Source of the DNA: Candidatus Nitrosocosmicus arcticus
GTDB lineage: Archaea; Thermoproteota; Nitrososphaeria; Nitrososphaerales; Nitrososphaeraceae
Assembly: GCF_007826885.1 (NCBI RefSeq)
Contig: NZ_ML675589.1
Span: 1 to 64,000 of the forward strand
Reading direction: 5' to 3'
Length of the DNA: 64,000 bases
Shown piece by piece: positions 1 through 64,000 of this stretch. The translations under genes were made by a program, and so were the position numbers. Numbering within the stretch: the stretch's first letter is position 1; each line of letters starts with the position of its first letter. The notes beneath the pieces were generated by a model, which saw only the letters and a program-made list of their open reading frames with translations, searched no databases and had not been told where the DNA came from.

Positions 1-33
1 CCGTACACGTTTTGCCCGACGGCCTGACCCCGG

Positions 34-276
34 TTACGCCGATGCCATCGGCCCACAAGCAGACGCAGGAGTTCCTGACCCGGTGTTGCTCAAGTTTCCT
101 TTTTCAGTTTTTTTGGTAACGTCAAGCTTTTCGTTGAATAATGGGATTTTTCGTACCAATTCTTCAGTTTCAATCAATCCATCACTCTCAGGATTATCCA
201 GAGAGTCAAGATTGTTGATTTTTTGATCACCCGATAATTTTATACCGAATTTATTATCATCAGATTGAGAGACCAT
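34..276 (-). CDS. hypothetical protein, 80 aa
   Basis: An 80-residue hydrophilic frame starting ATG and rich in Asp, Asn and Lys; I recognise no domain. Its last 15 or so residues (Gly-Ser-Thr-Pro-Ala rich) are encoded by an unusually GC-rich stretch at the very start of the window. The natural C-terminus may therefore have been replaced by foreign or chimeric DNA. It could be a truncated gene or a chance frame. Confidence 0.3.
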   Translation of the reverse strand: MVSQSDDNKFGIKLSGDQKINNLDSLDNPESDGLIETEELVRKIPLFNEKLDVTKKTEKGNLSNTGSGTPASACGPMASA

Positions 277-287
277 CTATGTAACCT

Positions 288-1293
288 ATAGTATGATGAT
301 ATAAATGGTATATACATCTTTTAGGAAGAATACAAATGAAAACAATATCAGCGATTCATTTTGTTTTTTTTTCCAGAATTGACGCCTTAAATATAAGATG
401 CTTCATGTGAGTCGGTTTAATAACTACAGGATAAGAATCAAAAAGTATTTCGTTATGATTATCCGTTACAAGAAAAACTCTCTCTGATTGGGCAGAACCA
501 ATCTTTTCTTCCTTTATCCTAATCATAAGATTAGTAAGCTACCTCGATTAATAAGTTTAAGAAAATGAGTCATAATGCACATTGCCAACCAGGCGATACG
601 TATTCTTAATATTGGATTAGCGAGTAGTAATAACTTGCTTTAGCTTGTGAGCTAAATCTTGATCCAATAGAATATCAATCAACGAAACCAGTCTAGTTGG
701 ATACGAATTTATGAATAAACTCAAGATTGAGATAGACAACTTAAATGGAGAAAAACTATTTTTTTCGGTAATTACCATCCGTCGGTCGTGGAAAATGGGA
801 AGCATTTAATCACGTCATAAAAAGGTAATAAAGGCTCTGCAAATGGTACCGGTACTTATTTTGGCCTGTCATTCTTACAAGACATGGACTATTACACTAA
901 ATCGGAATTTACCGAGCATGCATATTAAGGGACCTTGCCTTTCCTACCTTCTTTCAGAGGAGCTTTTTAATGGGTCTGTTATATCTAGTAGTAATATTAC
1001 AGCCTTTAAACTCTATTTTGTTCATACACATAGCCCGATTCAAGTACTATTTTTATCGTGAAATCCAAAATTTTACCGGCAATTACAAAACAGAACTATA
1101 TTAAGTTCCGTTTCGAATCTTCATTATCTTTTCGAGGTATAGATGGAGATATTTTTGAATTCGGTCTTTTTTTTGGCTTGATTCATAAAAAACAGGCAAC
1201 CTTCCTAATGGGTTAATCAAAAATGAGGTTGTATCCACCTAGCCAATACTTTTCATCAGGAACATTATGGTAAAATTGATATAATCATAATTA
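288..1293. other. 1 kb region without a convincing gene
   Basis: AT-rich DNA with only short open frames on both strands, such as 62 codons at 617-805 minus and 72 codons at 843-1061 plus. None has recognisable motifs or a convincing promoter arrangement. It may hold decayed coding sequence. Confidence 0.5.
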
Positions 1294-2169
1294 TCAATGA
1301 CTATCGGTTAAGACATTTCTTACAAATTCAAGATTATCAGCATCATTCCTTATAGAGTCAATAGGTGTTTCCATAATGAATGGAACTTGGCTTAATTTCT
1401 TGTTATTTATAAGGGATTTTAATCCACCTTCTCCAATTTTTCCTAGGCCAACGTGATAATGTCTATCAAGGTTAGATCCCAAATCTCCTTTTGAGTCATT
1501 TAAATGAATTATTTTTAGATTTTCTAGCCCAATACTACTATCTACAAGGTCAATGAGGGTTGAAACATTACTCCCAGTAGATAAATCATAGCCTGCAGCA
1601 AACAGATGGCATGTGTCCAGGCACAATCCAAAATCATTCTGCCCAAGAATATGAAATATGCTTTGGATTTCCTCGATTCGGCTTCCAATACTATTTTTTT
1701 GTCCGGCACTATTTTCCAATAGGATTTTAACTTTATTTCTTGGTAAACCAAGGTCGCTGTAGGCATCCAATGATTTTCTACATGCATTAACAAGTTGATT
1801 TATACCATTCTTGGGACCCTGACCTAGATGACTTCCGAGATGTATAATTAGATAAGGTACACCAAGCATATTGCACCGCGTTACTTCGTCTGTCAATACT
1901 AATATTGATTTTTCATACATTTCACTCGTCGGTGCCGATAGATTAGGCAAGTATGGCATATGTACTACAACGGATTTAGGATTAATGGGGCTATTATCTA
2001 ATTTTTCTTTGAATATATCGGTTTCATGTGGAGTCAGTTCCTTTGTCTTCCACTGTCTCGGACTTCTAGTAAATATCTGAAAGGCCGAACAGCCAATTTC
2101 TAATGCGTTATCAACCGAGTGTGAAATACCACCGCTAATAGATACATGAACGCCTAATTTTAGAGTCAA
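1294..2169 (-). CDS. nfo: endonuclease IV (AP endonuclease)
   Basis: A 291-residue protein of the usual endonuclease IV length and TIM-barrel type, cleaving the backbone 5' of abasic sites in base excision repair. Metal-ligand motifs appear in family order: HLGSH near residue 110, LENSAG near 150, LDTCHLFAAGYD near 185, HLNDSKGDLGSNLDRH near 225 and a terminal METP. The start codon is TTG, chosen because the family begins just here (KLGVHVSISGG) and a TATA-like box lies about 23 nt upstream, so the mRNA is probably leaderless. It stands alone with no operon partner. The identification is firm from the motifs. Confidence 0.95.
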   Translation of the reverse strand: MTLKLGVHVSISGGISHSVDNALEIGCSAFQIFTRSPRQWKTKELTPHETDIFKEKLDNSPINPKSVVVHMPYLPNLSAPTSEMYEKSILVLTDEVTRCNMLGVPYLIIHLGSHLGQGPKNGINQLVNACRKSLDAYSDLGLPRNKVKILLENSAGQKNSIGSRIEEIQSIFHILGQNDFGLCLDTCHLFAAGYDLSTGSNVSTLIDLVDSSIGLENLKIIHLNDSKGDLGSNLDRHYHVGLGKIGEGGLKSLINNKKLSQVPFIMETPIDSIRNDADNLEFVRNVLTDSH

Positions 2170-2193
2170 TGTAAATAAAATTGTAGGTCTGAA

Positions 2194-2202
2194 ATTTATA
2201 AG
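2194..2202 (-). promoter_or_regulatory. TATA-like box for endonuclease IV
   Basis: On the minus strand the sequence CTTATAAAT lies about 23 nt before the TTG start of nfo. That is the spacing expected for an archaeal leaderless promoter. Confidence 0.5.
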
Positions 2203-3213
2203 TTAATTATTCAGAAATAAAAAAGACTAGACTATTTATCATAAAAATCAAATAGGAACTGCAAATATAATGGCTATTGTTTAATCTAACTCCAAGTTAC
2301 AGTAGTAGACCATTACGCTTGTTAAATTAGTTCATACCTTTGAACGACAGAAACACCATGCAAATCATTTAGTTGAGAGCGGACATAATCCTAGGGGTAA
2401 GAACAAAGGAGGAAATATATACCACAACTAGTTCGTTAACCCTATTCATACTCTTATAATGTCCGATGAAATACGTTCATCTAAAAGTATGCTATTTCTA
2501 GCGAAATAGATTAACCTATACAATATTTATGAGGTTTTATTCATTGAACTATCAAAAGAATCTGGAAGATATTCTCTGAATTCATCCATATTAAACTTAG
2601 CAGGATTAAAGAGTGTTCTAAAGACTTATTTTACCAAAATTGAATTTAGAGATTTCATTAGATAAATTTTATAGTAATTCAATTTCCACTCTTTTTTAGT
2701 TTAAAAGAAATACCTGCAGGAAATAATCCTATCAACTCTATAGCGTTTTACGAATCCTTTAGAGTTTAATCAATTTTCCGAAAAATTAGATGGACAATAT
2801 CGAAATTCTCACTATTATTGGCATGATATTATTTTTCGGATTGTTTCAAACTTATTTCTTTATTATGGATATGTAAGTTAATTTACTAGGAATCAGTTTA
2901 AGATATCTTTATTTGGGAAAGACTATTATTAGATCTATTATTTTTAGTTTCTGCTTATGGGCCAGCGAATACAGATGAACAATATTTCCCTGTCATAATT
3001 AACGAATCAAAACAAAAAAGTACTTTATAATTTATGGCAACGTTTTATATATTATGTCAAACGAGAATGATTAACACATAGAAATATCCTGTAATAAACA
3101 CTCTAAACAGCACTGTATTAAAATAATTATCTACACTTTATCGTTATAATAATTGGAGATATTTTTACTATAGAATAATCAAAATAAATTAACATTATTT
3201 GTTTTCAAACTGC
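2203..3213. other. 1 kb region without a recognisable gene
   Basis: Strongly AT-rich sequence interrupted by stops in all frames. I see no RNA gene, repeat or coding remnant that I can defend. Confidence 0.5.
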
Positions 3214-3478
3214 TTATATCGTATGTTTGAATCGTATGCTTAGACAAAGAGATGAATGACAACGATCTAAATATTGTTTGGGTATGTACTCAATGTAATC
3301 AAAATTTTTTATTTTATTCAGATGTTCAAGATCATAAAGCCAGCACTGGCCACTCAAAGATTTACAAATTTGATTTGTTGTCAGGTCGGATGATTGACAG
3401 GATAGAGATGAGTTAGTTTTAAAATATAAATTAATATTAGATATACATAAAAAGAGGACAATTATCATTTAAACAAAA

Positions 3479-3579
3479 GCCGGGGTCGCCTAGCCTGGAA
3501 GGGCGCAAGCCTGGAAATTAGGAAACTATATAGCTTGTGGCCCGTGAGGGCCTCGAGGGTTCGAATCCCTCTCCCGGCG
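3479..3579 (+). tRNA. tRNA-Ser(GGA) with a 15-nt intron
   Basis: A type II tRNA. The acceptor stem GCCGGGG pairs with TCCCGGC, with discriminator G at 3579. The T stem GAGGG/CCCTC flanks TTCGAAT. The long variable arm GGCCC-GTGA-GGGCC is perfectly paired. The anticodon stem CAAGC (3506-3510) pairs with GCTTG (3533-3537) only after removal of 3517-3531, which places a 15-nt intron at the canonical 37/38 site. The anticodon at 3513-3515 is GGA, which with the long variable arm and G73 gives serine. CCA is not encoded. Confidence 0.93.
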
Positions 3580-3631
3580 CCTTTTTTCTTTAGAATTACT
3601 AGAATCAGTAGCACTTTTCGTCCCCACATTA

Positions 3632-4014
3632 CTAAATTTCGTAGCTCCTTGTATGTTTGAGCTTCGGTCGTAGGTCTGAAACCTCAAGACCTCCATATTC
3701 CACAAGCTCTTTTGATACTTCTTGTTTAATATTATTTACTTGGGAATTACCAAATTCAGTAGCAGGATTGTCGACTACCAATTGTTGACTAGATCTTTCT
3801 ATACCTTCATTCGTTCTATAACTGGGATTAATTCGCTTGAGGTTTGAATATTTAAGAGTGGCCGGACTTCGTTAACAAAAAGTGCAGATAACAATGGAAA
3901 TTCTCCCGTAATGTCTCTAACTTCTTTTGGATAATGCATTTTAGTTTTCTCTCGTAAGACTTTGAAACCTGTTTGTGACCTCGGAGATAAAGAACTTCTG
4001 CTTTAGATAACAGG
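3632..4014 (-). pseudogene. frameshifted remnant of an unassigned protein
   Basis: Three consecutive coding-like segments occur in different minus-strand frames. About 4014-3920 reads AEVLYLRGHKQVSKSYERK onwards. About 3940-3810 reads FPLLSALFVNEVRPLLNIQ onwards and stops after VIERMKV. About 3830-3632 reads TNEGIERSSQQLVVDNPA onwards and ends SYEI-stop. Joined by two frameshifts they make one continuous hydrophilic protein of about 120 residues. I do not recognise the family. It lies directly beside the tRNA-Ser gene, and its 3' end is in the part duplicated near 9.1 kb. Confidence 0.45.
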
Positions 4015-4044
4015 ATTATACAAATCTGTATGGATCAAACGAAA

Positions 4045-4272
4045 TTAAGCTTTTTCGGACACAAATAGCGAGATTGGTATAACCTCATAAAATATCCATG
4101 AATTATCAGGATTTGATTCGGCCGTTGCAAACATCAGTCCCCCATAATAGTTACTATACAATGGTAGTATCCATCTACCAAATTTGCTATTTAATAATTG
4201 ATGAATAAATAAGGTTGAATTAATATGGGTATGCCTTAGTTTTATCAGTTCTTCTAGTTGGGATGTGTCCAA
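4045..4272 (-). CDS. hypothetical protein, 75 aa
   Basis: An ATG-started frame with a mixed, protein-like composition (aromatic-rich centre, FGRWILPLYSNYYGGLMFA). I recognise no family. It sits just upstream of the frameshifted remnant on the same strand and may be another piece of decayed sequence. It contains one copy of the 12-mer TTGATTCGGCCG found three times in this region. Confidence 0.33.
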   Translation of the reverse strand: MDTSQLEELIKLRHTHINSTLFIHQLLNSKFGRWILPLYSNYYGGLMFATAESNPDNSWIFYEVIPISLFVSEKA

Positions 4273-4750
4273 TTTTGGATATATTATACGTGTTAACTTT
4301 ATGACCGCTCCACTGACTTTTGTATCATTTATTTATTGTTAAATTTGTTATTTGTCAAGAAATTGAATTTGACCTCACTTTTTTTGTGATGATATGTTAA
4401 TTAGCTGAGTTGAAATCCTTACATTTAAGAGTATCACTTTATGTCATAAAACTGATATCTACATAACATGATGCTGAGTAACACTTATGAAATTATTGAG
4501 GATTAATGCTCTTTGTTGTAAATGGAATAGAACATCATTCAGTTAGCTTAAGCAACTACAGACAAATAATGATGCTCCCTAACTATTATAATTTCTAAAT
4601 TTGCTTGTTCCATATTATTAAATAAGAATCTCTCTTATTCTCAGTAGTTTGCCGACTTATTTACATTGATTCGGCCGCATGAAGGCTTGATTCGAAAGAA
4701 CAAAGGGACCAGTAAATAATGATACACTGATCCCGATATTGGTTTACATT
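4273..4750. other. intergenic region
   Basis: About 480 bp of AT-rich DNA without a convincing frame. The only structure noted is a second copy of the 12-mer TTGATTCGGCCG at 4666-4677. Confidence 0.4.
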
Positions 4751-6325
4751 TTAGTCGAATTCGATGTCAAATTCTACGGAATTGCTTTCGGCAAATTGTA
4801 TTGGATCATCACCATCATTCCATAACACTATTCCATTCACATTGCTAATCGTTTTAGAATCGCCAGTTTCTAAATCTAGTCCTTCCTGGGTTCCTGAAAT
4901 AGTTGCTTCATAGAGTGAATTACCTGAATTGGATTCTTGATTATCTATAGGTTCTAGTTCAACCTCTATTGCGTCAGATACACCTTCCTCGAAGTTTGCA
5001 GCCACCAGTTTGAGATCATTATCTTCAACCATGTTTAACGTCAAAGAGGCCAAGTCTAATTCACAATCCTCAAAGTATGCAATGATCTGGACACGCTCAG
5101 AATCTAGTTGGCCAGGGAATAGATCTATGGTATCAGAGATATCATCGCAAGTATCCTGTGAAGCCCTGATGACATCCGAATCACCGCTATTTCCATTTCC
5201 ATTATCATTGCCATTATCATTCGTTTCACAACCTATGCCGTCATTGTCATTTCCATCAAAACCGTGTGAGTCGGATTGTTTTACCTTGAAGTTATGATAT
5301 GTGATCTCATTATCTTGAAGGTCTCCATCTTGGTCGCAATCTAGATCGGGTGGAGGAGACGGAATGCAATTATCTGGATATGAAGGATCACATTCTTGTA
5401 GTTTGCAATCAGGGTCGTCAGAGTCAGTTAAGCCATCACCATCATCATCTCTATTATTATCGCATTCTTGTGACGTTTCTACACATCCATCGAGACTAGG
5501 ATTATCTTGACACAGATCTTCCTTATAACCACAAGTCTCCCCATCAGGCCTTAATATCATTCCATCAGGACATCCATCTGAATTTGGAATACACCTTCCG
5601 GTTTCATCGTCATCAACGGTGTGATATCCATCTGGGCATCCACCTTCTGTGACACATTGCTCATACCCATTTTGAAAGAATCCATTTGGACATTCTCCAT
5701 CAACTGCAGCACATTTTGGTAAATTAGGGTTAAACAGGCAATCTCCATCAGGCCCATCATTTTCGTCCAGCGGAGACGTGGTCAAATTTCCATTGCTATT
5801 GTCGCCGTTGCTTTCACAACCTATATCATAATTGTCTCCATCAAATCCGTTTGAATCGTTGGAGGACACTATGAAATTCCGATCGGAAATATCATTGCAA
5901 ACAAGATCTTGGTCTTCATTATTATCATTTGATGAAGAGGACGAATTCTCACCAGTATCAGTTAAAGTAACAGGATTTGGAATTGTTGATGGGTCGGTAG
6001 TTGTTGAAGATGATGCCAAGGATGGGTCGGTAGTTGTTGAAGATGATGCCAAGGATGGGTCGGTAGTTGTTGAAGATGTAGAGTCAGTTGGTGGCAGTGG
6101 TGATGATGAAGATGATGAAGAGGATGAATTACCACTTTCACCACTTTCATCTCCATTTTGAGCGTATGCCGGTTGGAAGAATGATTGTGTAGGCGAATTT
6201 GAGAATGAATACATGATACTAGATAAAATGGGGGCACTTAGCATTGGAACAAATATTGTAACTGTTAATAATAGTAACATTAATGATCGAATAGATATTT
6301 TTTTAATTACACTATCATTACTCAT
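4751..6325 (-). CDS. large acidic exported protein, Asp/Ser-rich, with calcium-site-like repeats
   Basis: A 524-residue protein. Residues about 12-55 form a signal sequence ending AYAQ, the usual export signal ending in these archaea, so it is probably secreted or at the cell surface. A Ser/Thr linker follows, with an 11-residue repeat (STTTDPSLASS) encoded by a 33-bp DNA repeat. Two related blocks, near residues 145-172 and 340-370, read NF-V---D--GFDGD-(N)D-IGCE, like the Asp-rich end of excalibur-type calcium-binding domains. Between them are Cys-rich segments (CPDG, CPNG) and an ECDNNRDDDGDGLTDSDDPDC block typical of thrombospondin-3-like calcium sites. The C-terminal 140 residues look like a separate beta-rich domain. 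Its function is unknown; adhesion or envelope scaffolding is inference. Confidence 0.8.
   Translation of the reverse strand: MSNDSVIKKISIRSLMLLLLTVTIFVPMLSAPILSSIMYSFSNSPTQSFFQPAYAQNGDESGESGNSSSSSSSSSPLPPTDSTSSTTTDPSLASSSTTTDPSLASSSTTTDPSTIPNPVTLTDTGENSSSSSNDNNEDQDLVCNDISDRNFIVSSNDSNGFDGDNYDIGCESNGDNSNGNLTTSPLDENDGPDGDCLFNPNLPKCAAVDGECPNGFFQNGYEQCVTEGGCPDGYHTVDDDETGRCIPNSDGCPDGMILRPDGETCGYKEDLCQDNPSLDGCVETSQECDNNRDDDGDGLTDSDDPDCKLQECDPSYPDNCIPSPPPDLDCDQDGDLQDNEITYHNFKVKQSDSHGFDGNDNDGIGCETNDNGNDNGNGNSGDSDVIRASQDTCDDISDTIDLFPGQLDSERVQIIAYFEDCELDLASLTLNMVEDNDLKLVAANFEEGVSDAIEVELEPIDNQESNSGNSLYEATISGTQEGLDLETGDSKTISNVNGIVLWNDGDDPIQFAESNSVEFDIEFD
5988..6078. repeat. 33-bp minisatellite, about 2.8 copies
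   Basis: Two perfect 33-bp units (5988-6020 and 6021-6053) are followed by a 25-bp partial third copy. They are in frame within the acidic exported protein and encode 11-residue Ser/Thr-rich units. Perfect identity between units suggests recent slippage or selection for length variation of the linker. Confidence 0.9.
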
Positions 6326-6608
6326 AACTAGCTTACAATTGATGGAGCATTTCTAAATAATATTCTTTTTATAATTTTCTTATATAGGAAATTTATATAA
6401 GAATTGAATATTATTTCTATTTTATCCCAATATAGAACAGATGATTGTATCTTTCGTCTTTTTGATTCGGCCGCGGCAATGCTACTTCAATCACGTTATC
6501 GATACAAGGTAATATCGGCTCTACCTGAAGGTGTACCGCGGCATATATCCACTCCATATAATGGTTATCATATATTAGTAAAGCTATCTTATGTAGCAAT
6601 CCTATTTG

Positions 6609-7373
6609 TTAATTTTCTTTCGCAAATGGGTCTAGGATGATCCTTTCAACCAACAAACGAGAGATCATCTTATCCATTATCTCTACAACTTCAGGTAATA
6701 TTCTCAATATCAATAGGTCTAAGGAATCGCCATAATTGGGCGGATTTCCTTTCTCAAATTTGTATGATCTTCCGCTGCAATTAACAGTTTCATCGCTTTG
6801 AGTATATACACCATTATTGTGTATAGTATTTCGGGCATTACAGAACAATTCAATACAACCACTTTTTGAGTCTAAATTCAGGAGATCTAATATACCCTCA
6901 ACAAGTTTACTAAAATTACCCTCCTTTATTTTACCCTTTTCAGATGGATTTAGTAAATAGTTATAAAAAACTCTAACCCGACTTTCCAAAATTGAGAAAC
7001 ATGATGTATACAATCCTACGATCATAGTCTTAATGAAATCGTCAGATATTGTTTGACGGCGAAACATCCTCACGATTTCTTTATCGCCTAGGTTATTGTC
7101 AGCATACTGATCCAAATATGAAAAGTAAATGTCGTAGTTAGAATTCCACCAATCGTCTTTCTCCAAACATTGATCTCTAAACATGACAGATAGCTTTGCA
7201 AAACGAATAACAGAAGAAAGTGTATTATATGTTGTATACCTGATATCTGTTTTCCAATCAAAATTAATATTCGAAATGTTCATTGCCGTTTCAGCGGCTT
7301 TATTAAATAGCTTAACCTCTAGAGTATGTAGATAAAATATCCTATTACCCATTTTTAGATAATAATAGGTCAT
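6609..7373 (-). CDS. HEPN-like protein, 254 aa
   Basis: A soluble, mostly helical protein of 254 residues. Near residues 180-188 it has RNTIHNNGVY, matching the R-x(4-6)-H signature of HEPN domains, which are often ribonucleases in toxin-antitoxin or defence settings, after a long helical region. No nucleotidyltransferase (MNT) or other antitoxin partner is adjacent, so a toxin role is only a possibility. It lies inside the sparse 3.5-9.1 kb segment bounded by tRNA-Ser sequence, which fits an accessory gene. The start is the first ATG; an internal Met at residue 8 is an alternative. Confidence 0.6.
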   Translation of the reverse strand: MTYYYLKMGNRIFYLHTLEVKLFNKAAETAMNISNINFDWKTDIRYTTYNTLSSVIRFAKLSVMFRDQCLEKDDWWNSNYDIYFSYLDQYADNNLGDKEIVRMFRRQTISDDFIKTMIVGLYTSCFSILESRVRVFYNYLLNPSEKGKIKEGNFSKLVEGILDLLNLDSKSGCIELFCNARNTIHNNGVYTQSDETVNCSGRSYKFEKGNPPNYGDSLDLLILRILPEVVEIMDKMISRLLVERIILDPFAKEN

Positions 7374-7798
7374 ATGTAATTAACAATAACCCATACTCAT
7401 CAGGAACTAATCGTTGATTTGGAGGTAGAATCAACTTAATCCTGTTTGTTAATAGAGTCATTTGAGGCATATCTAAAAGATTATGTAAATCGTATAATAT
7501 CCAATTATTCTAAAATTTAACATTCTACGCATAATGATTATTCTTTATCAAGCTTGAGAAAACTGGCTTCGGTTTCAAGGACATATAGAACCTCACAATA
7601 TATTACCTCAAATCAGTACGTTAATCCAGCAAGCGGTCATGATAGCTAAAAATGATAGATAGAAATCCATCACATAACACTGGTAGAAATAGACAAATTT
7701 AAGGAAGGTGAAATCTAAACTCAGGTGAAATTTATGACTGTTACGTATGTTGTTTTGATTAGTTGTTTTGAAAAGAGATTTTATTTCAGCAGATTTAG
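7374..7798. other. intergenic region
   Basis: AT-rich stretch without a supported gene. It may include the decayed 5' part of the DUF4325-like remnant that follows, but no continuous frame can be joined. Confidence 0.4.
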
Positions 7799-8038
7799 AA
7801 ATTAGAAAGTGCGATTACTTGTATTGAAAGAGTTGGAGGATATCCCTTCCCTTCAGATGATATTCGAATTGATTTTTCTAATGTCGCATCAATTACTCCA
7901 GAATTTGCCCACCAATATTTGATGAGTAAATGTAAGAGTAAAAAGGAGAATCACGAAGTGAATCTGCCTTCATGTGCGGCGGAATTGATAATCAAAAAAG
8001 CACAGAAATTTATCTCATGGCACTTGTATTTACCTTGA
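7799..8038 (+). pseudogene. remnant of a STAS-like DUF4325 protein
   Basis: An 80-codon open stretch preceded directly by a stop and lacking any start codon near its beginning. It reads LESAITCIERVGGYPFPSDD, then IRIDFSNVASITPEFAHQYL and onwards. The pattern IxIDFSNV-SIT-EFAHQYL is the core of the STAS-like DUF4325 family, which these archaea carry in several copies. The N-terminal half is missing or scrambled in other frames, so this is probably a broken copy. Family assignment is from recalled motif resemblance. Confidence 0.5.
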
Positions 8039-8042
8039 TTTA

Positions 8043-8092
8043 GTTTGTTTATGATTATCATGTAAACAAACAGTAGTTTATGATAATCATGA
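8043..8092. repeat. compound inverted repeat (hairpin cluster)
   Basis: The stretch GTTTGTTT-ATGAT-T-ATCAT-GT-AAACAAAC at 8043-8071 folds on itself, with a two-base bulge. The inner ATGATTATCAT (8051-8061) is also the exact inverse of ATGATAATCAT (about 8080-8090), so two alternative hairpins are possible. It sits between a plus-strand remnant and a minus-strand gene, where a two-way terminator would be expected; a mobile-element end is the alternative. Confidence 0.55.
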
Positions 8093-8181
8093 TTATAATA
8101 TTGGTAGTGGGTTCTAATACGTCTAAAAAGAGAAAATAAATACAAAGAAAAGGTAAGGGTTTGTACTTTTTATTTCCTTGA

Positions 8182-8457
8182 TTAAATCCAATTTATTTGA
8201 AAAGTCGACTGATCTTTGGATCGTTCTAGTTGCTCTTGTTGCTGCTTTTGTTTTAATATCTTATTATATTGTCTTTTTAGCCTTGCATTCTTTGGCTTTA
8301 TCCTTAACTTGTGTCCACAGCATGGACAGTTATTGTCATGATCCCATACCAAGAATATTTCACATGTACCACATCTTTTTTGACCAATAGCATACCTTGC
8401 ATGCGTTGAATCACTGTTAATGGCTATATACTTTTTACAAGTTTTCTTACAAGCCAT
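8182..8457 (-). CDS. small zinc-ribbon protein
   Basis: From an internal ATG this gives a 91-residue protein beginning MACKKTCKKYIA, followed by GQKRCGTCEIFLVWD, then CPCCGHKLR, then a Lys/Gln/Arg-rich helical tail. The CxxxC, CxxC and CxCC groups make a zinc ribbon. The longer upstream frame (start at 8505) adds 16 residues that do not look like part of the domain, so I prefer the inner start. This kind of short zinc ribbon is common in Nitrososphaeria; no specific function is known to me. It is convergent with the DUF4325 remnant. Confidence 0.65.
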   Translation of the reverse strand: MACKKTCKKYIAINSDSTHARYAIGQKRCGTCEIFLVWDHDNNCPCCGHKLRIKPKNARLKRQYNKILKQKQQQEQLERSKDQSTFQINWI

Positions 8458-8751
8458 GAACTTCAATCTTCCGTGACAGGATAGAAAAGGATATGGTTTA
8501 ATCAATATTTTATTTTAGATGTTAATTTGAATCGAACAAAAATTGTTTTAGATATCAAGGATAACAAGGACTAAAGAGTATGAATTTTTTTGCGATAATG
8601 ATGAATACGAAATATAGATAAGATAGGAATCTGAAATCTGGAAATAAATGGAAAGATTAGTTTCACAAAAAAAACTTTAAGCAAAATAAGAAAAGAAATA
8701 TCAATATGAATTAGAGTATCTCGATATTAATCATTCAGATGATTTTCACAC

Positions 8752-8958
8752 TCACTCATACACTTGAGGGTCTTCTTTGCCCGGACTCATATGTTCTTCG
8801 TAAATAATCACAGCAGTATATTCATCAGTACCGCCTTTACTAAGAGCAGTAAATTTAAAATCAATTAATTGTTTGACCTCTTCTTTTTTAAGGAATTCAT
8901 TAATGTCTTTTTCAATATCGGACAGATGTTGATTGTTATAGAATTTTACCCTTGTCAT
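8752..8958 (-). CDS. Cse60-like small protein
   Basis: A 68-residue protein. The pattern VKFYNNQHLSDIEKDINEFL at the N-terminus, then IDFKF and YTAVIIYEE, resembles the short Cse60 family first named from Bacillus sporulation, where the biochemical role is unknown. Length agrees with the family. It is isolated, with no adjacent gene in an operon. The assignment rests on motif resemblance only. Confidence 0.55.
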   Translation of the reverse strand: MTRVKFYNNQHLSDIEKDINEFLKKEEVKQLIDFKFTALSKGGTDEYTAVIIYEEHMSPGKEDPQVYE

Positions 8959-9087
8959 ATTCTAGTCGCCCTTAAATTCCATATAATCGTTATTTTCTTT
9001 GTTTTTCTTCTATCCTAAATATGCATCAAATGACTAACGTAAATTTAATAGCCTTGATGATACTGATTGGACCTCATCTAAAGCCCC

Positions 9088-9109
9088 GTTCAAATCCCTC
9101 TCCCGGCGC
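9088..9109 (+). repeat. duplicated 3' end of tRNA-Ser (possible attachment-site copy)
   Basis: The 22 bases here match the T loop to 3' end of the tRNA-Ser gene (3559-3580) with one difference, including 17 identical bases in a row (AATCCCTCTCCCGGCGC). Weaker similarity continues downstream, where 9133-9165 matches 3608-3641. A tRNA 3' fragment repeated at a distance in the same orientation is the usual footprint of tRNA-targeted integration. No integrase is present between the two copies. Confidence 0.7.
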
Positions 9110-9375
9110 TGATTTTCAGTAATTTAAACGCCGTAGTACTTTTGCTCTACATTACCAAATTTCATGATTTCATTGATTTTATAGTAGCGGCAATATCTTT
9201 TAAAACAAGTAAGGCACATGAATAGCGGCCAAGTTGATTCAGTTGTGCTTTAAGCTTGTAGAGGAGGCCAGAGCCATACATTTATTATAATTAAACTATT
9301 CAGTAAAAGATTACTATAAAAAATAACATAACATTTTTATGAAATAATTCACTGTTCAACTGTTAGTCATCGAAT

Positions 9376-9611
9376 ATGAGTCTTGAGACTTCATTAAATG
9401 ATGATGGTTTCGTAAAATTTGAAAAGTTAAAAGACAATTTTGTATGGTTTTATTCAAATTATGATTGATTAAAGAAAGATTTAGCAATCAGCATGTTGCA
9501 GTTAAGGACAAAAACCAAATAGATAATGATTGCAACCTTGAAATATTATTGAAGAGATTGAATTTATCAAACTGTAATTAATCTATTGTTATCGAATATG
9601 TAAACAATTGA
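9376..9611 (+). pseudogene. broken DUF5678-like protein
   Basis: Starts ATG and reads FVKFEKLKDNFVWFYSNYD, then a TGA. After a frame change it continues QHVAVKDKNQIDNDCNLEIL and LLKRLNLSNCN, then TAA, then SIVIEYVNN-stop in the same frame. The order (helix, VAV-(K/D)-K-x-I-D, then LLKRL) resembles short DUF5678-type proteins. Two in-frame stops and one frameshift show it is not expressed intact. The exact family name is tentative; the decay is directly visible. Confidence 0.55.
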
Positions 9612-9678
9612 CTTTACTAGTGATCTGTCAGGAAAGGTGAAGGTTGGATAAAAATAGTACTGTCATTTAAAAATCTAT

Positions 9679-9897
9679 TCATTGAACAATGAACTGGGTT
9701 AATTCCGGTCTCTTTTCGCGACTGTTTATACCAAATTGATCCTGATTGTAATCGTCGCCATAATCAATATCTACTTTGAACCCTGTTCCAATGGGTAGAT
9801 CACTTGAGTTGAATGTAAATGTCTTGTATACTGCTGCTCCTCCAGGGAAGTAAAGCCCATATGTCGACTTGACAATATTTTCAGGGCTATGATCCAT
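9679..9897 (-). CDS. hypothetical protein, 72 aa
   Basis: An ATG-started frame with a beta-rich look (YGLYFPGGAAVYKTFTFNSS, then GTGFKVDIDYGDDYN). It lies 41 bp downstream of the TetR pseudogene on the same strand. No family is recognised. It could be a fragment of a larger decayed protein. Confidence 0.4.
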   Translation of the reverse strand: MDHSPENIVKSTYGLYFPGGAAVYKTFTFNSSDLPIGTGFKVDIDYGDDYNQDQFGINSREKRPELTQFIVQ

Positions 9898-9938
9898 TTT
9901 ACCTGTAATACGCCCAGAGAGATCAGTAGGCGAATTGT

Positions 9939-10571
9939 TTATTCTATCTCCGTGGTAGTCCCAAGAATCCCGCTCACGCTGTCAGCCCATGTCTTTTTGT
10001 TTGCTTCCTCACCCACTCCCAACAGCTTGTTAATCTTCAGTCCATTGTAAACTGCAATTAGGCTCTTAACCATGCTATCAATCTCTTTACCTTCCGGAAG
10101 AGTTATTGTCCCATCATTCTTGATGTAGGTAAAGATATGTTCCTTCATAACTTCAATAACCTTCTTATGTTGAAAATATAGTATTGATTTTAATTTTTAA
10201 GTTCGTGTAGATTTCGACAATATTTCTAGAAAAATTATATAACTCCTTTCGAACTGACTAAAATTATTATAGAATCCATTCGCATCGAAAATCGATTTGT
10301 CATTCTTTGTATTGTTACTTTTGTGATTGGTAACGAGCAATGAAGATAATTGTACTCTTAATTCATCCAGGTTCCTTTCACATAGTTCATAAAAAAGATC
10401 CTCTTCACTCTTAAAATAAATTTAAAGGGTGCCCTTGCTCACATTTGACTCAAGAGCTATATCATCCATTCTTGTCTTATCAAACCCTTTTCTAGAAAAG
10501 GAAATTAGGGCAGCTGCAATAATCTTATCTCGAATTTCTAATTTGTGTTTTAAAATAACCTTTGCGCACAT
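9939..10571 (-). pseudogene. TetR/AcrR-family repressor inactivated by two stop codons
   Basis: One uninterrupted reading frame of 211 codons, the normal length of a TetR regulator, with in-frame TAA codons at 10422-10424 and 10197-10199. The N-terminal helix-turn-helix is clear: IRDKIIAAALISFSRKGFDK, then TRMDDIALESNVSKGTL, stop, IYFKSEEDLFYELCE. A Tyr codon is expected at the first stop. The C-terminal ligand-domain end reads LIAVYNGLKINKLLGVGEEA. Its ATG overlaps the stop of the upstream membrane-protein gene (TAATG), so the two formed an operon. No frameshift is needed, so decay looks recent. Confidence 0.85.
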
Positions 10572-11710
10572 TACTCAACAATCACTTGATCAGATTTTCT
10601 ATTTTTTTCCTTAAAACCATCGATTCTTTCGTAAATCCAGGCAGATAAAATCCCAAGAATAGCACCTATAAGAAGCGTTATTGGTAATACCGCTGGTAAA
10701 GAATTGACAAAAAATGGAACTATGTCAACAATAGTTACAAAACCGATCTGTTCCAAATCCACAGGTATTAGGTAATTAGAAAGCGTCAAAGGAAGAAGAG
10801 GATATCCCATAATATAAAAGAGAGAGCCAGAAATACCCCCTGATATTACGACTTTGAGTTTATTGCTAATTAATTTATTACCTAATGGTAACTTGTCATA
10901 AATCAGCAAGTCAACTAGGACGAAGGGAATAATCGTTAAAAGGTAAAAAGGGAGTAAATTCGAAAGGGTTTCGGATGGTAGTATATTAGTAACCGCTGTT
11001 AATAAGATGGCTCCTGCTGCTATAGCGCTAGCTATCCCGAAGGTGTGTGTTTTTTTTAGAACAAGCAGGAACAATCCTGAATTAATCAAGGGCAAGAATA
11101 TTAACGCTATTAATGATTCCGCTATTGGGTTCAGATTAAAGTTAAACAAGTCGCCATTAGAAATTGGTAAAGCAAAAATGTAGACATAGGATATCAAATT
11201 TAGCCATAATGCTACAAAGGCGGGAACAAAGAATATCCTCCCCAGTTGGTACGAATTACCTGATTTAACAAAAGAATTTAATCGGACTATTCCCATTGCA
11301 ACAGCAGAAGTATTGATAAGCATTCCTGTAATTAACATCAGATGTGTTGGGCTGAGAAATCCATCCACTCCAAATGTTTCGTGCCAAATAAAATCACTTG
11401 GGCCGGATATAATGGATAGCACAGATCCTATAATAAATAATTTGAATGATATAGTCAAACCGCTTTTCTTTAATTCACCATATTTTATCATTAGGACGCC
11501 CCCAATGATAGCAGACAGAGACAAAATGCCTATCCCAGCGTAAAGCAAGGTATGAGAAGGTGTAAAAAACGATTCAGGGATGAGCAATAAATGCAAAGTA
11601 ACATCCCAATTACCAGCACCTATCTGCATTAAGGAACCAATTGATGCAAATATCAAAACAGTCATGGAAAATTTAAAAGCATAGCTGGATGGATCAAGTT
11701 TTGGTTCCAT
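10571..11710 (-). CDS. multi-pass membrane protein of unknown function
   Basis: A 379-residue integral membrane protein with roughly 10-11 hydrophobic segments spread over its full length. Conserved-looking polar motifs lie at membrane edges: SHTLLYAG near residue 55 and WHETFGVDGFLSPTHL near residue 110, the histidines suggesting a metal or proton site. I do not know its substrate. I chose the ATG at 11710 rather than an earlier frame start at 11761, because a TATA box and operator occupy 11733-11760 and the extra residues are encoded by that promoter. It is followed with a one-base overlap by the dead TetR gene, so it was probably the repressor's target. Confidence 0.8.
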   Translation of the reverse strand: MEPKLDPSSYAFKFSMTVLIFASIGSLMQIGAGNWDVTLHLLLIPESFFTPSHTLLYAGIGILSLSAIIGGVLMIKYGELKKSGLTISFKLFIIGSVLSIISGPSDFIWHETFGVDGFLSPTHLMLITGMLINTSAVAMGIVRLNSFVKSGNSYQLGRIFFVPAFVALWLNLISYVYIFALPISNGDLFNFNLNPIAESLIALIFLPLINSGLFLLVLKKTHTFGIASAIAAGAILLTAVTNILPSETLSNLLPFYLLTIIPFVLVDLLIYDKLPLGNKLISNKLKVVISGGISGSLFYIMGYPLLPLTLSNYLIPVDLEQIGFVTIVDIVPFFVNSLPAVLPITLLIGAILGILSAWIYERIDGFKEKNRKSDQVIVE

Positions 11711-11732
11711 ACACCCTACTACCAGACAAGAA

Positions 11733-11760
11733 CATATAAATATTACTGACTGGTCAGTCA
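11733..11760 (-). promoter_or_regulatory. TATA box plus palindromic TetR-type operator
   Basis: On the minus strand a perfect 6-2-6 inverted repeat TGACTG-(AC/GT)-CAGTCA (11747-11760) sits just upstream of a TATA-like TTTATATG. About 22 nt separate that box from the ATG at 11710. TetR repressors of this class bind such palindromes over core promoters. The layout implies control of the membrane protein by the adjacent repressor. Confidence 0.75.
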
Positions 11761-12006
11761 AAAGGACTTGTGGAAACTATTGTGGGTAATACCACCACCT
11801 ATTAGAATAAAAAATTATGACTTTTAAATCTTGAAATAACCGGGCGACAATAGATAATAATTTCATTAAATTGACATTTAAAAATTGAAATTTTAAACCG
11901 CTGCTTGACCGAAGGAAGAAAAGTAAATGAAATTGTTATTTAGAAATAAGAATCAAGTTAAAAGAGGTAATGAAGCAGCTGACTAGAATACCTTCAATAA
12001 TAGTAA

Positions 12007-12300
12007 TCAGATTTCATAGTCTCTTTTAAAAGTTGGGATAAACTCTATGATATTATCGTATTTTCTAACAAAGTCATTTCCTTTAGGAGTTGCTATGAAT
12101 CTTTGTTTTTTTTCATCAAACAATAATAAATCCAAACGTATCAAGTCTGCCAGATACTCATTCAATCTTTTGTATGAACTGTAATAACTAAGTTTGTTTT
12201 TGGTTTGATATTTGCCTATACAACTCTTTACAATCAAGTATAAGATTTGACACTTGTCCCGATACTTTGTTTTACTCCTTTCTCTTCCCTTTATCAACAA
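12007..12300 (-). CDS. ArnR1-like winged-helix regulator
   Basis: A 97-residue basic protein with the pattern RDKCQILYLIVKSCIGKYQT, then YKRLNEYLADLIRLDLLLFD, then RFIATPKGNDFVRKYD. This is the single winged helix seen in the numerous ArnR1-type small transcription factors of Nitrososphaeria. In most relatives the middle helix reads KT-IMYKANLSY; here it is KNKLSYYSSY, a divergent form. It stands alone, and its target cannot be told from context. Confidence 0.75.
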   Translation of the reverse strand: MLIKGRERSKTKYRDKCQILYLIVKSCIGKYQTKNKLSYYSSYKRLNEYLADLIRLDLLLFDEKKQRFIATPKGNDFVRKYDNIIEFIPTFKRDYEI

Positions 12301-12716
12301 ACCGATTTCAATGAATCTAAATGTCCAGTTAAATTAAACACAGGATAAAAAAAAATGTACTCATTAGTCAAATAATAATCGTTTCTCATCCATCAAAGGA
12401 AGATTTGTCAGATGTCTTGATTTGGTTTATTAGTTCCAAATAACAAACATTGAAAATATGGATTTTTAATCATTTCACTTCCTCTCTACCACCTTTTATA
12501 CTACAGGATGTTGATGTCCCGATTTAAGCATAGAATGTTTATAATAAAGCAGAATTATCGTTCTATGGAATGTTGTCTAATGAGGAAAATACCACCCACT
12601 CATGATCATGTATAGAATCCTAAATTCATAGATTACAAGCAGCGTAGAAAATGAAAAAACGTTGAGAATTTATTTACCAATCAACGGTATTATTTGGAGA
12701 AAAGAAATAATAGTCA
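12301..12716. other. intergenic region
   Basis: About 400 bp between the winged-helix gene and the small membrane protein. No RNA gene or coding remnant is evident. Confidence 0.4.
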
Positions 12717-12866
12717 TCAGTTTCTACTAAATCCCTTTTTTCTGATTTTTGATCTCCTGTCCTTTACCAACCAATATGTAATCAATATTATTCCAAAGAT
12801 GGGAAAAGAGGAGATAAAAACATATGGGAAAATGGCCAAAAACGTTGAGGGTTCAAAGATGTTCAT
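12717..12866 (-). CDS. small single-pass membrane protein, 49 aa
   Basis: ATG-started frame of 49 residues. One hydrophobic segment (about residues 8-33, FLAIFPYVFISSFPIFGIIL onwards) is followed by a strongly basic tail (KDRRSKIRKK), giving a clear positive-inside topology. This pattern is far more protein-like than the overlapping 60-codon plus-strand frame. No function is assigned. Confidence 0.6.
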   Translation of the reverse strand: MNIFEPSTFLAIFPYVFISSFPIFGIILITYWLVKDRRSKIRKKGFSRN

Positions 12867-12932
12867 ACTAATATAGTAAAATATCATATATTTAATTCAT
12901 ATTTTGGTACTAGAATAGTTACTTTGTTTACT

Positions 12933-13430
12933 TCACGATAATTCAAGAGCCATAAGGTTGGCATCTTCCCCGTCTCTATAATAGGATTTTAGTACGGATT
13001 TGATTTGAAATCCGAGTTTTTGATATAAAGAAATAGCAGGACCGTTACTAGTACGAACTTCTAAATATATCTCGTCGCCCTTTCTTGTCGATATCCCGTT
13101 TATTCCCTCCATCATCAATGCTTCACCGATATTTTTTCCTCTATGTTCTTGCAACAACGCTATAGATACAACGTGTCCCTTTTTCACAAAACCGAGTTTT
13201 CTAAAATTCGAGAACCCAAACTCTAATTTGCACATTATATAGCCTACCACCACATTCTCTATTTCCGCTATGATGAATGCTTCTGGGATTTCGCGTAGAA
13301 GAGACTCAAAAAAATACTCGGTATAATGTTCCGGAAGAGTTTTTAAATTAATGCTGATTACTGAATTTAAATCCTCGTAGGCACACCTTCGTATTATATA
13401 GCCGTTAACCTCCCTTAATGCTAGTTGCAA
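12933..13430 (-). CDS. GNAT N-acetyltransferase, RimI/Ard1-like
   Basis: A 165-residue protein with the GNAT fold signature: N-terminal YIIRRCAYEDLNSVISIN, the acetyl-CoA loop EHRGKNIGEALM near residue 95-107 (the R/Q-x-x-G-x-G/A motif) and the C-terminal VRTSNGPAISLYQKLGFQ. Archaeal members acetylate protein N-termini, including ribosomal and chromatin proteins. It is divergent from hflX with about 120 bp between them, so the two promoters share this region. The exact substrate is not inferable. Confidence 0.85.
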   Translation of the reverse strand: MQLALREVNGYIIRRCAYEDLNSVISINLKTLPEHYTEYFFESLLREIPEAFIIAEIENVVVGYIMCKLEFGFSNFRKLGFVKKGHVVSIALLQEHRGKNIGEALMMEGINGISTRKGDEIYLEVRTSNGPAISLYQKLGFQIKSVLKSYYRDGEDANLMALELS

Positions 13431-13552
13431 ACAATATACAATATTTAAAGCAAATTATTTAACTTTACCAAATAATTTTTATCAAACCTCAAAGTGATAT
13501 CACCTGAGCTGATGATTTAAATTGGATATTTAGAATAGAAAATTTAAAGTTA

Positions 13553-14629
13553 ATGTATTCAGAGGATAGGAAGGCAATATTAATCACATATCCAAACCAA
13601 TTTGCCCTGTCCGAAGCAAAAAGTCTTGCTGAATCAATTGGGTATTCCATCATAGAGGTGATTAGCCAGAAAAATATCACCCGTTCAAGGTTTGGTGTCG
13701 GTAAGGGGAAGGCAGAAGACATCAAAGAAAGAGTTGCAGTTTTAAAACCTGACGTAATCATATTTGATGAAATTCTAAAACCAAGTCAACAATACAATCT
13801 TGCAAGATTGTGCAGGATAGACATTGTGGACAGAGAAAAATTGATTTTAGAAATTTTTCTAAATAGAGCGGTAACAAATGAATCAAAGATTCAAGTAAAG
13901 TTAGCACAGCTAAAATATGATATCGTAAGAGTAAAAGAGAAGGCAAGACTTGCGAAGTTAGGCGAACAGCCCGGATTCTATGGGCTAGGTAAATATGATG
14001 CAGACGTGCACATTTTGGATATAAAGAAAAGAACCGCGGTCTTGAAGAACAAATTACAAGCAGAAGAGAGAAAAAGATCTCTCCACAGGATCCAAAGACT
14101 GTCAGGGAACACTCCCTTGATATCGTTGACAGGCTATACTTCGGCAGGCAAAACTTCCTTGTTTAACGAATTAACGAACGAGAATAAGGAGACTAGTACA
14201 AAATTGTTTACAACATTGACGACCTTTACTCGTGCTTCGCAGATTGAAGGGAGGAAAGTCCTAGTATCGGATACGATTGGGTTCATTAGTAAGTTACCGC
14301 CATACATGATCGAAGCATTCAAGTCTACTCTATCTGAACTGAATTATGCTAATGTGATTTTACTGATAATCGATTTTAGCGATGATGTTCCCATTATAAG
14401 GAAAAAATTGAGAAGTTCCCTTGAAATATTGTCAAAATTGCAGATTCCATTTCAAAAGTGTATACTAGTATTAAACAAAATAGACATGGTAAAAAACAAT
14501 GAAATCAAGAACAAGATGAAAGAGCTAAATGTAAATGAAAACATGGATCAAATCATCCCTATTTCTGCTCAAATGGGTTACAATCTTCCAAGGTTAAAGC
14601 AGTTAATTTCCAAGCAGTTTGCAGATTAG
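13553..14629 (+). CDS. hflX: GTPase HflX
   Basis: A 358-residue GTPase with the HflX-specific N-terminal domain (about residues 1-190, including the glycine-rich RFGVGKGKAEDI) and a G domain: G1 GYTSAGKTS near 195, G3 DTIGFISKLP near 240 and G4 LNKID near 300. HflX binds ribosomes and helps split or rescue stalled ones. Length is typical of archaeal forms, which lack a long C-terminal extension. It is monocistronic, with a small inverted repeat after the stop. Confidence 0.95.
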   Translation: MYSEDRKAILITYPNQFALSEAKSLAESIGYSIIEVISQKNITRSRFGVGKGKAEDIKERVAVLKPDVIIFDEILKPSQQYNLARLCRIDIVDREKLILEIFLNRAVTNESKIQVKLAQLKYDIVRVKEKARLAKLGEQPGFYGLGKYDADVHILDIKKRTAVLKNKLQAEERKRSLHRIQRLSGNTPLISLTGYTSAGKTSLFNELTNENKETSTKLFTTLTTFTRASQIEGRKVLVSDTIGFISKLPPYMIEAFKSTLSELNYANVILLIIDFSDDVPIIRKKLRSSLEILSKLQIPFQKCILVLNKIDMVKNNEIKNKMKELNVNENMDQIIPISAQMGYNLPRLKQLISKQFAD

Positions 14630-14667
14630 CCTCTATGTTACAAAACCCTTCGATTAATCAATTGATA

Positions 14668-14687
14668 AATCAATAGTTCTATTGATT
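14668..14687. terminator. inverted repeat after hflX
   Basis: AATCAATAG-TT-CTATTGATT is a perfect 9-bp stem with a 2-base loop, 38 bp after the hflX stop. It may end transcription, though archaeal terminators do not need a hairpin. Confidence 0.4.
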
Positions 14688-14745
14688 CCTTTGTAGCACC
14701 AAACCGAAATAATTAAAAAATATAAGTATTTATTAAAAAAGGAAT

Positions 14746-14997
14746 GTGAATACTGAAATTCCATCATTTGAATTTGAATGGTACCTGCGAGATTATTTTT
14801 TCCCAATAAACAATAGGAATGATGGAGAATTTAAGAGTATGTTTGATAATGACGGAATCTGCTGTTTCATGAAAGAAAACTACCTTAAATATAGAAACTG
14901 GAACATGAAAGAAATAACCGAATTATTTAGTAGCGCTATATCGGATCTCCACGATAGGAATGCTTTGATCACAAAGATACGAGAGCAGTCATGTTAG
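14746..14997 (+). CDS. hypothetical protein, 83 aa
   Basis: A GTG-started frame of 83 residues, acidic and aromatic (FEFEWYLRDYFFPINNR), with a CCF pair and a helical C-terminal half. No family is recognised. It overlaps by 7 bp the start of a 35-residue zinc-binding frame, which suggests translational coupling and supports both as real. They could form a small two-protein unit. Confidence 0.55.
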   Translation: MNTEIPSFEFEWYLRDYFFPINNRNDGEFKSMFDNDGICCFMKENYLKYRNWNMKEITELFSSAISDLHDRNALITKIREQSC

Positions 14998-15098
14998 AAT
15001 CAAGGTTTGAACGAAAGCAATGTGCAAATTGCTATTATGTTAATTATCTCTCTGCATCGGAATCACCGAATTGCCATAGATGTAAGTCAATTAACTAG
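14991..15098 (+). CDS. 35-aa zinc-knuckle microprotein
   Basis: ATG-started and overlapping the end of the preceding gene. The sequence has CANC and, 13 residues later, CHRC, spaced as a treble-clef or ribbon zinc site, in an otherwise basic 35-residue chain. It is too short to judge by length statistics. The paired CxxC motifs and the ATG overlap are the evidence. Confidence 0.55.
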   Translation: MLESRFERKQCANCYYVNYLSASESPNCHRCKSIN

Positions 15099-15213
15099 AA
15101 GGATTTTCCATCTAAAAAGTAGTATGTATATTAAATTGTATAGATTCGGTACATAGTAGATTAATTAGTAAGGAGTTATTGAAATTAAAATACACTAACA
15201 AGGGTTATGTAGG

Positions 15214-16200
15214 ATGACATTATCTAATCGATATCACGGATTGGAATCACTAGTAAGTAGAGGATTAGAGTGGGTATACGTTGAACAGCCGACTAGGGAA
15301 AAAATGGACCTAGTCTCAAAAAAGTTCTCGCTCCATGAATTAAACATTGAAGATTGTTTGTCTAAAAATCAATTGCCAAAAATTGATAGGTACGATGATC
15401 ATGTTTTTATAATATTACAATTTCCGACGACCCAGAAGGAAAAGACTTCCCCTCGATTTAGCCAACTCTCGCTATTCATTGGAAAAGATTTCTTAATATC
15501 CATTCATCATGGAGGCTTGAAACCACTCTCTGAGCTATTTCAGGCAAGTAAGATGGATGGTGGGAAGAATAAACAAAATATAATGGGAAATTCCCCAGGA
15601 TACCTTTTGCATTCAATATTAGACGCCCTGGTGGATGATTTACTGCATATATTGATGAAAGTAATCGGCAACCTAGATGATATAGAGGATGCAGTTTTTG
15701 ATGACAAAGTAGCAGTCGCTAAAGAAATCTCCATGTTGAGGCGAGAAATAACAACTCTTCGTCGAATAGTAGGTCCTCTAAAAAGAATCATGTTGGAAAT
15801 CATTTCAAGGGATGTAAGAAAATTCTCAACCGATGTAGAGGAAGAAGACCTAATTTCTTATTTTAATGATATCAATGACCATGTTTCTAAAGTACTTGAA
15901 ACCCTCGATGAGTCAAAGGAAACAATTGAAATATACAAGGATACAGATCATATGCTAAGCAGTGAGAAAACTAACAAGATATTGAGTTTCTTGACAATCC
16001 TTTTTACATTATCAATTCCCATTACAGTAGTCGGAACCTTTTATGGAATGAATATAATTATCCCAGGAAGTACAAATTATAGCTACAATCTAATAGATTT
16101 TATACCTTTAATCATAACTTTAAGTTTTTCAGTTGGATCGGTAATCATAATGCTATACTATTTTAGAAAGCTAGGATGGCTCAATAATCTTACCAAGTAA
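15214..16200 (+). CDS. corA: CorA-type Mg2+/divalent cation channel
   Basis: A 328-residue member of the CorA family: a large cytoplasmic N-terminal domain with a long helix region, then two C-terminal membrane helices. The first membrane helix ends in the diagnostic GMN motif (FYGMN near residue 285), the selectivity filter at the periplasmic mouth. The C-terminus is basic (FRKLGWLNNLTK), as expected for the cytosolic end. It works as a homopentamer importing Mg2+, or in some members Co2+ or Ni2+. It is monocistronic. Confidence 0.95.
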   Translation: MTLSNRYHGLESLVSRGLEWVYVEQPTREKMDLVSKKFSLHELNIEDCLSKNQLPKIDRYDDHVFIILQFPTTQKEKTSPRFSQLSLFIGKDFLISIHHGGLKPLSELFQASKMDGGKNKQNIMGNSPGYLLHSILDALVDDLLHILMKVIGNLDDIEDAVFDDKVAVAKEISMLRREITTLRRIVGPLKRIMLEIISRDVRKFSTDVEEEDLISYFNDINDHVSKVLETLDESKETIEIYKDTDHMLSSEKTNKILSFLTILFTLSIPITVVGTFYGMNIIIPGSTNYSYNLIDFIPLIITLSFSVGSVIIMLYYFRKLGWLNNLTK

Positions 16201-16310
16201 TATCATAATCATGGTGTATATCTTTATGGATTTAGTAACAGATTCAGTTCTAAAAATAGTTTAGTAATTTTTCAATATATTTTTATTATACATCAGTATT
16301 TTTTTATCTA

Positions 16311-16553
16311 ATGGAAAATAATACAATCACGGTGGTAGTTTTTACTTTTGCAGCAATACTAATGAGTTTTAGTTTTGGTGATGCATTAGCACAAAATACA
16401 ACCTCCACGTATCCTAACAACACCGAAACAGTCCAAGAATTTGAAGCAATAGAAGGAAATAACACTGCAGTTTTTCTAAATGATACAAACATCAGCAATC
16501 CAGCTAATAACCTAGAAAATAGTCTAGATACTAACGAAAACCAAAGTAACTAA
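16311..16553 (+). CDS. small exported protein, 80 aa
   Basis: Residues 1-28 form a signal peptide (hydrophobic ITVVVFTFAAILMSF, cleavage after DALA or ALAQ). The remaining 50 residues are Asn/Thr/Glu-rich and predicted disordered, with many N-x-T/S sites that could be glycosylated. There is no known domain. The A-L-A-Q junction matches other exported proteins of this genome. Confidence 0.6.
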   Translation: MENNTITVVVFTFAAILMSFSFGDALAQNTTSTYPNNTETVQEFEAIEGNNTAVFLNDTNISNPANNLENSLDTNENQSN

Positions 16554-16595
16554 CCATCACATTTTTTAAATCATTTATCGCTCTTTTCTAATATC

Positions 16596-17168
16596 CTATG
16601 TAATGAGTTTTTTGTCCTTCGCCCATGTAGAAACTGCACCTCGAATTTTTTCAGAAACTTTATTCAACTCATTAAGGATTTTAGATTGATCCTCGGAGCC
16701 GAGTGCTTTAGAGATCATCTCATAACCCCATATTGTTTGTGTGTGAATTGACTCATTCTTTTCAGAACTTGGTTTAGATTCAAACATCTTTCTAAAAGCC
16801 ACATGAGAAAAATTTTGACCTGGAGATGCACCATGAAAATGTAGAATATTTGGTTTAATTGAAACAATTTCTCCAACATTAAGCGATTTTATGATCAGAT
16901 TCTCAAATGTAAAGTCCACCAAAGAATTAGATTTGTTATTATCGATTTCACCTATCACGCCATTCCCGTACAAAGGAACTAAAAACTGCTCTGTCTCATG
17001 GAAATGAATAGTAGTCAATGCCCCTCTGGCAAATTCTACAAAATAAACTTCCTGATCATTACTATTAGATTCGTTGTAAATTTCTCTAATTATCACGTCA
17101 CCGTCAAAATAATAAGGATTAACTTTTTTTTCATTTGAATAGTAAAGATTTCGTCTATTCACATTCAC
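16596..17168 (-). CDS. cupin-fold protein
   Basis: A 190-residue protein starting GTG with one cupin domain. Motif 1 is HFHETEQFLVPLYGNG near residues 55-70 and motif 2 is PNILHFHGASPGQNFSHVA near residues 105-122. The several histidines and a glutamate could bind a metal, so an enzyme (isomerase or dioxygenase type) is possible, but cupins are too varied to say which. The C-terminal 50 residues are helical and charged. It is convergent with the exported protein, 42 bp apart. Confidence 0.75.
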   Translation of the reverse strand: MNVNRRNLYYSNEKKVNPYYFDGDVIIREIYNESNSNDQEVYFVEFARGALTTIHFHETEQFLVPLYGNGVIGEIDNNKSNSLVDFTFENLIIKSLNVGEIVSIKPNILHFHGASPGQNFSHVAFRKMFESKPSSEKNESIHTQTIWGYEMISKALGSEDQSKILNELNKVSEKIRGAVSTWAKDKKLIT

Positions 17169-17445
17169 TATTAAGAAATCTAGAATTTATTCTAACTGGT
17201 TTACATATATGGATTTCAGCATCTATAATTAAGGTAGTAAGTGAGCGGGTCGCTGGGTGGGTAATACGTATGCAGAAACAATTAAGGAATGCGATTAAGA
17301 TTTTACGAATGAAAATGACATTGAGAAAGTATTTAATCGCAACCTCAAAAAAAACATTTGAGGATGGGACTAAATGGGACGAAAGATTTAGCTATGTTAT
17401 TTTCACTTTTCGTTTCACAGGAAATTCAATCGTGCTATGTGGTAT

Positions 17446-17604
17446 TTACCAGAAATTCCCTTTATCAGAGCAAGTCAACTCTGCACCGCAGTTTAGGCAT
17501 TTTAGATGACATACTGTGATTTCCCCCATTATCGAACCACATCTAATACATTCTATTTTTGTCTTTTTCTGGTCAGGTTTTGGGAGGTCTATCTCTCGTT
17601 CCAA
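17446..17604 (-). CDS. 52-aa zinc-ribbon protein
   Basis: A frame of 52 residues from a TTG codon. An acidic lead (EREIDLPKPDQ) is followed by CIRCGSIMGEITVCHLKCLN and CGAELTCSD. The CxxC and CxxxCxxC groups make a clear zinc ribbon. A short-ORF finder could miss it because it starts with TTG. The 5' end is uncertain, since the frame stays open a little further upstream without an ATG. Function unknown. Confidence 0.6.
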   Translation of the reverse strand: MEREIDLPKPDQKKTKIECIRCGSIMGEITVCHLKCLNCGAELTCSDKGNFW

Positions 17605-18027
17605 CTTGCTACACCTATAGTAGAGGGTCTGACTTGATTAATATTTTCGTTTCAACTTCAGGTCTTCCCACAAGAATAGCGATACTCCTTATTTAGAACT
17701 AATATTTTAGGTATCGATTAATTGTGTGAAATAAATAACAAGTTTCTGATACAGCGGTAATCCAGGATCATTATTTCTCCCAATCGAGAGTGACACTAAA
17801 TCGGATCAGGTTTAGGGCGTTTTCATTTGTATAATTCACTGTAATTAGAGTAAGAGTTAAAATCCCTTCTATCCATAAGTCAATTTTGGCCTAGAAATAG
17901 ATTAAATGGATGAAAGGAGTGGTAGGGCAAGCAAGAATACAAGATATGTTTTAAAATCCTTGTAAAACTAGAATGCATGTGCCTATAAAGTTTATCCTTT
18001 TTGCTTTATCTGAAGGTTCATCCAGAA
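17605..18027. other. intergenic region
   Basis: About 420 bp without a supported gene on either strand. No RNA or repeat was recognised. Confidence 0.4.
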
Positions 18028-18337
18028 TTATTTCAAACTTATGCGGTAACTACAGTCCTTACATACATCGACTGATAGCAAAACAACATTAGGTTGATCA
18101 AAGTAATACTTTACTTTTTTTTCTATAATTTTATTACAGTGATCGCACTTGATATTACGAAAAAATTGGTCGATTTCTGTCGTCACGAGATTAATAATCT
18201 TGTCATAATACTTGAGCTTTTGGTTAGTTCAAAGATCTTAGATATAGTATATCCAAGCGCCCATTCAATAGGATCTATTTCTAGTTGTAGATCATCGTCG
18301 AATACTGGCCCCAAGTTATCAGTGCCTCCGGAGACAT
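18028..18337 (-). pseudogene. frameshifted small zinc-binding protein
   Basis: Coding-like text runs from ATG-TCT-CCG (18337) but changes frame at least twice. The parts read GTDNLGPVFDDDLQLEIDPI, then EWALGYTISKIFELT, and then, after a frame change, KLKYYDKIINLVTTEIDQFF, RNIKCDHCNKIIEKK and VCKDCSYRISLK-stop. The two cysteine pairs (CDHC, CKDC) would bind zinc. Either it is a pseudogene or there are sequence errors. I do not recognise the family. Confidence 0.45.
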
Positions 18338-18746
18338 ATAGGAACGAATTTGACTTATTTTTTGTTCAGACTTGTTTTTCCTTTTAAACTTAAATGTTCT
18401 ATAATGTAATATACGGAAAATTGCCTGACCTGACTGTCTAACCTTCTCTCAAAAGAATGGATGTGTCACTAGAGACACTAAACTGGTCATAATTACCCAA
18501 ATATATAATTATACTATGCAAAAATCATATATAAATAGTTAATTAGGGATGGCTTTTAATTAATGAACTAATAGATGTTCCTATACATTCATGTCCTAAA
18601 TTGTTATTTTATTTGATATCAATTCTAGCTATTAGTCCTCCTCTTGTCCCTCTCCTTCATTGTAGATAATTAAAGGACAATAATTAATTACGAGTATTAA
18701 CAACATAGCTTTAATTATCCTTTCTTATACCTATTATCAGGAAAAG
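18338..18746. other. intergenic region before the lipid reductase
   Basis: About 400 bp, strongly AT-rich, containing the promoter of the following reductase. No other feature is supported. Confidence 0.4.
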
Positions 18747-20207
18747 ATGAGCCTGTCAAAAACAGATTATGACATCATAGTAGCAGGCGGAGGGTTAGCT
18801 GGACTAATAGTAGCCTCATCTGCAGCTTACTATTCTAATCAAAGAATGAAGATTTTAGTAATAGATAGGAACTCTATCGACATTCAAGGAAGGAAGACCC
18901 TCTCAGGTTGGATCTGTGGTGATGCGGTAGGGAAAAACACCGTAGATTACATGACCGATAGAATTAAGATATCGTGGGGTAACCCAGAAATTGAACATCC
19001 AGTAAAGGGAGTAGTAGCCTTTTCACCAGATCACGAAACTCGAGTGTCATTTGATGGAGAGGGATATATATTAAATAGAAAACTGTTACCCCAAAAGCAA
19101 ATTATGGAAGCGACCAAAATGGGAGTGGAAATATCTAGCAATATCATGATCAGACAACTAACAACTGAGAATAATTTTATTGTAGGTGTTGAAGGGGAAA
19201 ATACAAAGACTAAGGAAATTTTTAAGAAAACTGCGAAAGTAATAGTTGATTGTACTGGTGTTACTTCGGTCCTGCGAACAAATCTACCAATCAGCTCTCA
19301 CATACAAAGAAGGATTGATAGGAATGATTTAGAATCTACTGGCAGGTATATTTACGATTTTGATAAAAAAGGTAATGAGGACAAGACTTTTTTTGACCCT
19401 GAATATTGCATAATTCATTTAGATCAAAAATTGGCCCCAGGGGGTTATGGATGGGTATTTCCAAAAGGAGAAAATAAAGTGAATATTGGTTTAGGTGTTC
19501 AACAAAAGCTGTTTGACAAAGCAAATAAGGAGAGTGGAAGAAAGAGGGATTTGAAAAGATTAATAGATGATTATGTCAATGTCAATCCCGTTATATCAAA
19601 TCCGAGGTTATCAATAGGAGAGGAAGACCTAGGCAATGAATGGGGAACATGGCAGGTTTCCGTAAGAAGGCAGAATGATTGTATGGTTGCCAACGGCTAT
19701 TTGATGGTTGGAGATTCGGCATGGATGCCAAAGCCTTTGGATGCTGGTGGTATAGGTCCTGCAATAATTGCAGCCACAATAGCTGGAAAGGATTTGGTTG
19801 AAGCAATAGAATCAGGTGACGTTTCAGAGAATGGACTTTGGAAGTACAATAAGAATTTCATTAACGAATATGGTTACAAAACGGCTGGTCTAGAAGTATT
19901 CAGAAGAATGCTCCAACAACTCACTAACGAACAGATAAACTATGGTATGAAGCACTTTCTGTCGAGAATGGATGTTGAAAAGATTACTAACGGCGAGCAT
20001 CCAGAATTTAGCACTATTAGCAAACTTGGTATGATGATAAGAGGAGCACTTAATAAGAAACTTGCAGAAGACTTAAAATTCACTTCTCAGATGAACGAAG
20101 CGTTAGTCAAGCATTATAGAAATTATCCTGATACCTCAGAGGGATTCCCGGATTGGTCAAATAAACTGAACAGATATCTCTCTGAAGCTTTTTCCAAATT
20201 CGCTTAA
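18747..20207 (+). CDS. geranylgeranyl reductase family flavoprotein
   Basis: A 486-residue FAD protein. It has an N-terminal dinucleotide motif (IIVAGGGLAGLIVAS, residues 10-24), a central substrate region with PGGYGWVFPKG, and the second FAD motif MVGDSAWMPKPLDAGGIGPA near residue 320. This matches archaeal geranylgeranyl reductases, which saturate the isoprenoid chains of membrane lipids or quinones. Paralogues exist in these genomes, so the exact substrate (digeranylgeranylglycerophospholipid or geranylgeranyl diphosphate) is inferred. It is monocistronic and convergent with the translin gene. Confidence 0.9.
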   Translation: MSLSKTDYDIIVAGGGLAGLIVASSAAYYSNQRMKILVIDRNSIDIQGRKTLSGWICGDAVGKNTVDYMTDRIKISWGNPEIEHPVKGVVAFSPDHETRVSFDGEGYILNRKLLPQKQIMEATKMGVEISSNIMIRQLTTENNFIVGVEGENTKTKEIFKKTAKVIVDCTGVTSVLRTNLPISSHIQRRIDRNDLESTGRYIYDFDKKGNEDKTFFDPEYCIIHLDQKLAPGGYGWVFPKGENKVNIGLGVQQKLFDKANKESGRKRDLKRLIDDYVNVNPVISNPRLSIGEEDLGNEWGTWQVSVRRQNDCMVANGYLMVGDSAWMPKPLDAGGIGPAIIAATIAGKDLVEAIESGDVSENGLWKYNKNFINEYGYKTAGLEVFRRMLQQLTNEQINYGMKHFLSRMDVEKITNGEHPEFSTISKLGMMIRGALNKKLAEDLKFTSQMNEALVKHYRNYPDTSEGFPDWSNKLNRYLSEAFSKFA

Positions 20208-20267
20208 CCTTTATATTTTTAGAATTTCAGAAAAGGTTTCAAGGCTTTCGTGAAGGAATACATAATA

Positions 20268-20900
20268 TTATTTAAGGGATGCACTGTCAATCCGATCTAG
20301 AAAGTTCTTTCGCCTGTATTCCTCTGTAATAGAAATACGAACGTCATCAATTATGCGTTTACTAATATCTAGTTTCTTTCTGACCCCAGAAATAATATTA
20401 TCATAGAACGAAAACGAGTATATTGAATCATACAAGGACTGCATGATGGTAAATAAAGACAATGACGATTCAAAGTCGTCCTTTCTAAGATTATCATAAA
20501 TCATTCTCTTGATTTCACCTATGCAATCTAGTAGCCCTGTAACATAAGCATTTAATGAAACTTGCAGATCCGTGTGCCCGCTAAAATGATCCTTCCTCTC
20601 AACAATCTCTTTAAGGATAGCAGCTTCAACGTATTCTTGTTCTGCAGGCCACAAATAACGTTCCAAATCAGAAATGACATATTTTTTAAGTTCTGAGAGC
20701 AAAGAAAACGCATTATTAATTAATTCCTTTGCTTCAACAGTCTTTCCGCTGTGTAACAAAATAATCGCCTTGCTGCTCAAAGCGATAATTTCCCTATTTT
20801 CCTTTATTAATTTCTCCCTGCTTAATTCAACTTGTTTTAGATAAGACGAATATTCATTCAACGATTCCTGTAATTTGGTGGAATCAATATCAAAGGTCAT
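20268..20900 (-). CDS. translin family protein
   Basis: A 210-residue all-helical protein. The motif EYVEAAILKEIV near residue 90, followed by SLNAYVTGLLDCIGEIKRMI near 125-145, is the core of the translin/TRAX family. Eukaryotic members bind single-stranded DNA or RNA, and with TRAX form an RNase (C3PO). Archaeal homologues form rings and their role is not settled. It is divergent from hjc with about 80 bp between them. Confidence 0.85.
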   Translation of the reverse strand: MTFDIDSTKLQESLNEYSSYLKQVELSREKLIKENREIIALSSKAIILLHSGKTVEAKELINNAFSLLSELKKYVISDLERYLWPAEQEYVEAAILKEIVERKDHFSGHTDLQVSLNAYVTGLLDCIGEIKRMIYDNLRKDDFESSLSLFTIMQSLYDSIYSFSFYDNIISGVRKKLDISKRIIDDVRISITEEYRRKNFLDRIDSASLK

Positions 20901-20983
20901 AATTAGAGTTTTGTGGCTCGTTATAAATAGTTGCTACGAAGGTATAAAAAAAAGATTTATGGCATTTAGATTAATCGAAATAG

Positions 20984-21472
20984 ATGATCAATATTCGCAG
21001 AAGCAGAGGATATAATTTTGAGTATCGTTTGGTTAAGCAACTAAATACTGGAGAATGGATTGCGCGAAGATTGGGAGGTTCGAGCACAGGCTTACCTGAT
21101 ATTGTGGCAGTAAACAACACAGATTCTATATTATTATCGATTGAGGCAAAGACGGCTACCAGTAATAGTATATATGTACCCCAAGATCAAATTGACAGAT
21201 GTTATCTCATTACACAAATGTTTGAGGCTTATCACGAGAGATATATAATATTGGCGTTTAAATTTATGAGAAAACAAAGGCAAATAATCAGAGGGGAAAT
21301 AAAATACCTACCAAGGAAAACAAAAGAGTATTACAAGATAGTAAGGTTTAAGAAAAAACCTACAAAATTTCCCATCATTAAATGCAATTACAATGGAGAT
21401 ACCTATGCGATCTATGATTCTAAAATCAAGAAGGTCAAACTAAAAAATTATCTGATGCCTTTTGATATCTAA
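20984..21472 (+). CDS. hjc: archaeal Holliday junction resolvase Hjc
   Basis: A 162-residue nuclease of the Hjc family. RGYNFEYRLVKQL supplies the catalytic Glu, RRLGGSSTGLPDIVAV the Asp in the GxPDI motif and LLSIEAKT the E-x-K pair, followed by QDQIDRC. These are the four metal-binding positions of the PD-(D/E)xK fold. It cuts four-way junctions in recombination. At 162 residues it is slightly longer than classical Hjc (about 130-145), with an extra basic C-terminus. It overlaps the next small zinc protein by 11 bp. Confidence 0.88.
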   Translation: MINIRRSRGYNFEYRLVKQLNTGEWIARRLGGSSTGLPDIVAVNNTDSILLSIEAKTATSNSIYVPQDQIDRCYLITQMFEAYHERYIILAFKFMRKQRQIIRGEIKYLPRKTKEYYKIVRFKKKPTKFPIIKCNYNGDTYAIYDSKIKKVKLKNYLMPFDI

Positions 21473-21752
21473 TAAATATTTAAGTGATCAGATTACTATT
21501 TATTTATTGGTCAACATCTTATGGAGAGAAGGATGGTTAAAACCGTTATCAACCGAGTCATTACCCACTGAGAAATGTAGCTTGTGCAAGGACGATTTCA
21601 AGGAATTAGAGTTTGTAACATCATGTGAATTCTGCGATATAGGGATTCTTCACGATGATTGTTGTAGAATTCACATCATAAAAGATCATAAAGAGTCCAT
21701 TGATCAGAAAGTAAAAGCTCATGAAGAAAAGAGATTACATTCGTACCAGTAG
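21462..21752 (+). CDS. small zinc-binding protein downstream of hjc
   Basis: A 96-residue frame from TTG overlapping the end of hjc, so probably co-transcribed. After a hydrophobic N-terminal third it has CSLCKDD, CEFCDIGILHDDCCRIHIIK and DHK, a Cys/His array that could hold two zinc ions in a RING-like or treble-clef pattern. The start is uncertain; a later TTG near residue 16 would remove the weak leader. Function unknown, with coupling to recombination only suggested by position. Confidence 0.6.
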   Translation: MISNKYLSDQITIYLLVNILWREGWLKPLSTESLPTEKCSLCKDDFKELEFVTSCEFCDIGILHDDCCRIHIIKDHKESIDQKVKAHEEKRLHSYQ

Positions 21753-21811
21753 GATTGTCAGCAATTTTTTAAAAAAAATTTATTAATACAGTCTTAAAGT
21801 TAAGTAAATTT

Positions 21812-22555
21812 ATGAATATAAATAGCAATTTTGTAGACGAGAAAGGGTATGAGCCTATATCTTCGAGTCAGATGTACCAGATAGAGAACAAAGGGGACTC
21901 AATTTATTCAATGAAGAAAATTTTGATGATGGAGAATGCGGGATCTAGAGTTGCAGATTTCTTGATAGACGAATTCAAAGAAAATATACTAAATAAATCG
22001 ATTGTTGCCGTTTGCGGCAAGGGAAATAACGGGGGTGATGCATTAGTTGCAATGCGTCACCTATCAGGATACATTCTTGCAAGAAATAAATCCAATAAGA
22101 AAATCAACTTATCTGTTATCCTCTTATGTCATCCTGATGAGCTTAAAACCCCAGAATCCATTTTAAATTGGCAGATCATAAGTAAAATGGAATCGATAAA
22201 AAAACTTACCTTGGATTCAAACAATATTACCGAAATTGAAGACGAGATCAAAAACTCAGGTATTATTTTAGACGGGATCTTCGGCACAGGAATTAAGGGA
22301 GATATAAAAGAACCCATTTCAAAAGTGATCGAAACAATAAATTATAAAAAAGGAACTACTTTTATACTCGCGGTTGATATCCCTTCAGGATTAGATCCAG
22401 ACAGTGGAAAAATTATTGACAAAGCAATTAGCGCAGACGCAACAATAACCTTTCATCGACCTAAACATGGATTACTCAAGAATCTAGAAATCGTTGGAAG
22501 GCTAATAGTTAAAAAGATTGGAATACCATTTGAATCAGAGAAAGAGGAGACATAA
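21812..22555 (+). CDS. nnrE: NAD(P)HX epimerase (YjeF N-terminal domain)
   Basis: A 247-residue YjeF_N protein with KGNNGGDALVAMRHL near residue 68, DGIFGTGIKGDIKEP near 152 and VDIPSGLDPDSG near 190, the K+ and nucleotide-binding motifs of the epimerase. It interconverts R- and S-forms of damaged hydrated NAD(P)H so that a dehydratase can repair them. The dehydratase domain that is fused to it in many microbes is absent here and must be encoded elsewhere. It is followed 6 bp later by an MBL hydrolase, suggesting an operon. Confidence 0.9.
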   Translation: MNINSNFVDEKGYEPISSSQMYQIENKGDSIYSMKKILMMENAGSRVADFLIDEFKENILNKSIVAVCGKGNNGGDALVAMRHLSGYILARNKSNKKINLSVILLCHPDELKTPESILNWQIISKMESIKKLTLDSNNITEIEDEIKNSGIILDGIFGTGIKGDIKEPISKVIETINYKKGTTFILAVDIPSGLDPDSGKIIDKAISADATITFHRPKHGLLKNLEIVGRLIVKKIGIPFESEKEET

Positions 22556-22561
22556 AAGAGC

Positions 22562-23176
22562 ATGAAAGTAGAACAGTTTTTGGTAGGGGAAATGGCGAAT
22601 TTCACATACGTAATTATAGATGAAAAAAATAAGGATTCAATAATCGTGGATCCCTCTTGGAACCTGGAAATTATCTTTGAATATCTAAAACGAAATTCGC
22701 TGAGTAATAGGTATATTATAAACACACATTCACATTTTGATCATATATATGGTAATGAACAAGTAAAAAATACTACAGGAGCAAAGGTGATACAACATAA
22801 GTTATCACCGTTAGAGAAAGACATCGAGGTCGATGAGGGAGAGCTTATTGAATTTGGTGATTCAAAGATCAAAATAATCCACACTCCCGGCCACTCCAGA
22901 GATAGCATTTGTCTAATAATTGATGACAAAGTTATGCTTACCGGAGATACCGTTTTTGTAGGAAGTTGCGGAAGACTAGATCTGCCTGGAAGCAATCCAC
23001 ACGAAATGTTTGACTCTATATACAGTAAACTAGTAAACTTGGATGGAAATTTGACAATACTCCCTGGCCATCATTATGGTTCAAGTAAAACATCGACACT
23101 ACAAAAAGAATTCGAATCCAATTTTGTTTTTAAGTTCAAGGATAAGGATGATTTTCTTTTATCTATGAGCTCATAA
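22562..23176 (+). CDS. MBL-fold hydrolase, glyoxalase II-like
   Basis: A 204-residue metallo-beta-lactamase fold protein. THSHFDHIYGN near residue 58 is the HxHxDH zinc motif, followed by HTPGHSRDS, TGDTVF and a final LPGHHYGSS histidine. The layout is that of glyoxalase II or persulfide-dioxygenase-like enzymes hydrolysing thioesters. The natural substrate cannot be told. It lies 6 bp after the NAD(P)HX epimerase and may also be a metabolite-repair enzyme. Confidence 0.85.
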   Translation: MKVEQFLVGEMANFTYVIIDEKNKDSIIVDPSWNLEIIFEYLKRNSLSNRYIINTHSHFDHIYGNEQVKNTTGAKVIQHKLSPLEKDIEVDEGELIEFGDSKIKIIHTPGHSRDSICLIIDDKVMLTGDTVFVGSCGRLDLPGSNPHEMFDSIYSKLVNLDGNLTILPGHHYGSSKTSTLQKEFESNFVFKFKDKDDFLLSMSS

Positions 23177-23286
23177 TGACAGCAACTCTGCCTCCTATGT
23201 CCCCCCTCTCAAACTTACTAATGGTATCATACATTGTTTGAAAAACGGTTTTAATCTCATAAGTAACAACCCCCCAACCAGTAAAG

Positions 23287-23295
23287 GTTATAATT
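23287..23295 (+). promoter_or_regulatory. TATA-like box for the CobT-like gene
   Basis: TTATAATTA lies about 20-28 nt upstream of the TTG start at 23315, the spacing of a leaderless archaeal promoter. Confidence 0.4.
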
Positions 23296-23314
23296 AATAG
23301 ACTTTGACAGAATT

Positions 23315-24442
23315 TTGTTGATTACCGACGTTATCCAGACCCTTCCTTCTAAAAGAGGCAAGAATGATTTATTATCCTTCAAATCAAACAGAACTTCTTT
23401 TATTTTGGCAATATCCTATACGGAAACATCCACAATTCCTGGTCTGACAGTTGCCGGAGCAAATACAGAATTGTTAAAATACACACCCGCTGCCGATGCA
23501 GAGTATATTTATTATGGTAAATGTAAATGCATTGATACAATTCCTGCAACGCCAGATGGAAAGCCAACACCTGCAATAATTTCAAAAACTGCGCTGGATA
23601 TATCAAATATCCCGATATCGGTAGTCGACTCAGGATCCAAAATTAAACCTATCTTACCCTATGTTAATATTAATTCAGAATATGGCAAGAACATAATCCG
23701 AGAGCCTGGTTTAGGACTAGACAATGTAATGAAAAACTATGATATGGGCAAATTGCTTGGAAAAGAATTAGCCAAAATAAACGAGACCGTAATTGTAGGA
23801 GAAAGTATTCCAGGTGGTACGACAACGGCGTTGGGTGTCATGCAAGCTCTCGGCATCGAGGGGTATGGCAGGGTCAGTAGCAGTATGCCGGACAACCCTA
23901 ATGAATTGAAAAACAAGATAATAGAGAAAGCACTCTCAAGATCAAAAATGAGAGCTGGAGATTGTTCAAACGACCCCTTTAGGGCTATCGCAAACATGGG
24001 GGACCCACTAATGCCCACAGTTGTTGGATTAGCTGAAGAAATCATTTCCAGAGAAAAGAAAATTATCTTGGCTGGGGGGACTCAAATGTGCTGTATCTTA
24101 GCATTATTAAAATCATTAAATATAAAGTTCGGCGACAATATTTGTATAGGAACAACTTCTTATATAATTAATGACAAAAAATCAGATATTGTTGGACTAA
24201 TGAATAATATTTCAGATGATGTACCTATTTTCTATATTGATCTTCTTTTAGAAAACTCGACTAAAAAGGGACTGAGATCTTATTCTGAAGGATTTGTAAA
24301 AGAAGGGGCAGGTGCAGGCGGGAGCTCTATAGCCGCCTTTCTAAACAGTGAACAGTTAACTAAAGAACAATTCTTACATAAGATAGAGGAAAACTATATC
24401 AAAACCATAGAAAAGCCTAGTTTGGTATTCACAAACAAATAG
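23315..24442 (+). CDS. cobT: nicotinate-nucleotide dimethylbenzimidazole phosphoribosyltransferase family (CobT-like)
   Basis: A 375-residue protein of the archaeal CobT-type family. Key regions are GESIPGGTTTALGVMQALGI near residue 165, GRVSSSMPDNP near 185, the AIANMGDPLMPTVVGLAEE region, LAGGTQMCCILAL near 255 and EGAGAGGSS near the C-terminus. The family activates the lower-ligand base of cobalamin. Group I.1 Nitrososphaeria make cobalamin, which supports this role. The start is TTG with a TATA-like box suitably upstream. Confidence 0.88.
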   Translation: MLITDVIQTLPSKRGKNDLLSFKSNRTSFILAISYTETSTIPGLTVAGANTELLKYTPAADAEYIYYGKCKCIDTIPATPDGKPTPAIISKTALDISNIPISVVDSGSKIKPILPYVNINSEYGKNIIREPGLGLDNVMKNYDMGKLLGKELAKINETVIVGESIPGGTTTALGVMQALGIEGYGRVSSSMPDNPNELKNKIIEKALSRSKMRAGDCSNDPFRAIANMGDPLMPTVVGLAEEIISREKKIILAGGTQMCCILALLKSLNIKFGDNICIGTTSYIINDKKSDIVGLMNNISDDVPIFYIDLLLENSTKKGLRSYSEGFVKEGAGAGGSSIAAFLNSEQLTKEQFLHKIEENYIKTIEKPSLVFTNK

Positions 24443-24507
24443 GAGAACATTCTTCGTTTACGAATAATTGGATACTTTAAATACAAGAGTTTTAGAATGA
24501 AAAAACT

Positions 24508-24717
24508 ATGAATGGAATTGAAAAAATCAAGGGAATCGTGTTGATATTGATAGCTATCTCTTTTTTCAGTGCTTATACTTATACTCTTTTTGCAACGGGC
24601 TTTGGAATTTTGTTGCTAAAGTTGACCGTAGCCGTAATCGTAGGTGTAATATTCTTTATAGTTGGGTGGATTGGAGTTACACTTACCGTCAATGAAAAAA
24701 ATACAGATGCAAAATGA
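24508..24717 (+). CDS. small membrane protein, two helices
   Basis: A 69-residue protein with two hydrophobic helices (about residues 8-31 and 34-60) separated by a short turn, and a charged C-terminal tail (NEKNTDAK). No catalytic motif is seen. This type of 65-75-residue two-helix protein is common and usually unassigned in these genomes. It is convergent with the Trm5-like gene. Confidence 0.65.
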   Translation: MNGIEKIKGIVLILIAISFFSAYTYTLFATGFGILLLKLTVAVIVGVIFFIVGWIGVTLTVNEKNTDAK

Positions 24718-24741
24718 GGTTCCCTTACTAAATAAATAGAA

Positions 24742-25587
24742 TCATTTGAAAATAAAGAGATCTGTAACAGTTTGATAAATTCGTGGAGCTACATCTCTCA
24801 CTATCTGGGTATGTTTTAATTCAAAGTTGTACTTTGAGAATAAGTTACGAATATAGGCCTCAGAATTTGGGACAACCTGAGATTTGGTGTCACTTTTTAT
24901 ATGCGAGAAGAAATGTAAATGCCCTCCAGAGGGTTTTAAGCAATTTATGGAAACATCTATAAATTCATGAGCCCTTTCGGGTAATGGGAGTAACACTCTA
25001 TCGATACGGTCTTTAAAGCGGTTCAAACGCAGTACCTCCTGGGAATCTCCGTGTATTGAAAAGACGCGATCCTTTAATCTGTTTATTTTTGAATTTATAA
25101 TGCTCAGGATGTAGGCATCCAAGTTTGAATCAATATTATATACCTTTATCTGATGCTTTTTTGCCATTATTACTGAAAATGTTCCTACGCCTGCAAACAT
25201 ATTTACTACTATTTCTCCCGGAGAAACCAAATTTGAAATTCGAAGGCGTTCGGTAGACAATCTAGGTGAGAAATACGACGTGGCCACATTAACTAAAAAC
25301 TTGCAACCATACTCCCGATAATAAGTAACGTATTTCTCATCACCAGCAATAACTTCTAGTCCTCGTAGCCTGTATTCTCCAGACACTGATGACCTTTGTA
25401 AAAAAACAGATTTTAGATTTTTTATACTTTGAAGTATGACTTCTCCAATAATATTTTTTTTTGTCAAGAGAGAATCAGGTATTTTAATTATGGCTATATC
25501 ACCTATCATATCAAATGAAGAATAGACTTTTGAGAGTTCCTCATCTGCCAATACTCCTTTGAGAAGTTTTTTTAAAAATTTACTCAT
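24742..25587 (-). CDS. trm5: tRNA (guanine37-N1)-methyltransferase, Trm5 family
   Basis: A 281-residue class I methyltransferase. The N-terminal half resembles the Trm5 D2 region. The SAM-binding motif is VVNMFAGVGTFSVIMAKK near residue 130, then YNIDSN, and the catalytic NPP/LPLPE-like motif is LLPLPERAHEF near residue 205. Trm5 makes m1G37 in tRNA, preventing frameshifts, and in archaea also feeds wyosine synthesis; Taw2 is a close relative. It lacks the long N-terminal domain of Trm5b, so Trm5a or Trm5c types remain possible. It is 21 bp downstream of the ABCE1 gene. Confidence 0.88.
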   Translation of the reverse strand: MSKFLKKLLKGVLADEELSKVYSSFDMIGDIAIIKIPDSLLTKKNIIGEVILQSIKNLKSVFLQRSSVSGEYRLRGLEVIAGDEKYVTYYREYGCKFLVNVATSYFSPRLSTERLRISNLVSPGEIVVNMFAGVGTFSVIMAKKHQIKVYNIDSNLDAYILSIINSKINRLKDRVFSIHGDSQEVLRLNRFKDRIDRVLLPLPERAHEFIDVSINCLKPSGGHLHFFSHIKSDTKSQVVPNSEAYIRNLFSKYNFELKHTQIVRDVAPRIYQTVTDLFIFK

Positions 25588-25608
25588 TTAATGATACGAC
25601 TTGTAAAC

Positions 25609-27417
25609 TTATTTATTCTTCAAGTAGTAGTAATTGCCTTCTGTTTTTTGCTGTCTATCTAGCCTGCTGCTATCTTTGTTAACTCTAGGTCTACCAGTTG
25701 TCTCATCTCTTCTAAACGATATTGAAAGCGATTTAAGAAAGTTATTCATACCGATTTCCTTGGTAATGGGAAAGGTACCTGTTCCCTTTATACCAGGGAT
25801 ACCCTCAAACATAACCAATCGATCCGAAACCAAATCTATCAACTGAATGTCATGATCTATAATTAATGCAGACTTTCCGTTTGATTTAGTAAATCTCTGT
25901 ATGAATTTTGCAAATGTAATCCTATCTTCTATATCGAGAAATGCAGATGGTTCATCTAGCGCATACACATCGGCCGGTCTTATTAATGATACTGATATTG
26001 CCACTTTTTGCAATTCACCCCCACTAAGCCCCTTTATGGATTTGTCATAAAGCTTTTTGATCCCTAAAGGAGAAAAGATATGTTCTTCTACGCTAGTACC
26101 TTCGAATGGTCCACTGTTTGCAGAATAGATCAACGAGCGAACATCACCATCAATATCTTGGTTGAGATATTGGGGCTTGTAGGATATTCTTACTGGAGTG
26201 TCTAGGCTACCCTGATCGATTTTTTCTATTCCTGACAGCATTCGCATGAAGGTAGTCTTACCCAAAGCATTTGCCCCAACAATTCCAACTACCTCTCCTT
26301 CATGAATTTCTCCCTTATCAACGGTAAGAGAAAACGGACCAAGTGTTTTCGTAAGGCTAGTATATGCCACTATAGGAGAAGATGAGAGAACAGTCTCGGT
26401 AATACTTGATATATCAAATTTATATGCCTTATCCCTGAACCTAACATTTTCAGTAGGAATATATCCTTCCAAGAAATTATTTATACCAACTTTAGTGCTT
26501 TGAAGCGAAGACACTATACCGTAGGCACCAGGTTCTCCATAAGTAAGATAGATGTTATCTGATAGGTAATCAAGTAAAGACATATCATGTTCTACAATCA
26601 TTACACTTTTGCCCTCCTTAGCTAAATTATCTATAACCCGTCCCACAGCCAATCGTTGATAAATATCATTAAAAGAAGAAGGTTCATCGAAAAAGTAATA
26701 CTCAGCATCCTTAGCCGCAGCAACAGCAACGGCTACCCTTTGTAATTCTCCTCCACTTAGTGTCGAAAGGTCTCTTTCTAGGGAATTTTTTAGACCTAAA
26801 TCTTCTATCAAGACATCTGAAACTTTCCGTTCATCATATTTTTTTAATAATTCAGATACGGTACCCTTGAAAACCTTTGGTATAAGATATACGAGCTGAG
26901 GTTTTATGGAAGTACGCAATGACTTAATTCGAATTTTTTCAAAGTGTTTCCGCAGCTCGATATTAGATAACTTTGATAAAATTTCATCCCAACCTAATTC
27001 TTTATCAAAGTTACCAAAATTAGGTTTTATATTTCCTGAAAGCAGGTTTATTATTGTAGACTTTCCCATACCGTTTCTACCGACAATACCTGTTACGGTC
27101 CCTTCCTTTGGTATAGGAATTTTATATAACCTGAAGCTGTTAACTCCATATTGATGTATTTTGTCTACACCTATCTCCTGAGCCAGATTAACTATTACAA
27201 TAGCATCAAAAGGACACTTTTTAATACAGATAGTACATCCCGTACACAAATCCTCAGAAATAACAGCCTTACCATCATCAGGCCTTTGGATAATACATTC
27301 TCCACCAGTTTTATTTACAGGGCAATAGATTATGCACTCTAGACCACACTTTCTTGGTTGGCACAATTCCTGGTCTAAAACAGCAACTCTATGACTCAAA
27401 TTTCCATGTTTATCCAA
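25609..27417 (-). CDS. abcE1: ribosome recycling ATPase ABCE1 (Rli1)
   Basis: A 602-residue protein with the exact ABCE1 layout. An N-terminal double [4Fe-4S] region holds CRKCGLECIIYCPVN and CTGCTICIKKCPFDAI. ABC domain 1 has Walker A GRNGMGKST and LSGGELQRVA. ABC domain 2 has GANALGKTT and LSGGELQKVA. It splits terminated ribosomes together with aRF1/Pelota. The start is TTG, with a strong TATA box 26 nt before it, so the mRNA is leaderless. Its downstream partner is trm5, so both probably form a translation-linked unit. Confidence 0.97.
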   Translation of the reverse strand: MDKHGNLSHRVAVLDQELCQPRKCGLECIIYCPVNKTGGECIIQRPDDGKAVISEDLCTGCTICIKKCPFDAIVIVNLAQEIGVDKIHQYGVNSFRLYKIPIPKEGTVTGIVGRNGMGKSTIINLLSGNIKPNFGNFDKELGWDEILSKLSNIELRKHFEKIRIKSLRTSIKPQLVYLIPKVFKGTVSELLKKYDERKVSDVLIEDLGLKNSLERDLSTLSGGELQRVAVAVAAAKDAEYYFFDEPSSFNDIYQRLAVGRVIDNLAKEGKSVMIVEHDMSLLDYLSDNIYLTYGEPGAYGIVSSLQSTKVGINNFLEGYIPTENVRFRDKAYKFDISSITETVLSSSPIVAYTSLTKTLGPFSLTVDKGEIHEGEVVGIVGANALGKTTFMRMLSGIEKIDQGSLDTPVRISYKPQYLNQDIDGDVRSLIYSANSGPFEGTSVEEHIFSPLGIKKLYDKSIKGLSGGELQKVAISVSLIRPADVYALDEPSAFLDIEDRITFAKFIQRFTKSNGKSALIIDHDIQLIDLVSDRLVMFEGIPGIKGTGTFPITKEIGMNNFLKSLSISFRRDETTGRPRVNKDSSRLDRQQKTEGNYYYLKNK

Positions 27418-27444
27418 TTGCTTATTATAATATTCACAAATCTT

Positions 27445-27453
27445 TTATATAAA
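27445..27453 (-). promoter_or_regulatory. strong TATA box for ABCE1
   Basis: TTTATATAA on the minus strand is a near-consensus archaeal TATA element, about 26 nt upstream of the TTG start codon at 27417. The start codon would coincide with the transcription start. Confidence 0.7.
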
Positions 27454-28013
27454 TCGTGAATTGAAGGGAGTGAACCAGTCAGAAAAGAATATTTAAAAAA
27501 TTGACGAATTTTGAAAAAAAATGGTTTTTAGCAAAAAGTCTGAAGAAGGTGCTTAGGGCTTAAAAACCAGTATCTAAAAGAAAATCAATTAATTATGATT
27601 AAATTTAATATAGAAGGTTGGTTACGCTCAAGTTTTACAAGCGCTGTGCATATCAACAGAATCTTTGGCCTGCGGACTACTTAACTACTAATCTTACTCC
27701 TCCTAAAATAGTGTCCTTGTATGTGTCCAAACAATCACTTGTTTGTAAATAACCACACATACAGATATCCGATAGGTTGTCCAAATTAGGAAAATAACTC
27801 TTTATATTTATTTTTCCGACAAATGAATTTTGAAAATTTTATCAAACTAATGTTGTGAATTATGATTGATTGTACCCATTCTTAATAACTGGGCAAGTAA
27901 GTATAACTAACGTAAAGGATCTTATCAATTCATTATCCGACCTATGCTGTTTAGATTTGGTTTCGTAGGTAGCAGACATAGGAAGGATTAAATTGACGGA
28001 AATGTACTAAAAG
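27454..28013. other. intergenic region between ABCE1 and 5S rRNA
   Basis: About 560 bp with no open frame that I would call a gene. Its left end carries the ABCE1 promoter upstream region and its right end must carry the 5S promoter. I saw no further RNA gene. Confidence 0.45.
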
Positions 28014-28131
28014 GTAGCCGGCCATAGCGTTAGGGCCCGACCCGGTCCCATTCCGAACCCGGAAGTCAAACCTAATGTCGCTGCTGGATACTGACGTGCG
28101 TGAGCCGTTGGGAAACAGCAGTGCTGGCACT
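28014..28131 (+). rRNA. rrf: 5S ribosomal RNA
   Basis: About 118 bases with the archaeal 5S pattern. The terminal stem GCCGGC (28017-28022) pairs with GCTGGC (28123-28128). The loop A start is CATAGCG, followed by CCCGACCCGGTCCCATTCCG and AACCCGGAAGT, the nearly universal loop C and helix III sequence. Then come the helix IV/V region and GGGAAACAGC. No 16S or 23S gene is near, so the 5S gene is unlinked, as is usual in Nitrososphaeria. End positions are approximate to a few bases. Confidence 0.95.
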
Positions 28132-28182
28132 TTTACTAGGATAATTCTAAATATAATTAAAAAGTAAAAAAATAAGATTATA

Positions 28183-29703
28183 CTATTTGTATTGATACTG
28201 CTCGAGGAATTTTATGATAGTACGAATTCCAAACCCGGTAGAGCCTTTAGGATTATAACTCTTGTCGGCAGTTCCATCTTGGGTCCATGCAGTTCCGGCG
28301 ATATCAAAATGAGCCCAGGGCACATCACTTACAAAGTATGACAAAAACGCTGCAGCTGTAATTGTCCCACCGGTCCTGCCACCAATATTCTTAATAGTAG
28401 CAACATTACTCTTTATGAGATCTGAAAACTCCTCTGACAATGGTAATTGCCAAATTTTCTCCCCAGTAATATTAGATATCGATACTAATTTATTTATCAG
28501 TTTATTGTCATTCCCTATGATTCCAGCTATGTTTGTTCCTAAGGCAATTATGCATGCACCTGTTAAGGTAGCAAAATCAAGAATACATTTCGGAGCATAT
28601 TTGGCAACACCATAGGCTAATGCATCAGCCAAGATCAATCTGCCTTCAGCATCCGTGTTCAAAACTTCGACGGTCTTACCGTTATACATTCGAATAATAT
28701 CCCCGGGTCTATACGAAGATCCCGAAGGCATATTTTCTACTGCGGGGATAATCGCCACCACGTTGATTGGAAGATCTAAATTCCCAAGTGCCTTCATTAT
28801 ACCTAAGACCGTACACCCACCGCTCTTATCAAACTTCATTTCGTCCATCCTATCGCTGGGTTTAATCGATATACCACCAGTATCAAACGTTACTGCTTTT
28901 CCTACAAGGACGATGGGTTTGTCGGTAGATGTTGAATTATTGTATTCCACTATGATTAACTTTGGTTCGTTTTCACTGCCTTTACCAACCGATATAATGC
29001 CATTCATACCCAAGTCCTTAATTTGGTTTTGATTTAATATATCAACATGAATGTTTTTCATTTTTTCTAGAGTCTTAGCAGAATTTGCCAAAGCATTTGG
29101 ATCAATCACATTTGGCGGAGAATTTGCAAGGTCTCGGGCATAAAAAACTGCTTCGCATATATTCACTATCTTACCAATATCAATTTTATTCCCATCATTA
29201 GAATCATCTGTAGTAACTATGACTACTGAATAATTTACATAAAAGGTGGATAGTGTTTTATCTGCTTTATCCTCTTTAAACTTATTAAATTCGTACAAAG
29301 ACAAGACTAAGCCTTCAATTATTGATTCGATTTGAGAGGAACTTGAATAGAAATTAGATATTATGACGTTAGGAAAGTTTAACTCCTTTGCTCTAAGGGA
29401 GATTATCCCCCCAAGTTGTCTTAATTTATCTTCATTGAGTTTTTTACCGTCTCCAATCCCTAATAACAGAATCTTTAATAGCTTATCACCATCATTCAGG
29501 GAAAGTATCATATTTTTGCCAAATTTCCTTATATTTTCTAAATGTTCCTCCTGAATGACTTTATGCCTATTCAAAATATCCATTAATTTAGTATTTTTAC
29601 TTAAATAATTCAGATCTTTATTGTTCTCATCTAGCCCGACGACAAATAATCCTTCAAATATATCTAAATCATCAATACTTCTTTTTATTGATATTTCTAC
29701 CAT
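28183..29703 (-). CDS. pepA: leucyl aminopeptidase (M17)
   Basis: A 506-residue M17 peptidase. The N-terminal domain covers residues 1-180. The catalytic domain has VGKAVTFDTGGISIKPS near residue 270, DKSGGC near 293 and the signature NTDAEGRLILADAL near 350, giving the two-zinc ligands (Lys, Asp, Asp, Asp, Glu) and the bicarbonate-binding Arg. It removes N-terminal amino acids from peptides, likely in peptide turnover or glutathione-like thiol metabolism. Length is normal. It stands alone after 5S rRNA. Confidence 0.95.
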   Translation of the reverse strand: MVEISIKRSIDDLDIFEGLFVVGLDENNKDLNYLSKNTKLMDILNRHKVIQEEHLENIRKFGKNMILSLNDGDKLLKILLLGIGDGKKLNEDKLRQLGGIISLRAKELNFPNVIISNFYSSSSQIESIIEGLVLSLYEFNKFKEDKADKTLSTFYVNYSVVIVTTDDSNDGNKIDIGKIVNICEAVFYARDLANSPPNVIDPNALANSAKTLEKMKNIHVDILNQNQIKDLGMNGIISVGKGSENEPKLIIVEYNNSTSTDKPIVLVGKAVTFDTGGISIKPSDRMDEMKFDKSGGCTVLGIMKALGNLDLPINVVAIIPAVENMPSGSSYRPGDIIRMYNGKTVEVLNTDAEGRLILADALAYGVAKYAPKCILDFATLTGACIIALGTNIAGIIGNDNKLINKLVSISNITGEKIWQLPLSEEFSDLIKSNVATIKNIGGRTGGTITAAAFLSYFVSDVPWAHFDIAGTAWTQDGTADKSYNPKGSTGFGIRTIIKFLEQYQYK

Positions 29704-29790
29704 AGATGTAGTGAATACATATTTTATAATTACTTAACTGATTATAAATAAATGCGGCTATTTCCTTTTTGATTACTTGCTTTTTCTGCT

Positions 29791-30345
29791 TTAATTAATC
29801 CACTTGATTGAACAACCTATCGATGGATCAAAATCCTTTTCGATAGTAGATTTTTGACCATTCAGTATTTTTTGAATACTATTTTCCATGGTGTTGACTG
29901 TGGCCTTAGAGTTAGGTTCTAAAGCATCATTAATTTTGCCATGAAAAACAAGTTTTTTAGATTTATCAAACAGAAATGGATCTGGGGTACACACCGCTCC
30001 GTAGTCCCTAGCAACACTTTGAGTTTCATCTATAAGATATGGGAAATTGAGAGAATATTCTTGGGCAAATTTTACCATATTATCGAATCCCTCTCCTTCA
30101 TAACTGGAGTCGTTACTATTTATTCCAATAATTTGTAAATCGGAGCTTTCAAATTTAGACTGCAGTGAGATCAAATCATTTATTTTAGCTTTAACGTAAG
30201 GACAGTGATTACATATAAACACTATCAAAAGGGTACGTGAAGTAATATCCTTTAAGGAGTAATTTTTATTGTCAACTCCTTTTAATGAAAAATTAGGCGC
30301 CTGAGATCCAGATATCAGCTTTTGTGACGATTGCGTTTTTACCAT
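29791..30345 (-). CDS. thioredoxin-fold redoxin (AhpC/TSA-like)
   Basis: A 184-residue redoxin. It has an APNFSLKGVDNKNYSL beginning, then ICNHCPYVKAKI near residue 50, a C-x-x-C pair on the first helix, and DETQSVARDYGAVCTPDPFL near 112 holding the cis-proline and another Cys. This CNHCPYVK type differs from classic peroxiredoxins and is usually annotated as a thiol-disulfide or peroxiredoxin-like protein. It has no signal peptide, so it acts in the cytoplasm. The exact reaction is unproven. Confidence 0.82.
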   Translation of the reverse strand: MVKTQSSQKLISGSQAPNFSLKGVDNKNYSLKDITSRTLLIVFICNHCPYVKAKINDLISLQSKFESSDLQIIGINSNDSSYEGEGFDNMVKFAQEYSLNFPYLIDETQSVARDYGAVCTPDPFLFDKSKKLVFHGKINDALEPNSKATVNTMENSIQKILNGQKSTIEKDFDPSIGCSIKWIN

Positions 30346-30411
30346 TAAATAGTTGGTTATGAAAATAAATAAAAATGTTATTAGATATCAAATTAATGTC
30401 GACTCACGAAA

Positions 30412-31791
30412 TCACGGCTGAATTGGTCGGCCTATTCCTCTATAAAGATTTTTCTTGAAATTATCAGGGTTCAGATATCCTCTCCCGTCGTAAATAGGAG
30501 TTTGACCAATTACGGATGTATTGAGCCTCAAATATTCTTGATGATTGGTAGCCAAGATTATAAGATCGCGATTGGTAACAGCATAATCGATATTATTAAT
30601 TAGTTCTACATTCTTAAATTTTGAAATAAGACTGTCTTCTTTTACCAATGGATCATGTACTATGACGTCTTTAATTTTTAATCTAGTCAATTCTTTTAGT
30701 ATATCATAAGTGGGTGATAGTCTGGTGTCAGACACTCCCCCGCGAAAAGCAAGCCCTAGTATGGTTATTTTGGATTTCCTAATTACCTTTCTAGGAAGCA
30801 TTTTTAATGCATTGTTCAAAGAGTACGAGGGCATATCATTGTTAATTGTTCTGGCGGTTTTAGTAATTCTACAATTTATCTTATTTCTTGTCGCAACATC
30901 AAGGATGAATTGAGGATAGATCGGGATACATGCACCACCTACCCCAATTCCTGGATCATGGATATGACAGAAATTTTGGGAGTTGGCAGCCTTTTTGGCT
31001 TCCCAAAAATCGATATTTAATCTTTCACTGAACTTGGCAAGCTCGTTTGCAAGAGCTATATTTACATCCCTGTAAACACCTTCAAATAACTTTTCAGCTT
31101 CAGCCGTTTTAATTCCCAAGATTCGTACTATTCCTTTCTTATAGATAAGACCAAACAATTTTTCCGCAAGATCTAAACTATAATCATCATTTGATGATAC
31201 TATTCCCGGATGAGCTTCTTCGATGTCAAAAATGGCACGTCCCTCATAAATTCTTTCAGGATTATAAATCACAAAAAAATCTGTTGCAGCTCTCATGCCG
31301 CTTGATTTCTCTAGAAGAGGTATCAAAAACTTTTCTGTGGTTCCAGGCGGAACTGACGGATGGATGGAGACGACGTCATTTCTCTTTAAACCACTCCCTA
31401 TTGCTAAGGCCACCTCTCTTACGGCCCCTAAATCGGCTTTGTTTTTTCTTATCAAGACGGGGACGCATATCATCTTCAATTTTGAGTTATGGGACGCTTG
31501 AATCGGGTCGTCGTATACCAATAATTTGTTATTGTTTAAGCCATTGGTAAAAGTCTCATTAACCATTGGTTCTGGAATATGAGTCATCCCTTTCCGAGTA
31601 TTTTCTAAAACTTTTGCAGATTTATCAATGCCTATTACCGTCACACCTGCCCTCAACCAAGCAGAGGCAATTGGAGCTCCCACATGACCTAGCCCATAAA
31701 CTGATACGATGTATTCACCTGACTTAAATTTTCTAATGATAGAGTCGAAAGGTTCTAAGGTAACATCGCTTTGAATGAGTGTATTCGGCAT
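30412..31791 (-). CDS. nucleotide-sugar dehydrogenase (UDP-ManNAc/UDP-glucose dehydrogenase family)
   Basis: A 459-residue NAD-dependent dehydrogenase oxidising a sugar C6-OH to the acid. It has the Rossmann motif VYGLGHVGAPIASAWLRAGV near residue 30, the central helix with LFEGVYRDVNIALANELAKF, the catalytic Cys in GVGGACIPIYP near 285, and the C-terminal GLAFRGGVSDTRLSPTYDI. The layout fits WecC-type UDP-N-acetylmannosaminuronate dehydrogenase, feeding surface glycans. I chose ATG 31791 over GTG 31815 because a TATA-like box lies about 37 nt upstream of it. Confidence 0.88.
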   Translation of the reverse strand: MPNTLIQSDVTLEPFDSIIRKFKSGEYIVSVYGLGHVGAPIASAWLRAGVTVIGIDKSAKVLENTRKGMTHIPEPMVNETFTNGLNNNKLLVYDDPIQASHNSKLKMICVPVLIRKNKADLGAVREVALAIGSGLKRNDVVSIHPSVPPGTTEKFLIPLLEKSSGMRAATDFFVIYNPERIYEGRAIFDIEEAHPGIVSSNDDYSLDLAEKLFGLIYKKGIVRILGIKTAEAEKLFEGVYRDVNIALANELAKFSERLNIDFWEAKKAANSQNFCHIHDPGIGVGGACIPIYPQFILDVATRNKINCRITKTARTINNDMPSYSLNNALKMLPRKVIRKSKITILGLAFRGGVSDTRLSPTYDILKELTRLKIKDVIVHDPLVKEDSLISKFKNVELINNIDYAVTNRDLIILATNHQEYLRLNTSVIGQTPIYDGRGYLNPDNFKKNLYRGIGRPIQP

Positions 31792-31961
31792 ATCCTTGTT
31801 TCCACCTGATTTCACAATTTGAATATTTTATCATCTTGTTATTATATTTTGACAAAGATGATCTAACCTCATCGGATTGAACGTCCAACTAAAGGTTAAT
31901 TCTTGGAAATTAAAACACTAGTAAAAGAAAAATTACTGCTTTTGTCCATTAGTAATAGGCA

Positions 31962-32333
31962 ATGTTTTTCCCAAGCTACGAGCTAAATATCGCAGGTTCT
32001 GAATGGTTTATCATATTTATCGTCATTATTATTTTCTTATTTCCGAAGAAAATTGGAAGTATTTCTAAAACCATGGGTAAATTTGTAGGGGAATACGAAA
32101 AGGCAAAGGGGAAAATAATGGACCAAAAAAACATGTTCGCCTCCGATACATCGGTGACTGCCAATAACCACATTTACAAAGGACCGCAAATTCAAAGACC
32201 CATATCTTCGGAACGTGAAAAACTAGAAATTATTGCCAAATCCTTGAACATAAATTCTGATAATATGGTAGACGATGAATTAAGAAATCTAATCTCATTC
32301 AGGTTGAAAGAATCTCAGAATAAAGAATACTAA
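31962..32333 (+). CDS. tatA: TatA/TatB-like protein translocase subunit
   Basis: A 123-residue protein with a short N-terminus, one membrane helix (WFIIFIVIIIFLF, about residues 15-28), a hinge PKKIG and an amphipathic helix (SISKTMGKFVGEYEKAKGK), followed by a polar tail. This is the TatA/B build, used for export of folded proteins. The usual FG hinge is FPKK here, a common archaeal form. The TatC partner is not in the window. It is divergent from the sugar dehydrogenase. Confidence 0.82.
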   Translation: MFFPSYELNIAGSEWFIIFIVIIIFLFPKKIGSISKTMGKFVGEYEKAKGKIMDQKNMFASDTSVTANNHIYKGPQIQRPISSEREKLEIIAKSLNINSDNMVDDELRNLISFRLKESQNKEY

Positions 32334-32392
32334 TTGATATCAAATCAAGGGCTTATGCTTTGAGCAAACTGACCTGACCCATCTAAACCTGA

Positions 32393-33004
32393 CTAATCCT
32401 TATTAGGAGGCATTAACAGCTCTGCTTCCATAAGTTGCTGAATCAACTGAACTACCTCCTGTTCTACTTGTTGCCGTGGAAGACCTAGTTTTTCTGAGAA
32501 ATTGTCGGCTAACTGGTTTATTGTTTTATCTCCAGTACAATTTTCCCAAAACTCGATAATGTTCTCATTTACCATGAATCCTTGTCCTTTTTCATTAACT
32601 AGAGCTAAGGATCCATCCTCCTGCTTAGTTACTTTGCCGGTCTTCATGGGCATATATTTTTCATAGTCAATCTGAAATCTCAAGGTGGGTTTACCGAATC
32701 CAAGTTTATCTCTGACGGCCGGATTCATTTTTTCAATCGACCATGGGGGGTCCCACACTATTTGGACATTAATATCACCCACTCCAGCGATGGTATTGAC
32801 ATATTTTTTTACGTCACTTACTAAAGTATCGTGTAAGGGACAACCACGAGTAGTCATGGTCATTTTAATATCAATATTATTTTTTTCTGAAACATCCACG
32901 TTATAAATCAAACCAAGATCAACTACATTAACTGGAATTTCTGGATCCATACATTTTCTTAATTCAGAAAAGACTCTTTCCCTAGTTATTTGCTCTGTAG
33001 ACAT
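32393..33004 (-). CDS. DUF59 (MIP18/SufT-like) protein fused to a PqqD-like domain
   Basis: A 203-residue two-domain protein. Residues about 8-105 form a DUF59 domain: VFSELRKCMDPEIPVNVVDL, GLIYNV, TRGCPLHDTLV, VWDPPW. DUF59 proteins help deliver iron-sulfur clusters. Residues about 120-200 (GSLALVNEKGQGFMVNENII, then FWENCTGDKTINQLADNF) resemble the PqqD peptide-binding domain. The fusion is unusual outside this lineage as far as I know. Its role in Fe-S delivery is inferred from the first domain, and the second domain's ligand is unknown. It is 67 bp upstream of nothing related; mtnA lies behind it on the same strand. Confidence 0.8.
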   Translation of the reverse strand: MSTEQITRERVFSELRKCMDPEIPVNVVDLGLIYNVDVSEKNNIDIKMTMTTRGCPLHDTLVSDVKKYVNTIAGVGDINVQIVWDPPWSIEKMNPAVRDKLGFGKPTLRFQIDYEKYMPMKTGKVTKQEDGSLALVNEKGQGFMVNENIIEFWENCTGDKTINQLADNFSEKLGLPRQQVEQEVVQLIQQLMEAELLMPPNKD

Positions 33005-33071
33005 TATTCAATGTGTATTCAACCGCTTTTTAAATTTTTTTGCTTGGCCTATAAACGTCGTAGCCTAATTA

Positions 33072-34127
33072 TCAGTCAGACTGAAATAGGGGCCTCAGAT
33101 TTGATTCATACGGCGGATATATCACCCCTTTCTCCGTTATTATCCCAGCAATTAGTTCTGGAGAGGTCACATCAAAAGCAGGATTAAAAATTCTTACCCC
33201 TACTGGTGCTATTCTTTTATCACCAATTTTTACTACTTCATCCACGGAACGCTCTTCAATTACGATATCTTCTTCGCCATTATTCATATCAAAAGTTGAC
33301 AACGGTGCAGCAACGTAAAATGGTATATCATGGGCTTTAGCTAGTAGTGCCACCTGATAAGTACCTATCTTGTTAAAAACGTGGCCTGATTTTAAAATTC
33401 TATCAGCTCCAACCACTACTTTATCAATCATTCTGTTTGACATCAGATAACCGACTGCAGTATCTGGAATCAAACTAACGTCAATACCATCATGCACTAA
33501 TTCAAATGCAGTAAGTCTGGATCCCTGCATTACGGGTCTAGTCTCTGTTGCAATAACGCTAACCTTCTTCCCTGATTCCATTGCTGACCTGATTACACCA
33601 AGCGCTGTTCCATAAGAAACTGTGGCCAAAGCTCCAGCGTTACAATGGGTCATCACTACCTCCCCATCATTAATTAAATCAGAGCCAAATTTTCCAAGCA
33701 TCTTGTTGATAGTAACATCATCATGAGACATTTTAATTGCTTGAAAGACTGTATGTTTCCTTATATCGTCCACTCCATCGTATTTCTTTGCCTCCTCAAT
33801 TACTCTATCTAATCCCCATTTGAGGTTGATGGCTGTTGGTCTGGTCTTGAGTAAAATATCATATGCAAGTCCTAACTCCTCCATCATCTTAGTCTTGTTA
33901 TTGCTAGTGCTATTTTTAGCACACAAGGCAAGCCCCATCGCTGCAGCAACACCAATTGCAGGTGCTCCACGAATTGCCAATTTTTTTATTGCATCAGCTA
34001 CCTCCAAATGGTTTTTGCAGGTAATATATTCGAGTGATTCAGGCAATTTAGTTTGATCAATCAATTTCACACCATCATTTTCCCAAGCGATTGTAGTAAG
34101 ATACCCACCATTGTTAGGCTTAGCCAT
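33072..34127 (-). CDS. mtnA: methylthioribose-1-phosphate isomerase family (MtnA/eIF2B-alpha-like)
   Basis: A 351-residue protein of the aIF2B/MtnA family: IRGAPAIGVAAAMGLAL near residue 55, MTHCNAGALAT near 160 with the catalytic Cys, TETRPVMQGSRLTAFEL near 190, and VVGADRI near 240 with the catalytic Asp. It isomerises MTR-1-P in methionine salvage; ribose-1,5-bisphosphate isomerase is a related activity in archaeal AMP metabolism, but motif details favour MtnA. It is divergent from an unassigned gene, about 90 bp apart. Confidence 0.87.
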   Translation of the reverse strand: MAKPNNGGYLTTIAWENDGVKLIDQTKLPESLEYITCKNHLEVADAIKKLAIRGAPAIGVAAAMGLALCAKNSTSNNKTKMMEELGLAYDILLKTRPTAINLKWGLDRVIEEAKKYDGVDDIRKHTVFQAIKMSHDDVTINKMLGKFGSDLINDGEVVMTHCNAGALATVSYGTALGVIRSAMESGKKVSVIATETRPVMQGSRLTAFELVHDGIDVSLIPDTAVGYLMSNRMIDKVVVGADRILKSGHVFNKIGTYQVALLAKAHDIPFYVAAPLSTFDMNNGEEDIVIEERSVDEVVKIGDKRIAPVGVRIFNPAFDVTSPELIAGIITEKGVIYPPYESNLRPLFQSD

Positions 34128-34219
34128 TATTGATAAATTATTTTACCAATTCACTATTTATTTCTACCAACATACCCAATACAACAAATATTTTTATTAG
34201 CAGTTATTCTCTTAATCGC

Positions 34220-34612
34220 ATGGTCTTAAAAGTATCAGAGATATTGCTCCTTCCAAAGCGGAAATTGATAGTTTCATCGCTGGAAATTAATTTAAATAAA
34301 GTGGATAACGCTAGGAGAGAAAATACAATATTTGTTTTGATGGTGAAAGAATCGAGTGGATCAGCAGGAGGTAGAGGAGGAGGATCGGGTATGCGAAAAA
34401 TTGACAGAATCTTTGCGTTCAAAATAACTGGAAATAGCGATGAACAAATTTATGAAACTGAAGATCCACAAGTAATCGAAGAATTTGATATTCCCTATAG
34501 TGCCGTAGCAATGGATATTGTTTTGGAATCTGGCATCTCCTCGGTAGTTCAGGGTGTAATAGATCCTGACATGGTCAATGGATACTTAGAATTAATAAAA
34601 AAGGCAACTTAA
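34220..34612 (+). CDS. conserved-looking protein of unknown function, 130 aa
   Basis: From the ATG at 34220 a 130-residue protein begins MVLKVSEILLLPKRKLIVSS. A longer frame from 34130 adds 30 Asn/Ser/Ile-rich residues that lie over the divergent promoter and are probably untranslated. It has a glycine-rich break (SGSAGGRGGGSG, about residues 50-62) between two alpha/beta halves, the second ending in a helix (DPDMVNGYLELIKKA). No catalytic residues are evident, and I do not recognise the family. Confidence 0.65.
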   Translation: MVLKVSEILLLPKRKLIVSSLEINLNKVDNARRENTIFVLMVKESSGSAGGRGGGSGMRKIDRIFAFKITGNSDEQIYETEDPQVIEEFDIPYSAVAMDIVLESGISSVVQGVIDPDMVNGYLELIKKAT

Positions 34613-34631
34613 TTAATAAGAATCTAAATAG

Positions 34632-35006
34632 TTATCGAACATGTTTAAAGTAAAAATGATCCTGTTTACAATCTAAAGAGCAAAATTCCGACTTGCAACT
34701 AAAATCATTTTTTTCATAATTACACTTTATAGGCTCAATATTATTAAACTCTTTATTGCAAAAAGTGCAGATGCTTTCCAACAAAGGTATTCCTAATTCT
34801 GTGAATTTTGAATCACATTTTCGTTTCTCCTTATACCAAAGAATTTGACAAGATGTTTTTTCAGAGAAAGTCATTACAATATCAAAAGCTTCATAAAATC
34901 CGGCAGCCGTAAATTGCCTGTAATATGCTCTATTTCTTGAATGTGATTTAAAAAATGCAATGACCCAGTATTCTACAATTGGTTCATAGTCTGAATCATG
35001 GCCCAT
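34632..35006 (-). CDS. zinc-binding protein downstream of primase, 124 aa
   Basis: A 124-residue protein. The N-terminal half is aromatic and basic (PIVEYWVIAFFKSHSRNRAY). The C-terminal half carries a Cys/His array: CTFCNKEF, C, CKSEFCSLDCKQDHFYFKH, enough for two zinc sites. It lies 30 bp downstream of PriS on the same strand and so may be co-transcribed with primase. A replication link is inference. No named family is recognised. Confidence 0.68.
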   Translation of the reverse strand: MGHDSDYEPIVEYWVIAFFKSHSRNRAYYRQFTAAGFYEAFDIVMTFSEKTSCQILWYKEKRKCDSKFTELGIPLLESICTFCNKEFNNIEPIKCNYEKNDFSCKSEFCSLDCKQDHFYFKHVR

Positions 35007-35036
35007 TACTCATAACTTAGATTTCATAATTTAATA

Positions 35037-36272
35037 TTATGTTTGGTTCTGGATATCTCCAATGCCCTTACAAATCATATAGGCGGCCACGTACTCGGGG
35101 AGCGTATTCTTTCCAGGTTTTATGCTAAATTGTTTTCCTTTCAAAGATATTTTGATGTTTAATTTTGATTCTATCTCAACATTAGAATCTCCGATAAAGC
35201 AGGCATCCACAAAAGGATTGAATGAATCCAAGTCTTTACAAAAAGCTTTGATTAATCCACTCTTACTGTTAATGGAGCCTGAAAGTCTGAATATTCTATG
35301 AATATCCATAGTCACGTTAGGATCGATTTTTGCAGAGAGGTCCAAAATATGGGTATTAATAATGTCCTGGATGTTGTTATTATTTGCATCCTGCATCCGA
35401 TTATATTTCTTGACAAACTTGTCATCAATTTTATGATTCTGAATAGGTAGATGAATGGAATCAAAAATTCTTCTTCTCCACCCCTGATTATAGAGAATCT
35501 TATTGGACATTGGTATAAGAACACCTTCGTTGTTCCTTCTAATACCTAAACTCTCAATCAAGTATCCTTTACCCATTAAATATTGTGCAAAGGCGTTTCT
35601 TTTCTTAGCAGAAGCATTATAGAAATTCTTATCGACAACGTGAACGTGATATCCGTTATTACCAGAAAAATAGACAAATATACATTCACTATCAATCCCG
35701 AAATCATCATCGAGTATTTCTACTAACTTTTTAACTTCCACGTTTAGGGATTTGATACATCTAGCGCACGGTATATCGATAATTTGTAATCGAGTACTAT
35801 TGCACCCGACGCATTTGGAGATGATGCCTTTAGAAATAAAGCTACAGTCCTTACATAAAACTAGGTTATGACTTTGAGCACACTCTAAATGAAGATCCTT
35901 TCCATCAATATCAAATATAAGATCTGACCCGATCCAGCCTTTTTGATCGATTTCTGCCGTCGGGCTTTGATACCTGGACGAGGAATAAAAGATATCAGAA
36001 GGAGAAAATTTTATAATATATGCATACAGCTCTTTCTTATCGTTAAAGGCCAAATGTCTACGGATTTTTCCATCGAACAATCTAAATCCAAATTCATGTT
36101 CATTAATTAACTCACCGAGTTCAAGTTGAGAGTAATGATAAAAATAGTATTTCCTAAAGATTCCTTCAAGCCAGTTCTTATTCTTGTCGTCTGGTTCAGC
36201 ATTTTGGTATTTAGATCCATGTTTTCCGTTTTTTCCGGAATTGTTTGAATCAAAAGATAAGGTATCAGACAT
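35037..36272 (-). CDS. priS: DNA primase small (catalytic) subunit PriS
   Basis: The archaeal/eukaryotic primase catalytic subunit, 411 residues from the ATG at 36272. The polymerase motifs are DLIFDIDGKDLHLE (the metal-binding Asp pair) and FSGNNGYHVHV (the S-G-x-G-x-H motif), with a zinc module CKDCSFISKGIISKCVGC between them. A later D-x-H region (VTMDIHRIFRLSGS) follows. I prefer this start to one at 36341 because it lies one base after the priL stop, whereas the earlier one would overlap priL by 68 bp. It synthesises primers with PriL. Confidence 0.93.
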   Translation of the reverse strand: MSDTLSFDSNNSGKNGKHGSKYQNAEPDDKNKNWLEGIFRKYYFYHYSQLELGELINEHEFGFRLFDGKIRRHLAFNDKKELYAYIIKFSPSDIFYSSSRYQSPTAEIDQKGWIGSDLIFDIDGKDLHLECAQSHNLVLCKDCSFISKGIISKCVGCNSTRLQIIDIPCARCIKSLNVEVKKLVEILDDDFGIDSECIFVYFSGNNGYHVHVVDKNFYNASAKKRNAFAQYLMGKGYLIESLGIRRNNEGVLIPMSNKILYNQGWRRRIFDSIHLPIQNHKIDDKFVKKYNRMQDANNNNIQDIINTHILDLSAKIDPNVTMDIHRIFRLSGSINSKSGLIKAFCKDLDSFNPFVDACFIGDSNVEIESKLNIKISLKGKQFSIKPGKNTLPEYVAAYMICKGIGDIQNQT

Positions 36273-36273
36273 A

Positions 36274-37350
36274 CTAGATACCCGATTTCTTCCTAATGAG
36301 TTGAGTAGGATTGCTAATTCCCTGACATATTCTTGTCTCATAGCATAAATTTTCTAATTTGATCTTTTCGCAAGAGGGAACGAAATATCTTTTAGAATTG
36401 CCCCTTTTTCCTGCAAGATGTTCCAACTGATATCGAGTAATTTTTTCATCGAAATCCGGTAGTCGTTTGAAGAGTTCTAACATCTCCTCCAGGGTCTTGT
36501 TAGAATAAATTAAAAATGTGCCTAAAAGCAGCCTTGCAGGATGGGGAAGATTCTCTCCTTTACTAATTTGATCGTAAATATGTTGAATGCATGGAGGTGT
36601 AACAGCATTGGAAACAGGCGCGTTGATAGAATGGTGAATTTGCTCCCATCGACTTTTGATAGATTTTGAAATCGCCATTATAGTATCTGGAATTCTAGTA
36701 ATGCTCATTTTCTTGATTCTATCAATTATTAGCAAATAAAGTTCATTTCGGAATAACCTTACTATCTCACTTCCATCCAAATACACAAATCCATTGTGAA
36801 GAGTTCTATTAATTAAATTCCATTCTTTCTCTTGAAATGCAATCGGGTGATCCAAATAATCATTGATTCGGATTTTGTAGAAATTATAAACATCTACCTC
36901 CAACAAGATTTTAGTACTAAATAAATCCTCAAAAATCTTGTATAATATCAGTTTAATAGTCTTATCGTCACGATCAGCTGTATTCAAATCGGAAATAAGA
37001 TATTTTTCAAACCTCATTGATTCCATTAATGCAAATTTTTTAGTCACTACGTCGATTGAAATAGATTTGATTAATAATAAAGAGATCAGGAATATGATAA
37101 CCTCTTCTTGTACTATCGTTTCATGTGTTTTGCTATAATTAATTTGATATTCAAATCTTCCAAAAAATAGATAATTCTCTATTTTTTCCGCAGCTTTGTC
37201 TATAAGATGAAGGTAATCTTTGCTGTCAAGGTCTTCGAGTTTAAAATCATATTTAGTAATATACGAAAATGCTTCTTTTAAGAAAGGATATTTAGCCAGA
37301 TCCTTATTACCAAATCTCACCACCAAATTGTACTTGGTTATATAACACAT
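36274..37350 (-). CDS. priL: DNA primase large subunit PriL
   Basis: The iron-sulfur subunit of archaeal primase, about 358 residues from the ATG at 37350. Four cysteines fit the C-terminal [4Fe-4S] domain: PPCIQHIYDQ near residue 240, PSCEKIK and NLCYETRICQGISNP near the end. The N-terminal LAKYPFLKEAFSYI is the typical opening. The longer frame from 37440 adds 30 residues overlapping the divergent microprotein start, so I prefer the shorter one. Gene order priL-priS with almost no gap implies tight stoichiometric expression. Confidence 0.9.
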   Translation of the reverse strand: MCYITKYNLVVRFGNKDLAKYPFLKEAFSYITKYDFKLEDLDSKDYLHLIDKAAEKIENYLFFGRFEYQINYSKTHETIVQEEVIIFLISLLLIKSISIDVVTKKFALMESMRFEKYLISDLNTADRDDKTIKLILYKIFEDLFSTKILLEVDVYNFYKIRINDYLDHPIAFQEKEWNLINRTLHNGFVYLDGSEIVRLFRNELYLLIIDRIKKMSITRIPDTIMAISKSIKSRWEQIHHSINAPVSNAVTPPCIQHIYDQISKGENLPHPARLLLGTFLIYSNKTLEEMLELFKRLPDFDEKITRYQLEHLAGKRGNSKRYFVPSCEKIKLENLCYETRICQGISNPTQLIRKKSGI

Positions 37351-37418
37351 CAAAATTAAATAAAATTTTCTATGGATTAAACAATTAAATTTAGAACACG
37401 TTATCAAATGATTGGTAA

Positions 37419-37577
37419 ATGGAAAAATTACAACTTTCAAACTCTTGCAAGAATTTAAAACACGCTGAATGTGATGACTGCATGTGTAATTGTCATGTGC
37501 CCGGTACTATGGAAAACCTAGCAAGGAGAATATCAATGCTAGATAGAACAAATCCAGGATTTGGAGAGACTATTTAA
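37419..37577 (+). CDS. 52-aa cysteine-rich microprotein
   Basis: ATG-started, 52 residues. It has six cysteines and two histidines in the first half: CKNLKHAECDDCMCNCHVPG, then a basic helix (MENLARRISMLDR). The tight CxxCxCxCH cluster suggests zinc or iron-sulfur binding. It is divergent from priL, and its start lies 70 bp from the priL start, so the two share a promoter region. It is unlikely to be a chance frame because of its motif density. Function unknown. Confidence 0.68.
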   Translation: MEKLQLSNSCKNLKHAECDDCMCNCHVPGTMENLARRISMLDRTNPGFGETI

Positions 37578-37655
37578 TAATCTAGATTATAATTAATCGA
37601 CCTCGAATCTCGTTACCTGAGAATTACAACTTGTGGCTGGATTAGAAAATCAAAA

Positions 37656-38702
37656 TCATGTAAAAATCGATTCATCGCTATTAATTTCAGCGTTAGTTGG
37701 GTTCGTGTTAGTCTCCGATGTGGACCAAAATTTGGGATATGTATTTGGTTTCATAACGATTCTTTTTATTTGGAAGCAAATCCCTTTCTTTTTACTAAGA
37801 AATTCATCAAATTCTAATACAGATATGCCCAATCCAACGATTTCGCCTTTTAGTGAATAAATTCCTACTAAATCACCTTTTTTTAGGTTTTTAGGAATGG
37901 ACACTATGCCAGGCAGTGCTAACTGTGCGCCATGGCAAAGAGCATCAATTGCAGTATCTCTAATGGTTATTGCTGGAATATGAGTCATGGCCATTTCAAT
38001 TGGAAGTATAATTCTTCGAAGTTTCTCTTCATTGCCGGTTTCTTTATACAACTGAAATGCATCTACCAGATCATGTAGTCTAATAAATTCGGATTCATCT
38101 CCAAAATTAAGAACCTTAGTCCTCCGTAACTCTATCATTGAGGCGCCAACTTCAAGGACCTCCCCTATATCATATACTAGTTTACGGATGTAAGTTCCAG
38201 ACTCACATAATGTTCTTAATAAAAGCAATCGATCAAATTGATCTTGTAATTCCAATTCGTAAATTGTCCTAATACGTGTTTCACGCTTTACAGATGATCG
38301 TTGTGGTGGCTTTTGATATATAGGACCCGTGAATTCCTTAAGTACCTGCCCGAGTTTTTCATTTGAAACGTGACTATGAAGTCTAGCTAAAGCAACGTAT
38401 TCCTTTGGCCCCATGAGCAGTACTGGAACTATTTTTGTTCCTTCATCTAACCCAATCGGCAACAATCCAGTTGTTCCTGGATCTAAGGTACCACTATGTC
38501 CAGCTTTTTCCAAACCAAGTATTTTCTTAACGTAAGAAACAATTTCGTGGCTTGTAGTGCCAGGTGGTTTATCCAACAAAATTAGCCCATAACTTAATAA
38601 TTGCGCAATAGGTCTATTACTAGGATAGTATCCAAATTTCTCATCGGACGTACCATCATTTATCTTTACTAAATTGTCTAATTGAGGGAGATTAAATTCC
38701 AT
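37656..38702 (-). CDS. cbf5: tRNA/rRNA pseudouridine synthase Cbf5 (TruB family)
   Basis: A 348-residue pseudouridine synthase. The N-terminal catalytic domain has LLDKPPGTTSHEIVSYVKKI and HSGTLDPGTTGLLP, with the catalytic Asp at residue 74. A C-terminal PUA domain (about residues 250-325) begins near ALCHGAQLALPGI. In archaea it is the enzyme of H/ACA ribonucleoproteins and also makes Psi55 in tRNA. It ends the ribosomal-protein/SecY/kinase cluster, its common archaeal position. Confidence 0.95.
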   Translation of the reverse strand: MEFNLPQLDNLVKINDGTSDEKFGYYPSNRPIAQLLSYGLILLDKPPGTTSHEIVSYVKKILGLEKAGHSGTLDPGTTGLLPIGLDEGTKIVPVLLMGPKEYVALARLHSHVSNEKLGQVLKEFTGPIYQKPPQRSSVKRETRIRTIYELELQDQFDRLLLLRTLCESGTYIRKLVYDIGEVLEVGASMIELRRTKVLNFGDESEFIRLHDLVDAFQLYKETGNEEKLRRIILPIEMAMTHIPAITIRDTAIDALCHGAQLALPGIVSIPKNLKKGDLVGIYSLKGEIVGLGISVLEFDEFLSKKKGICFQIKRIVMKPNTYPKFWSTSETNTNPTNAEINSDESIFT

Positions 38703-38733
38703 TAACGTTCGTTACCTTTAAATTCCATAATAC

Positions 38734-39366
38734 TCAAGATGAACTTACTACATTCTCTACTATGTTTTTTGAAATAATAATTAAAGATTCTAATGACAAT
38801 ATATCAGTATTCATGGCAAAGTCAAACACATCTAGTTTTTCCCCGAATTCGAACTGATAAAGTTTTTGATAAATCAACTTATTTTCAACATCGCGTCGTT
38901 GTACTATTTTCTTGGCAGTATTGATATCTATTTTGTCCCGCATTGACATACGTTTTGACCTATTATCAACAGATCCCTGCAACCAAAAATTTATCGTTGC
39001 GTCTGAGATCCATGGTAACGTATAGCTGGTAATGACGACATTTCCTTCTTTGACTAGCTCAATCAACCGATTATCCACCTCTCTATCAAAGTTCGGATTA
39101 TTGTTACGCTCTTTCATAAATTTGGCCGCCTCTTCTGTGTCCCACCAGTCATGGTTGAGTGATGATGAATAACCTCGTTCATACGCCATCATTTTTAGGA
39201 TATCCCCCCCATTCCACAGTTTTAGATTAAATTTCTTTGCTAAATTTTCAGCAATAGTAGTCTTTCCTACAGCTGGCCATCCAGATATTACAATACTCAT
39301 CTTGTGATCCGTTTGGTCTTCATTTTTTTTAATATCCTTGATTTGATTCGATCCCATTTTTAACAC
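38734..39366 (-). CDS. cmk: cytidylate kinase, archaeal type
   Basis: A 210-residue P-loop kinase with Walker A GWPAVGKTT near residue 30, the NMP region LWNGGDILKMMAYERGYS with WDTEE, and the lid MRDKIDINTAKKIVQRRDVE. Archaeal Cmk phosphorylates CMP and dCMP. Position between adkA and cbf5 is the usual archaeal order. The first 20 residues are polar and may not all be translated; an internal Met directly before SIVISG is an alternative start. Confidence 0.88.
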   Translation of the reverse strand: MLKMGSNQIKDIKKNEDQTDHKMSIVISGWPAVGKTTIAENLAKKFNLKLWNGGDILKMMAYERGYSSSLNHDWWDTEEAAKFMKERNNNPNFDREVDNRLIELVKEGNVVITSYTLPWISDATINFWLQGSVDNRSKRMSMRDKIDINTAKKIVQRRDVENKLIYQKLYQFEFGEKLDVFDFAMNTDILSLESLIIISKNIVENVVSSS

Positions 39367-39430
39367 TAAAACTAGATTTTGGTCAATAGTAGTCTATGTA
39401 TATATAAAGCTATCAATGAGTTTTTGGCTA

Positions 39431-40006
39431 TCATTTGCCTAATATAACCTTACAAATATTATCGCCGGCCTTTTCGATCTCATCTGTATTATTTTGTATA
39501 ATATAGAAAGGGCAACCGGATATTATGGAGCTTGAAGATATCATACTCTCAGATAACCTTAAATCCTGGCTAATGCGGTCAATCGAAATTAAATCCCTTT
39601 GTCTGCTATTGTCATTAGCCCTCCTCCTATGAATCTCTTCGGATTTGGCGGTTATCATAATCAAGTGAGAAGGATTTATAATATTTAATAATTTTGAAGG
39701 CATCCCCGGATAATATCCGTCCTCGGTTCTGATAAATAAGTGAGTGTCAACAATTACGACGTCGTTGCCTAATGAATTAATGTAATTTGCAGCCATTTCT
39801 TGCAGTGACCTCTGCTGTTCTATAGATAACTTCCGTAGCTGGTCGCGATTGTTTATCGATAAGAGTTTTGCTTGTTGGAACATGATCTTACCAAATTCTG
39901 CGATTTTAGTATCAATGCCCTCTTGAGAGAGTAAATTAAATACATTTGTTATAACAGTAGACTTTCCTACACCTGGAATACCAACTATCATAACGCGTTT
40001 AGTCAT
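39431..40006 (-). CDS. adkA: archaeal adenylate kinase
   Basis: A 191-residue AdkA-type kinase (not the bacterial Adk). It has Walker A GIPGVGKST (residues 8-16), the AMP-binding region FGKIMFQQAKLLSINNRDQLR, DTHLFIRTEDGYYPG, and the short lid SEEIHRRRANDNSRQRDL. It makes 2 ADP from AMP and ATP. It sits downstream of secY as in many archaea and bacteria. The DUF106/EMC3-type membrane gene often found next to it in archaea is absent here. Confidence 0.92.
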   Translation of the reverse strand: MTKRVMIVGIPGVGKSTVITNVFNLLSQEGIDTKIAEFGKIMFQQAKLLSINNRDQLRKLSIEQQRSLQEMAANYINSLGNDVVIVDTHLFIRTEDGYYPGMPSKLLNIINPSHLIMITAKSEEIHRRRANDNSRQRDLISIDRISQDLRLSESMISSSSIISGCPFYIIQNNTDEIEKAGDNICKVILGK

Positions 40007-40150
40007 ACAATTCTATTTAGAAAATAAATCCTTTATTTTTAGCTTTATAATTGAGAATTTTGGTCTGAATAAACTGTGAAATATTATGATTTGAAAATAG
40101 AGTGTATGATAATGATTATAAAATCCATCATTATCATTTGATCAAATATT

Positions 40151-41602
40151 CTATGTGCGTCCTAATAAGGAAGCCAATTTTGGCATATGAACATCGACTT
40201 GTTCTCTAACCAGCAAGTTATAGTAGTTCACGAGTATATCCACCATCAATAGCAATCCTATTCCAGTTCCAAAGACACTGAATAGATCTGAAACAGAAGC
40301 CAGTAGTCCGATTATTACTCCTCCTATTATAGTCACAGACGGAATGTATCTATTCAGCAGGGATTCCACCGAACTTTCCGACCGTCTAAAACCAGGTACC
40401 TGGACATCTGCATCTAGCAAATTCTTCGCCGCAGACTTCGCGGAGAGTCCTCCAAGCTCGACCCACAACCGACCAAAGATGGTAACAATAGTGGTCAAGA
40501 ACAGTACGTATACAATCGCTCTTACGGGATCAGCTACGGTAGCCTCAAACGATCGAGGTGCAGTAACATAATAAAAGATACCCCCTGTAGGATTCTGAGA
40601 TTGGGCATCATACTGCGCTATCAAGTTGAAGGCGGGGTTATCGTTATTCGGATTATAATTTATCCAGACCATTTGCCCTATAAAAAGAGCATTAGCCATA
40701 AGCGCCGACGCCAAAATCACAGGGATGTTTGACGTATAGAGTAGTTTGATTGGATACGTTGCAGTAAATCCCCGGTAGCGGGTCGATACTATGGGTATAT
40801 CGACGTGTATACCCTGAACGTACACCAATAGTAGCAATATCCCCCCGGTAATACCAAATGCAAAGATACTTGGCATATTTGGAACAGGAGCAGGTGGTGC
40901 CGAACGCAATAACGAGTCCCCTATATGACCCTCCATTCCGCTTGTAATCATGAATGGTATTAAGCCACTAGGTTCAACGCCGTTTGGTATCGGTATAGGA
41001 TTAAAGAGACTCCATAAAATCGCTTGCGCGACCCCCGCCATAATGAATATACTAATTCCTGAGCCAAGCCCCCATCCCTTCTGAACCAGTTCATCCAAGT
41101 ACATGACTACGATGCACGCCGCTGTTAACTGCGCTATTAATATGGTCAAATGATAGCCCGACGGGGTAGCACCACCATATACGCTCACACCATACAGTAG
41201 GGTTTCTGCAACGATTACAATTATGGTTACTATTTTTGTAGCAGATGTAAAAAGGGATCTATCATTAGGATCCTTAAAGTTTAGTTTTAATATATCCGAA
41301 CCTTTTAATAACTGCATTAATAATCCAGCGGTAACAATAGGACCAATCCCAAGCTCCAACAAAGTTCTCTGTTGAGCAGCAAAAATTACTCTGGCAAAAG
41401 CCAATGGATCAGTAGCAGGATCCACATTCACTCCAAATAATGGGACCTGCCCCATTACTAAATATATTAACATAGCAATACCAGTCCATATTAATTTATT
41501 AGTTAGAGTAATCTTCTTTTTAGGTTTCTCAACTTGTGGGATAAATGGGGAGAGTGTCTTTACGATTGTTCTAAAAAGGCCGTCATTCTGTATTGAGCTC
41601 AT
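40151..41602 (-). CDS. secY: preprotein translocase subunit SecY
   Basis: A 483-residue membrane protein with ten hydrophobic segments and SecY landmarks: LTNKLIWTGIAMLIYLVMGQ at helix 1, the plug region near FGVNVDPATD, KGWGLGSGISIFIMAGVAQ, STRYRGFTATYPIKLLYTSN in the large cytosolic loop, and the C-terminal RYIPSVTIIGGVIIGLLA. It forms the protein-conducting channel with SecE and SecG/Sbh. Its start overlaps the uL15 end by 20 bp, so it is translated in the ribosomal operon. Confidence 0.97.
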   Translation of the reverse strand: MSSIQNDGLFRTIVKTLSPFIPQVEKPKKKITLTNKLIWTGIAMLIYLVMGQVPLFGVNVDPATDPLAFARVIFAAQQRTLLELGIGPIVTAGLLMQLLKGSDILKLNFKDPNDRSLFTSATKIVTIIVIVAETLLYGVSVYGGATPSGYHLTILIAQLTAACIVVMYLDELVQKGWGLGSGISIFIMAGVAQAILWSLFNPIPIPNGVEPSGLIPFMITSGMEGHIGDSLLRSAPPAPVPNMPSIFAFGITGGILLLLVYVQGIHVDIPIVSTRYRGFTATYPIKLLYTSNIPVILASALMANALFIGQMVWINYNPNNDNPAFNLIAQYDAQSQNPTGGIFYYVTAPRSFEATVADPVRAIVYVLFLTTIVTIFGRLWVELGGLSAKSAAKNLLDADVQVPGFRRSESSVESLLNRYIPSVTIIGGVIIGLLASVSDLFSVFGTGIGLLLMVDILVNYYNLLVREQVDVHMPKLASLLGRT

Positions 41603-42020
41603 CTAAAATTAGCACCTCTCCTCCAGCTGCTGTGATTTTGTTTTTGGCAGAGTCTGAGATTCTTCTCACTCGAACTGTAAGGGCAGAGTTTATGGCTCCG
41701 CTTCCCAGGACCTTGTCATATCCTAACTTTTCTAAATCAAGTATAACCTTACCATCTTCACTAGTTTCTGAATATTTTACCAATTCATTCAAGTCTTTAA
41801 GATTGATCCATTTTATGGAGTCACTTGGCCTCAATGCATGAAATTGTTCATGCCCAAAATGATTTGGTTCCTCCTTAATGGTTCTGATGAAGAAGTGTTT
41901 GTGCTTTCCAGCATTCCCTACACCCCCTCTACTTCCGGAAGCTCTATGTTGACCAATTTGGCCCCATCCACAGAAGCGACTTCCACGTTGTTTTCTACTT
42001 TTTCTCAATCGAGTAGCCAT
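41583..42020 (-). CDS. rpl15: ribosomal protein uL15
   Basis: 145 residues, large subunit. The N-terminus is very basic and glycine-rich (RLRKSRKQRGSRFCGWGQIG, then QHRASGSRGGVGNAGKHKH), the L15 extension that runs into the 23S rRNA. The C-terminal domain ends in SDSAKNKITAAGGEVLIL. A good Shine-Dalgarno (GGTGAT) lies 6 bases before the ATG. It is between uL30 and secY. Confidence 0.95.
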   Translation of the reverse strand: MATRLRKSRKQRGSRFCGWGQIGQHRASGSRGGVGNAGKHKHFFIRTIKEEPNHFGHEQFHALRPSDSIKWINLKDLNELVKYSETSEDGKVILDLEKLGYDKVLGSGAINSALTVRVRRISDSAKNKITAAGGEVLILDELNTE

Positions 42021-42025
42021 CCATT

Positions 42026-42031
42026 ATCACC
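42026..42031 (-). promoter_or_regulatory. Shine-Dalgarno site of uL15
   Basis: GGTGAT on the minus strand, five bases before the uL15 ATG, complementary to the 3' end of archaeal 16S rRNA. This contrasts with the leaderless first genes in the window. Confidence 0.6.
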
Positions 42032-42119
42032 AATTTTTCCTTAGGGGATAAGCAACTTTGGGTATAAATATTAAAGTTTGCAATGCTTTACTAAACGGCA
42101 AACAATTTTTCCTCATAAA

Positions 42120-42590
42120 CTACATCATCCTCTTTACGATTTCTAACAAATCTTTATTCTCTCCTAATATTCCATTTTGAGAATGCAAAAGCTTTGATTT
42201 TTTCTTAAATCCGCCTCTAGGAGGATTTAATGCGAACCATGGTTTAATTCCATCTAATTTTGACAAGTAAGTCTCATTTTTGGAGACATCAGAGATAACC
42301 TTGCTAATATCTATATTGGATGTTTTCCCAGATTCCGTTTGCTTTTGGTTGGATAACAGTTTTGATGCAGATGCACGGCCTTTTTGTTCGATGAATTCTC
42401 TGATAAAATTTTCCTCAACAGATGTCCAAGCAACTACTTCTTTTATTTTCCTTAGCATCCCTAATGTTTGGTCATTTTCTGGAATTAGTGTTGCTCGAAA
42501 TTTCTTGTGAAGATGTAAATTTTCAAGTGTTACATTTGCCCAATTGGGAATGTTAACAGTCCCTTTCATTCTAACTACTAAATACACCAT
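42120..42590 (-). CDS. rpl30: ribosomal protein uL30
   Basis: 156 residues, the usual archaeal/eukaryotic-like L30 length (bacterial forms are about 60). The N-terminal YLVVRMKGTVNIPNWANVTL and ENLHLHKKFRATLI form the L30 core. The archaeal extension ends with WFALNPPRGGFKKKSKLLHS. It is 8 bp downstream of uS5. Confidence 0.93.
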   Translation of the reverse strand: MVYLVVRMKGTVNIPNWANVTLENLHLHKKFRATLIPENDQTLGMLRKIKEVVAWTSVEENFIREFIEQKGRASASKLLSNQKQTESGKTSNIDISKVISDVSKNETYLSKLDGIKPWFALNPPRGGFKKKSKLLHSQNGILGENKDLLEIVKRMM

Positions 42591-42598
42591 TTCAAATC

Positions 42599-43222
42599 CT
42601 ATCCTGTGATAAACGTACTTCTTAAAGCACTAAAAATTGCTTTCGCAGTAGACGACATAGTATTAGTAGATCCAAATGACCTACTCCAGCAATCTTTCAA
42701 CCCTGCTAATTTCAACAAGTTTCTAATATTCTCGCCAGCTACTATACCTAATCCACGCGGACCTGGGATCAATTCAATCGTTACACTGCCACCTCTACCT
42801 TGCACCTTAAAGGGTACTGAATGAGATTGTTGACATCGACATTCCCAACTTCCGCACCCCAATTTTACTGGAATGACATTTAGATACGAAGCATTAGTGG
42901 CCTTGTCTATAGCGTTTCTCATTTGTGAGGCTTTACCTTTTCCTATTCCAAACCAACCAGCCTCATTGCCTATTGCCACCAGTGCGTTAAATCTAGTGAG
43001 TTCACCAGCATCGGTTTGTTTTTGTACTATTTCAACACTTACCACCTGAGTTTTTATATCAGGCAATAGGTGTTTTACAATCTCAGATTCTTGAATCCTC
43101 ATTCCATTTTCGAATATTTGCTCCATAGAGCTGATCTTACCACTCGCTACCATAATACCTAGTGTAGTTCTAGGTTTCCATTCGACTTCAGGCTCGCTAG
43201 GTCTACCTCCCATTCTACTCAT
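42599..43222 (-). CDS. rps5: ribosomal protein uS5
   Basis: 207 residues. The S5 double-stranded RNA-binding region is VQKQTDAGELTRFNALVAIG followed by GWFGIGKGKASQMRNAID, and the C-terminal domain has PGPRGLGIVAGENIRNLLKL with GLKDCWSRSFGSTNT. It takes part in decoding accuracy and mRNA entry. It lies 141 bp downstream of uL18, a gap large enough for a separate promoter, and 8 bp before uL30. Confidence 0.96.
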   Translation of the reverse strand: MSRMGGRPSEPEVEWKPRTTLGIMVASGKISSMEQIFENGMRIQESEIVKHLLPDIKTQVVSVEIVQKQTDAGELTRFNALVAIGNEAGWFGIGKGKASQMRNAIDKATNASYLNVIPVKLGCGSWECRCQQSHSVPFKVQGRGGSVTIELIPGPRGLGIVAGENIRNLLKLAGLKDCWSRSFGSTNTMSSTAKAIFSALRSTFITG

Positions 43223-43363
43223 TACTTACACCCGAACCATAAGGCATTATCAATCCATTAATCATTATAACTTTCATTCTCAACACATCAGTACCTTATC
43301 AAAATCAGTTATTTTTTTGCTTATTATTCTTTCGGTGAATATTAGTGCTATCAAGTTTCCACC

Positions 43364-43936
43364 CTAATCAAAATTCCCGGCAGAAATTCGCGTCTTCACT
43401 TCTTCAAAGTGTTTTGGATATTCTTCGGGATTAATATTTTTACTAAAAAGCTGGGAAAATTGTTTTTCATATCTAATTTTGTCATCCTTAAGAATTGTGG
43501 CATATTGAGATATATGTGAACCATTTATTCGGTTTTCATCAGGTAAAGATTCTTCGGATAATGGAATGTTGACTCCAGCAGCTGCAATGCCCTTAAGACA
43601 GGCGGCTACCTTGCTTGTGAAAGAGGTTTGACCCGTATATAAAATTGCAGAATCAATTTTTTTGGCAAGCATTTTTTTTCCAAGCATCAAACCTACCAAG
43701 TAGCAAGCAGATAAGTTGTTTGTAGAACCTTTCCACTCATATTTAGCTAGTTCTTTACTATTTGAAAACGAGAGGACGATATCACCTTTAATCGCTGGTT
43801 TGATTAGTTGACAGTGAATATTTTGATTACTTATTTTTACTGTTATGAAATTCCTTTTGCTAATTAACACAGCCTTTCGTTTTCTATAATTTGTTTTATT
43901 ATTTCTTATTCTTTTAAGCGTTTTAATGTAAGACAT
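43364..43936 (-). CDS. rpl18: ribosomal protein uL18
   Basis: 190 residues, binding 5S rRNA. It has the TNYRKRKAVLISKRNFITVK start, then GSTNNLSACYLVGLMLGKK and ACLKGIAAAGVNIPLSEE. The C-terminal archaeal extension ends with YPKHFEEVKTRI. It is the first gene of this unit: upstream (43937-44175) there is no uL6, eL19 or eL32 gene as in the classical archaeal spc operon, so the operon is split here. Confidence 0.93.
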   Translation of the reverse strand: MSYIKTLKRIRNNKTNYRKRKAVLISKRNFITVKISNQNIHCQLIKPAIKGDIVLSFSNSKELAKYEWKGSTNNLSACYLVGLMLGKKMLAKKIDSAILYTGQTSFTSKVAACLKGIAAAGVNIPLSEESLPDENRINGSHISQYATILKDDKIRYEKQFSQLFSKNINPEEYPKHFEEVKTRISAGNFD

Positions 43937-44175
43937 TCATTACTCCTTCTCCTTTATTCTAACAATCAAAAAAAGTCTCTTAAATCTCTTATAAACGTTT
44001 TAAAAAAATGGATTAATAAAAATATTGAGAAGGGATGTGATCAGGCATATTACCGAACTTGCAATAAAATTCATTTCAACACTGTTGAATCCACTAAAAT
44101 TTCTAAAACAATTTGAGGTTGAGACCTGTGAGACATATTAGATTTGCCCTTTTATCGTAGACTGAACTATTAGAA

Positions 44176-44415
44176 ATGGAAAAAGAGGTAGTCCACAAAA
44201 ATTATTGCATATACCTTTTGTCCTACAGTATTGGAAGGCACACAAAAGTAATGAAAGTCTGCTTATCCAGATACAATCCAGATCCAATGAACCTTGGCGA
44301 ATTTATGGATACGCTTTTTCATAAAGATTCATGTAATAACGTGATTCAAAATTCCATGAATCATCAAGTAATAATATGGTTAGTAGAATTTTTTACAACT
44401 CATAAGCGCATTTGA
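44176..44415 (+). CDS. hypothetical protein, 79 aa
   Basis: An ATG-started frame of 79 residues with an ordinary composition (aromatics, a few Cys, a hydrophobic C-terminal strand VIIWLVEFF). No domain is recognised. It is convergent with larB and ends 6 bp from its stop. It could be a chance frame, although a TTTTAT element about 25 nt upstream allows a leaderless promoter. Confidence 0.35.
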   Translation: MEKEVVHKNYCIYLLSYSIGRHTKVMKVCLSRYNPDPMNLGEFMDTLFHKDSCNNVIQNSMNHQVIIWLVEFFTTHKRI

Positions 44416-44420
44416 TCGCT

Positions 44421-45197
44421 TTACCGACCTTTATTCGCGATAAGACTTGCAAAAATACCTCCCCCTATTCCGTTGTCTATATTTACGACAGAAAGACCAA
44501 ATGAACAGGTTTGGAGCATGGACGCCAAAGCACCTTTGCCATTATCTCCATAGCCATATCCTACAGAACAAGGCACACCTATTACGGGGACAGTTACCAA
44601 AGAGGTTACTACAGCTGGAAGTGCCCCCTCCATTCCGGCAACTACTACTATCACGTCGATACCGTCCGAAACCATTTGCTTCAATGAACTGAGCAATCTG
44701 TGAATTCCAGCTATACCAACATCATAAGCAAGACAAGACGTACAACCCATCGCTAATGTTGCCAAGCGTGCCTCTTCCGCAATCCCCACATCAGAAGTCC
44801 CTGCACAAATTATTCCCACTTTAGCTCCCCTATTTACAGGAAGAGAAGTTATTGTGTCGTAAACTAGAATAGAAGTTCCGTTACGGCTTCTGTCTACAAT
44901 AAAACCCTTTTTGCTATAATACTTGATTAATTTGCCTACTATCAAAGGTTTAATTTTGCTTACAAGGACATAACCTTTTTTCTCAAGGATTCGATTAACG
45001 ATTTTTACTAAGTCGCTAGTTTTTTTGTGTGTTGCAAGAATAATCTCTGGAATAGATTTTCTAAAATCTCTGTTAATGTCGATTTGAGCTATATCGTTCT
45101 CAATGTATTCTACAGAAAAAAGAGAGAGTGATTTCATCACTTCATCGAGGCTTTTCTTGTTATTGTAATAATCCAATAAAATATTTCTTAAATCCAT
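44421..45197 (-). CDS. larB: LarB, nickel-pincer cofactor synthesis
   Basis: A 258-residue PurE-like protein. It has RNGTSILVYDTITSLPVNRG, then GIICAGTSDVGIAEEARLAT, VIVVVAGMEGALPAVVTSLV and GVPCSVGYGYGDNGKGALAS. LarB carboxylates and hydrolyses nicotinic acid adenine dinucleotide to make the dicarboxylate precursor of the nickel-pincer nucleotide. The N-terminal 90 residues are the LarB-specific extension that distinguishes it from PurE. It is 16 bp downstream of a malate dehydrogenase, divergent from larC. Confidence 0.92.
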   Translation of the reverse strand: MDLRNILLDYYNNKKSLDEVMKSLSLFSVEYIENDIAQIDINRDFRKSIPEIILATHKKTSDLVKIVNRILEKKGYVLVSKIKPLIVGKLIKYYSKKGFIVDRSRNGTSILVYDTITSLPVNRGAKVGIICAGTSDVGIAEEARLATLAMGCTSCLAYDVGIAGIHRLLSSLKQMVSDGIDVIVVVAGMEGALPAVVTSLVTVPVIGVPCSVGYGYGDNGKGALASMLQTCSFGLSVVNIDNGIGGGIFASLIANKGR

Positions 45198-45213
45198 ATA
45201 ACATACAAATAAG

Positions 45214-46131
45214 TTAAAGTGGTAGAAGAGAGATAGCTTCCTTCACATTTTTAACTCCGTTTGCGAACTCTTGTTGTTCAAATTCGTTTAGGGGTAACTC
45301 TATAATTTTTTCTACTCCGTTCTTCCCAAGTACTGCAGGAACCCCAATACACACATCTTTTACTCCATATTCACCATCAACGTAAGTGGATAGTGGAATC
45401 ACAGTTTTTTTGTCTTTTACTATTGATTCAACCATTGTTGCCACCGCATTGCCTGGCGCATATACGGTAGCGCCTTTGTATTTGATGACTTCAGCAGCCA
45501 CCTGTTTGGTTTTTTCATAGATTTCTCTTGATTGCCTTTCATCTATGAAATGACTTAAAGGTATTCCAGAAATCGAAGAATATCTGATTAGCGGTAACAT
45601 TTTTTCACCATGTTCACTAATCACCATCGCTGAAATTGAAGCTCTGGACAAGCGGGTATACTCATGAATAAAGCTAGAGAATCGGGACAAGTCCAGCATT
45701 CCCCCCATTCCCATTATATTATTTTTAGGAAATTTGGTAGTCTTTAAAGCAAGATATGTCATAGGATCCAGCGGATTAGTTACTATAATTAGATTACACG
45801 TTTGACGATGTTCAGCGATTTTTGATGAAACATCCTTAACAATAGAAGCATTTGTTTTTAGGAGATCCATTCTCGTCATCCCAGGTTTGCGCCCAATCCC
45901 GGCGACCAAAATGACTATCTCCGAATCCCTCAAAATACTAAAGTCATTGGTGCCCTGGACAAAACTGTCCAGACCTTGTTCAGACAACTGATGATTGATA
46001 TCCATTGCCTCTCCTTGTGGCAATCCCTCGATGATATCAATTAGATTTATTTGAGGATCTAATTCCCTTATACCGCAATTTAAGGCAACCGAAGCCCCTA
46101 CTCTTCCAGAACCAATAATAGATATTGTCAT
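45214..46131 (-). CDS. mdh: malate dehydrogenase (LDH/MDH superfamily)
   Basis: A 305-residue NAD(P)-dependent 2-hydroxyacid dehydrogenase. It has the Rossmann motif ISIIGSGRVGASVALNCG, the substrate loop AGIGRKPGMTRMDLL, TNPLDPMTYLA, and the catalytic His in ISEHGEKMLPL. The Arg in GRKPGMTR is the residue that selects malate/oxaloacetate; lactate dehydrogenases have Gln there. It is divergent from larC and shares the larB transcript, so a link to 2-hydroxyacid metabolism is plausible. It probably also serves the citric acid pathway. Confidence 0.88.
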   Translation of the reverse strand: MTISIIGSGRVGASVALNCGIRELDPQINLIDIIEGLPQGEAMDINHQLSEQGLDSFVQGTNDFSILRDSEIVILVAGIGRKPGMTRMDLLKTNASIVKDVSSKIAEHRQTCNLIIVTNPLDPMTYLALKTTKFPKNNIMGMGGMLDLSRFSSFIHEYTRLSRASISAMVISEHGEKMLPLIRYSSISGIPLSHFIDERQSREIYEKTKQVAAEVIKYKGATVYAPGNAVATMVESIVKDKKTVIPLSTYVDGEYGVKDVCIGVPAVLGKNGVEKIIELPLNEFEQQEFANGVKNVKEAISLLPL

Positions 46132-46283
46132 ACAAATGTGACATTATTTTTTTTATTTATAGTTTTAAATTTTGTCTATAATTTTAAAATCCAATTATCA
46201 ATAGTAAATTAAGCATTCAATCAGTGATTTGAGATCTGGGCTATAAAACCCATTATAGAGGGGTTCACATAATAAAAATATAG

Positions 46284-47543
46284 TTGAGAAAAATAGTTGT
46301 AATTGATCCGCAGGTTGCCGGAATTTCAGGGGATATGTTCCTATCTGCTTTGGTAGATTGTGGTGCCAATAAGAATAAAATCATTAATAACATAAAGACG
46401 ATAGAAAAACTATTTTCCGATACCATAATAAGAAAGATAGAATTCATAAATTCTGAATCAAATGGAATAAGGGCAACAAAATTTCTTTTTGATATTGAAG
46501 AGAAATTACTAGAGCGAAGTGCCTCTGAGATGTTAAGAATACTGGCCAATTGCTGCGAAGTTACAAACCTTTCTGAATTGGCAAAAAAATTTGTAGTGGA
46601 AACGATGAAAACCATAATCAGAGTAGAATCAAGAATTCATAATAAAGAGGTGAAAGACCTACACCTCCACGAGTCATCTAGCATTGACACGGCGGCAGAC
46701 ATAATTGGAAGCGCCACTGCTCTTGATGACTTGGATCTATTGTATGAGACGACTTTTTACTCTACTAAGGTTGCTGTCGGTGGAGGAACAACTCAATTCT
46801 CACATGGAACGATTCCAAATCCTACCAACGCCGTGTTGGAGATTTTTAGGATTTTAGAGTTACCAATAGCAGGAGGTCCAGCTCACTCTGAAATGACTAC
46901 ACCTACAGGAGCAGCGATACTAGCTGGATTGAATCCTAAAATTATTAGTACATATCCTGAATTTATACCTCATAAAATAGGATACGGTGCAGGGGCTAAG
47001 AAATTTGAGGGCATTCCTAACATTTTAAGGATATCTATTGGAAAGTCAAATATTTATGCCTCAATACAATCAGACACAGTATCGGTTCTTGAGACAAATA
47101 TTGATGATATGGCCGGTGAAATGATGGGTGATCTGGTAGAAAAGTTATCAAAATTAGATGCAGGAGTAAAGGATGTTACACTGGTTAGCGGGATAACTAA
47201 GAAGAATAGACCAGTACATGTTCTCAAGGTTATTTGTTCTGAAGACATTGAAAAAAGGATCATAGAATTGATTTTTAATGAGACAGGAACATTAGGTATT
47301 AGAAAAACTATAAATGAGAGATACAAACTGGAGCGATTTAGTGTTCTGCTCCCGATCACAATTCAAAATCAAGAATATGTCATAAGCGTAAAGATATCAA
47401 AAGATCAGCAAGGCAAAATAATTAATATAAAACCAGAGTTTGATAATATTCGAGAAATTGCAAATAAGCTTGGATTTCCTTTGAAGAAGACCATGGAAAC
47501 AGTCAATAATTTAATATTTCAAAGGAATCTATATGACATATAG
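46284..47543 (+). CDS. larC: LarC, nickel insertion into the pincer cofactor
   Basis: A 419-residue DUF111 protein: VIDPQVAGISGDMFLSALVD at the N-terminus, DLHLHESSSIDTAADIIGSA near 125, GTIPNPTNAVLEIFRILELP near 175, and TNIDDMAGEMMGDLVEKL near 270. LarC is a CTP-dependent cyclometallase that inserts nickel. It is a single uninterrupted frame, without the frameshift that splits larC in some Lactobacillus. The start is TTG. It is followed 10 bp later by larE. Confidence 0.93.
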   Translation: MRKIVVIDPQVAGISGDMFLSALVDCGANKNKIINNIKTIEKLFSDTIIRKIEFINSESNGIRATKFLFDIEEKLLERSASEMLRILANCCEVTNLSELAKKFVVETMKTIIRVESRIHNKEVKDLHLHESSSIDTAADIIGSATALDDLDLLYETTFYSTKVAVGGGTTQFSHGTIPNPTNAVLEIFRILELPIAGGPAHSEMTTPTGAAILAGLNPKIISTYPEFIPHKIGYGAGAKKFEGIPNILRISIGKSNIYASIQSDTVSVLETNIDDMAGEMMGDLVEKLSKLDAGVKDVTLVSGITKKNRPVHVLKVICSEDIEKRIIELIFNETGTLGIRKTINERYKLERFSVLLPITIQNQEYVISVKISKDQQGKIINIKPEFDNIREIANKLGFPLKKTMETVNNLIFQRNLYDI

Positions 47544-47553
47544 CTGATCTTAG

Positions 47554-48435
47554 ATGTCGATTAATACAATCAAGAGTGGGGACGATTCAAACCAAAGTAG
47601 ATATCATCTACTACTTAATTGGTTTAGATCCAGAAATTGTAAAGTTCTAGTCGCCCTTTCCGGCGGAGTAGATAGCGCGCTAGTGGCCCTCGCAGCTAGG
47701 CATGCGCTGGGAAAGGATAAGGTTCTGGCAATAACTGCAAATTATCAGACTTTGGCAAACGAAGAATTAGAAACTGCTAAAAAAGTGGCCAAAGAGATTG
47801 ATGTAATTCACCTTTTAATAGAATACAACGAATTAGAAAATCCAAATTTCACAAAGAACGACAAGCTTCGTTGCTTTCACTGTAGAAGTGAGTTGGCCAC
47901 AAATTTGTTAAAGGTAGCTAAGGAGAAAAATATCACTCTGCTTGTAGATGGTACTAACCTTGATGACTTAGATGATGACAGGCCAGGAATGGTCGCACTA
48001 CATTCTAGGGGAATAAAAAGCCCCCTATTGGAAATTGGATTGAATAAGAATGAGGTCCGTCACTTAGCTAGAATCAATAATTTGTCTGTTCATGATAAAC
48101 CTTCGAATTCATGCTTGGCTTCAAGAGTTCCTCACGGAACGGAAATCGAGCTAGTCAAATTAAGACGCATCGAAAGATGCGAGATAATAGTAAAAAAAAT
48201 ATCTGGCGCTAGGCAGTTAAGAGTAAGGGATCATGACACAATAGCAAGAATTGAGGTGGAGAAGAGCGAAATCACGAAATTATGTACCCATGACAAAATT
48301 GATAAAATAGTATCTGCAATCAAAGATTTAGGCTTTAAACACGTCACATTAGATTTAGAAGGTTACGGAAAAAAGGATATTAGAAAACTATACGAAAATG
48401 AGATAATAACAATAGATAAATATGTTAGAAAATAA
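47554..48435 (+). CDS. larE: LarE sulfur transferase, probable iron-sulfur type
   Basis: A 293-residue PP-loop ATPase (SGGVDS, residues 36-41) that adds sulfur to the adenylated cofactor precursor. It has three cysteines in key places: C107 and C110 (RCFHCR) and C187 (SNSCLASR). LarE enzymes with one such Cys sacrifice it, while those with three hold a [4Fe-4S] cluster and carry extra sulfide. This one is of the latter type by residue pattern. The adjacent overlapping cysteine desulfurase would supply sulfur. Confidence 0.92.
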   Translation: MSINTIKSGDDSNQSRYHLLLNWFRSRNCKVLVALSGGVDSALVALAARHALGKDKVLAITANYQTLANEELETAKKVAKEIDVIHLLIEYNELENPNFTKNDKLRCFHCRSELATNLLKVAKEKNITLLVDGTNLDDLDDDRPGMVALHSRGIKSPLLEIGLNKNEVRHLARINNLSVHDKPSNSCLASRVPHGTEIELVKLRRIERCEIIVKKISGARQLRVRDHDTIARIEVEKSEITKLCTHDKIDKIVSAIKDLGFKHVTLDLEGYGKKDIRKLYENEIITIDKYVRK

Positions 48436-49633
48436 CCGTACCAAAACCAAGGATCCCATTTATTTAGACAACGCATCTTCATCGCCGATTGACATTGATG
48501 TAATTAATGAAATGTTACCATTTTTAACCGGCAATTACGGAAACCCATCATCACTTCATGATTTAGGTAGAAAGTCAACTATCGCCGTATCTAATGCACG
48601 ATTCCGGATATCCAAGTTGATCGGTTCTAAATATAACGAGATTTATTTTACCTCTGGTGGGACTGAATCCAATAACTTAGCCCTCATTGGATGTGCTAGG
48701 ATGCTCAACAAGATAAATCCATCATGCAAAAGAATATTGATATCTAAAATAGAGCATGATTCCATAATAGAGACTGTCAACTTTATTGAAAAGGATCTGA
48801 AATTTGAGATAGATTATTTGCCCATAAAGAAAGATGGATTAATTGATTTAGATACTTTTAGTGAAATGGTATCGCCAAAAACCAGTTTGATTAGCATAAT
48901 GCTAGCAAATAACGAAATAGGAACTATTCAACCCATCAAAGCTCTGGTTGAAATCGCAAAAGCAAAAAATGAAAATACTATTTTTCATTCAGATGCAGTC
49001 CAAGCCCTAGGCAAGATTCCAATAAATGTTAATGACTTGAAAATAGATATGATGACGATTTCCTCACATAAGATAAATGGGCCTAAAGGAATTGGAGCGT
49101 TATTCATAAAACAAGGATTACATATTAAGCCGATAATATTTGGCGGCGGACAGGAATTGAATCTAAGATCAGGAACAGAGAACGTCTGTGCCATTGTTGG
49201 CTTTGGTAAGGCCTGTGAAATTTGGAAAGAGAAACTCGAATCTGTCCAAACCGAAATTAAGAGGCTGCAAAGATATATGATAGACAGAATAGTCAATGAA
49301 GTACCAGGATCTGCATTAAATGGCTCGATGGAGAATCGAATTTCCAATAATGTCAACTTTTCTTTCGCTGGCATAAATGGAGAGGACTTGTTGATAAAAT
49401 TGGATGAATATGGTATTGAGGCTTCTACAGGTTCTGCTTGTTCTTCTAACAAGAAACAAAAAGCATCTCATGTTCTGAAAGCTCTAGGTTTGTCTTATGA
49501 TCAAGTAAGGGGTTCAATAAGGTTTTCCATAGGACACCAAAACACACAAGAGGAATTAAAAAATGCTATAGATACTCTAAAAAATTTAATTAAAGAATTT
49601 AGAAAAATAAACGGTGTGGTTTTGCGTGAATGA
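48422..49633 (+). CDS. iscS: cysteine desulfurase (IscS/NifS family)
   Basis: A 403-residue PLP enzyme. It has YLDNASSSPIDIDVINEM at the start, FTSGGTESNNLALIG, SDAVQALGKIPINV, SSHKINGPKGIGALF with the PLP-binding Lys, and STGSACSSNKKQKASHVL with the catalytic Cys on a short class I loop. It releases sulfur from cysteine for Fe-S clusters and thio-cofactors. It overlaps larE by 14 bp, strongly suggesting coupling to LarE and its cluster, though it may also be the general enzyme. Confidence 0.93.
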   Translation: MLENNRTKTKDPIYLDNASSSPIDIDVINEMLPFLTGNYGNPSSLHDLGRKSTIAVSNARFRISKLIGSKYNEIYFTSGGTESNNLALIGCARMLNKINPSCKRILISKIEHDSIIETVNFIEKDLKFEIDYLPIKKDGLIDLDTFSEMVSPKTSLISIMLANNEIGTIQPIKALVEIAKAKNENTIFHSDAVQALGKIPINVNDLKIDMMTISSHKINGPKGIGALFIKQGLHIKPIIFGGGQELNLRSGTENVCAIVGFGKACEIWKEKLESVQTEIKRLQRYMIDRIVNEVPGSALNGSMENRISNNVNFSFAGINGEDLLIKLDEYGIEASTGSACSSNKKQKASHVLKALGLSYDQVRGSIRFSIGHQNTQEELKNAIDTLKNLIKEFRKINGVVLRE

Positions 49634-49747
49634 ACTGTGAACTATTACACCATTGTTATTCAAATCTAAACATAGTCATACCTTGAAACTATTGCTGAAA
49701 GTCGTATAGAAAGGTTCTTCTTAATGCTAATCGCATATTATTATAAT

Positions 49748-50260
49748 ATGTCTTCAAATCAGAACAATAATTTGAATAGTAAGACGACTAGCAAGAATAT
49801 CAATATTGGTGATGAGGCGCCAGATTTTGAGCTTTTAGACACGAACCAGGAAGTTCATAGATTATCAGCCAATAAAGAAGGATTGACAATTTTGGCGTTC
49901 TTCCCAGCTGCGGGCTCTCCAGTATGTACTATTGAAATGTGTAGTTTCAGAGATACCCTTAATAGCTTAAAAAAAGAAAACATAAATATCCTGGGAATAT
50001 CGGTTGATAGTCCTTTTGCAAATAAAGTTTTTGCTGAACATCATAAACTAAACTTTCCCGTTTTAAGCGACTATAACAGAGAAGTTATCGAGCAATACAA
50101 TGTTGTAATGCCCAGTTTAGGTAAACTAAAGGATTTCAAAGTAGCTAAAAGGTCCATATTCGTTGTGAATAATAATAACCATAAGGTAGTATATAAATGG
50201 GTAACAGACAATCCACTCATCGAACCCAACTACAAAGAAATCAAAACCATAATCTCATAA
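49748..50260 (+). CDS. peroxiredoxin (BCP/PrxQ-like)
   Basis: About 170 residues. After a polar Asn/Lys-rich N-terminus there is IGDEAPDFELLDTNQEVHRL, then FFPAAGSPVCTIEMCSFRDT (peroxidatic Cys, with a second Cys five residues later as in PrxQ), and YNVVMPSLGKLKDFKVAKRS. It reduces hydroperoxides with thiol donors. A frame start at 49724 adds eight residues (LIAYYY); I prefer the second ATG. A 14-bp inverted repeat follows the stop. Confidence 0.88.
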   Translation: MSSNQNNNLNSKTTSKNINIGDEAPDFELLDTNQEVHRLSANKEGLTILAFFPAAGSPVCTIEMCSFRDTLNSLKKENINILGISVDSPFANKVFAEHHKLNFPVLSDYNREVIEQYNVVMPSLGKLKDFKVAKRSIFVVNNNNHKVVYKWVTDNPLIEPNYKEIKTIIS

Positions 50261-50289
50261 AAATTAAATCCTTTAAAAGGATTTAATTT
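50261..50289. terminator. 14-bp inverted repeat, likely two-way terminator
   Basis: AAATTAAATCCTTT and its perfect inverse, separated by a single A, begin directly after the peroxiredoxin stop codon. It lies between convergent genes (peroxiredoxin plus strand, carboxylase operon minus strand) and is followed by T-rich sequence. A bidirectional terminator is the simplest reading. Confidence 0.65.
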
Positions 50290-50360
50290 CCTCTCAGATT
50301 TTCTTTTATTTGTTCGAATAAATGACTAATAGTAATACCTATATACAAATAATTGTTACT

Positions 50361-50873
50361 TTAATCAAGAATTGCTACAACATCATTCCTCGAAATACTC
50401 TGACCTTCTTTAACTTTGAGATCTCTTACCGTTCCATCTCTAGGTGATTTGATGGCAACTTGCATTTTCATAGATTCCAAAACTACGATGTTATCGCCCT
50501 GTTTGACAGCATCGCCTTTATTTACAGCTATTGATATTACCCTACCAGGTATCTGACTCGATATTGTATTCTGGGAAGTGGCACCTCCTGAAATGGCACT
50601 TGATTTTTCAATTATTTCAGTCAATTTTGCATGTTTTTTGAGAAACATTGGTTGACCATCCAATATTATTTTTAATTCTGTGCTTGTGACTTCAGTAATC
50701 TTGATTTCATGAAAGGCATTATCAAACAAGAATTCAAATTTGTCTGATTTTATATCTATTACATTTATGAGGTGATCAGATCCATTAATTTGGGCAACTA
50801 AATTGCCTTCTTTATCAAAACCTATGATTTTACCGTTAAATTCTTCCTTTATATCATCAACCTTAATTTCCAT
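50361..50873 (-). CDS. accB: biotin carboxyl carrier protein of acyl-CoA carboxylase
   Basis: A 170-residue protein whose C-terminal 75 residues are a biotinyl domain with VVLESMKMQVAIKSPRDGTV; the biotinylated Lys is residue 136. The N-terminal part has the beta-rich look of the linker/BT region in archaeal carboxylases. It is the mobile arm between the carboxylase and transferase subunits. It is 6 bp downstream of accC. Length matches the separate BCCP of Nitrososphaeria. Confidence 0.93.
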   Translation of the reverse strand: MEIKVDDIKEEFNGKIIGFDKEGNLVAQINGSDHLINVIDIKSDKFEFLFDNAFHEIKITEVTSTELKIILDGQPMFLKKHAKLTEIIEKSSAISGGATSQNTISSQIPGRVISIAVNKGDAVKQGDNIVVLESMKMQVAIKSPRDGTVRDLKVKEGQSISRNDVVAILD

Positions 50874-50879
50874 TCTATT

Positions 50880-52388
50880 TCAAGCAACTCCACCAAATTT
50901 CCAGTTGTTCTGAACAGAATGATCCCTCTTTGAGGGTCGTTTGACATATTCGGTTTGGATGATCGCAGATGCGACCGCCGGTAAAATTCTTCTTTGTCTG
51001 TCAGAATTCTTAGCCTTTAATTCTTTTCTCATTTTCTCTATGATAGAATACCTATCAAGGTAATCTGTTGATAAATCACCATTAATAAAGTGTTCATCAT
51101 TCATTATGGTTTTGTACAATGGTATAGTAGTATTTATTCCCTCAATCATGAACTCATCCAAAGCATTTCGCATTCTTCGACGCGATTCATCAAATGATGA
51201 TCCCCAAGTTATTAGCTTAGCAGTTAAAGAATCATAAAAGCCAGAGACGGTGCATCCGGGATATAAATAAGTATCCACGCGTATGCCTGGGCCGTATGGT
51301 AAATTGCAATAGGGTACTTTACCTACTGAAGGAGCAAAATCATAGAATGGATCTTCAGCATTAATACGACATTCTAATGCGGCACCGTTTAACGTCAGAT
51401 CGTGTTGCTTGAAGGGGATTGGTTCGCCATTTGCAATCGATATTTGCAATTTTACCAAATCCAGGCCGGTAACAAGCTCGGTTACAGGATGTTCGACCTG
51501 CAATCTAGAATTAATCTCGATAAAGTAATAATTACCTTGTGGATCGCAGAGAAATTCAGCTGTTCCTGCATTTAGATAGTCAACTGCGTCAGCGGCTCTC
51601 TTTGCGATCTCTCCAATTTCATTTCTCTTTTCAGACGTCATTATTGGAGAGGGAGACATTTCGATTAGTTTTTGATGCCTTCTTTGAATTGAACATTCTC
51701 GCTCAAACAAATGTCTGGTGTTTCCGTGTGAATCCCTAACCAATTGAAATTCGATATGTCGAATTTTTTCCAAAAACTTTTCGACAAAGAGAGCAGCCTT
51801 TCCAAATGCAGCTTTTGACTCTGCGGAGGCCATTTCAAATTCCTGTCTCAACTCTTTTTCGTCCTTAGCAAGTCTGATACCGCGTCCACCCCCACCGTAT
51901 GCTGATTTTAGTAAAACCGGGTATCCAGCTTCGTTAGCGATTTCTACTGCTTTATCAACATCATCAATGACTCCTTCACTACCCGGAACTGTGGGAACTT
52001 CAGCCTGTTTCATTATGCGCTTACACTTCATTTTATCTCCGGTTAGCTCCATCGCTAGGCTTTTAGGACCGATAAAAATAATATTGTTCTTCTCACATAA
52101 TTCAGCAAAAGTTTCATTTTCTGAAAGAAAGCCGTATCCAGGATGTATCGCATCTACCCCTGCTTTTACAGCAACCTCCATAATTCGGTTCATGTTTAAA
52201 TAGCTCAAAGCAGGAGCCGCCGGTCCGATATGATATGCTTCATCAGCTCGTTTAACGTGGATAGAATTCTTATCCTCATCTGAATATACAGATACGGATT
52301 TTAGTTCTAGTTCCTTGCAGGCTCTAATGATTCTTAGGGCGATCTCTCCTCGGTTTGCAATCAGTATACTTGATATTTGTTTTGACAT
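50880..52388 (-). CDS. accC: biotin carboxylase subunit of acetyl-CoA/propionyl-CoA carboxylase
   Basis: A 502-residue ATP-grasp enzyme: SILIANRGEIALRIIRACKE at the start, HPGYGFLSEN, the glycine-rich ATP loop SAYGGGGRGIRLAKDE, RECSIQRRHQKLIE, FIEINSRLQVEHPVTE with the metal and catalytic residues, and a C-terminal domain with YDSLTAKLI. It carboxylates biotin on AccB with bicarbonate and ATP. In these archaea this trio carries out both acetyl-CoA and propionyl-CoA carboxylation in the hydroxypropionate/hydroxybutyrate CO2 fixation cycle. Confidence 0.95.
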   Translation of the reverse strand: MSKQISSILIANRGEIALRIIRACKELELKSVSVYSDEDKNSIHVKRADEAYHIGPAAPALSYLNMNRIMEVAVKAGVDAIHPGYGFLSENETFAELCEKNNIIFIGPKSLAMELTGDKMKCKRIMKQAEVPTVPGSEGVIDDVDKAVEIANEAGYPVLLKSAYGGGGRGIRLAKDEKELRQEFEMASAESKAAFGKAALFVEKFLEKIRHIEFQLVRDSHGNTRHLFERECSIQRRHQKLIEMSPSPIMTSEKRNEIGEIAKRAADAVDYLNAGTAEFLCDPQGNYYFIEINSRLQVEHPVTELVTGLDLVKLQISIANGEPIPFKQHDLTLNGAALECRINAEDPFYDFAPSVGKVPYCNLPYGPGIRVDTYLYPGCTVSGFYDSLTAKLITWGSSFDESRRRMRNALDEFMIEGINTTIPLYKTIMNDEHFINGDLSTDYLDRYSIIEKMRKELKAKNSDRQRRILPAVASAIIQTEYVKRPSKRDHSVQNNWKFGGVA

Positions 52389-52390
52389 TT

Positions 52391-52397
52391 AATCACC
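52391..52397 (-). promoter_or_regulatory. Shine-Dalgarno site of accC
   Basis: GGTGATT on the minus strand lies in the 12-bp gap between the pccB stop and the accC ATG and complements the 16S rRNA 3' end. It indicates translation of accC from a polycistronic message. Confidence 0.6.
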
Positions 52398-52400
52398 TAC

Positions 52401-53945
52401 CTATAAATTGATATTCCCATGCTTTTTCCACGGTCTACTCTCTTTTTTGTTAGAAAGGGCATTGAGGGCGCTAATTATTAATGGTCTTGTTTCCATAGGA
52501 TCAACAACAGAGTCAATCGTTCCCCTTTCCGCAGCTATGTATGGGTTTGCAAACTTGTTTCGATACTCTTTTGCCAAACTTTTCTTTTTGCTCACGGCAT
52601 CAGGAGAATCTTTTAGACTTTTCCTATGCATAATTGTAATGGCTGCTTCTGGCCCTAATACTGCAATTTCAGCTGTTGGCCATGCAATGTTCAAATCTGT
52701 ACCAAGATTTTTGCTCCCCATCGCAATATATGCTCCCCCATATGCTTTGCCTATGATACATGTAATTTTGGGAACAGTTGCTTCACAATATGCGAATAGA
52801 AGCTTGCTACCATGTCTGATAATTCCGTTGTGCTCTTGATCAGCTCCTGGTAAATATCCCGGGGTGTCTACAAGTGTAATTATAGGAATATTAAACGAGT
52901 CACAAAATCTAACAAATCTTGCAGCCTTATTTGAAGAGTGAATGTCTAATGCACCAGCTAAAAATAAAGGCTGATTTGCAATAATACCTATAGACCTCCC
53001 GCCCATCCTCGCAAATCCAACCATTATGTTTTCTGCAAAGAGTTCATGAACTTCAAAGAAAATCCGATTATCAACAATAGAAGTAATAATTTCTTTCATA
53101 TCATAAGATTGATATGGATTGTCAGGTAATACCTTTATCAAATTAATATCCAATCGGTTATGGTCGTCAACATCATCTACTAAAATTTCGACTTCTTCTT
53201 TATTATTCTGCGGAAGGTAAGAGAGCAACGTTTTAATTTTATCCATGCAATCAACTTCGTCCTTAGCTACGAAATGTGCAACTCCTGATTTTGTAGCATG
53301 AGTTATAGCACCTCCCAAATCCTCGAAGGTAACTTCTTGACTCAGGACTTCTTTTACAACTTCGGGTCCTGTAACAAACATCTGGCCTACATTTTCAACC
53401 ATTATAACAAAATCTGTCATCGCTGGAGAATATACAGCCCCACCAGCACAGGGTCCAATACTCGCAGTTATTTGAGGTATAACACCCGATGCAAGTGCAT
53501 TTTTGAGAAAAATATCACCATAACCGTCTAGGCTTGATACTCCTTCCTGGATCCTTGCCCCTCCCGAATCAAGAATACCAATAATAGGACATCCCACCTT
53601 TAGTGCATGTGTCATAACTTTAGATACTTTTTTTCCAGCCATTTCTCCTAGCGAACCGCCCAGAACAGTAAAATCATAAACGTAAATGAATATTTGTCTA
53701 CCGTTGATGGTTCCAAAACCAGTTATCAACCCATCACCATAATACTTTTTTATGTCAGGGTCATCACTTCGGTGAGTTACAAATTTGTCAATTTCGGTAA
53801 ATGTATCGGGATCTAATAAAAGATTTATTCTCTCTCTCGCAGTTAGCTTCCCTTTGGAATGCTGAGATTCAACTTTATCTGGACCTCCACCTGCTTCAGC
53901 ACTGTGTTTTCGGTCGTAATATTGTTTTAGTTTTTCCTCACGCAT
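52401..53945 (-). CDS. pccB: carboxyltransferase subunit of acetyl-CoA/propionyl-CoA carboxylase
   Basis: A 514-residue crotonase-fold carboxyltransferase: KLTARERINLLLDPDTFTEI, YDFTVLGGSLGEMAGKKVSK, GGARIQEGVSSLDGYG, the oxyanion motif ASIGPCAGGAVYSPAMTD, and VDTPGYLPGADQEHNGIIRH with AYGGAYIAMGS. It moves carboxyl from biotin to acyl-CoA. It leads the pccB-accC-accB operon. One transferase for both acetyl- and propionyl-CoA is established for this lineage; the substrate range here is inferred. Confidence 0.95.
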   Translation of the reverse strand: MREEKLKQYYDRKHSAEAGGGPDKVESQHSKGKLTARERINLLLDPDTFTEIDKFVTHRSDDPDIKKYYGDGLITGFGTINGRQIFIYVYDFTVLGGSLGEMAGKKVSKVMTHALKVGCPIIGILDSGGARIQEGVSSLDGYGDIFLKNALASGVIPQITASIGPCAGGAVYSPAMTDFVIMVENVGQMFVTGPEVVKEVLSQEVTFEDLGGAITHATKSGVAHFVAKDEVDCMDKIKTLLSYLPQNNKEEVEILVDDVDDHNRLDINLIKVLPDNPYQSYDMKEIITSIVDNRIFFEVHELFAENIMVGFARMGGRSIGIIANQPLFLAGALDIHSSNKAARFVRFCDSFNIPIITLVDTPGYLPGADQEHNGIIRHGSKLLFAYCEATVPKITCIIGKAYGGAYIAMGSKNLGTDLNIAWPTAEIAVLGPEAAITIMHRKSLKDSPDAVSKKKSLAKEYRNKFANPYIAAERGTIDSVVDPMETRPLIISALNALSNKKESRPWKKHGNINL

Positions 53946-54031
53946 ATATTATGTTTTTACTCTTTAACAGTAGTAAATATAGATTTTGCTATGAATAAGT
54001 GCGGATTCATTTAGGGACCATGTGTCATTAT

Positions 54032-54262
54032 TTAGTCCTTTTCTCGAAGTTCACGCAACCCATTCCTGCCTCCTTTAGCCCGTCTAAAATAATTTAGTCC
54101 TAGGTTGTAATTTTCATATAAGGATTCAAGGGTTTCGATTTCCATCCTTAAGAAATCTTTTTCATAATTAGAAGATTTATCTGAATTTTGCAAGTCTTGT
54201 AATCTTTTTACTTTTTCTGCCAAGAGCTTACTAACATTATACTCATACTCACTTGACAACAT
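54032..54262 (-). CDS. small coiled-coil protein, 76 aa
   Basis: A 76-residue charged helical protein (VSKLLAEKVKRLQDLQNSDK, EKDFLRMEIETLESLYENYN), with heptad-like Leu spacing and a basic C-terminus (RRAKGGRNGLRELREKD). It has no zinc or catalytic motif. It is in the same direction as, and downstream of, the zinc protein and RFC-L genes, and may belong to the end of that operon. Family unknown. Confidence 0.55.
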   Translation of the reverse strand: MLSSEYEYNVSKLLAEKVKRLQDLQNSDKSSNYEKDFLRMEIETLESLYENYNLGLNYFRRAKGGRNGLRELREKD

Positions 54263-54328
54263 ATACCACTAGACCATATCGTATAGGATTATACATTTTA
54301 ATCTTTTTAAATCGTTTAATAGCTTATT

Positions 54329-54781
54329 CTACAAGGATTTTATCTTGTTTGAGAAGGCATGTTTGTATTCTTCAAATATATGCAGATCTGAGCAAGATAA
54401 GCAAGTTGAACAAAAAAGTGTATCTAGAGTACTAATATTTCTTTCAAGTTTTAATAGGGTCATTATCAGATCATCCTGAAAGTTTATCTCCTTGCTGCAT
54501 ATGAAACACTTTTCCTTACTTTCTCGGTCCGTGATAAATTCGGCCAGTAAGCTGTCCCCATTTTTTTGACTTTGGATGGTTTTGTTCTTGAACGAATTTT
54601 GATTCTTCTTAGCATAGAGACCAGAAAGATTATAACAATCTTGATGGATGATTGATTTAGCTGTCCTAGACCAATAACCCACTTCTGCTGAGTTTACCCT
54701 TTGTTTACAAATTAAACAAAGACCTGGAAATCTCATATTCATCTTTATCCAATCAGGGGCTAGTAAAGGATCATTGTCCAT
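54329..54781 (-). CDS. double zinc-binding protein, 150 aa
   Basis: A 150-residue protein with two Cys sets. The first is CLICKQRVNSAEVGYWSRTA followed by IIHQDCY, a treble-clef pattern near residues 22-50. The second is CFICSKEI in the middle with FCSTCLSC later. The motif GYWSRT-K-IIHQDC resembles PARP-like/HIT zinc fingers seen in small Nitrososphaeria proteins. It lies 38 bp downstream of RFC-L, so it may be part of the replication/translation operon. Function unknown. Confidence 0.68.
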   Translation of the reverse strand: MDNDPLLAPDWIKMNMRFPGLCLICKQRVNSAEVGYWSRTAKSIIHQDCYNLSGLYAKKNQNSFKNKTIQSQKNGDSLLAEFITDRESKEKCFICSKEINFQDDLIMTLLKLERNISTLDTLFCSTCLSCSDLHIFEEYKHAFSNKIKSL

Positions 54782-54819
54782 CGTAGAATCTATTTACATA
54801 CGAGAACCAGAACCATTGT

Positions 54820-56061
54820 TTAAAGTTTTGTTTTGCTTATTTGTTTTTCAATTTCCTTGTTTATGACTTCGTTAAACTTTAAGCTATCAGGATTATCAAA
54901 ATCAAGATCTTGAATTGCGAGATTTTTCAAGATCATAATGAAGTTGGAATAATAGAGAAGACCAATTTTGGATATACTTGTATGAAAAATCTTTGATAGT
55001 TCTGTTCTAAGAGGTCTTAATGACTGCCCCCTCATAAATATTGGACCCATTAATGAGAAGGGAACGGAATATTGATTATATTCTATGCCCTTATCTCTAC
55101 TAATCCTAAATAATTTCTGGAGTAGTAAGTCGTTGGCATATCTTAGTAAGCTCCAATTCCGTTTTTCATAAATCCTGTTTACAAATAAGTCAATCTCAGA
55201 AAGCTTATCTAGCATATTTGCCAAATCATTTGATGGAATATTTCTTTCACTGCTAACAATGCTGGTATACAAAGCATTCAAGAAATCTTTGTTACGTTCT
55301 TCCGAGGTAAAGCCGTATTTTGGAGTTGAATAACGAATGGATGATGTTATCAAGATTTGTTTTGCTTCTGAAATGTCAGTTATAGTAAAAAATTTGTTAA
55401 TACATTCTTCAACTGATAATCCAGTACCGGTGCTACCATCTGAATCGACATCACCTTCCAGCTTTGTTTGTAAAGTATTCAGAAGGGTGCGGGCATCACC
55501 CCGACTTTGACTAATAATCTTAAACTGCTCTGAGCTTTTTAAATGCTGTCGCTCCATCCTCATGACGTTTTGGAGCAACATATAACTTGCAAATGATGAC
55601 AAGGGTCTAAATTCGACAAGCTTACTGTTTTTTATGATTTCTTTCATTTTATAGCTCTTTGAATTTGAGGCCATTATTATCGGAACATCAGAATTCTTTA
55701 ATATATTGGACAAAAATGGCATTCCACCATAATCATCTCTACTGGAGATACCATCTACCTCATCTAAAAACAATAGCATTTGCTTTCCAAAAATACTATT
55801 GTTTAGTAGGATCGGATTTATGATAGTCTCCAAATTAATTTTATTCCGAAGATCACTTGCATTTAGTTCAATCAAATCAAAATCCAGAAGTTTAGCCAAT
55901 GACTGAACAAACGATGTCTTTCCAGTTCCTGGAGGACCTATGATAAGAAGTGGTTTTGTGCCCTTAATCCAACTTTTTAGCCATTTTAGCACCAGAAGCC
56001 TTGGTTTTTCATTACCAAAAAAGCTATCAAATTCGCTGACTCGATATTTTTCAATCCACAT
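54820..56061 (-). CDS. rfcL: replication factor C large subunit
   Basis: A 413-residue AAA+ clamp-loader subunit: WIEKYRVSEFDSFFGNEKPR at the start, Walker A IGPPGTGKTS near residue 42, Walker B LLFLDEVDGIS near 100, sensor 1 MASNSK, and the large-subunit SRGDARTLLNTLQ region. It loads PCNA with RFC-S. It lacks the C-terminal PIP box-rich tail in an obvious form; the end is Lys/Glu-rich. It is the distal member of the rpoB-to-uS7 operon. Confidence 0.92.
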   Translation of the reverse strand: MWIEKYRVSEFDSFFGNEKPRLLVLKWLKSWIKGTKPLLIIGPPGTGKTSFVQSLAKLLDFDLIELNASDLRNKINLETIINPILLNNSIFGKQMLLFLDEVDGISSRDDYGGMPFLSNILKNSDVPIIMASNSKSYKMKEIIKNSKLVEFRPLSSFASYMLLQNVMRMERQHLKSSEQFKIISQSRGDARTLLNTLQTKLEGDVDSDGSTGTGLSVEECINKFFTITDISEAKQILITSSIRYSTPKYGFTSEERNKDFLNALYTSIVSSERNIPSNDLANMLDKLSEIDLFVNRIYEKRNWSLLRYANDLLLQKLFRISRDKGIEYNQYSVPFSLMGPIFMRGQSLRPLRTELSKIFHTSISKIGLLYYSNFIMILKNLAIQDLDFDNPDSLKFNEVINKEIEKQISKTKL

Positions 56062-56094
56062 AATTTCTTAAAACCCGCCTCATTAAACCAAAAA

Positions 56095-57222
56095 TTATTC
56101 TTCATCTAATTCGTTCTGAAATGTATGCAGAAGGTCCGCTCTTTTGGTTACAAGCTCTCGATACCAGAATTCATTATAATGACTAACTGTTAAGAACAAA
56201 AATTCGAGGAATGGTTTTATCTTAATAGTATTATCTAGCATTTCTAATGCCAGGGATGCCTCAGTTAAATATGATTTACTCTTTTCTAAGGTTAACCTGA
56301 ATCCAGTTTTTACATCATGAGTAAGGGTTGAATAAAATAGAGGCCACGACGGAGACTTGATTCCCTTAGTAACAATTGCATCTTGGATCTCATTGCCACA
56401 CCCAACACTTTCTGCAGCGCTTGCCATACCTATATAATAAATTTCTGACAAAGGCCGTTGATTCAGACTCATATTTCTACCTGCTGTTCCAAGCACTGAC
56501 CGGTATTTCTTGTAACTTCGTTCTAAATTATTGTAAGTAAGTTCAAGTTTTTTGGTTTTCAATTCATAATCGATTTGTTGACCTAAAAGGGCGTCATCAA
56601 AACCAGACTGAAATTCTTCAAGTACTCCGGGTGCTGTTTCACTTATTTTTTGCTTTGCCAATAAAAGTATGTATGGATTAATGAATTTGTAGTCTTCAAG
56701 ATAATCAATGTCTTCATCTTTATCCAAAATCCTATCCATAGGCTCGCTCAAATCGATGGCAATCAAATGTCCATCTATCACATTATTTCTCATTTTGTCA
56801 TCTTGTAAACCCTTGCTCTCAGCGTAACCATCAAAAAGAGCATAAAATACGGGAAAAGTCATTTTTATGAAATTGGAATTAAGTATCCTATTGATCCTGT
56901 CAAACAAATCAGCCGGATTTTCCAACTTTAACTTGAGCGCTTTAATTTCTTCTGGAATAAGCTCTAATTCATGAGTACCACCAATTTCCTTTATGAAATC
57001 TCCGTGTGTCTGGATAGGAGAAGAATCGGACTTTATTAATTTATAAATCCCATCTTTATATCTTTGGACAAAACCATCATACTCTATTTTTGATTTATTC
57101 AGATAGAATTTGAATGATGTGTATTTTTTGTCCCGGATTAAACCACTTTTAAAAATTTTTCTCCCGGATGGGGTCATCAATAAATTCCGTTTGTTAAAAA
57201 TATAATCGTCTTTACCACTCAT
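56095..57222 (-). CDS. unassigned 375-aa protein in the informational operon
   Basis: A 375-residue soluble protein with no motif I can name. The N-terminal 70 residues are beta-rich and basic (RNLLMTPSGRKIFKSGLIRD, KKYTSFKFYLNKSKIEYDGF). The rest is helical and acidic, with ENPADLFDRINRILNSNFIK, YAESKGLQDDKM, and a C-terminal helical bundle ending YNEFWYRELVTKRADLLHTF. Two Gly/Ala-rich turns (GMASAAESVGCGN) lie near residue 280. Position between uS7 (41 bp) and RFC-L (33 bp) suggests a role in translation or replication, but this is inference only. Confidence 0.75.
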   Translation of the reverse strand: MSGKDDYIFNKRNLLMTPSGRKIFKSGLIRDKKYTSFKFYLNKSKIEYDGFVQRYKDGIYKLIKSDSSPIQTHGDFIKEIGGTHELELIPEEIKALKLKLENPADLFDRINRILNSNFIKMTFPVFYALFDGYAESKGLQDDKMRNNVIDGHLIAIDLSEPMDRILDKDEDIDYLEDYKFINPYILLLAKQKISETAPGVLEEFQSGFDDALLGQQIDYELKTKKLELTYNNLERSYKKYRSVLGTAGRNMSLNQRPLSEIYYIGMASAAESVGCGNEIQDAIVTKGIKSPSWPLFYSTLTHDVKTGFRLTLEKSKSYLTEASLALEMLDNTIKIKPFLEFLFLTVSHYNEFWYRELVTKRADLLHTFQNELDEE

Positions 57223-57263
57223 TGAATGTCACTAAATAAATGATAGAAATAGAGAGTTTGTAA

Positions 57264-57872
57264 TCATCTAGATGACATTGCAATCCTTTCCTGCTCATTT
57301 TTCTTTTTTATCGCATAACTGTTCATGTCGTTCTCAGAGGCCAACATAATTTCTCTGGCAAGTACCTCTTCCATGGCCTGAGGTGAAGAATAAGTCGACT
57401 CGCGTACTCCCTCGGCTATAAATCGCAAAGCTAGGTCCACCCTTCTTAAAGGTGAAACATCAACTGAAACATGATAAACCACACCACCATATACTATTCT
57501 GGTAGTATCCTCATTTGGAGCTGCATTTTCTATTGCCCTTATAAGTAATTCTACAGGATTCTTACCGGTTTCTATTGAAATAATTTCGAGTGCCGTTTTT
57601 ACAACGTTCATAACCTTTGTCTTTTTACCTCCCATTCGCCCCGTATTTTTTGCATATCTTTTTCCAAAATGCATAAGTTTGTTGGTTAGACGTTCAATTA
57701 TACTGACCTCTGCTTTTTTTAATCGCTGATGCTCATGACGTCCAAATGTTACCGGTATGGTCATTGAGGGATGTAAATGGATGACATTTTTCAGCCCTTC
57801 ATCTACAATTTCGATATTTCTTGTATCCCATTTGTTAAATAGGAGCATATTTACTTGTTCTTTTCCACTCAT
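57264..57872 (-). CDS. rps7: ribosomal protein uS7
   Basis: 202 residues. It has the RLTNKLMHFGKRYAKNTGRM start of the S7 core, KKTKVMNVVKTALEIISIET, GKNPVELLIRAIENAAPNED, and VSPLRRVDLALRFIAEGVRE near residue 150. It organises the 3' major domain of 16S rRNA. The N-terminal 50 residues are the archaeal extension. Its ATG lies two bases after the uS12 stop, so translation is coupled. Confidence 0.96.
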   Translation of the reverse strand: MSGKEQVNMLLFNKWDTRNIEIVDEGLKNVIHLHPSMTIPVTFGRHEHQRLKKAEVSIIERLTNKLMHFGKRYAKNTGRMGGKKTKVMNVVKTALEIISIETGKNPVELLIRAIENAAPNEDTTRIVYGGVVYHVSVDVSPLRRVDLALRFIAEGVRESTYSSPQAMEEVLAREIMLASENDMNSYAIKKKNEQERIAMSSR

Positions 57873-57874
57873 TG

Positions 57875-58312
57875 TTATCGCCTAGGTTTCTCTTTCTTTC
57901 CTCTTACCAATTGATTAAGTGATACACCATTAACTTTGAATACTTGCCATCTAACCCCCGGGATATCACCCATTGCACCACCCATTGAGCCCCCTATTCC
58001 TTCCAAAACCACTTCATCGTGTTCATCTACAAAGTTTAGTGCACCGTCTCGTGGCAAAAATGCAGTAATTGATTTTCCATTTTTTATTAATTGTACCCGC
58101 ACACATTTTCGGACTGCAGAATTAGGCTGTTTTGATTCGATGCCAACCTTTTCTAATACTATACCTCTGGCCTGTGGAGCACCCTCCAACGGATTAGCCT
58201 TCTTATCTAACATTAACATTCTACGTTTATAATATTTATTTGACCATCGGGATCGCTTTCTTTTTGTTTTCAAAACTCTACCCGAGAATAATCCTAACGG
58301 TGATTTACTCAA
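57875..58312 (-). CDS. rps12: ribosomal protein uS12
   Basis: 145 residues. It has [20 protein letters not shown], then [20 protein letters not shown], and [20 protein letters not shown] with [18 protein letters not shown]. The KQPNSA and DIPGVR loops are the decoding-centre contacts. Archaeal length is normal. It is 6 bp downstream of the NusA-like gene. Confidence 0.97.
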
Positions 58313-58318
58313 TAAATA

Positions 58319-58789
58319 TCACATCTTTTCACTTTTAATTAATTGTTCCGGACTTATAACCAGGACGTTCGTAATATTGAAATATCTCTTCGCAAGTAGT
58401 CGCGCTTTGTCCACATTCCTTCCATCTTTACCCACGACTAGTCCCTTTTTCTTGGCATCTGCAACAACTAAGGCTATTTTAGTTCCATCCAATCGATCGT
58501 TTATTCGAATTTCTTGAATAATATTTGAATTGAAAATATTTTTGACAAAATTAGTTGCATTCTCAGAATGTTCTACCAATTCTATTTTCTTATTAATCAC
58601 GTTTTGTAATTGCTTAATATTGGACCCTCCTTTGCCAATTGCCATTCCCATTTGACCTCTATTCACAACAAAAATTACTCGTTCCATCTTTTCATCAATT
58701 ATACAGTCTCGGGCATCAGCGGTCGTGACTGTCTGAAATAACGATAATAATCGAAACTCATCTGGAGATAATTTAATTTTTTCACTCAT
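58319..58789 (-). CDS. nusA: NusA-like transcription/RNA-binding protein
   Basis: About 156 residues from the inner ATG (MSEKIKLSPDEFRLLSLFQT); an upstream start at 58810 adds seven residues. It consists of two KH domains only, with GQMGMAIGKGGSNIKQLQNV near residue 60 and GLVVGKDGRNVDKARLLAKR near 125, which is the archaeal NusA form lacking the bacterial S1 and N-terminal domains. The first KH loop GKGG is typical and the second is GKDG. Its place between eL30 and uS12 is the standard archaeal order. Confidence 0.93.
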   Translation of the reverse strand: MSEKIKLSPDEFRLLSLFQTVTTADARDCIIDEKMERVIFVVNRGQMGMAIGKGGSNIKQLQNVINKKIELVEHSENATNFVKNIFNSNIIQEIRINDRLDGTKIALVVADAKKKGLVVGKDGRNVDKARLLAKRYFNITNVLVISPEQLIKSEKM

Positions 58790-58925
58790 TTCAAGCGCAC
58801 CCAACAACAAAAGAATATTTCATCCAAGTATAAATAATTCTCTCAAAGTTATCCCAATTTAAGTCTATTTTAAGACAGAAATTTTAGAAATATAGAAAAT
58901 GATAAAAGAGCACTAGCCATATTGA

Positions 58926-59228
58926 TTAACTACTAATTAACTCTTTTACTTCTTCATCTGAGACATTCTTTAATGAAACTACACTGGTTCCATAGGATAA
59001 GCTGCAAAGTCTTCCGAGGAGTACAGAATTACCCGGGTATTGGATTACAGAAATATCACTTTCTTCAGCAGACTTCTTTATTTTTTCTTCCTTTTCAGGG
59101 GTCAAGGACTTTGAAAGTACAATTATCTTTGTGCCTTTGATATACTGCAATACTTCTTTATATCCAGTTTTTATTTTGTTATTTGTTACTCCTTCCTTTA
59201 GGAATTTTGCCAATTTCTTTTCATTCAT
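58926..59228 (-). CDS. rpl30e: ribosomal protein eL30
   Basis: 100 residues of the L7Ae/L30e fold: KTGYKEVLQYIKGTKIIVLS near residue 20, then PEKEEKIKKSAEESDISVIQ and SVLLGRLCSLSYGTSVVSLK. It binds rRNA kink-turns. In archaea it sits directly behind the RNA polymerase A genes, as here (8 bp after rpoA). A 115-bp gap before the NusA-like gene may hold a second promoter. Confidence 0.93.
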   Translation of the reverse strand: MNEKKLAKFLKEGVTNNKIKTGYKEVLQYIKGTKIIVLSKSLTPEKEEKIKKSAEESDISVIQYPGNSVLLGRLCSLSYGTSVVSLKNVSDEEVKELISS

Positions 59229-59236
59229 ATACTTCT

Positions 59237-62200
59237 CTATTCCTTGACACTCATATATAGATCAATCATTCCAGTACCAACTGGTACTGTGGCCCCGACT
59301 ATTACATTTTCAGTAACTCCTTTTAATGGTTCCACTTGTCCCTCAAGTGCAGCCCTAGCTATTGTAGGGACAGTAATTTCAAAAGCGGCCCTTGCCAATA
59401 CTGAAGTCTTTGTTCCAGCTATACCGTGACGGCCAATTTGCTGCAAGTATCCCTTTGAGGTCATCAAATCTGATACTAACATAATATGTCGGATATCAAC
59501 TTCTAAACCCTGCTCCTCTAAAGTATTAGTGACTTCTTTGACTAGTGCGGTTCTCGCAGCTTCAATCCCAAGAGTTTGCCATATTTCAAATACATTGTTT
59601 GTGGTTATTCTGGATACATCTATTCCTTCTACTAGTACCACTTTTGCCAAATTTGAACCAGCTGTCTGAATCACCCATTCATCATTTTGTTTTACAATTG
59701 TTACTCTTTCGATATCAGGTACACCCTTAACGCGCGCGTTCAATAACTTATTTCGTAGTGTTAGTAAAGTTTGAGCATCTGGTTCTTGAGACATGGAAAT
59801 CTTTATAATAAGACTATCTTCGTTTATGGTAACTTCGTATCTCTTCTTAGAACTTTTCAAAACTTCGTGGATTTCCTGTATAGACGTTCCTCTGTCAACT
59901 ATCTTCTTTTCAGAGAAGAAAAATGACAAATTCCCACTGTAATCAGTATCGACTTTGTTTACTAGATCGGATATCCGTGTAAAAATAATCCTCTTTGCAA
60001 CTTCTAAGGCTTTTTCTCTCGAGAATTTGTGCTCAGCATCAAGATAAATATCCATCGTAGGGGTAACCGGTTTCTTTCTTGCGTCCACTAACTCAATAAG
60101 TCTGGGTAAACCCAAAGTTACATTTCTTTCTTTTACCCCGGCGAAATGAAAAGTTCTCAAGGTCATCTGGGTACCTGGTTCTCCAATAGATTGAGCCGTA
60201 ACAACTCCCGCTGCTTCTCCTGGTTCTATCAGGGCTTTGTCAAACAAATCCATTATCTTGTGCATTACTTTTTTAATCCCAGTCTTGCTAAGTGGGTATG
60301 CTATTAATGCCGCTTCAATTTCCTGGGTTAACTTTGTATTCATCTTTTCTTTGAATTTCAGCAACAGATCCTTCATTTCAGATTCACTAGTTTTGACTCC
60401 TTCATCAACAACGGATTCACTCTCAACCAACCTATTGATATTTACGGCATCACCATGATCGCTTTTAGCTGGATCAATACCATCATCCCCATAAACATAC
60501 TGAATAATATTTCCATGTGGATCACGGACAGTTAAATCGTATTCAATTTTAAGATGTTCCAACGCATTTATGAGTCTGCGCTGCATATATCCTGATTGTT
60601 GAGTACGTACTGCAGTATCCACTAGACCCTCTCTACCCCCCATTGCATGAAAGAAAAATTCGATTGGGTTTAGTCCGTCCCTGTAGTTTGATTTAACAAA
60701 GCCCTTGGAATCAGGGTTTTGATCACCAGGCCTAAAATGTGGTAACGCCCTGTTCCTGTACCCCTTGATAATCCTTTTTCCACGGATTGATTGTTGACCC
60801 AAAGCTGCAGTCATCTGTCCAATATTCAAAGTGGACCCTCTTGCCCCGGTTGAAGCCATGATTACCCCAGAGTTGTCATCAGGAAACGATCGGTCGGCAA
60901 TTTTTCCCGCCCTGTCTCTTGCTCTCGAGAGTTCATTAACAACATATAGTTCCAAAGCTTCCTCTGGAGATAAACCTCTAGTTAAAGGCAATGTACCGTC
61001 ATGATACTGTTTTATCAATTCATCGATTTTACTATAAGTTTTTTGAATTACATCTTGAATTTCTTTCCGAGTTTCGTCGCTCAACCATAAATCAGAATAC
61101 CCATAGCTAAATCCCCTGTGAGTAATGTATGTCTTTAACATAATAAGTATAGCATCCAGGAATTTTTTTGCTTCATCGTTACCGTAGTCCTTTGTAATTC
61201 TGTGAAGTACACTATCAGGTTCTTCTGCACCTATTGAAGCTTTATCGATTACACCTGACATCAACTGTCCATTTTTTATGACAACATCCTTGCCCTGCAA
61301 CTTTGAAGCTTTATTCCACTTTGAAGTAATTACAAAGTTGAAATCCTTTGGTAAGAAAAGTGAAAACAACTGTTTGCCTGTAAAAAATCCTTTTCCATCC
61401 TTCTCTAAATGAGGTTTTGGTAAAGGTCCATTGTAACCACCCAAATATGCAAAATTAGATATTTCATCAGCAGTTAGTATCGTTTCATCCTTTGTTAGTA
61501 AGAATGCCCCAGTTATAAAATCACGTATACCGCCAATAATAGGACCGCCATATCTGGGCGAGATAAGTTGATCCTGAACCCTCATTAACAAGGCCGCTTC
61601 TGCCCTTGCCTCCTGGCTTTGTGGTACGTGCAAATTCATCTCGTCACCATCAAAGTCAGCGTTGTACGGTGGACATACAGCCGGGTGAAGCCTAAAAGTA
61701 CGATAAGGAAGTACTCTTACATTGTGAGCCATAATAGACATCCTATGCAATGATGGCTGTCGGTTAAATATTACAACATCCCCATCCATTAGATGACGCT
61801 CTACAGTATAGCCATTCATCAATGAATCAGCAATAGTGGCTCGATCCGCGACATAGTCCAGCCTTATTTTTACACCGTCGGGTCGAATAATGTAATTAGC
61901 CCCAGGGTAATTGTTGGGCCCATTTAGAACAAGATTTTTGAGTTTATCGATATTCCAGGTAGAAACAGTTTCTGGTATTGTAAGTTTTTTTGCGACATCA
62001 CTTGGTACACCCACGTCTGATATGGTAAGGTTTGGATCAGGTGAAATAACGGTTCTGCTTGAAAAATCAACTCGTTTGCCCGATAGTGAGCCCCTAAATC
62101 GACCCTCTTTACCCTTAAGTCTCTGGGTTATGGTCTTTAATGGCCTTCCAGACCTGTGATGAGCCTGAGGGATGCCTGACACCTCATTGTCAAAGTAAGT

Positions 62201-63031
62201 TGTAACATGATACTGCAATAAATCTACCAAATCCTGAACAATCAGAGGCGGTGTTCCAGCTTCTTTGCTCTCTTTGAGTCTCTGATTTACCCGAATAATA
62301 TCTACCAGCTTATGAGTCAAGTCATCCTCTGATCGAATACCTGTTTCTAGAATAATAGATGGTCTCACAGTTACTGGCGGAACAGGCAAAACTTGAAGAA
62401 TGAACCACTCTGGTCGGGCGGTCTTAGGATCGTATCCTAACAATATTAGGTCGTCATTGGAAACATTTAGTAACCTCTCCCTAATTGTTATGGGTAGCAA
62501 TCTATTTTCTCCTACATCAGTTTTTTCAACAAAAATTGTAGGTTTTGTAAAAATGAGATCATATTGTTCTTTCTGACAGTGCGGACAAACCTTAACTTTC
62601 TTTGCTTTCTCAATAATCTCGTCTTTGACGTTTTCAAGAGTAATTACAGCATATGCTGCCTTGCTCTCACGTAAGTTTTTATATTTTTCTAAATCTTCAT
62701 TACTAAGTTTAATCCGATTACACGATCTGCACGTTATCAAAAGCAATTTATGAATATCATCGATAAAAGCAATATGTAAAACGGGTTCTGCAAGTTCTAT
62801 ATGACCAAAATGCCCAGGACATCGGGCAGATGTATTTCCGCAGGTTGCACATTTTTGACCAGGCTCCAGCGTTCCGAGTCTGTTGTCCATTAACCCTCCT
62901 TGAACAGGCATTCCATCTTCATCATATGTTTCTGGTGCCGTAACCTCCGTAACACTAAACTTTCTTATTTCCACAGGCGACCAAATGCTAAATCTAATAC
63001 CATCTAATATCTTGACAGATTCATCATTCAT
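59237..63031 (-). CDS. rpoA: DNA-directed RNA polymerase subunit A (unsplit A'-A'')
   Basis: A 1264-residue largest subunit in one frame. The N-terminal zinc site is CATCGNTSARCPGHFGHIEL near residue 60, with a second site CRSCNR/CPHCQ. The catalytic Mg site is PPYNADFDGDEMNLHVPQ near residue 455. Funnel and bridge-helix text includes NIGQMTAALGQQSIRGKRII and GREGLVDTAVRTQQSGYMQR. The A'' part continues without a stop through PGEAAGVVTAQSIGEPGTQM and TLRTFHFAGV. Most other archaea split A' and A''; this fused state is typical of Nitrososphaeria. Confidence 0.98.
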   Translation of the reverse strand: MNDESVKILDGIRFSIWSPVEIRKFSVTEVTAPETYDEDGMPVQGGLMDNRLGTLEPGQKCATCGNTSARCPGHFGHIELAEPVLHIAFIDDIHKLLLITCRSCNRIKLSNEDLEKYKNLRESKAAYAVITLENVKDEIIEKAKKVKVCPHCQKEQYDLIFTKPTIFVEKTDVGENRLLPITIRERLLNVSNDDLILLGYDPKTARPEWFILQVLPVPPVTVRPSIILETGIRSEDDLTHKLVDIIRVNQRLKESKEAGTPPLIVQDLVDLLQYHVTTYFDNEVSGIPQAHHRSGRPLKTITQRLKGKEGRFRGSLSGKRVDFSSRTVISPDPNLTISDVGVPSDVAKKLTIPETVSTWNIDKLKNLVLNGPNNYPGANYIIRPDGVKIRLDYVADRATIADSLMNGYTVERHLMDGDVVIFNRQPSLHRMSIMAHNVRVLPYRTFRLHPAVCPPYNADFDGDEMNLHVPQSQEARAEAALLMRVQDQLISPRYGGPIIGGIRDFITGAFLLTKDETILTADEISNFAYLGGYNGPLPKPHLEKDGKGFFTGKQLFSLFLPKDFNFVITSKWNKASKLQGKDVVIKNGQLMSGVIDKASIGAEEPDSVLHRITKDYGNDEAKKFLDAILIMLKTYITHRGFSYGYSDLWLSDETRKEIQDVIQKTYSKIDELIKQYHDGTLPLTRGLSPEEALELYVVNELSRARDRAGKIADRSFPDDNSGVIMASTGARGSTLNIGQMTAALGQQSIRGKRIIKGYRNRALPHFRPGDQNPDSKGFVKSNYRDGLNPIEFFFHAMGGREGLVDTAVRTQQSGYMQRRLINALEHLKIEYDLTVRDPHGNIIQYVYGDDGIDPAKSDHGDAVNINRLVESESVVDEGVKTSESEMKDLLLKFKEKMNTKLTQEIEAALIAYPLSKTGIKKVMHKIMDLFDKALIEPGEAAGVVTAQSIGEPGTQMTLRTFHFAGVKERNVTLGLPRLIELVDARKKPVTPTMDIYLDAEHKFSREKALEVAKRIIFTRISDLVNKVDTDYSGNLSFFFSEKKIVDRGTSIQEIHEVLKSSKKRYEVTINEDSLIIKISMSQEPDAQTLLTLRNKLLNARVKGVPDIERVTIVKQNDEWVIQTAGSNLAKVVLVEGIDVSRITTNNVFEIWQTLGIEAARTALVKEVTNTLEEQGLEVDIRHIMLVSDLMTSKGYLQQIGRHGIAGTKTSVLARAAFEITVPTIARAALEGQVEPLKGVTENVIVGATVPVGTGMIDLYMSVKE

Positions 63032-63065
63032 TTATAAAGACCTCCATTATATAAAAACAAAAAGA

Positions 63066-64000
63066 TTAAACCTTCTCCTTTACCAATAAGCGTGGAGCGA
63101 CATTTAAACTCATCATTTCTTGCAATAACAATTTGAATGCATATGCAATAATAACACTGGAAATTTTTCCCTTGTCTCCACAGACCCTGCATACATATTT
63201 TCTCTGTTTTGTATCAAAATATGATAATAAACCGCATCTCTCGCATACATTTATCTCTGCTTTATCAGATTCTTCTAAAAGTCTGTCCTTTAGCATCATT
63301 GACGCACCATAAGCAATTAGACAATCCCTTTCCATTTCTCCAAACCTCAACCCACCACCTCGAGCTCTACCTTCGGTAGGTTGCTTTGTTAGCATTTGAA
63401 CTTGACCTCTTGCTCTACTATGGATCTTGTCGGCTACCATATGATGAAGTTTTTGATAGTACACTACGCCAACATATACGTCAACAGGGAATCTCTTCCC
63501 GGTCCTCCCGTCATACATTACCTCTTTTCCGCTATGCTTGAATCCATAAGACTCCATTATATCCTTTATATCATTCAGTTTTTCCCCCAAAAATGCAGAG
63601 CCATCCACGATTGTGCCTCTCAAAGACGCTGCTTTGCCACCCAATGATTCCATGAACATCCCAACAGTCATTCTAGAAGGAAATGCATGAGGGTTGATCA
63701 TTACATCTGGGACTACGCCATCTTCTGTATAAGGCAAGTCCTCTTGGTTTACAAGCATGCCAACAACTCCTTTTTGACCATGTCTGGAGGCAAATTTATC
63801 ACCTATCTCAGGAATTCGCATATCTCTGACTCGAATCTTGTACATTTTGCCCCCTTCTACAGATTGAGTCATGATAACAGTATCGACCACCCCATTTTCG
63901 GATGGTCTAACGCCGATTGATGTGTCACGTCGATATGGACCCTTAACTTCAAACTCTTTGTATTCCTCCATGAATCTGGGCGGAGAGGTTCGGCCAATCA
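63066..64000 (-). CDS. rpoB: DNA-directed RNA polymerase subunit B, C-terminal part (cut by window edge)
   Basis: The frame is open to the window end: codons upstream of the Met at 63971 read IGRTSPPRF, a conserved RpoB stretch, so the real start is beyond 64000. The visible 311 residues include RIPEIGDKFASRHGQKGVVG, VPDVMINPHAFPSRMTVGMF, GKRFPVDVYVGVVYYQKLHH and GGLRFGEMERDCLIAYGA. The zinc ribbon is CERCG followed by CRVCGDKG. It lies 34 bp upstream of rpoA, the canonical operon order. Whether B is split into B' and B'' cannot be seen. Confidence 0.97.
   Translation of the reverse strand, partial: IGRTSPPRFMEEYKEFEVKGPYRRDTSIGVRPSENGVVDTVIMTQSVEGGKMYKIRVRDMRIPEIGDKFASRHGQKGVVGMLVNQEDLPYTEDGVVPDVMINPHAFPSRMTVGMFMESLGGKAASLRGTIVDGSAFLGEKLNDIKDIMESYGFKHSGKEVMYDGRTGKRFPVDVYVGVVYYQKLHHMVADKIHSRARGQVQMLTKQPTEGRARGGGLRFGEMERDCLIAYGASMMLKDRLLEESDKAEINVCERCGLLSYFDTKQRKYVCRVCGDKGKISSVIIAYAFKLLLQEMMSLNVAPRLLVKEKV

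Follow-up and report, generated by a model that had tools for sequence, protein, structure and literature searches.

The described systems that come closest to the locus analysed here are the AcrR/MtrR-type TetR repressors (PF00440), AmoC/PmoC (PF04896), which is the C subunit of the copper membrane monooxygenases, and regulator pseudogenes with retained operators, as found in genome decay. Candidatus Nitrosocosmicus arcticus is a soil ammonia-oxidising archaeon, and to our knowledge transcriptional control in the ammonia-oxidising archaea (AOA) is poorly known. The ligands of PmoC are Asp156/His160/His173 at the CuC site and Asn227/His231/His245 at the CuD site (PMC12576850). The genome of N. 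arcticus (G000, genus Nitrosocosmicus) comprises 2.64 Mb in 22 contigs, and the window, the whole 64-kb stretch of DNA that was analysed, is located on contig C12. The locus (Table 1) should constitute a two-gene operon, an AmoC-like membrane protein followed by its own TetR repressor, with a one-base overlap between the TetR start and the membrane-gene stop (TAATG). The operon would originally have been autoregulated, presumably by promoter occlusion, before the repressor became a pseudogene in N. arcticus. The putative operator is still in place across the BRE/TATA region, and selection continues to act on the membrane gene. The promoter is now most likely read by a paralogue, TetR-B, whose own promoter has almost the same site, and this reading of the operon, its trans control included, is in our judgement a fairly probable one.

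Table 1. Features at the locus, in window coordinates.
Feature	Position	Strand	Basis
C-terminal remnant of cysteine-rich secreted-protein gene	9679..9938	-	
TetR-family pseudogene, 211 codons, two in-frame TAA	9939..10571	-	frame and TetR_N match, orthologue comparison, codon model
Second premature TAA, codon 125	10197..10199	-	GAA (Glu) in intact orthologues
First premature TAA, codon 50	10422..10424	-	TAT/TAC (Tyr) in intact orthologues G014, G012, G013; recognition helix cut
Uncharacterised membrane protein, 379 aa, N-terminal part probably AmoC/PmoC-like	10571..11710	-	profiles, models, codon model
AmoC/PmoC-like region (predicted), about residues 13-150, D36-H40-H53 and D106-H110-H123	11261..11674	-	
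TATA box TTTATATG, 4 bp from operator	11733..11740	-	
Conserved putative operator ACTGAC-CA-GTCAGT (minus-strand reading)	11745..11758	.	comparison with relatives

The TetR of the window is a genuine pseudogene. Its frame, in which the 211 codons include the stop, has no frameshift, and with the stops read as X it matches TetR_N (PF00440) with 46.4 bits against a curated cut-off of 24 (E=3e-12). A complete reading frame able to make a dimer is missing, given the two in-frame TAA codons and the neutral evolution of the gene. The closest orthologue, in G014, is 85% identical and intact, and those of G012 and G013 are likewise intact. In a four-taxon branch codon model the omega of TetR is 0.94 on the window's branch versus 0.25 on the others; the model with one omega for all branches is rejected (p=0.005), and the value on the window's branch does not differ from 1 (p=0.9). 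On that branch the membrane gene has an omega of 0.26, significantly different from 1 (p=2e-4). The terminal branch of the window copy in the TetR tree is 0.11 vs 0.024 in G014, and its frame shows two Met-to-Lys changes where the three intact orthologues agree.

The assembly of strain Kfb is a draft from an enrichment culture (22 scaffolds, 98% completeness; PMC6657660), and one or two base errors can mimic a dead gene, so that the stops might be sequencing or assembly errors in an intact TetR. This is highly improbable, since amino-acid change is raised over the whole frame, as seen in the omega and in the Met-to-Lys changes, and two miscalled bases are insufficient as an explanation; moreover both lesions are substitutions and not homopolymer indels. 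Expression of TetR by readthrough, by recoding or as a functional fragment would be consistent with the two partial frames that persist, a 49-aa one whose helix-turn-helix is incomplete and a C-terminal one of 69 aa, but the probability of this is close to negligible, as the frame evolves neutrally, different residues were replaced at the two stops, and the first stop interrupts the recognition helix and takes away the dimerisation domain. The relatives have Tyr and Glu at these codons and the neighbouring gene ends in TAA, indicating that TAA is not reassigned. The first-pass annotation, which had reported a dead 211-codon TetR with two in-frame TAA codons and no frameshift, a one-base overlap with the membrane gene, and TAA reassignment as unlikely, is thus upheld on all these points by the frame analysis, the TetR_N match, the codon model and the intact orthologues.

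The arrangement of the membrane gene with an adjacent TetR occurs across Nitrososphaeraceae, and comparison of the congeners indicates at least three independent losses of the adjacent TetR within the genus. In G011 the same gene is lost via other lesions (a changed start codon, TGA at codon 7, a 1-bp deletion and more stops), and the TetR of G008 has AAA changed to TAA at codon 83 and a 2-bp insertion, the near-identical relative G001 being intact. In G002, G003, G005, G007 and G009 the membrane gene is present and no TetR remnant was found beside it. At positions 9367-9581 of the window a 78-aa protein that G013 and G012 have intact is present in decayed form, interrupted by an in-frame TGA near 9466, and the TetR therefore sits within a patch of decaying genes. 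Loss of a regulator as such is an ordinary kind of event, and what had been called a clean natural loss is a natural loss, though not a single clean event, being one of at least three and lying in such a patch. About 1.15 kb of G014 (L036 4262-5416) is absent from the window, the break falling on the TetR stop codon, and the G014 counterpart of the cysteine-rich secreted-protein gene is itself frameshifted.

The first-pass annotation described a perfect 6-2-6 palindrome directly upstream of the TATA box of the membrane gene, TGACTG-N2-CAGTCA, which is exact at 11747-11760. The genome search that it proposed gives a single exact copy in the 2.64 Mb, at the membrane-gene promoter, and matches with two mismatches in the window are at chance level. 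Site and conservation were confirmed and the register was shifted by 2 bp: the register conserved in the relatives is ACTGAC-YR-GTCAGT, that of the annotation is not kept in G012 and G013, and it is palindromic here only because the centre is CA. Genus-wide, the upstream regions of the membrane gene have TGACTGAC-YR-GTCAGT right before the TATA box, with the exception of G008, where the adjacent TetR is broken, TetR-B is missing, and one operator half-site is changed. G014 and G011 have the exact operator sequence, and between the window and G014 operator and TATA box are inside a 32-bp identical block with mismatches on either side. At the target promoter the phylogenetic footprint of the predicted operator is ACTGAC-YR-GTCAGW. 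CTGAC-YR-GTCAG is kept upstream of nearly every operon with this TetR subfamily, and for genes of the adjacent-TetR and TetR-B types alike the transcription unit is preceded by a site of this form. The annotation would have been contradicted had orthologues with an intact TetR lacked the palindrome, and the palindrome is present there. Its conservation ahead of the membrane gene in almost all congeners marks the palindrome as a genuine operator. With the spacing given in Table 1, a bound repressor would cover the BRE/TATA region.

Some other operator-like sites were judged to be due to chance, namely one in G009 (C100), inside a reading frame, and two with one mismatch in the N. arcticus genome, close to contig ends. 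In G012 (C25, L116 3173) an operator-like CTGACTGGTCAG is located 34 bp upstream of an RNA 3'-phosphate-cyclase-like gene, and this may be chance or a further target.

The N. arcticus genome has only two TetR_N genes, the dead one and the intact TetR-B (C17:26157-26744), and only two exact CTGACNNGTCAG sites, one at the membrane-gene promoter and the other upstream of TetR-B; the reversed pattern, used as a control for this search, was found once. The site of TetR-B differs in having CG as centre and GTCAGA as one flank, which counts against trans control. The recognition helix SKGTLYxYF is common to TetR-B and the intact orthologues of the dead gene, and in G003, G005 and G007 the operator accompanies a membrane gene that lacks an adjacent TetR, with TetR-B located elsewhere, as trans control would predict. 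These two sites, the common helix and the arrangement in G003, G005 and G007 make trans control by TetR-B the preferred reading. In G003 (C28, L117 2437-6335) a paralogue of TetR-B is divergent from an apparent ABC export operon, and the region that separates the two holds the same operator.

The repressor might instead have died without replacement, leaving the membrane gene constitutive and the operator a relic, kept through its overlap with BRE/TATA or for want of time to decay. The short branch of the pseudogene would have given the site little such time, and operator retention in N. arcticus alone is thus weak evidence. In G009 (96% complete), G011 (90%) and G002 (86%) the operator is kept and no intact TetR-A or TetR-B was detected, so that the site may have been kept for its role in the promoter, or a TetR gene may be missing from the assembly; these genomes are the main evidence against trans control, and the cases of G009 and G011 favour the constitutive alternative. 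It is nevertheless a possibility to which we give limited credence, as both half-sites are conserved in congeners without any trace of an adjacent TetR, a half-site is changed in G008, which has no intact TetR of the subfamily, and the same core site is found at TetR-B. Of the two outcomes that had been proposed, constitutive expression or control by a paralogous TetR, the comparison of sites and helices thus favours the paralogue, and control by TetR-B is the reading retained here.

The membrane-protein gene had been correctly noted with its identity left blank, and here the protein appears to be AmoC/PmoC-like. In an HMM search of the relatives, residues 13-147 weakly match proteins of about 190 aa, present in several copies in some genomes, the positions of which are those of AmoC in a PF04896 search. 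By hhalign the full-length profile aligns over residues 20-153 with archaeal AmoC at E=1.7e-5, and comparison of the N-terminal part gives E=2.4e-6, versus 0.16 for a reversed AmoC control. In a PDB profile search AmoC/PmoC accounts for 15 of the 17 chains listed at E<=10 (best E=0.008). All 29 homologues share D36-H40-H53 and D106-H110-H123 without exception, and these residues fall on the CuC and CuD ligands in the alignment; the former has the CuC-type Asp-x3-His-x12-His motif, and the latter has the spacing and both His of AmoC/PmoC, with Asp replacing Asn. The two motifs are 70 residues apart vs 72 in archaeal AmoC. AlphaFold models are confident (pLDDT 86), and with Foldseek the top match of the N-terminal domain is AmoC 9pxf_G with probability 0.85 and TM 0.50, but at E=0.29, and the full-length model has no match below E=0.001. 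PF04896 is absent among the families listed for all 29 members, and no usable match came from scanning the membrane protein against Pfam and NCBIfam. An AmoC-AmoA fusion, considered since the C-terminal part looks AmoA-like by eye, was rejected (hhalign E=0.34, no better than the reversed-profile controls). Together the data support distant homology of the first ~150 residues with AmoC/PmoC; copper binding and function of the protein are putative.

The domain is present in 83 of 98 AmoA-positive and 1 of 22 AmoA-negative genomes among 120 genomes of the class (Fisher p=7e-13, shared ancestry being ignored), which supports a link with ammonia oxidation. Many relatives of family f9, which we read as Nitrosopumilaceae, encode a short form (about 200 aa) in which both motifs are present; the proteins at L199-L202, likewise about 200 aa long, carry the two D-x3-H-x12-H motifs and differ from AmoC itself. 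In G078 (C82, L203), of the same class, a relative is found in a 435-aa open frame, with the first D-x3-H-x12-H motif and a slightly longer spacing in the second; no AmoA was detectable in a search of this genome. Neither this membrane family nor TetR regulation in AOA was found described in a literature search that covered few subscription journals. Taken jointly, these observations might indicate an AOA-associated, undescribed family of AmoC/PmoC-like copper proteins (a long form of about 380 aa and a short one of about 200 aa) beside ammonia monooxygenase, which might for example deliver copper, serve as an alternative subunit or act on a different substrate, and which would be TetR-switched in soil AOA, N. 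arcticus and two congeners having either released the switch or passed it to a paralogue; we offer this as a speculative and rather doubtful reading.

The parallel loss, the candidate replacement regulator and the probable AmoC-like identity of the regulated gene are what this analysis adds, and the target gene is more interesting than the regulator loss. The locus offers a concrete putative operator and two candidate regulators, one of them naturally lost in at least three congeners, and a widespread unnamed AmoC-like protein in AmoA genomes could bear on how the archaeal enzyme handles copper and on its active site.

Like AmoC/PmoC, the membrane protein has D-x3-H-x12-H at the CuC position, and a second D-x3-H-x12-H stands at its CuD position, but it differs in having no PF04896 match, Asp instead of Asn as the first predicted CuD ligand, about 230 extra C-terminal residues and no structural match below E=0.001. 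With the AcrR/MtrR-type TetR repressors the locus shares the HTH domain, a single short palindromic operator at the promoter core and a repressor within the target operon, and a paralogue in G003 is divergent from an ABC export system, whereas the local copy here is a pseudogene and the target is an AmoC-like membrane protein and not an efflux pump. As with regulator pseudogenes that have retained operators, the repressor carries nonsense mutations while the regulated gene and its site persist, but here there are at least three independent losses in one genus, with a conserved operator and possible takeover by a paralogue.
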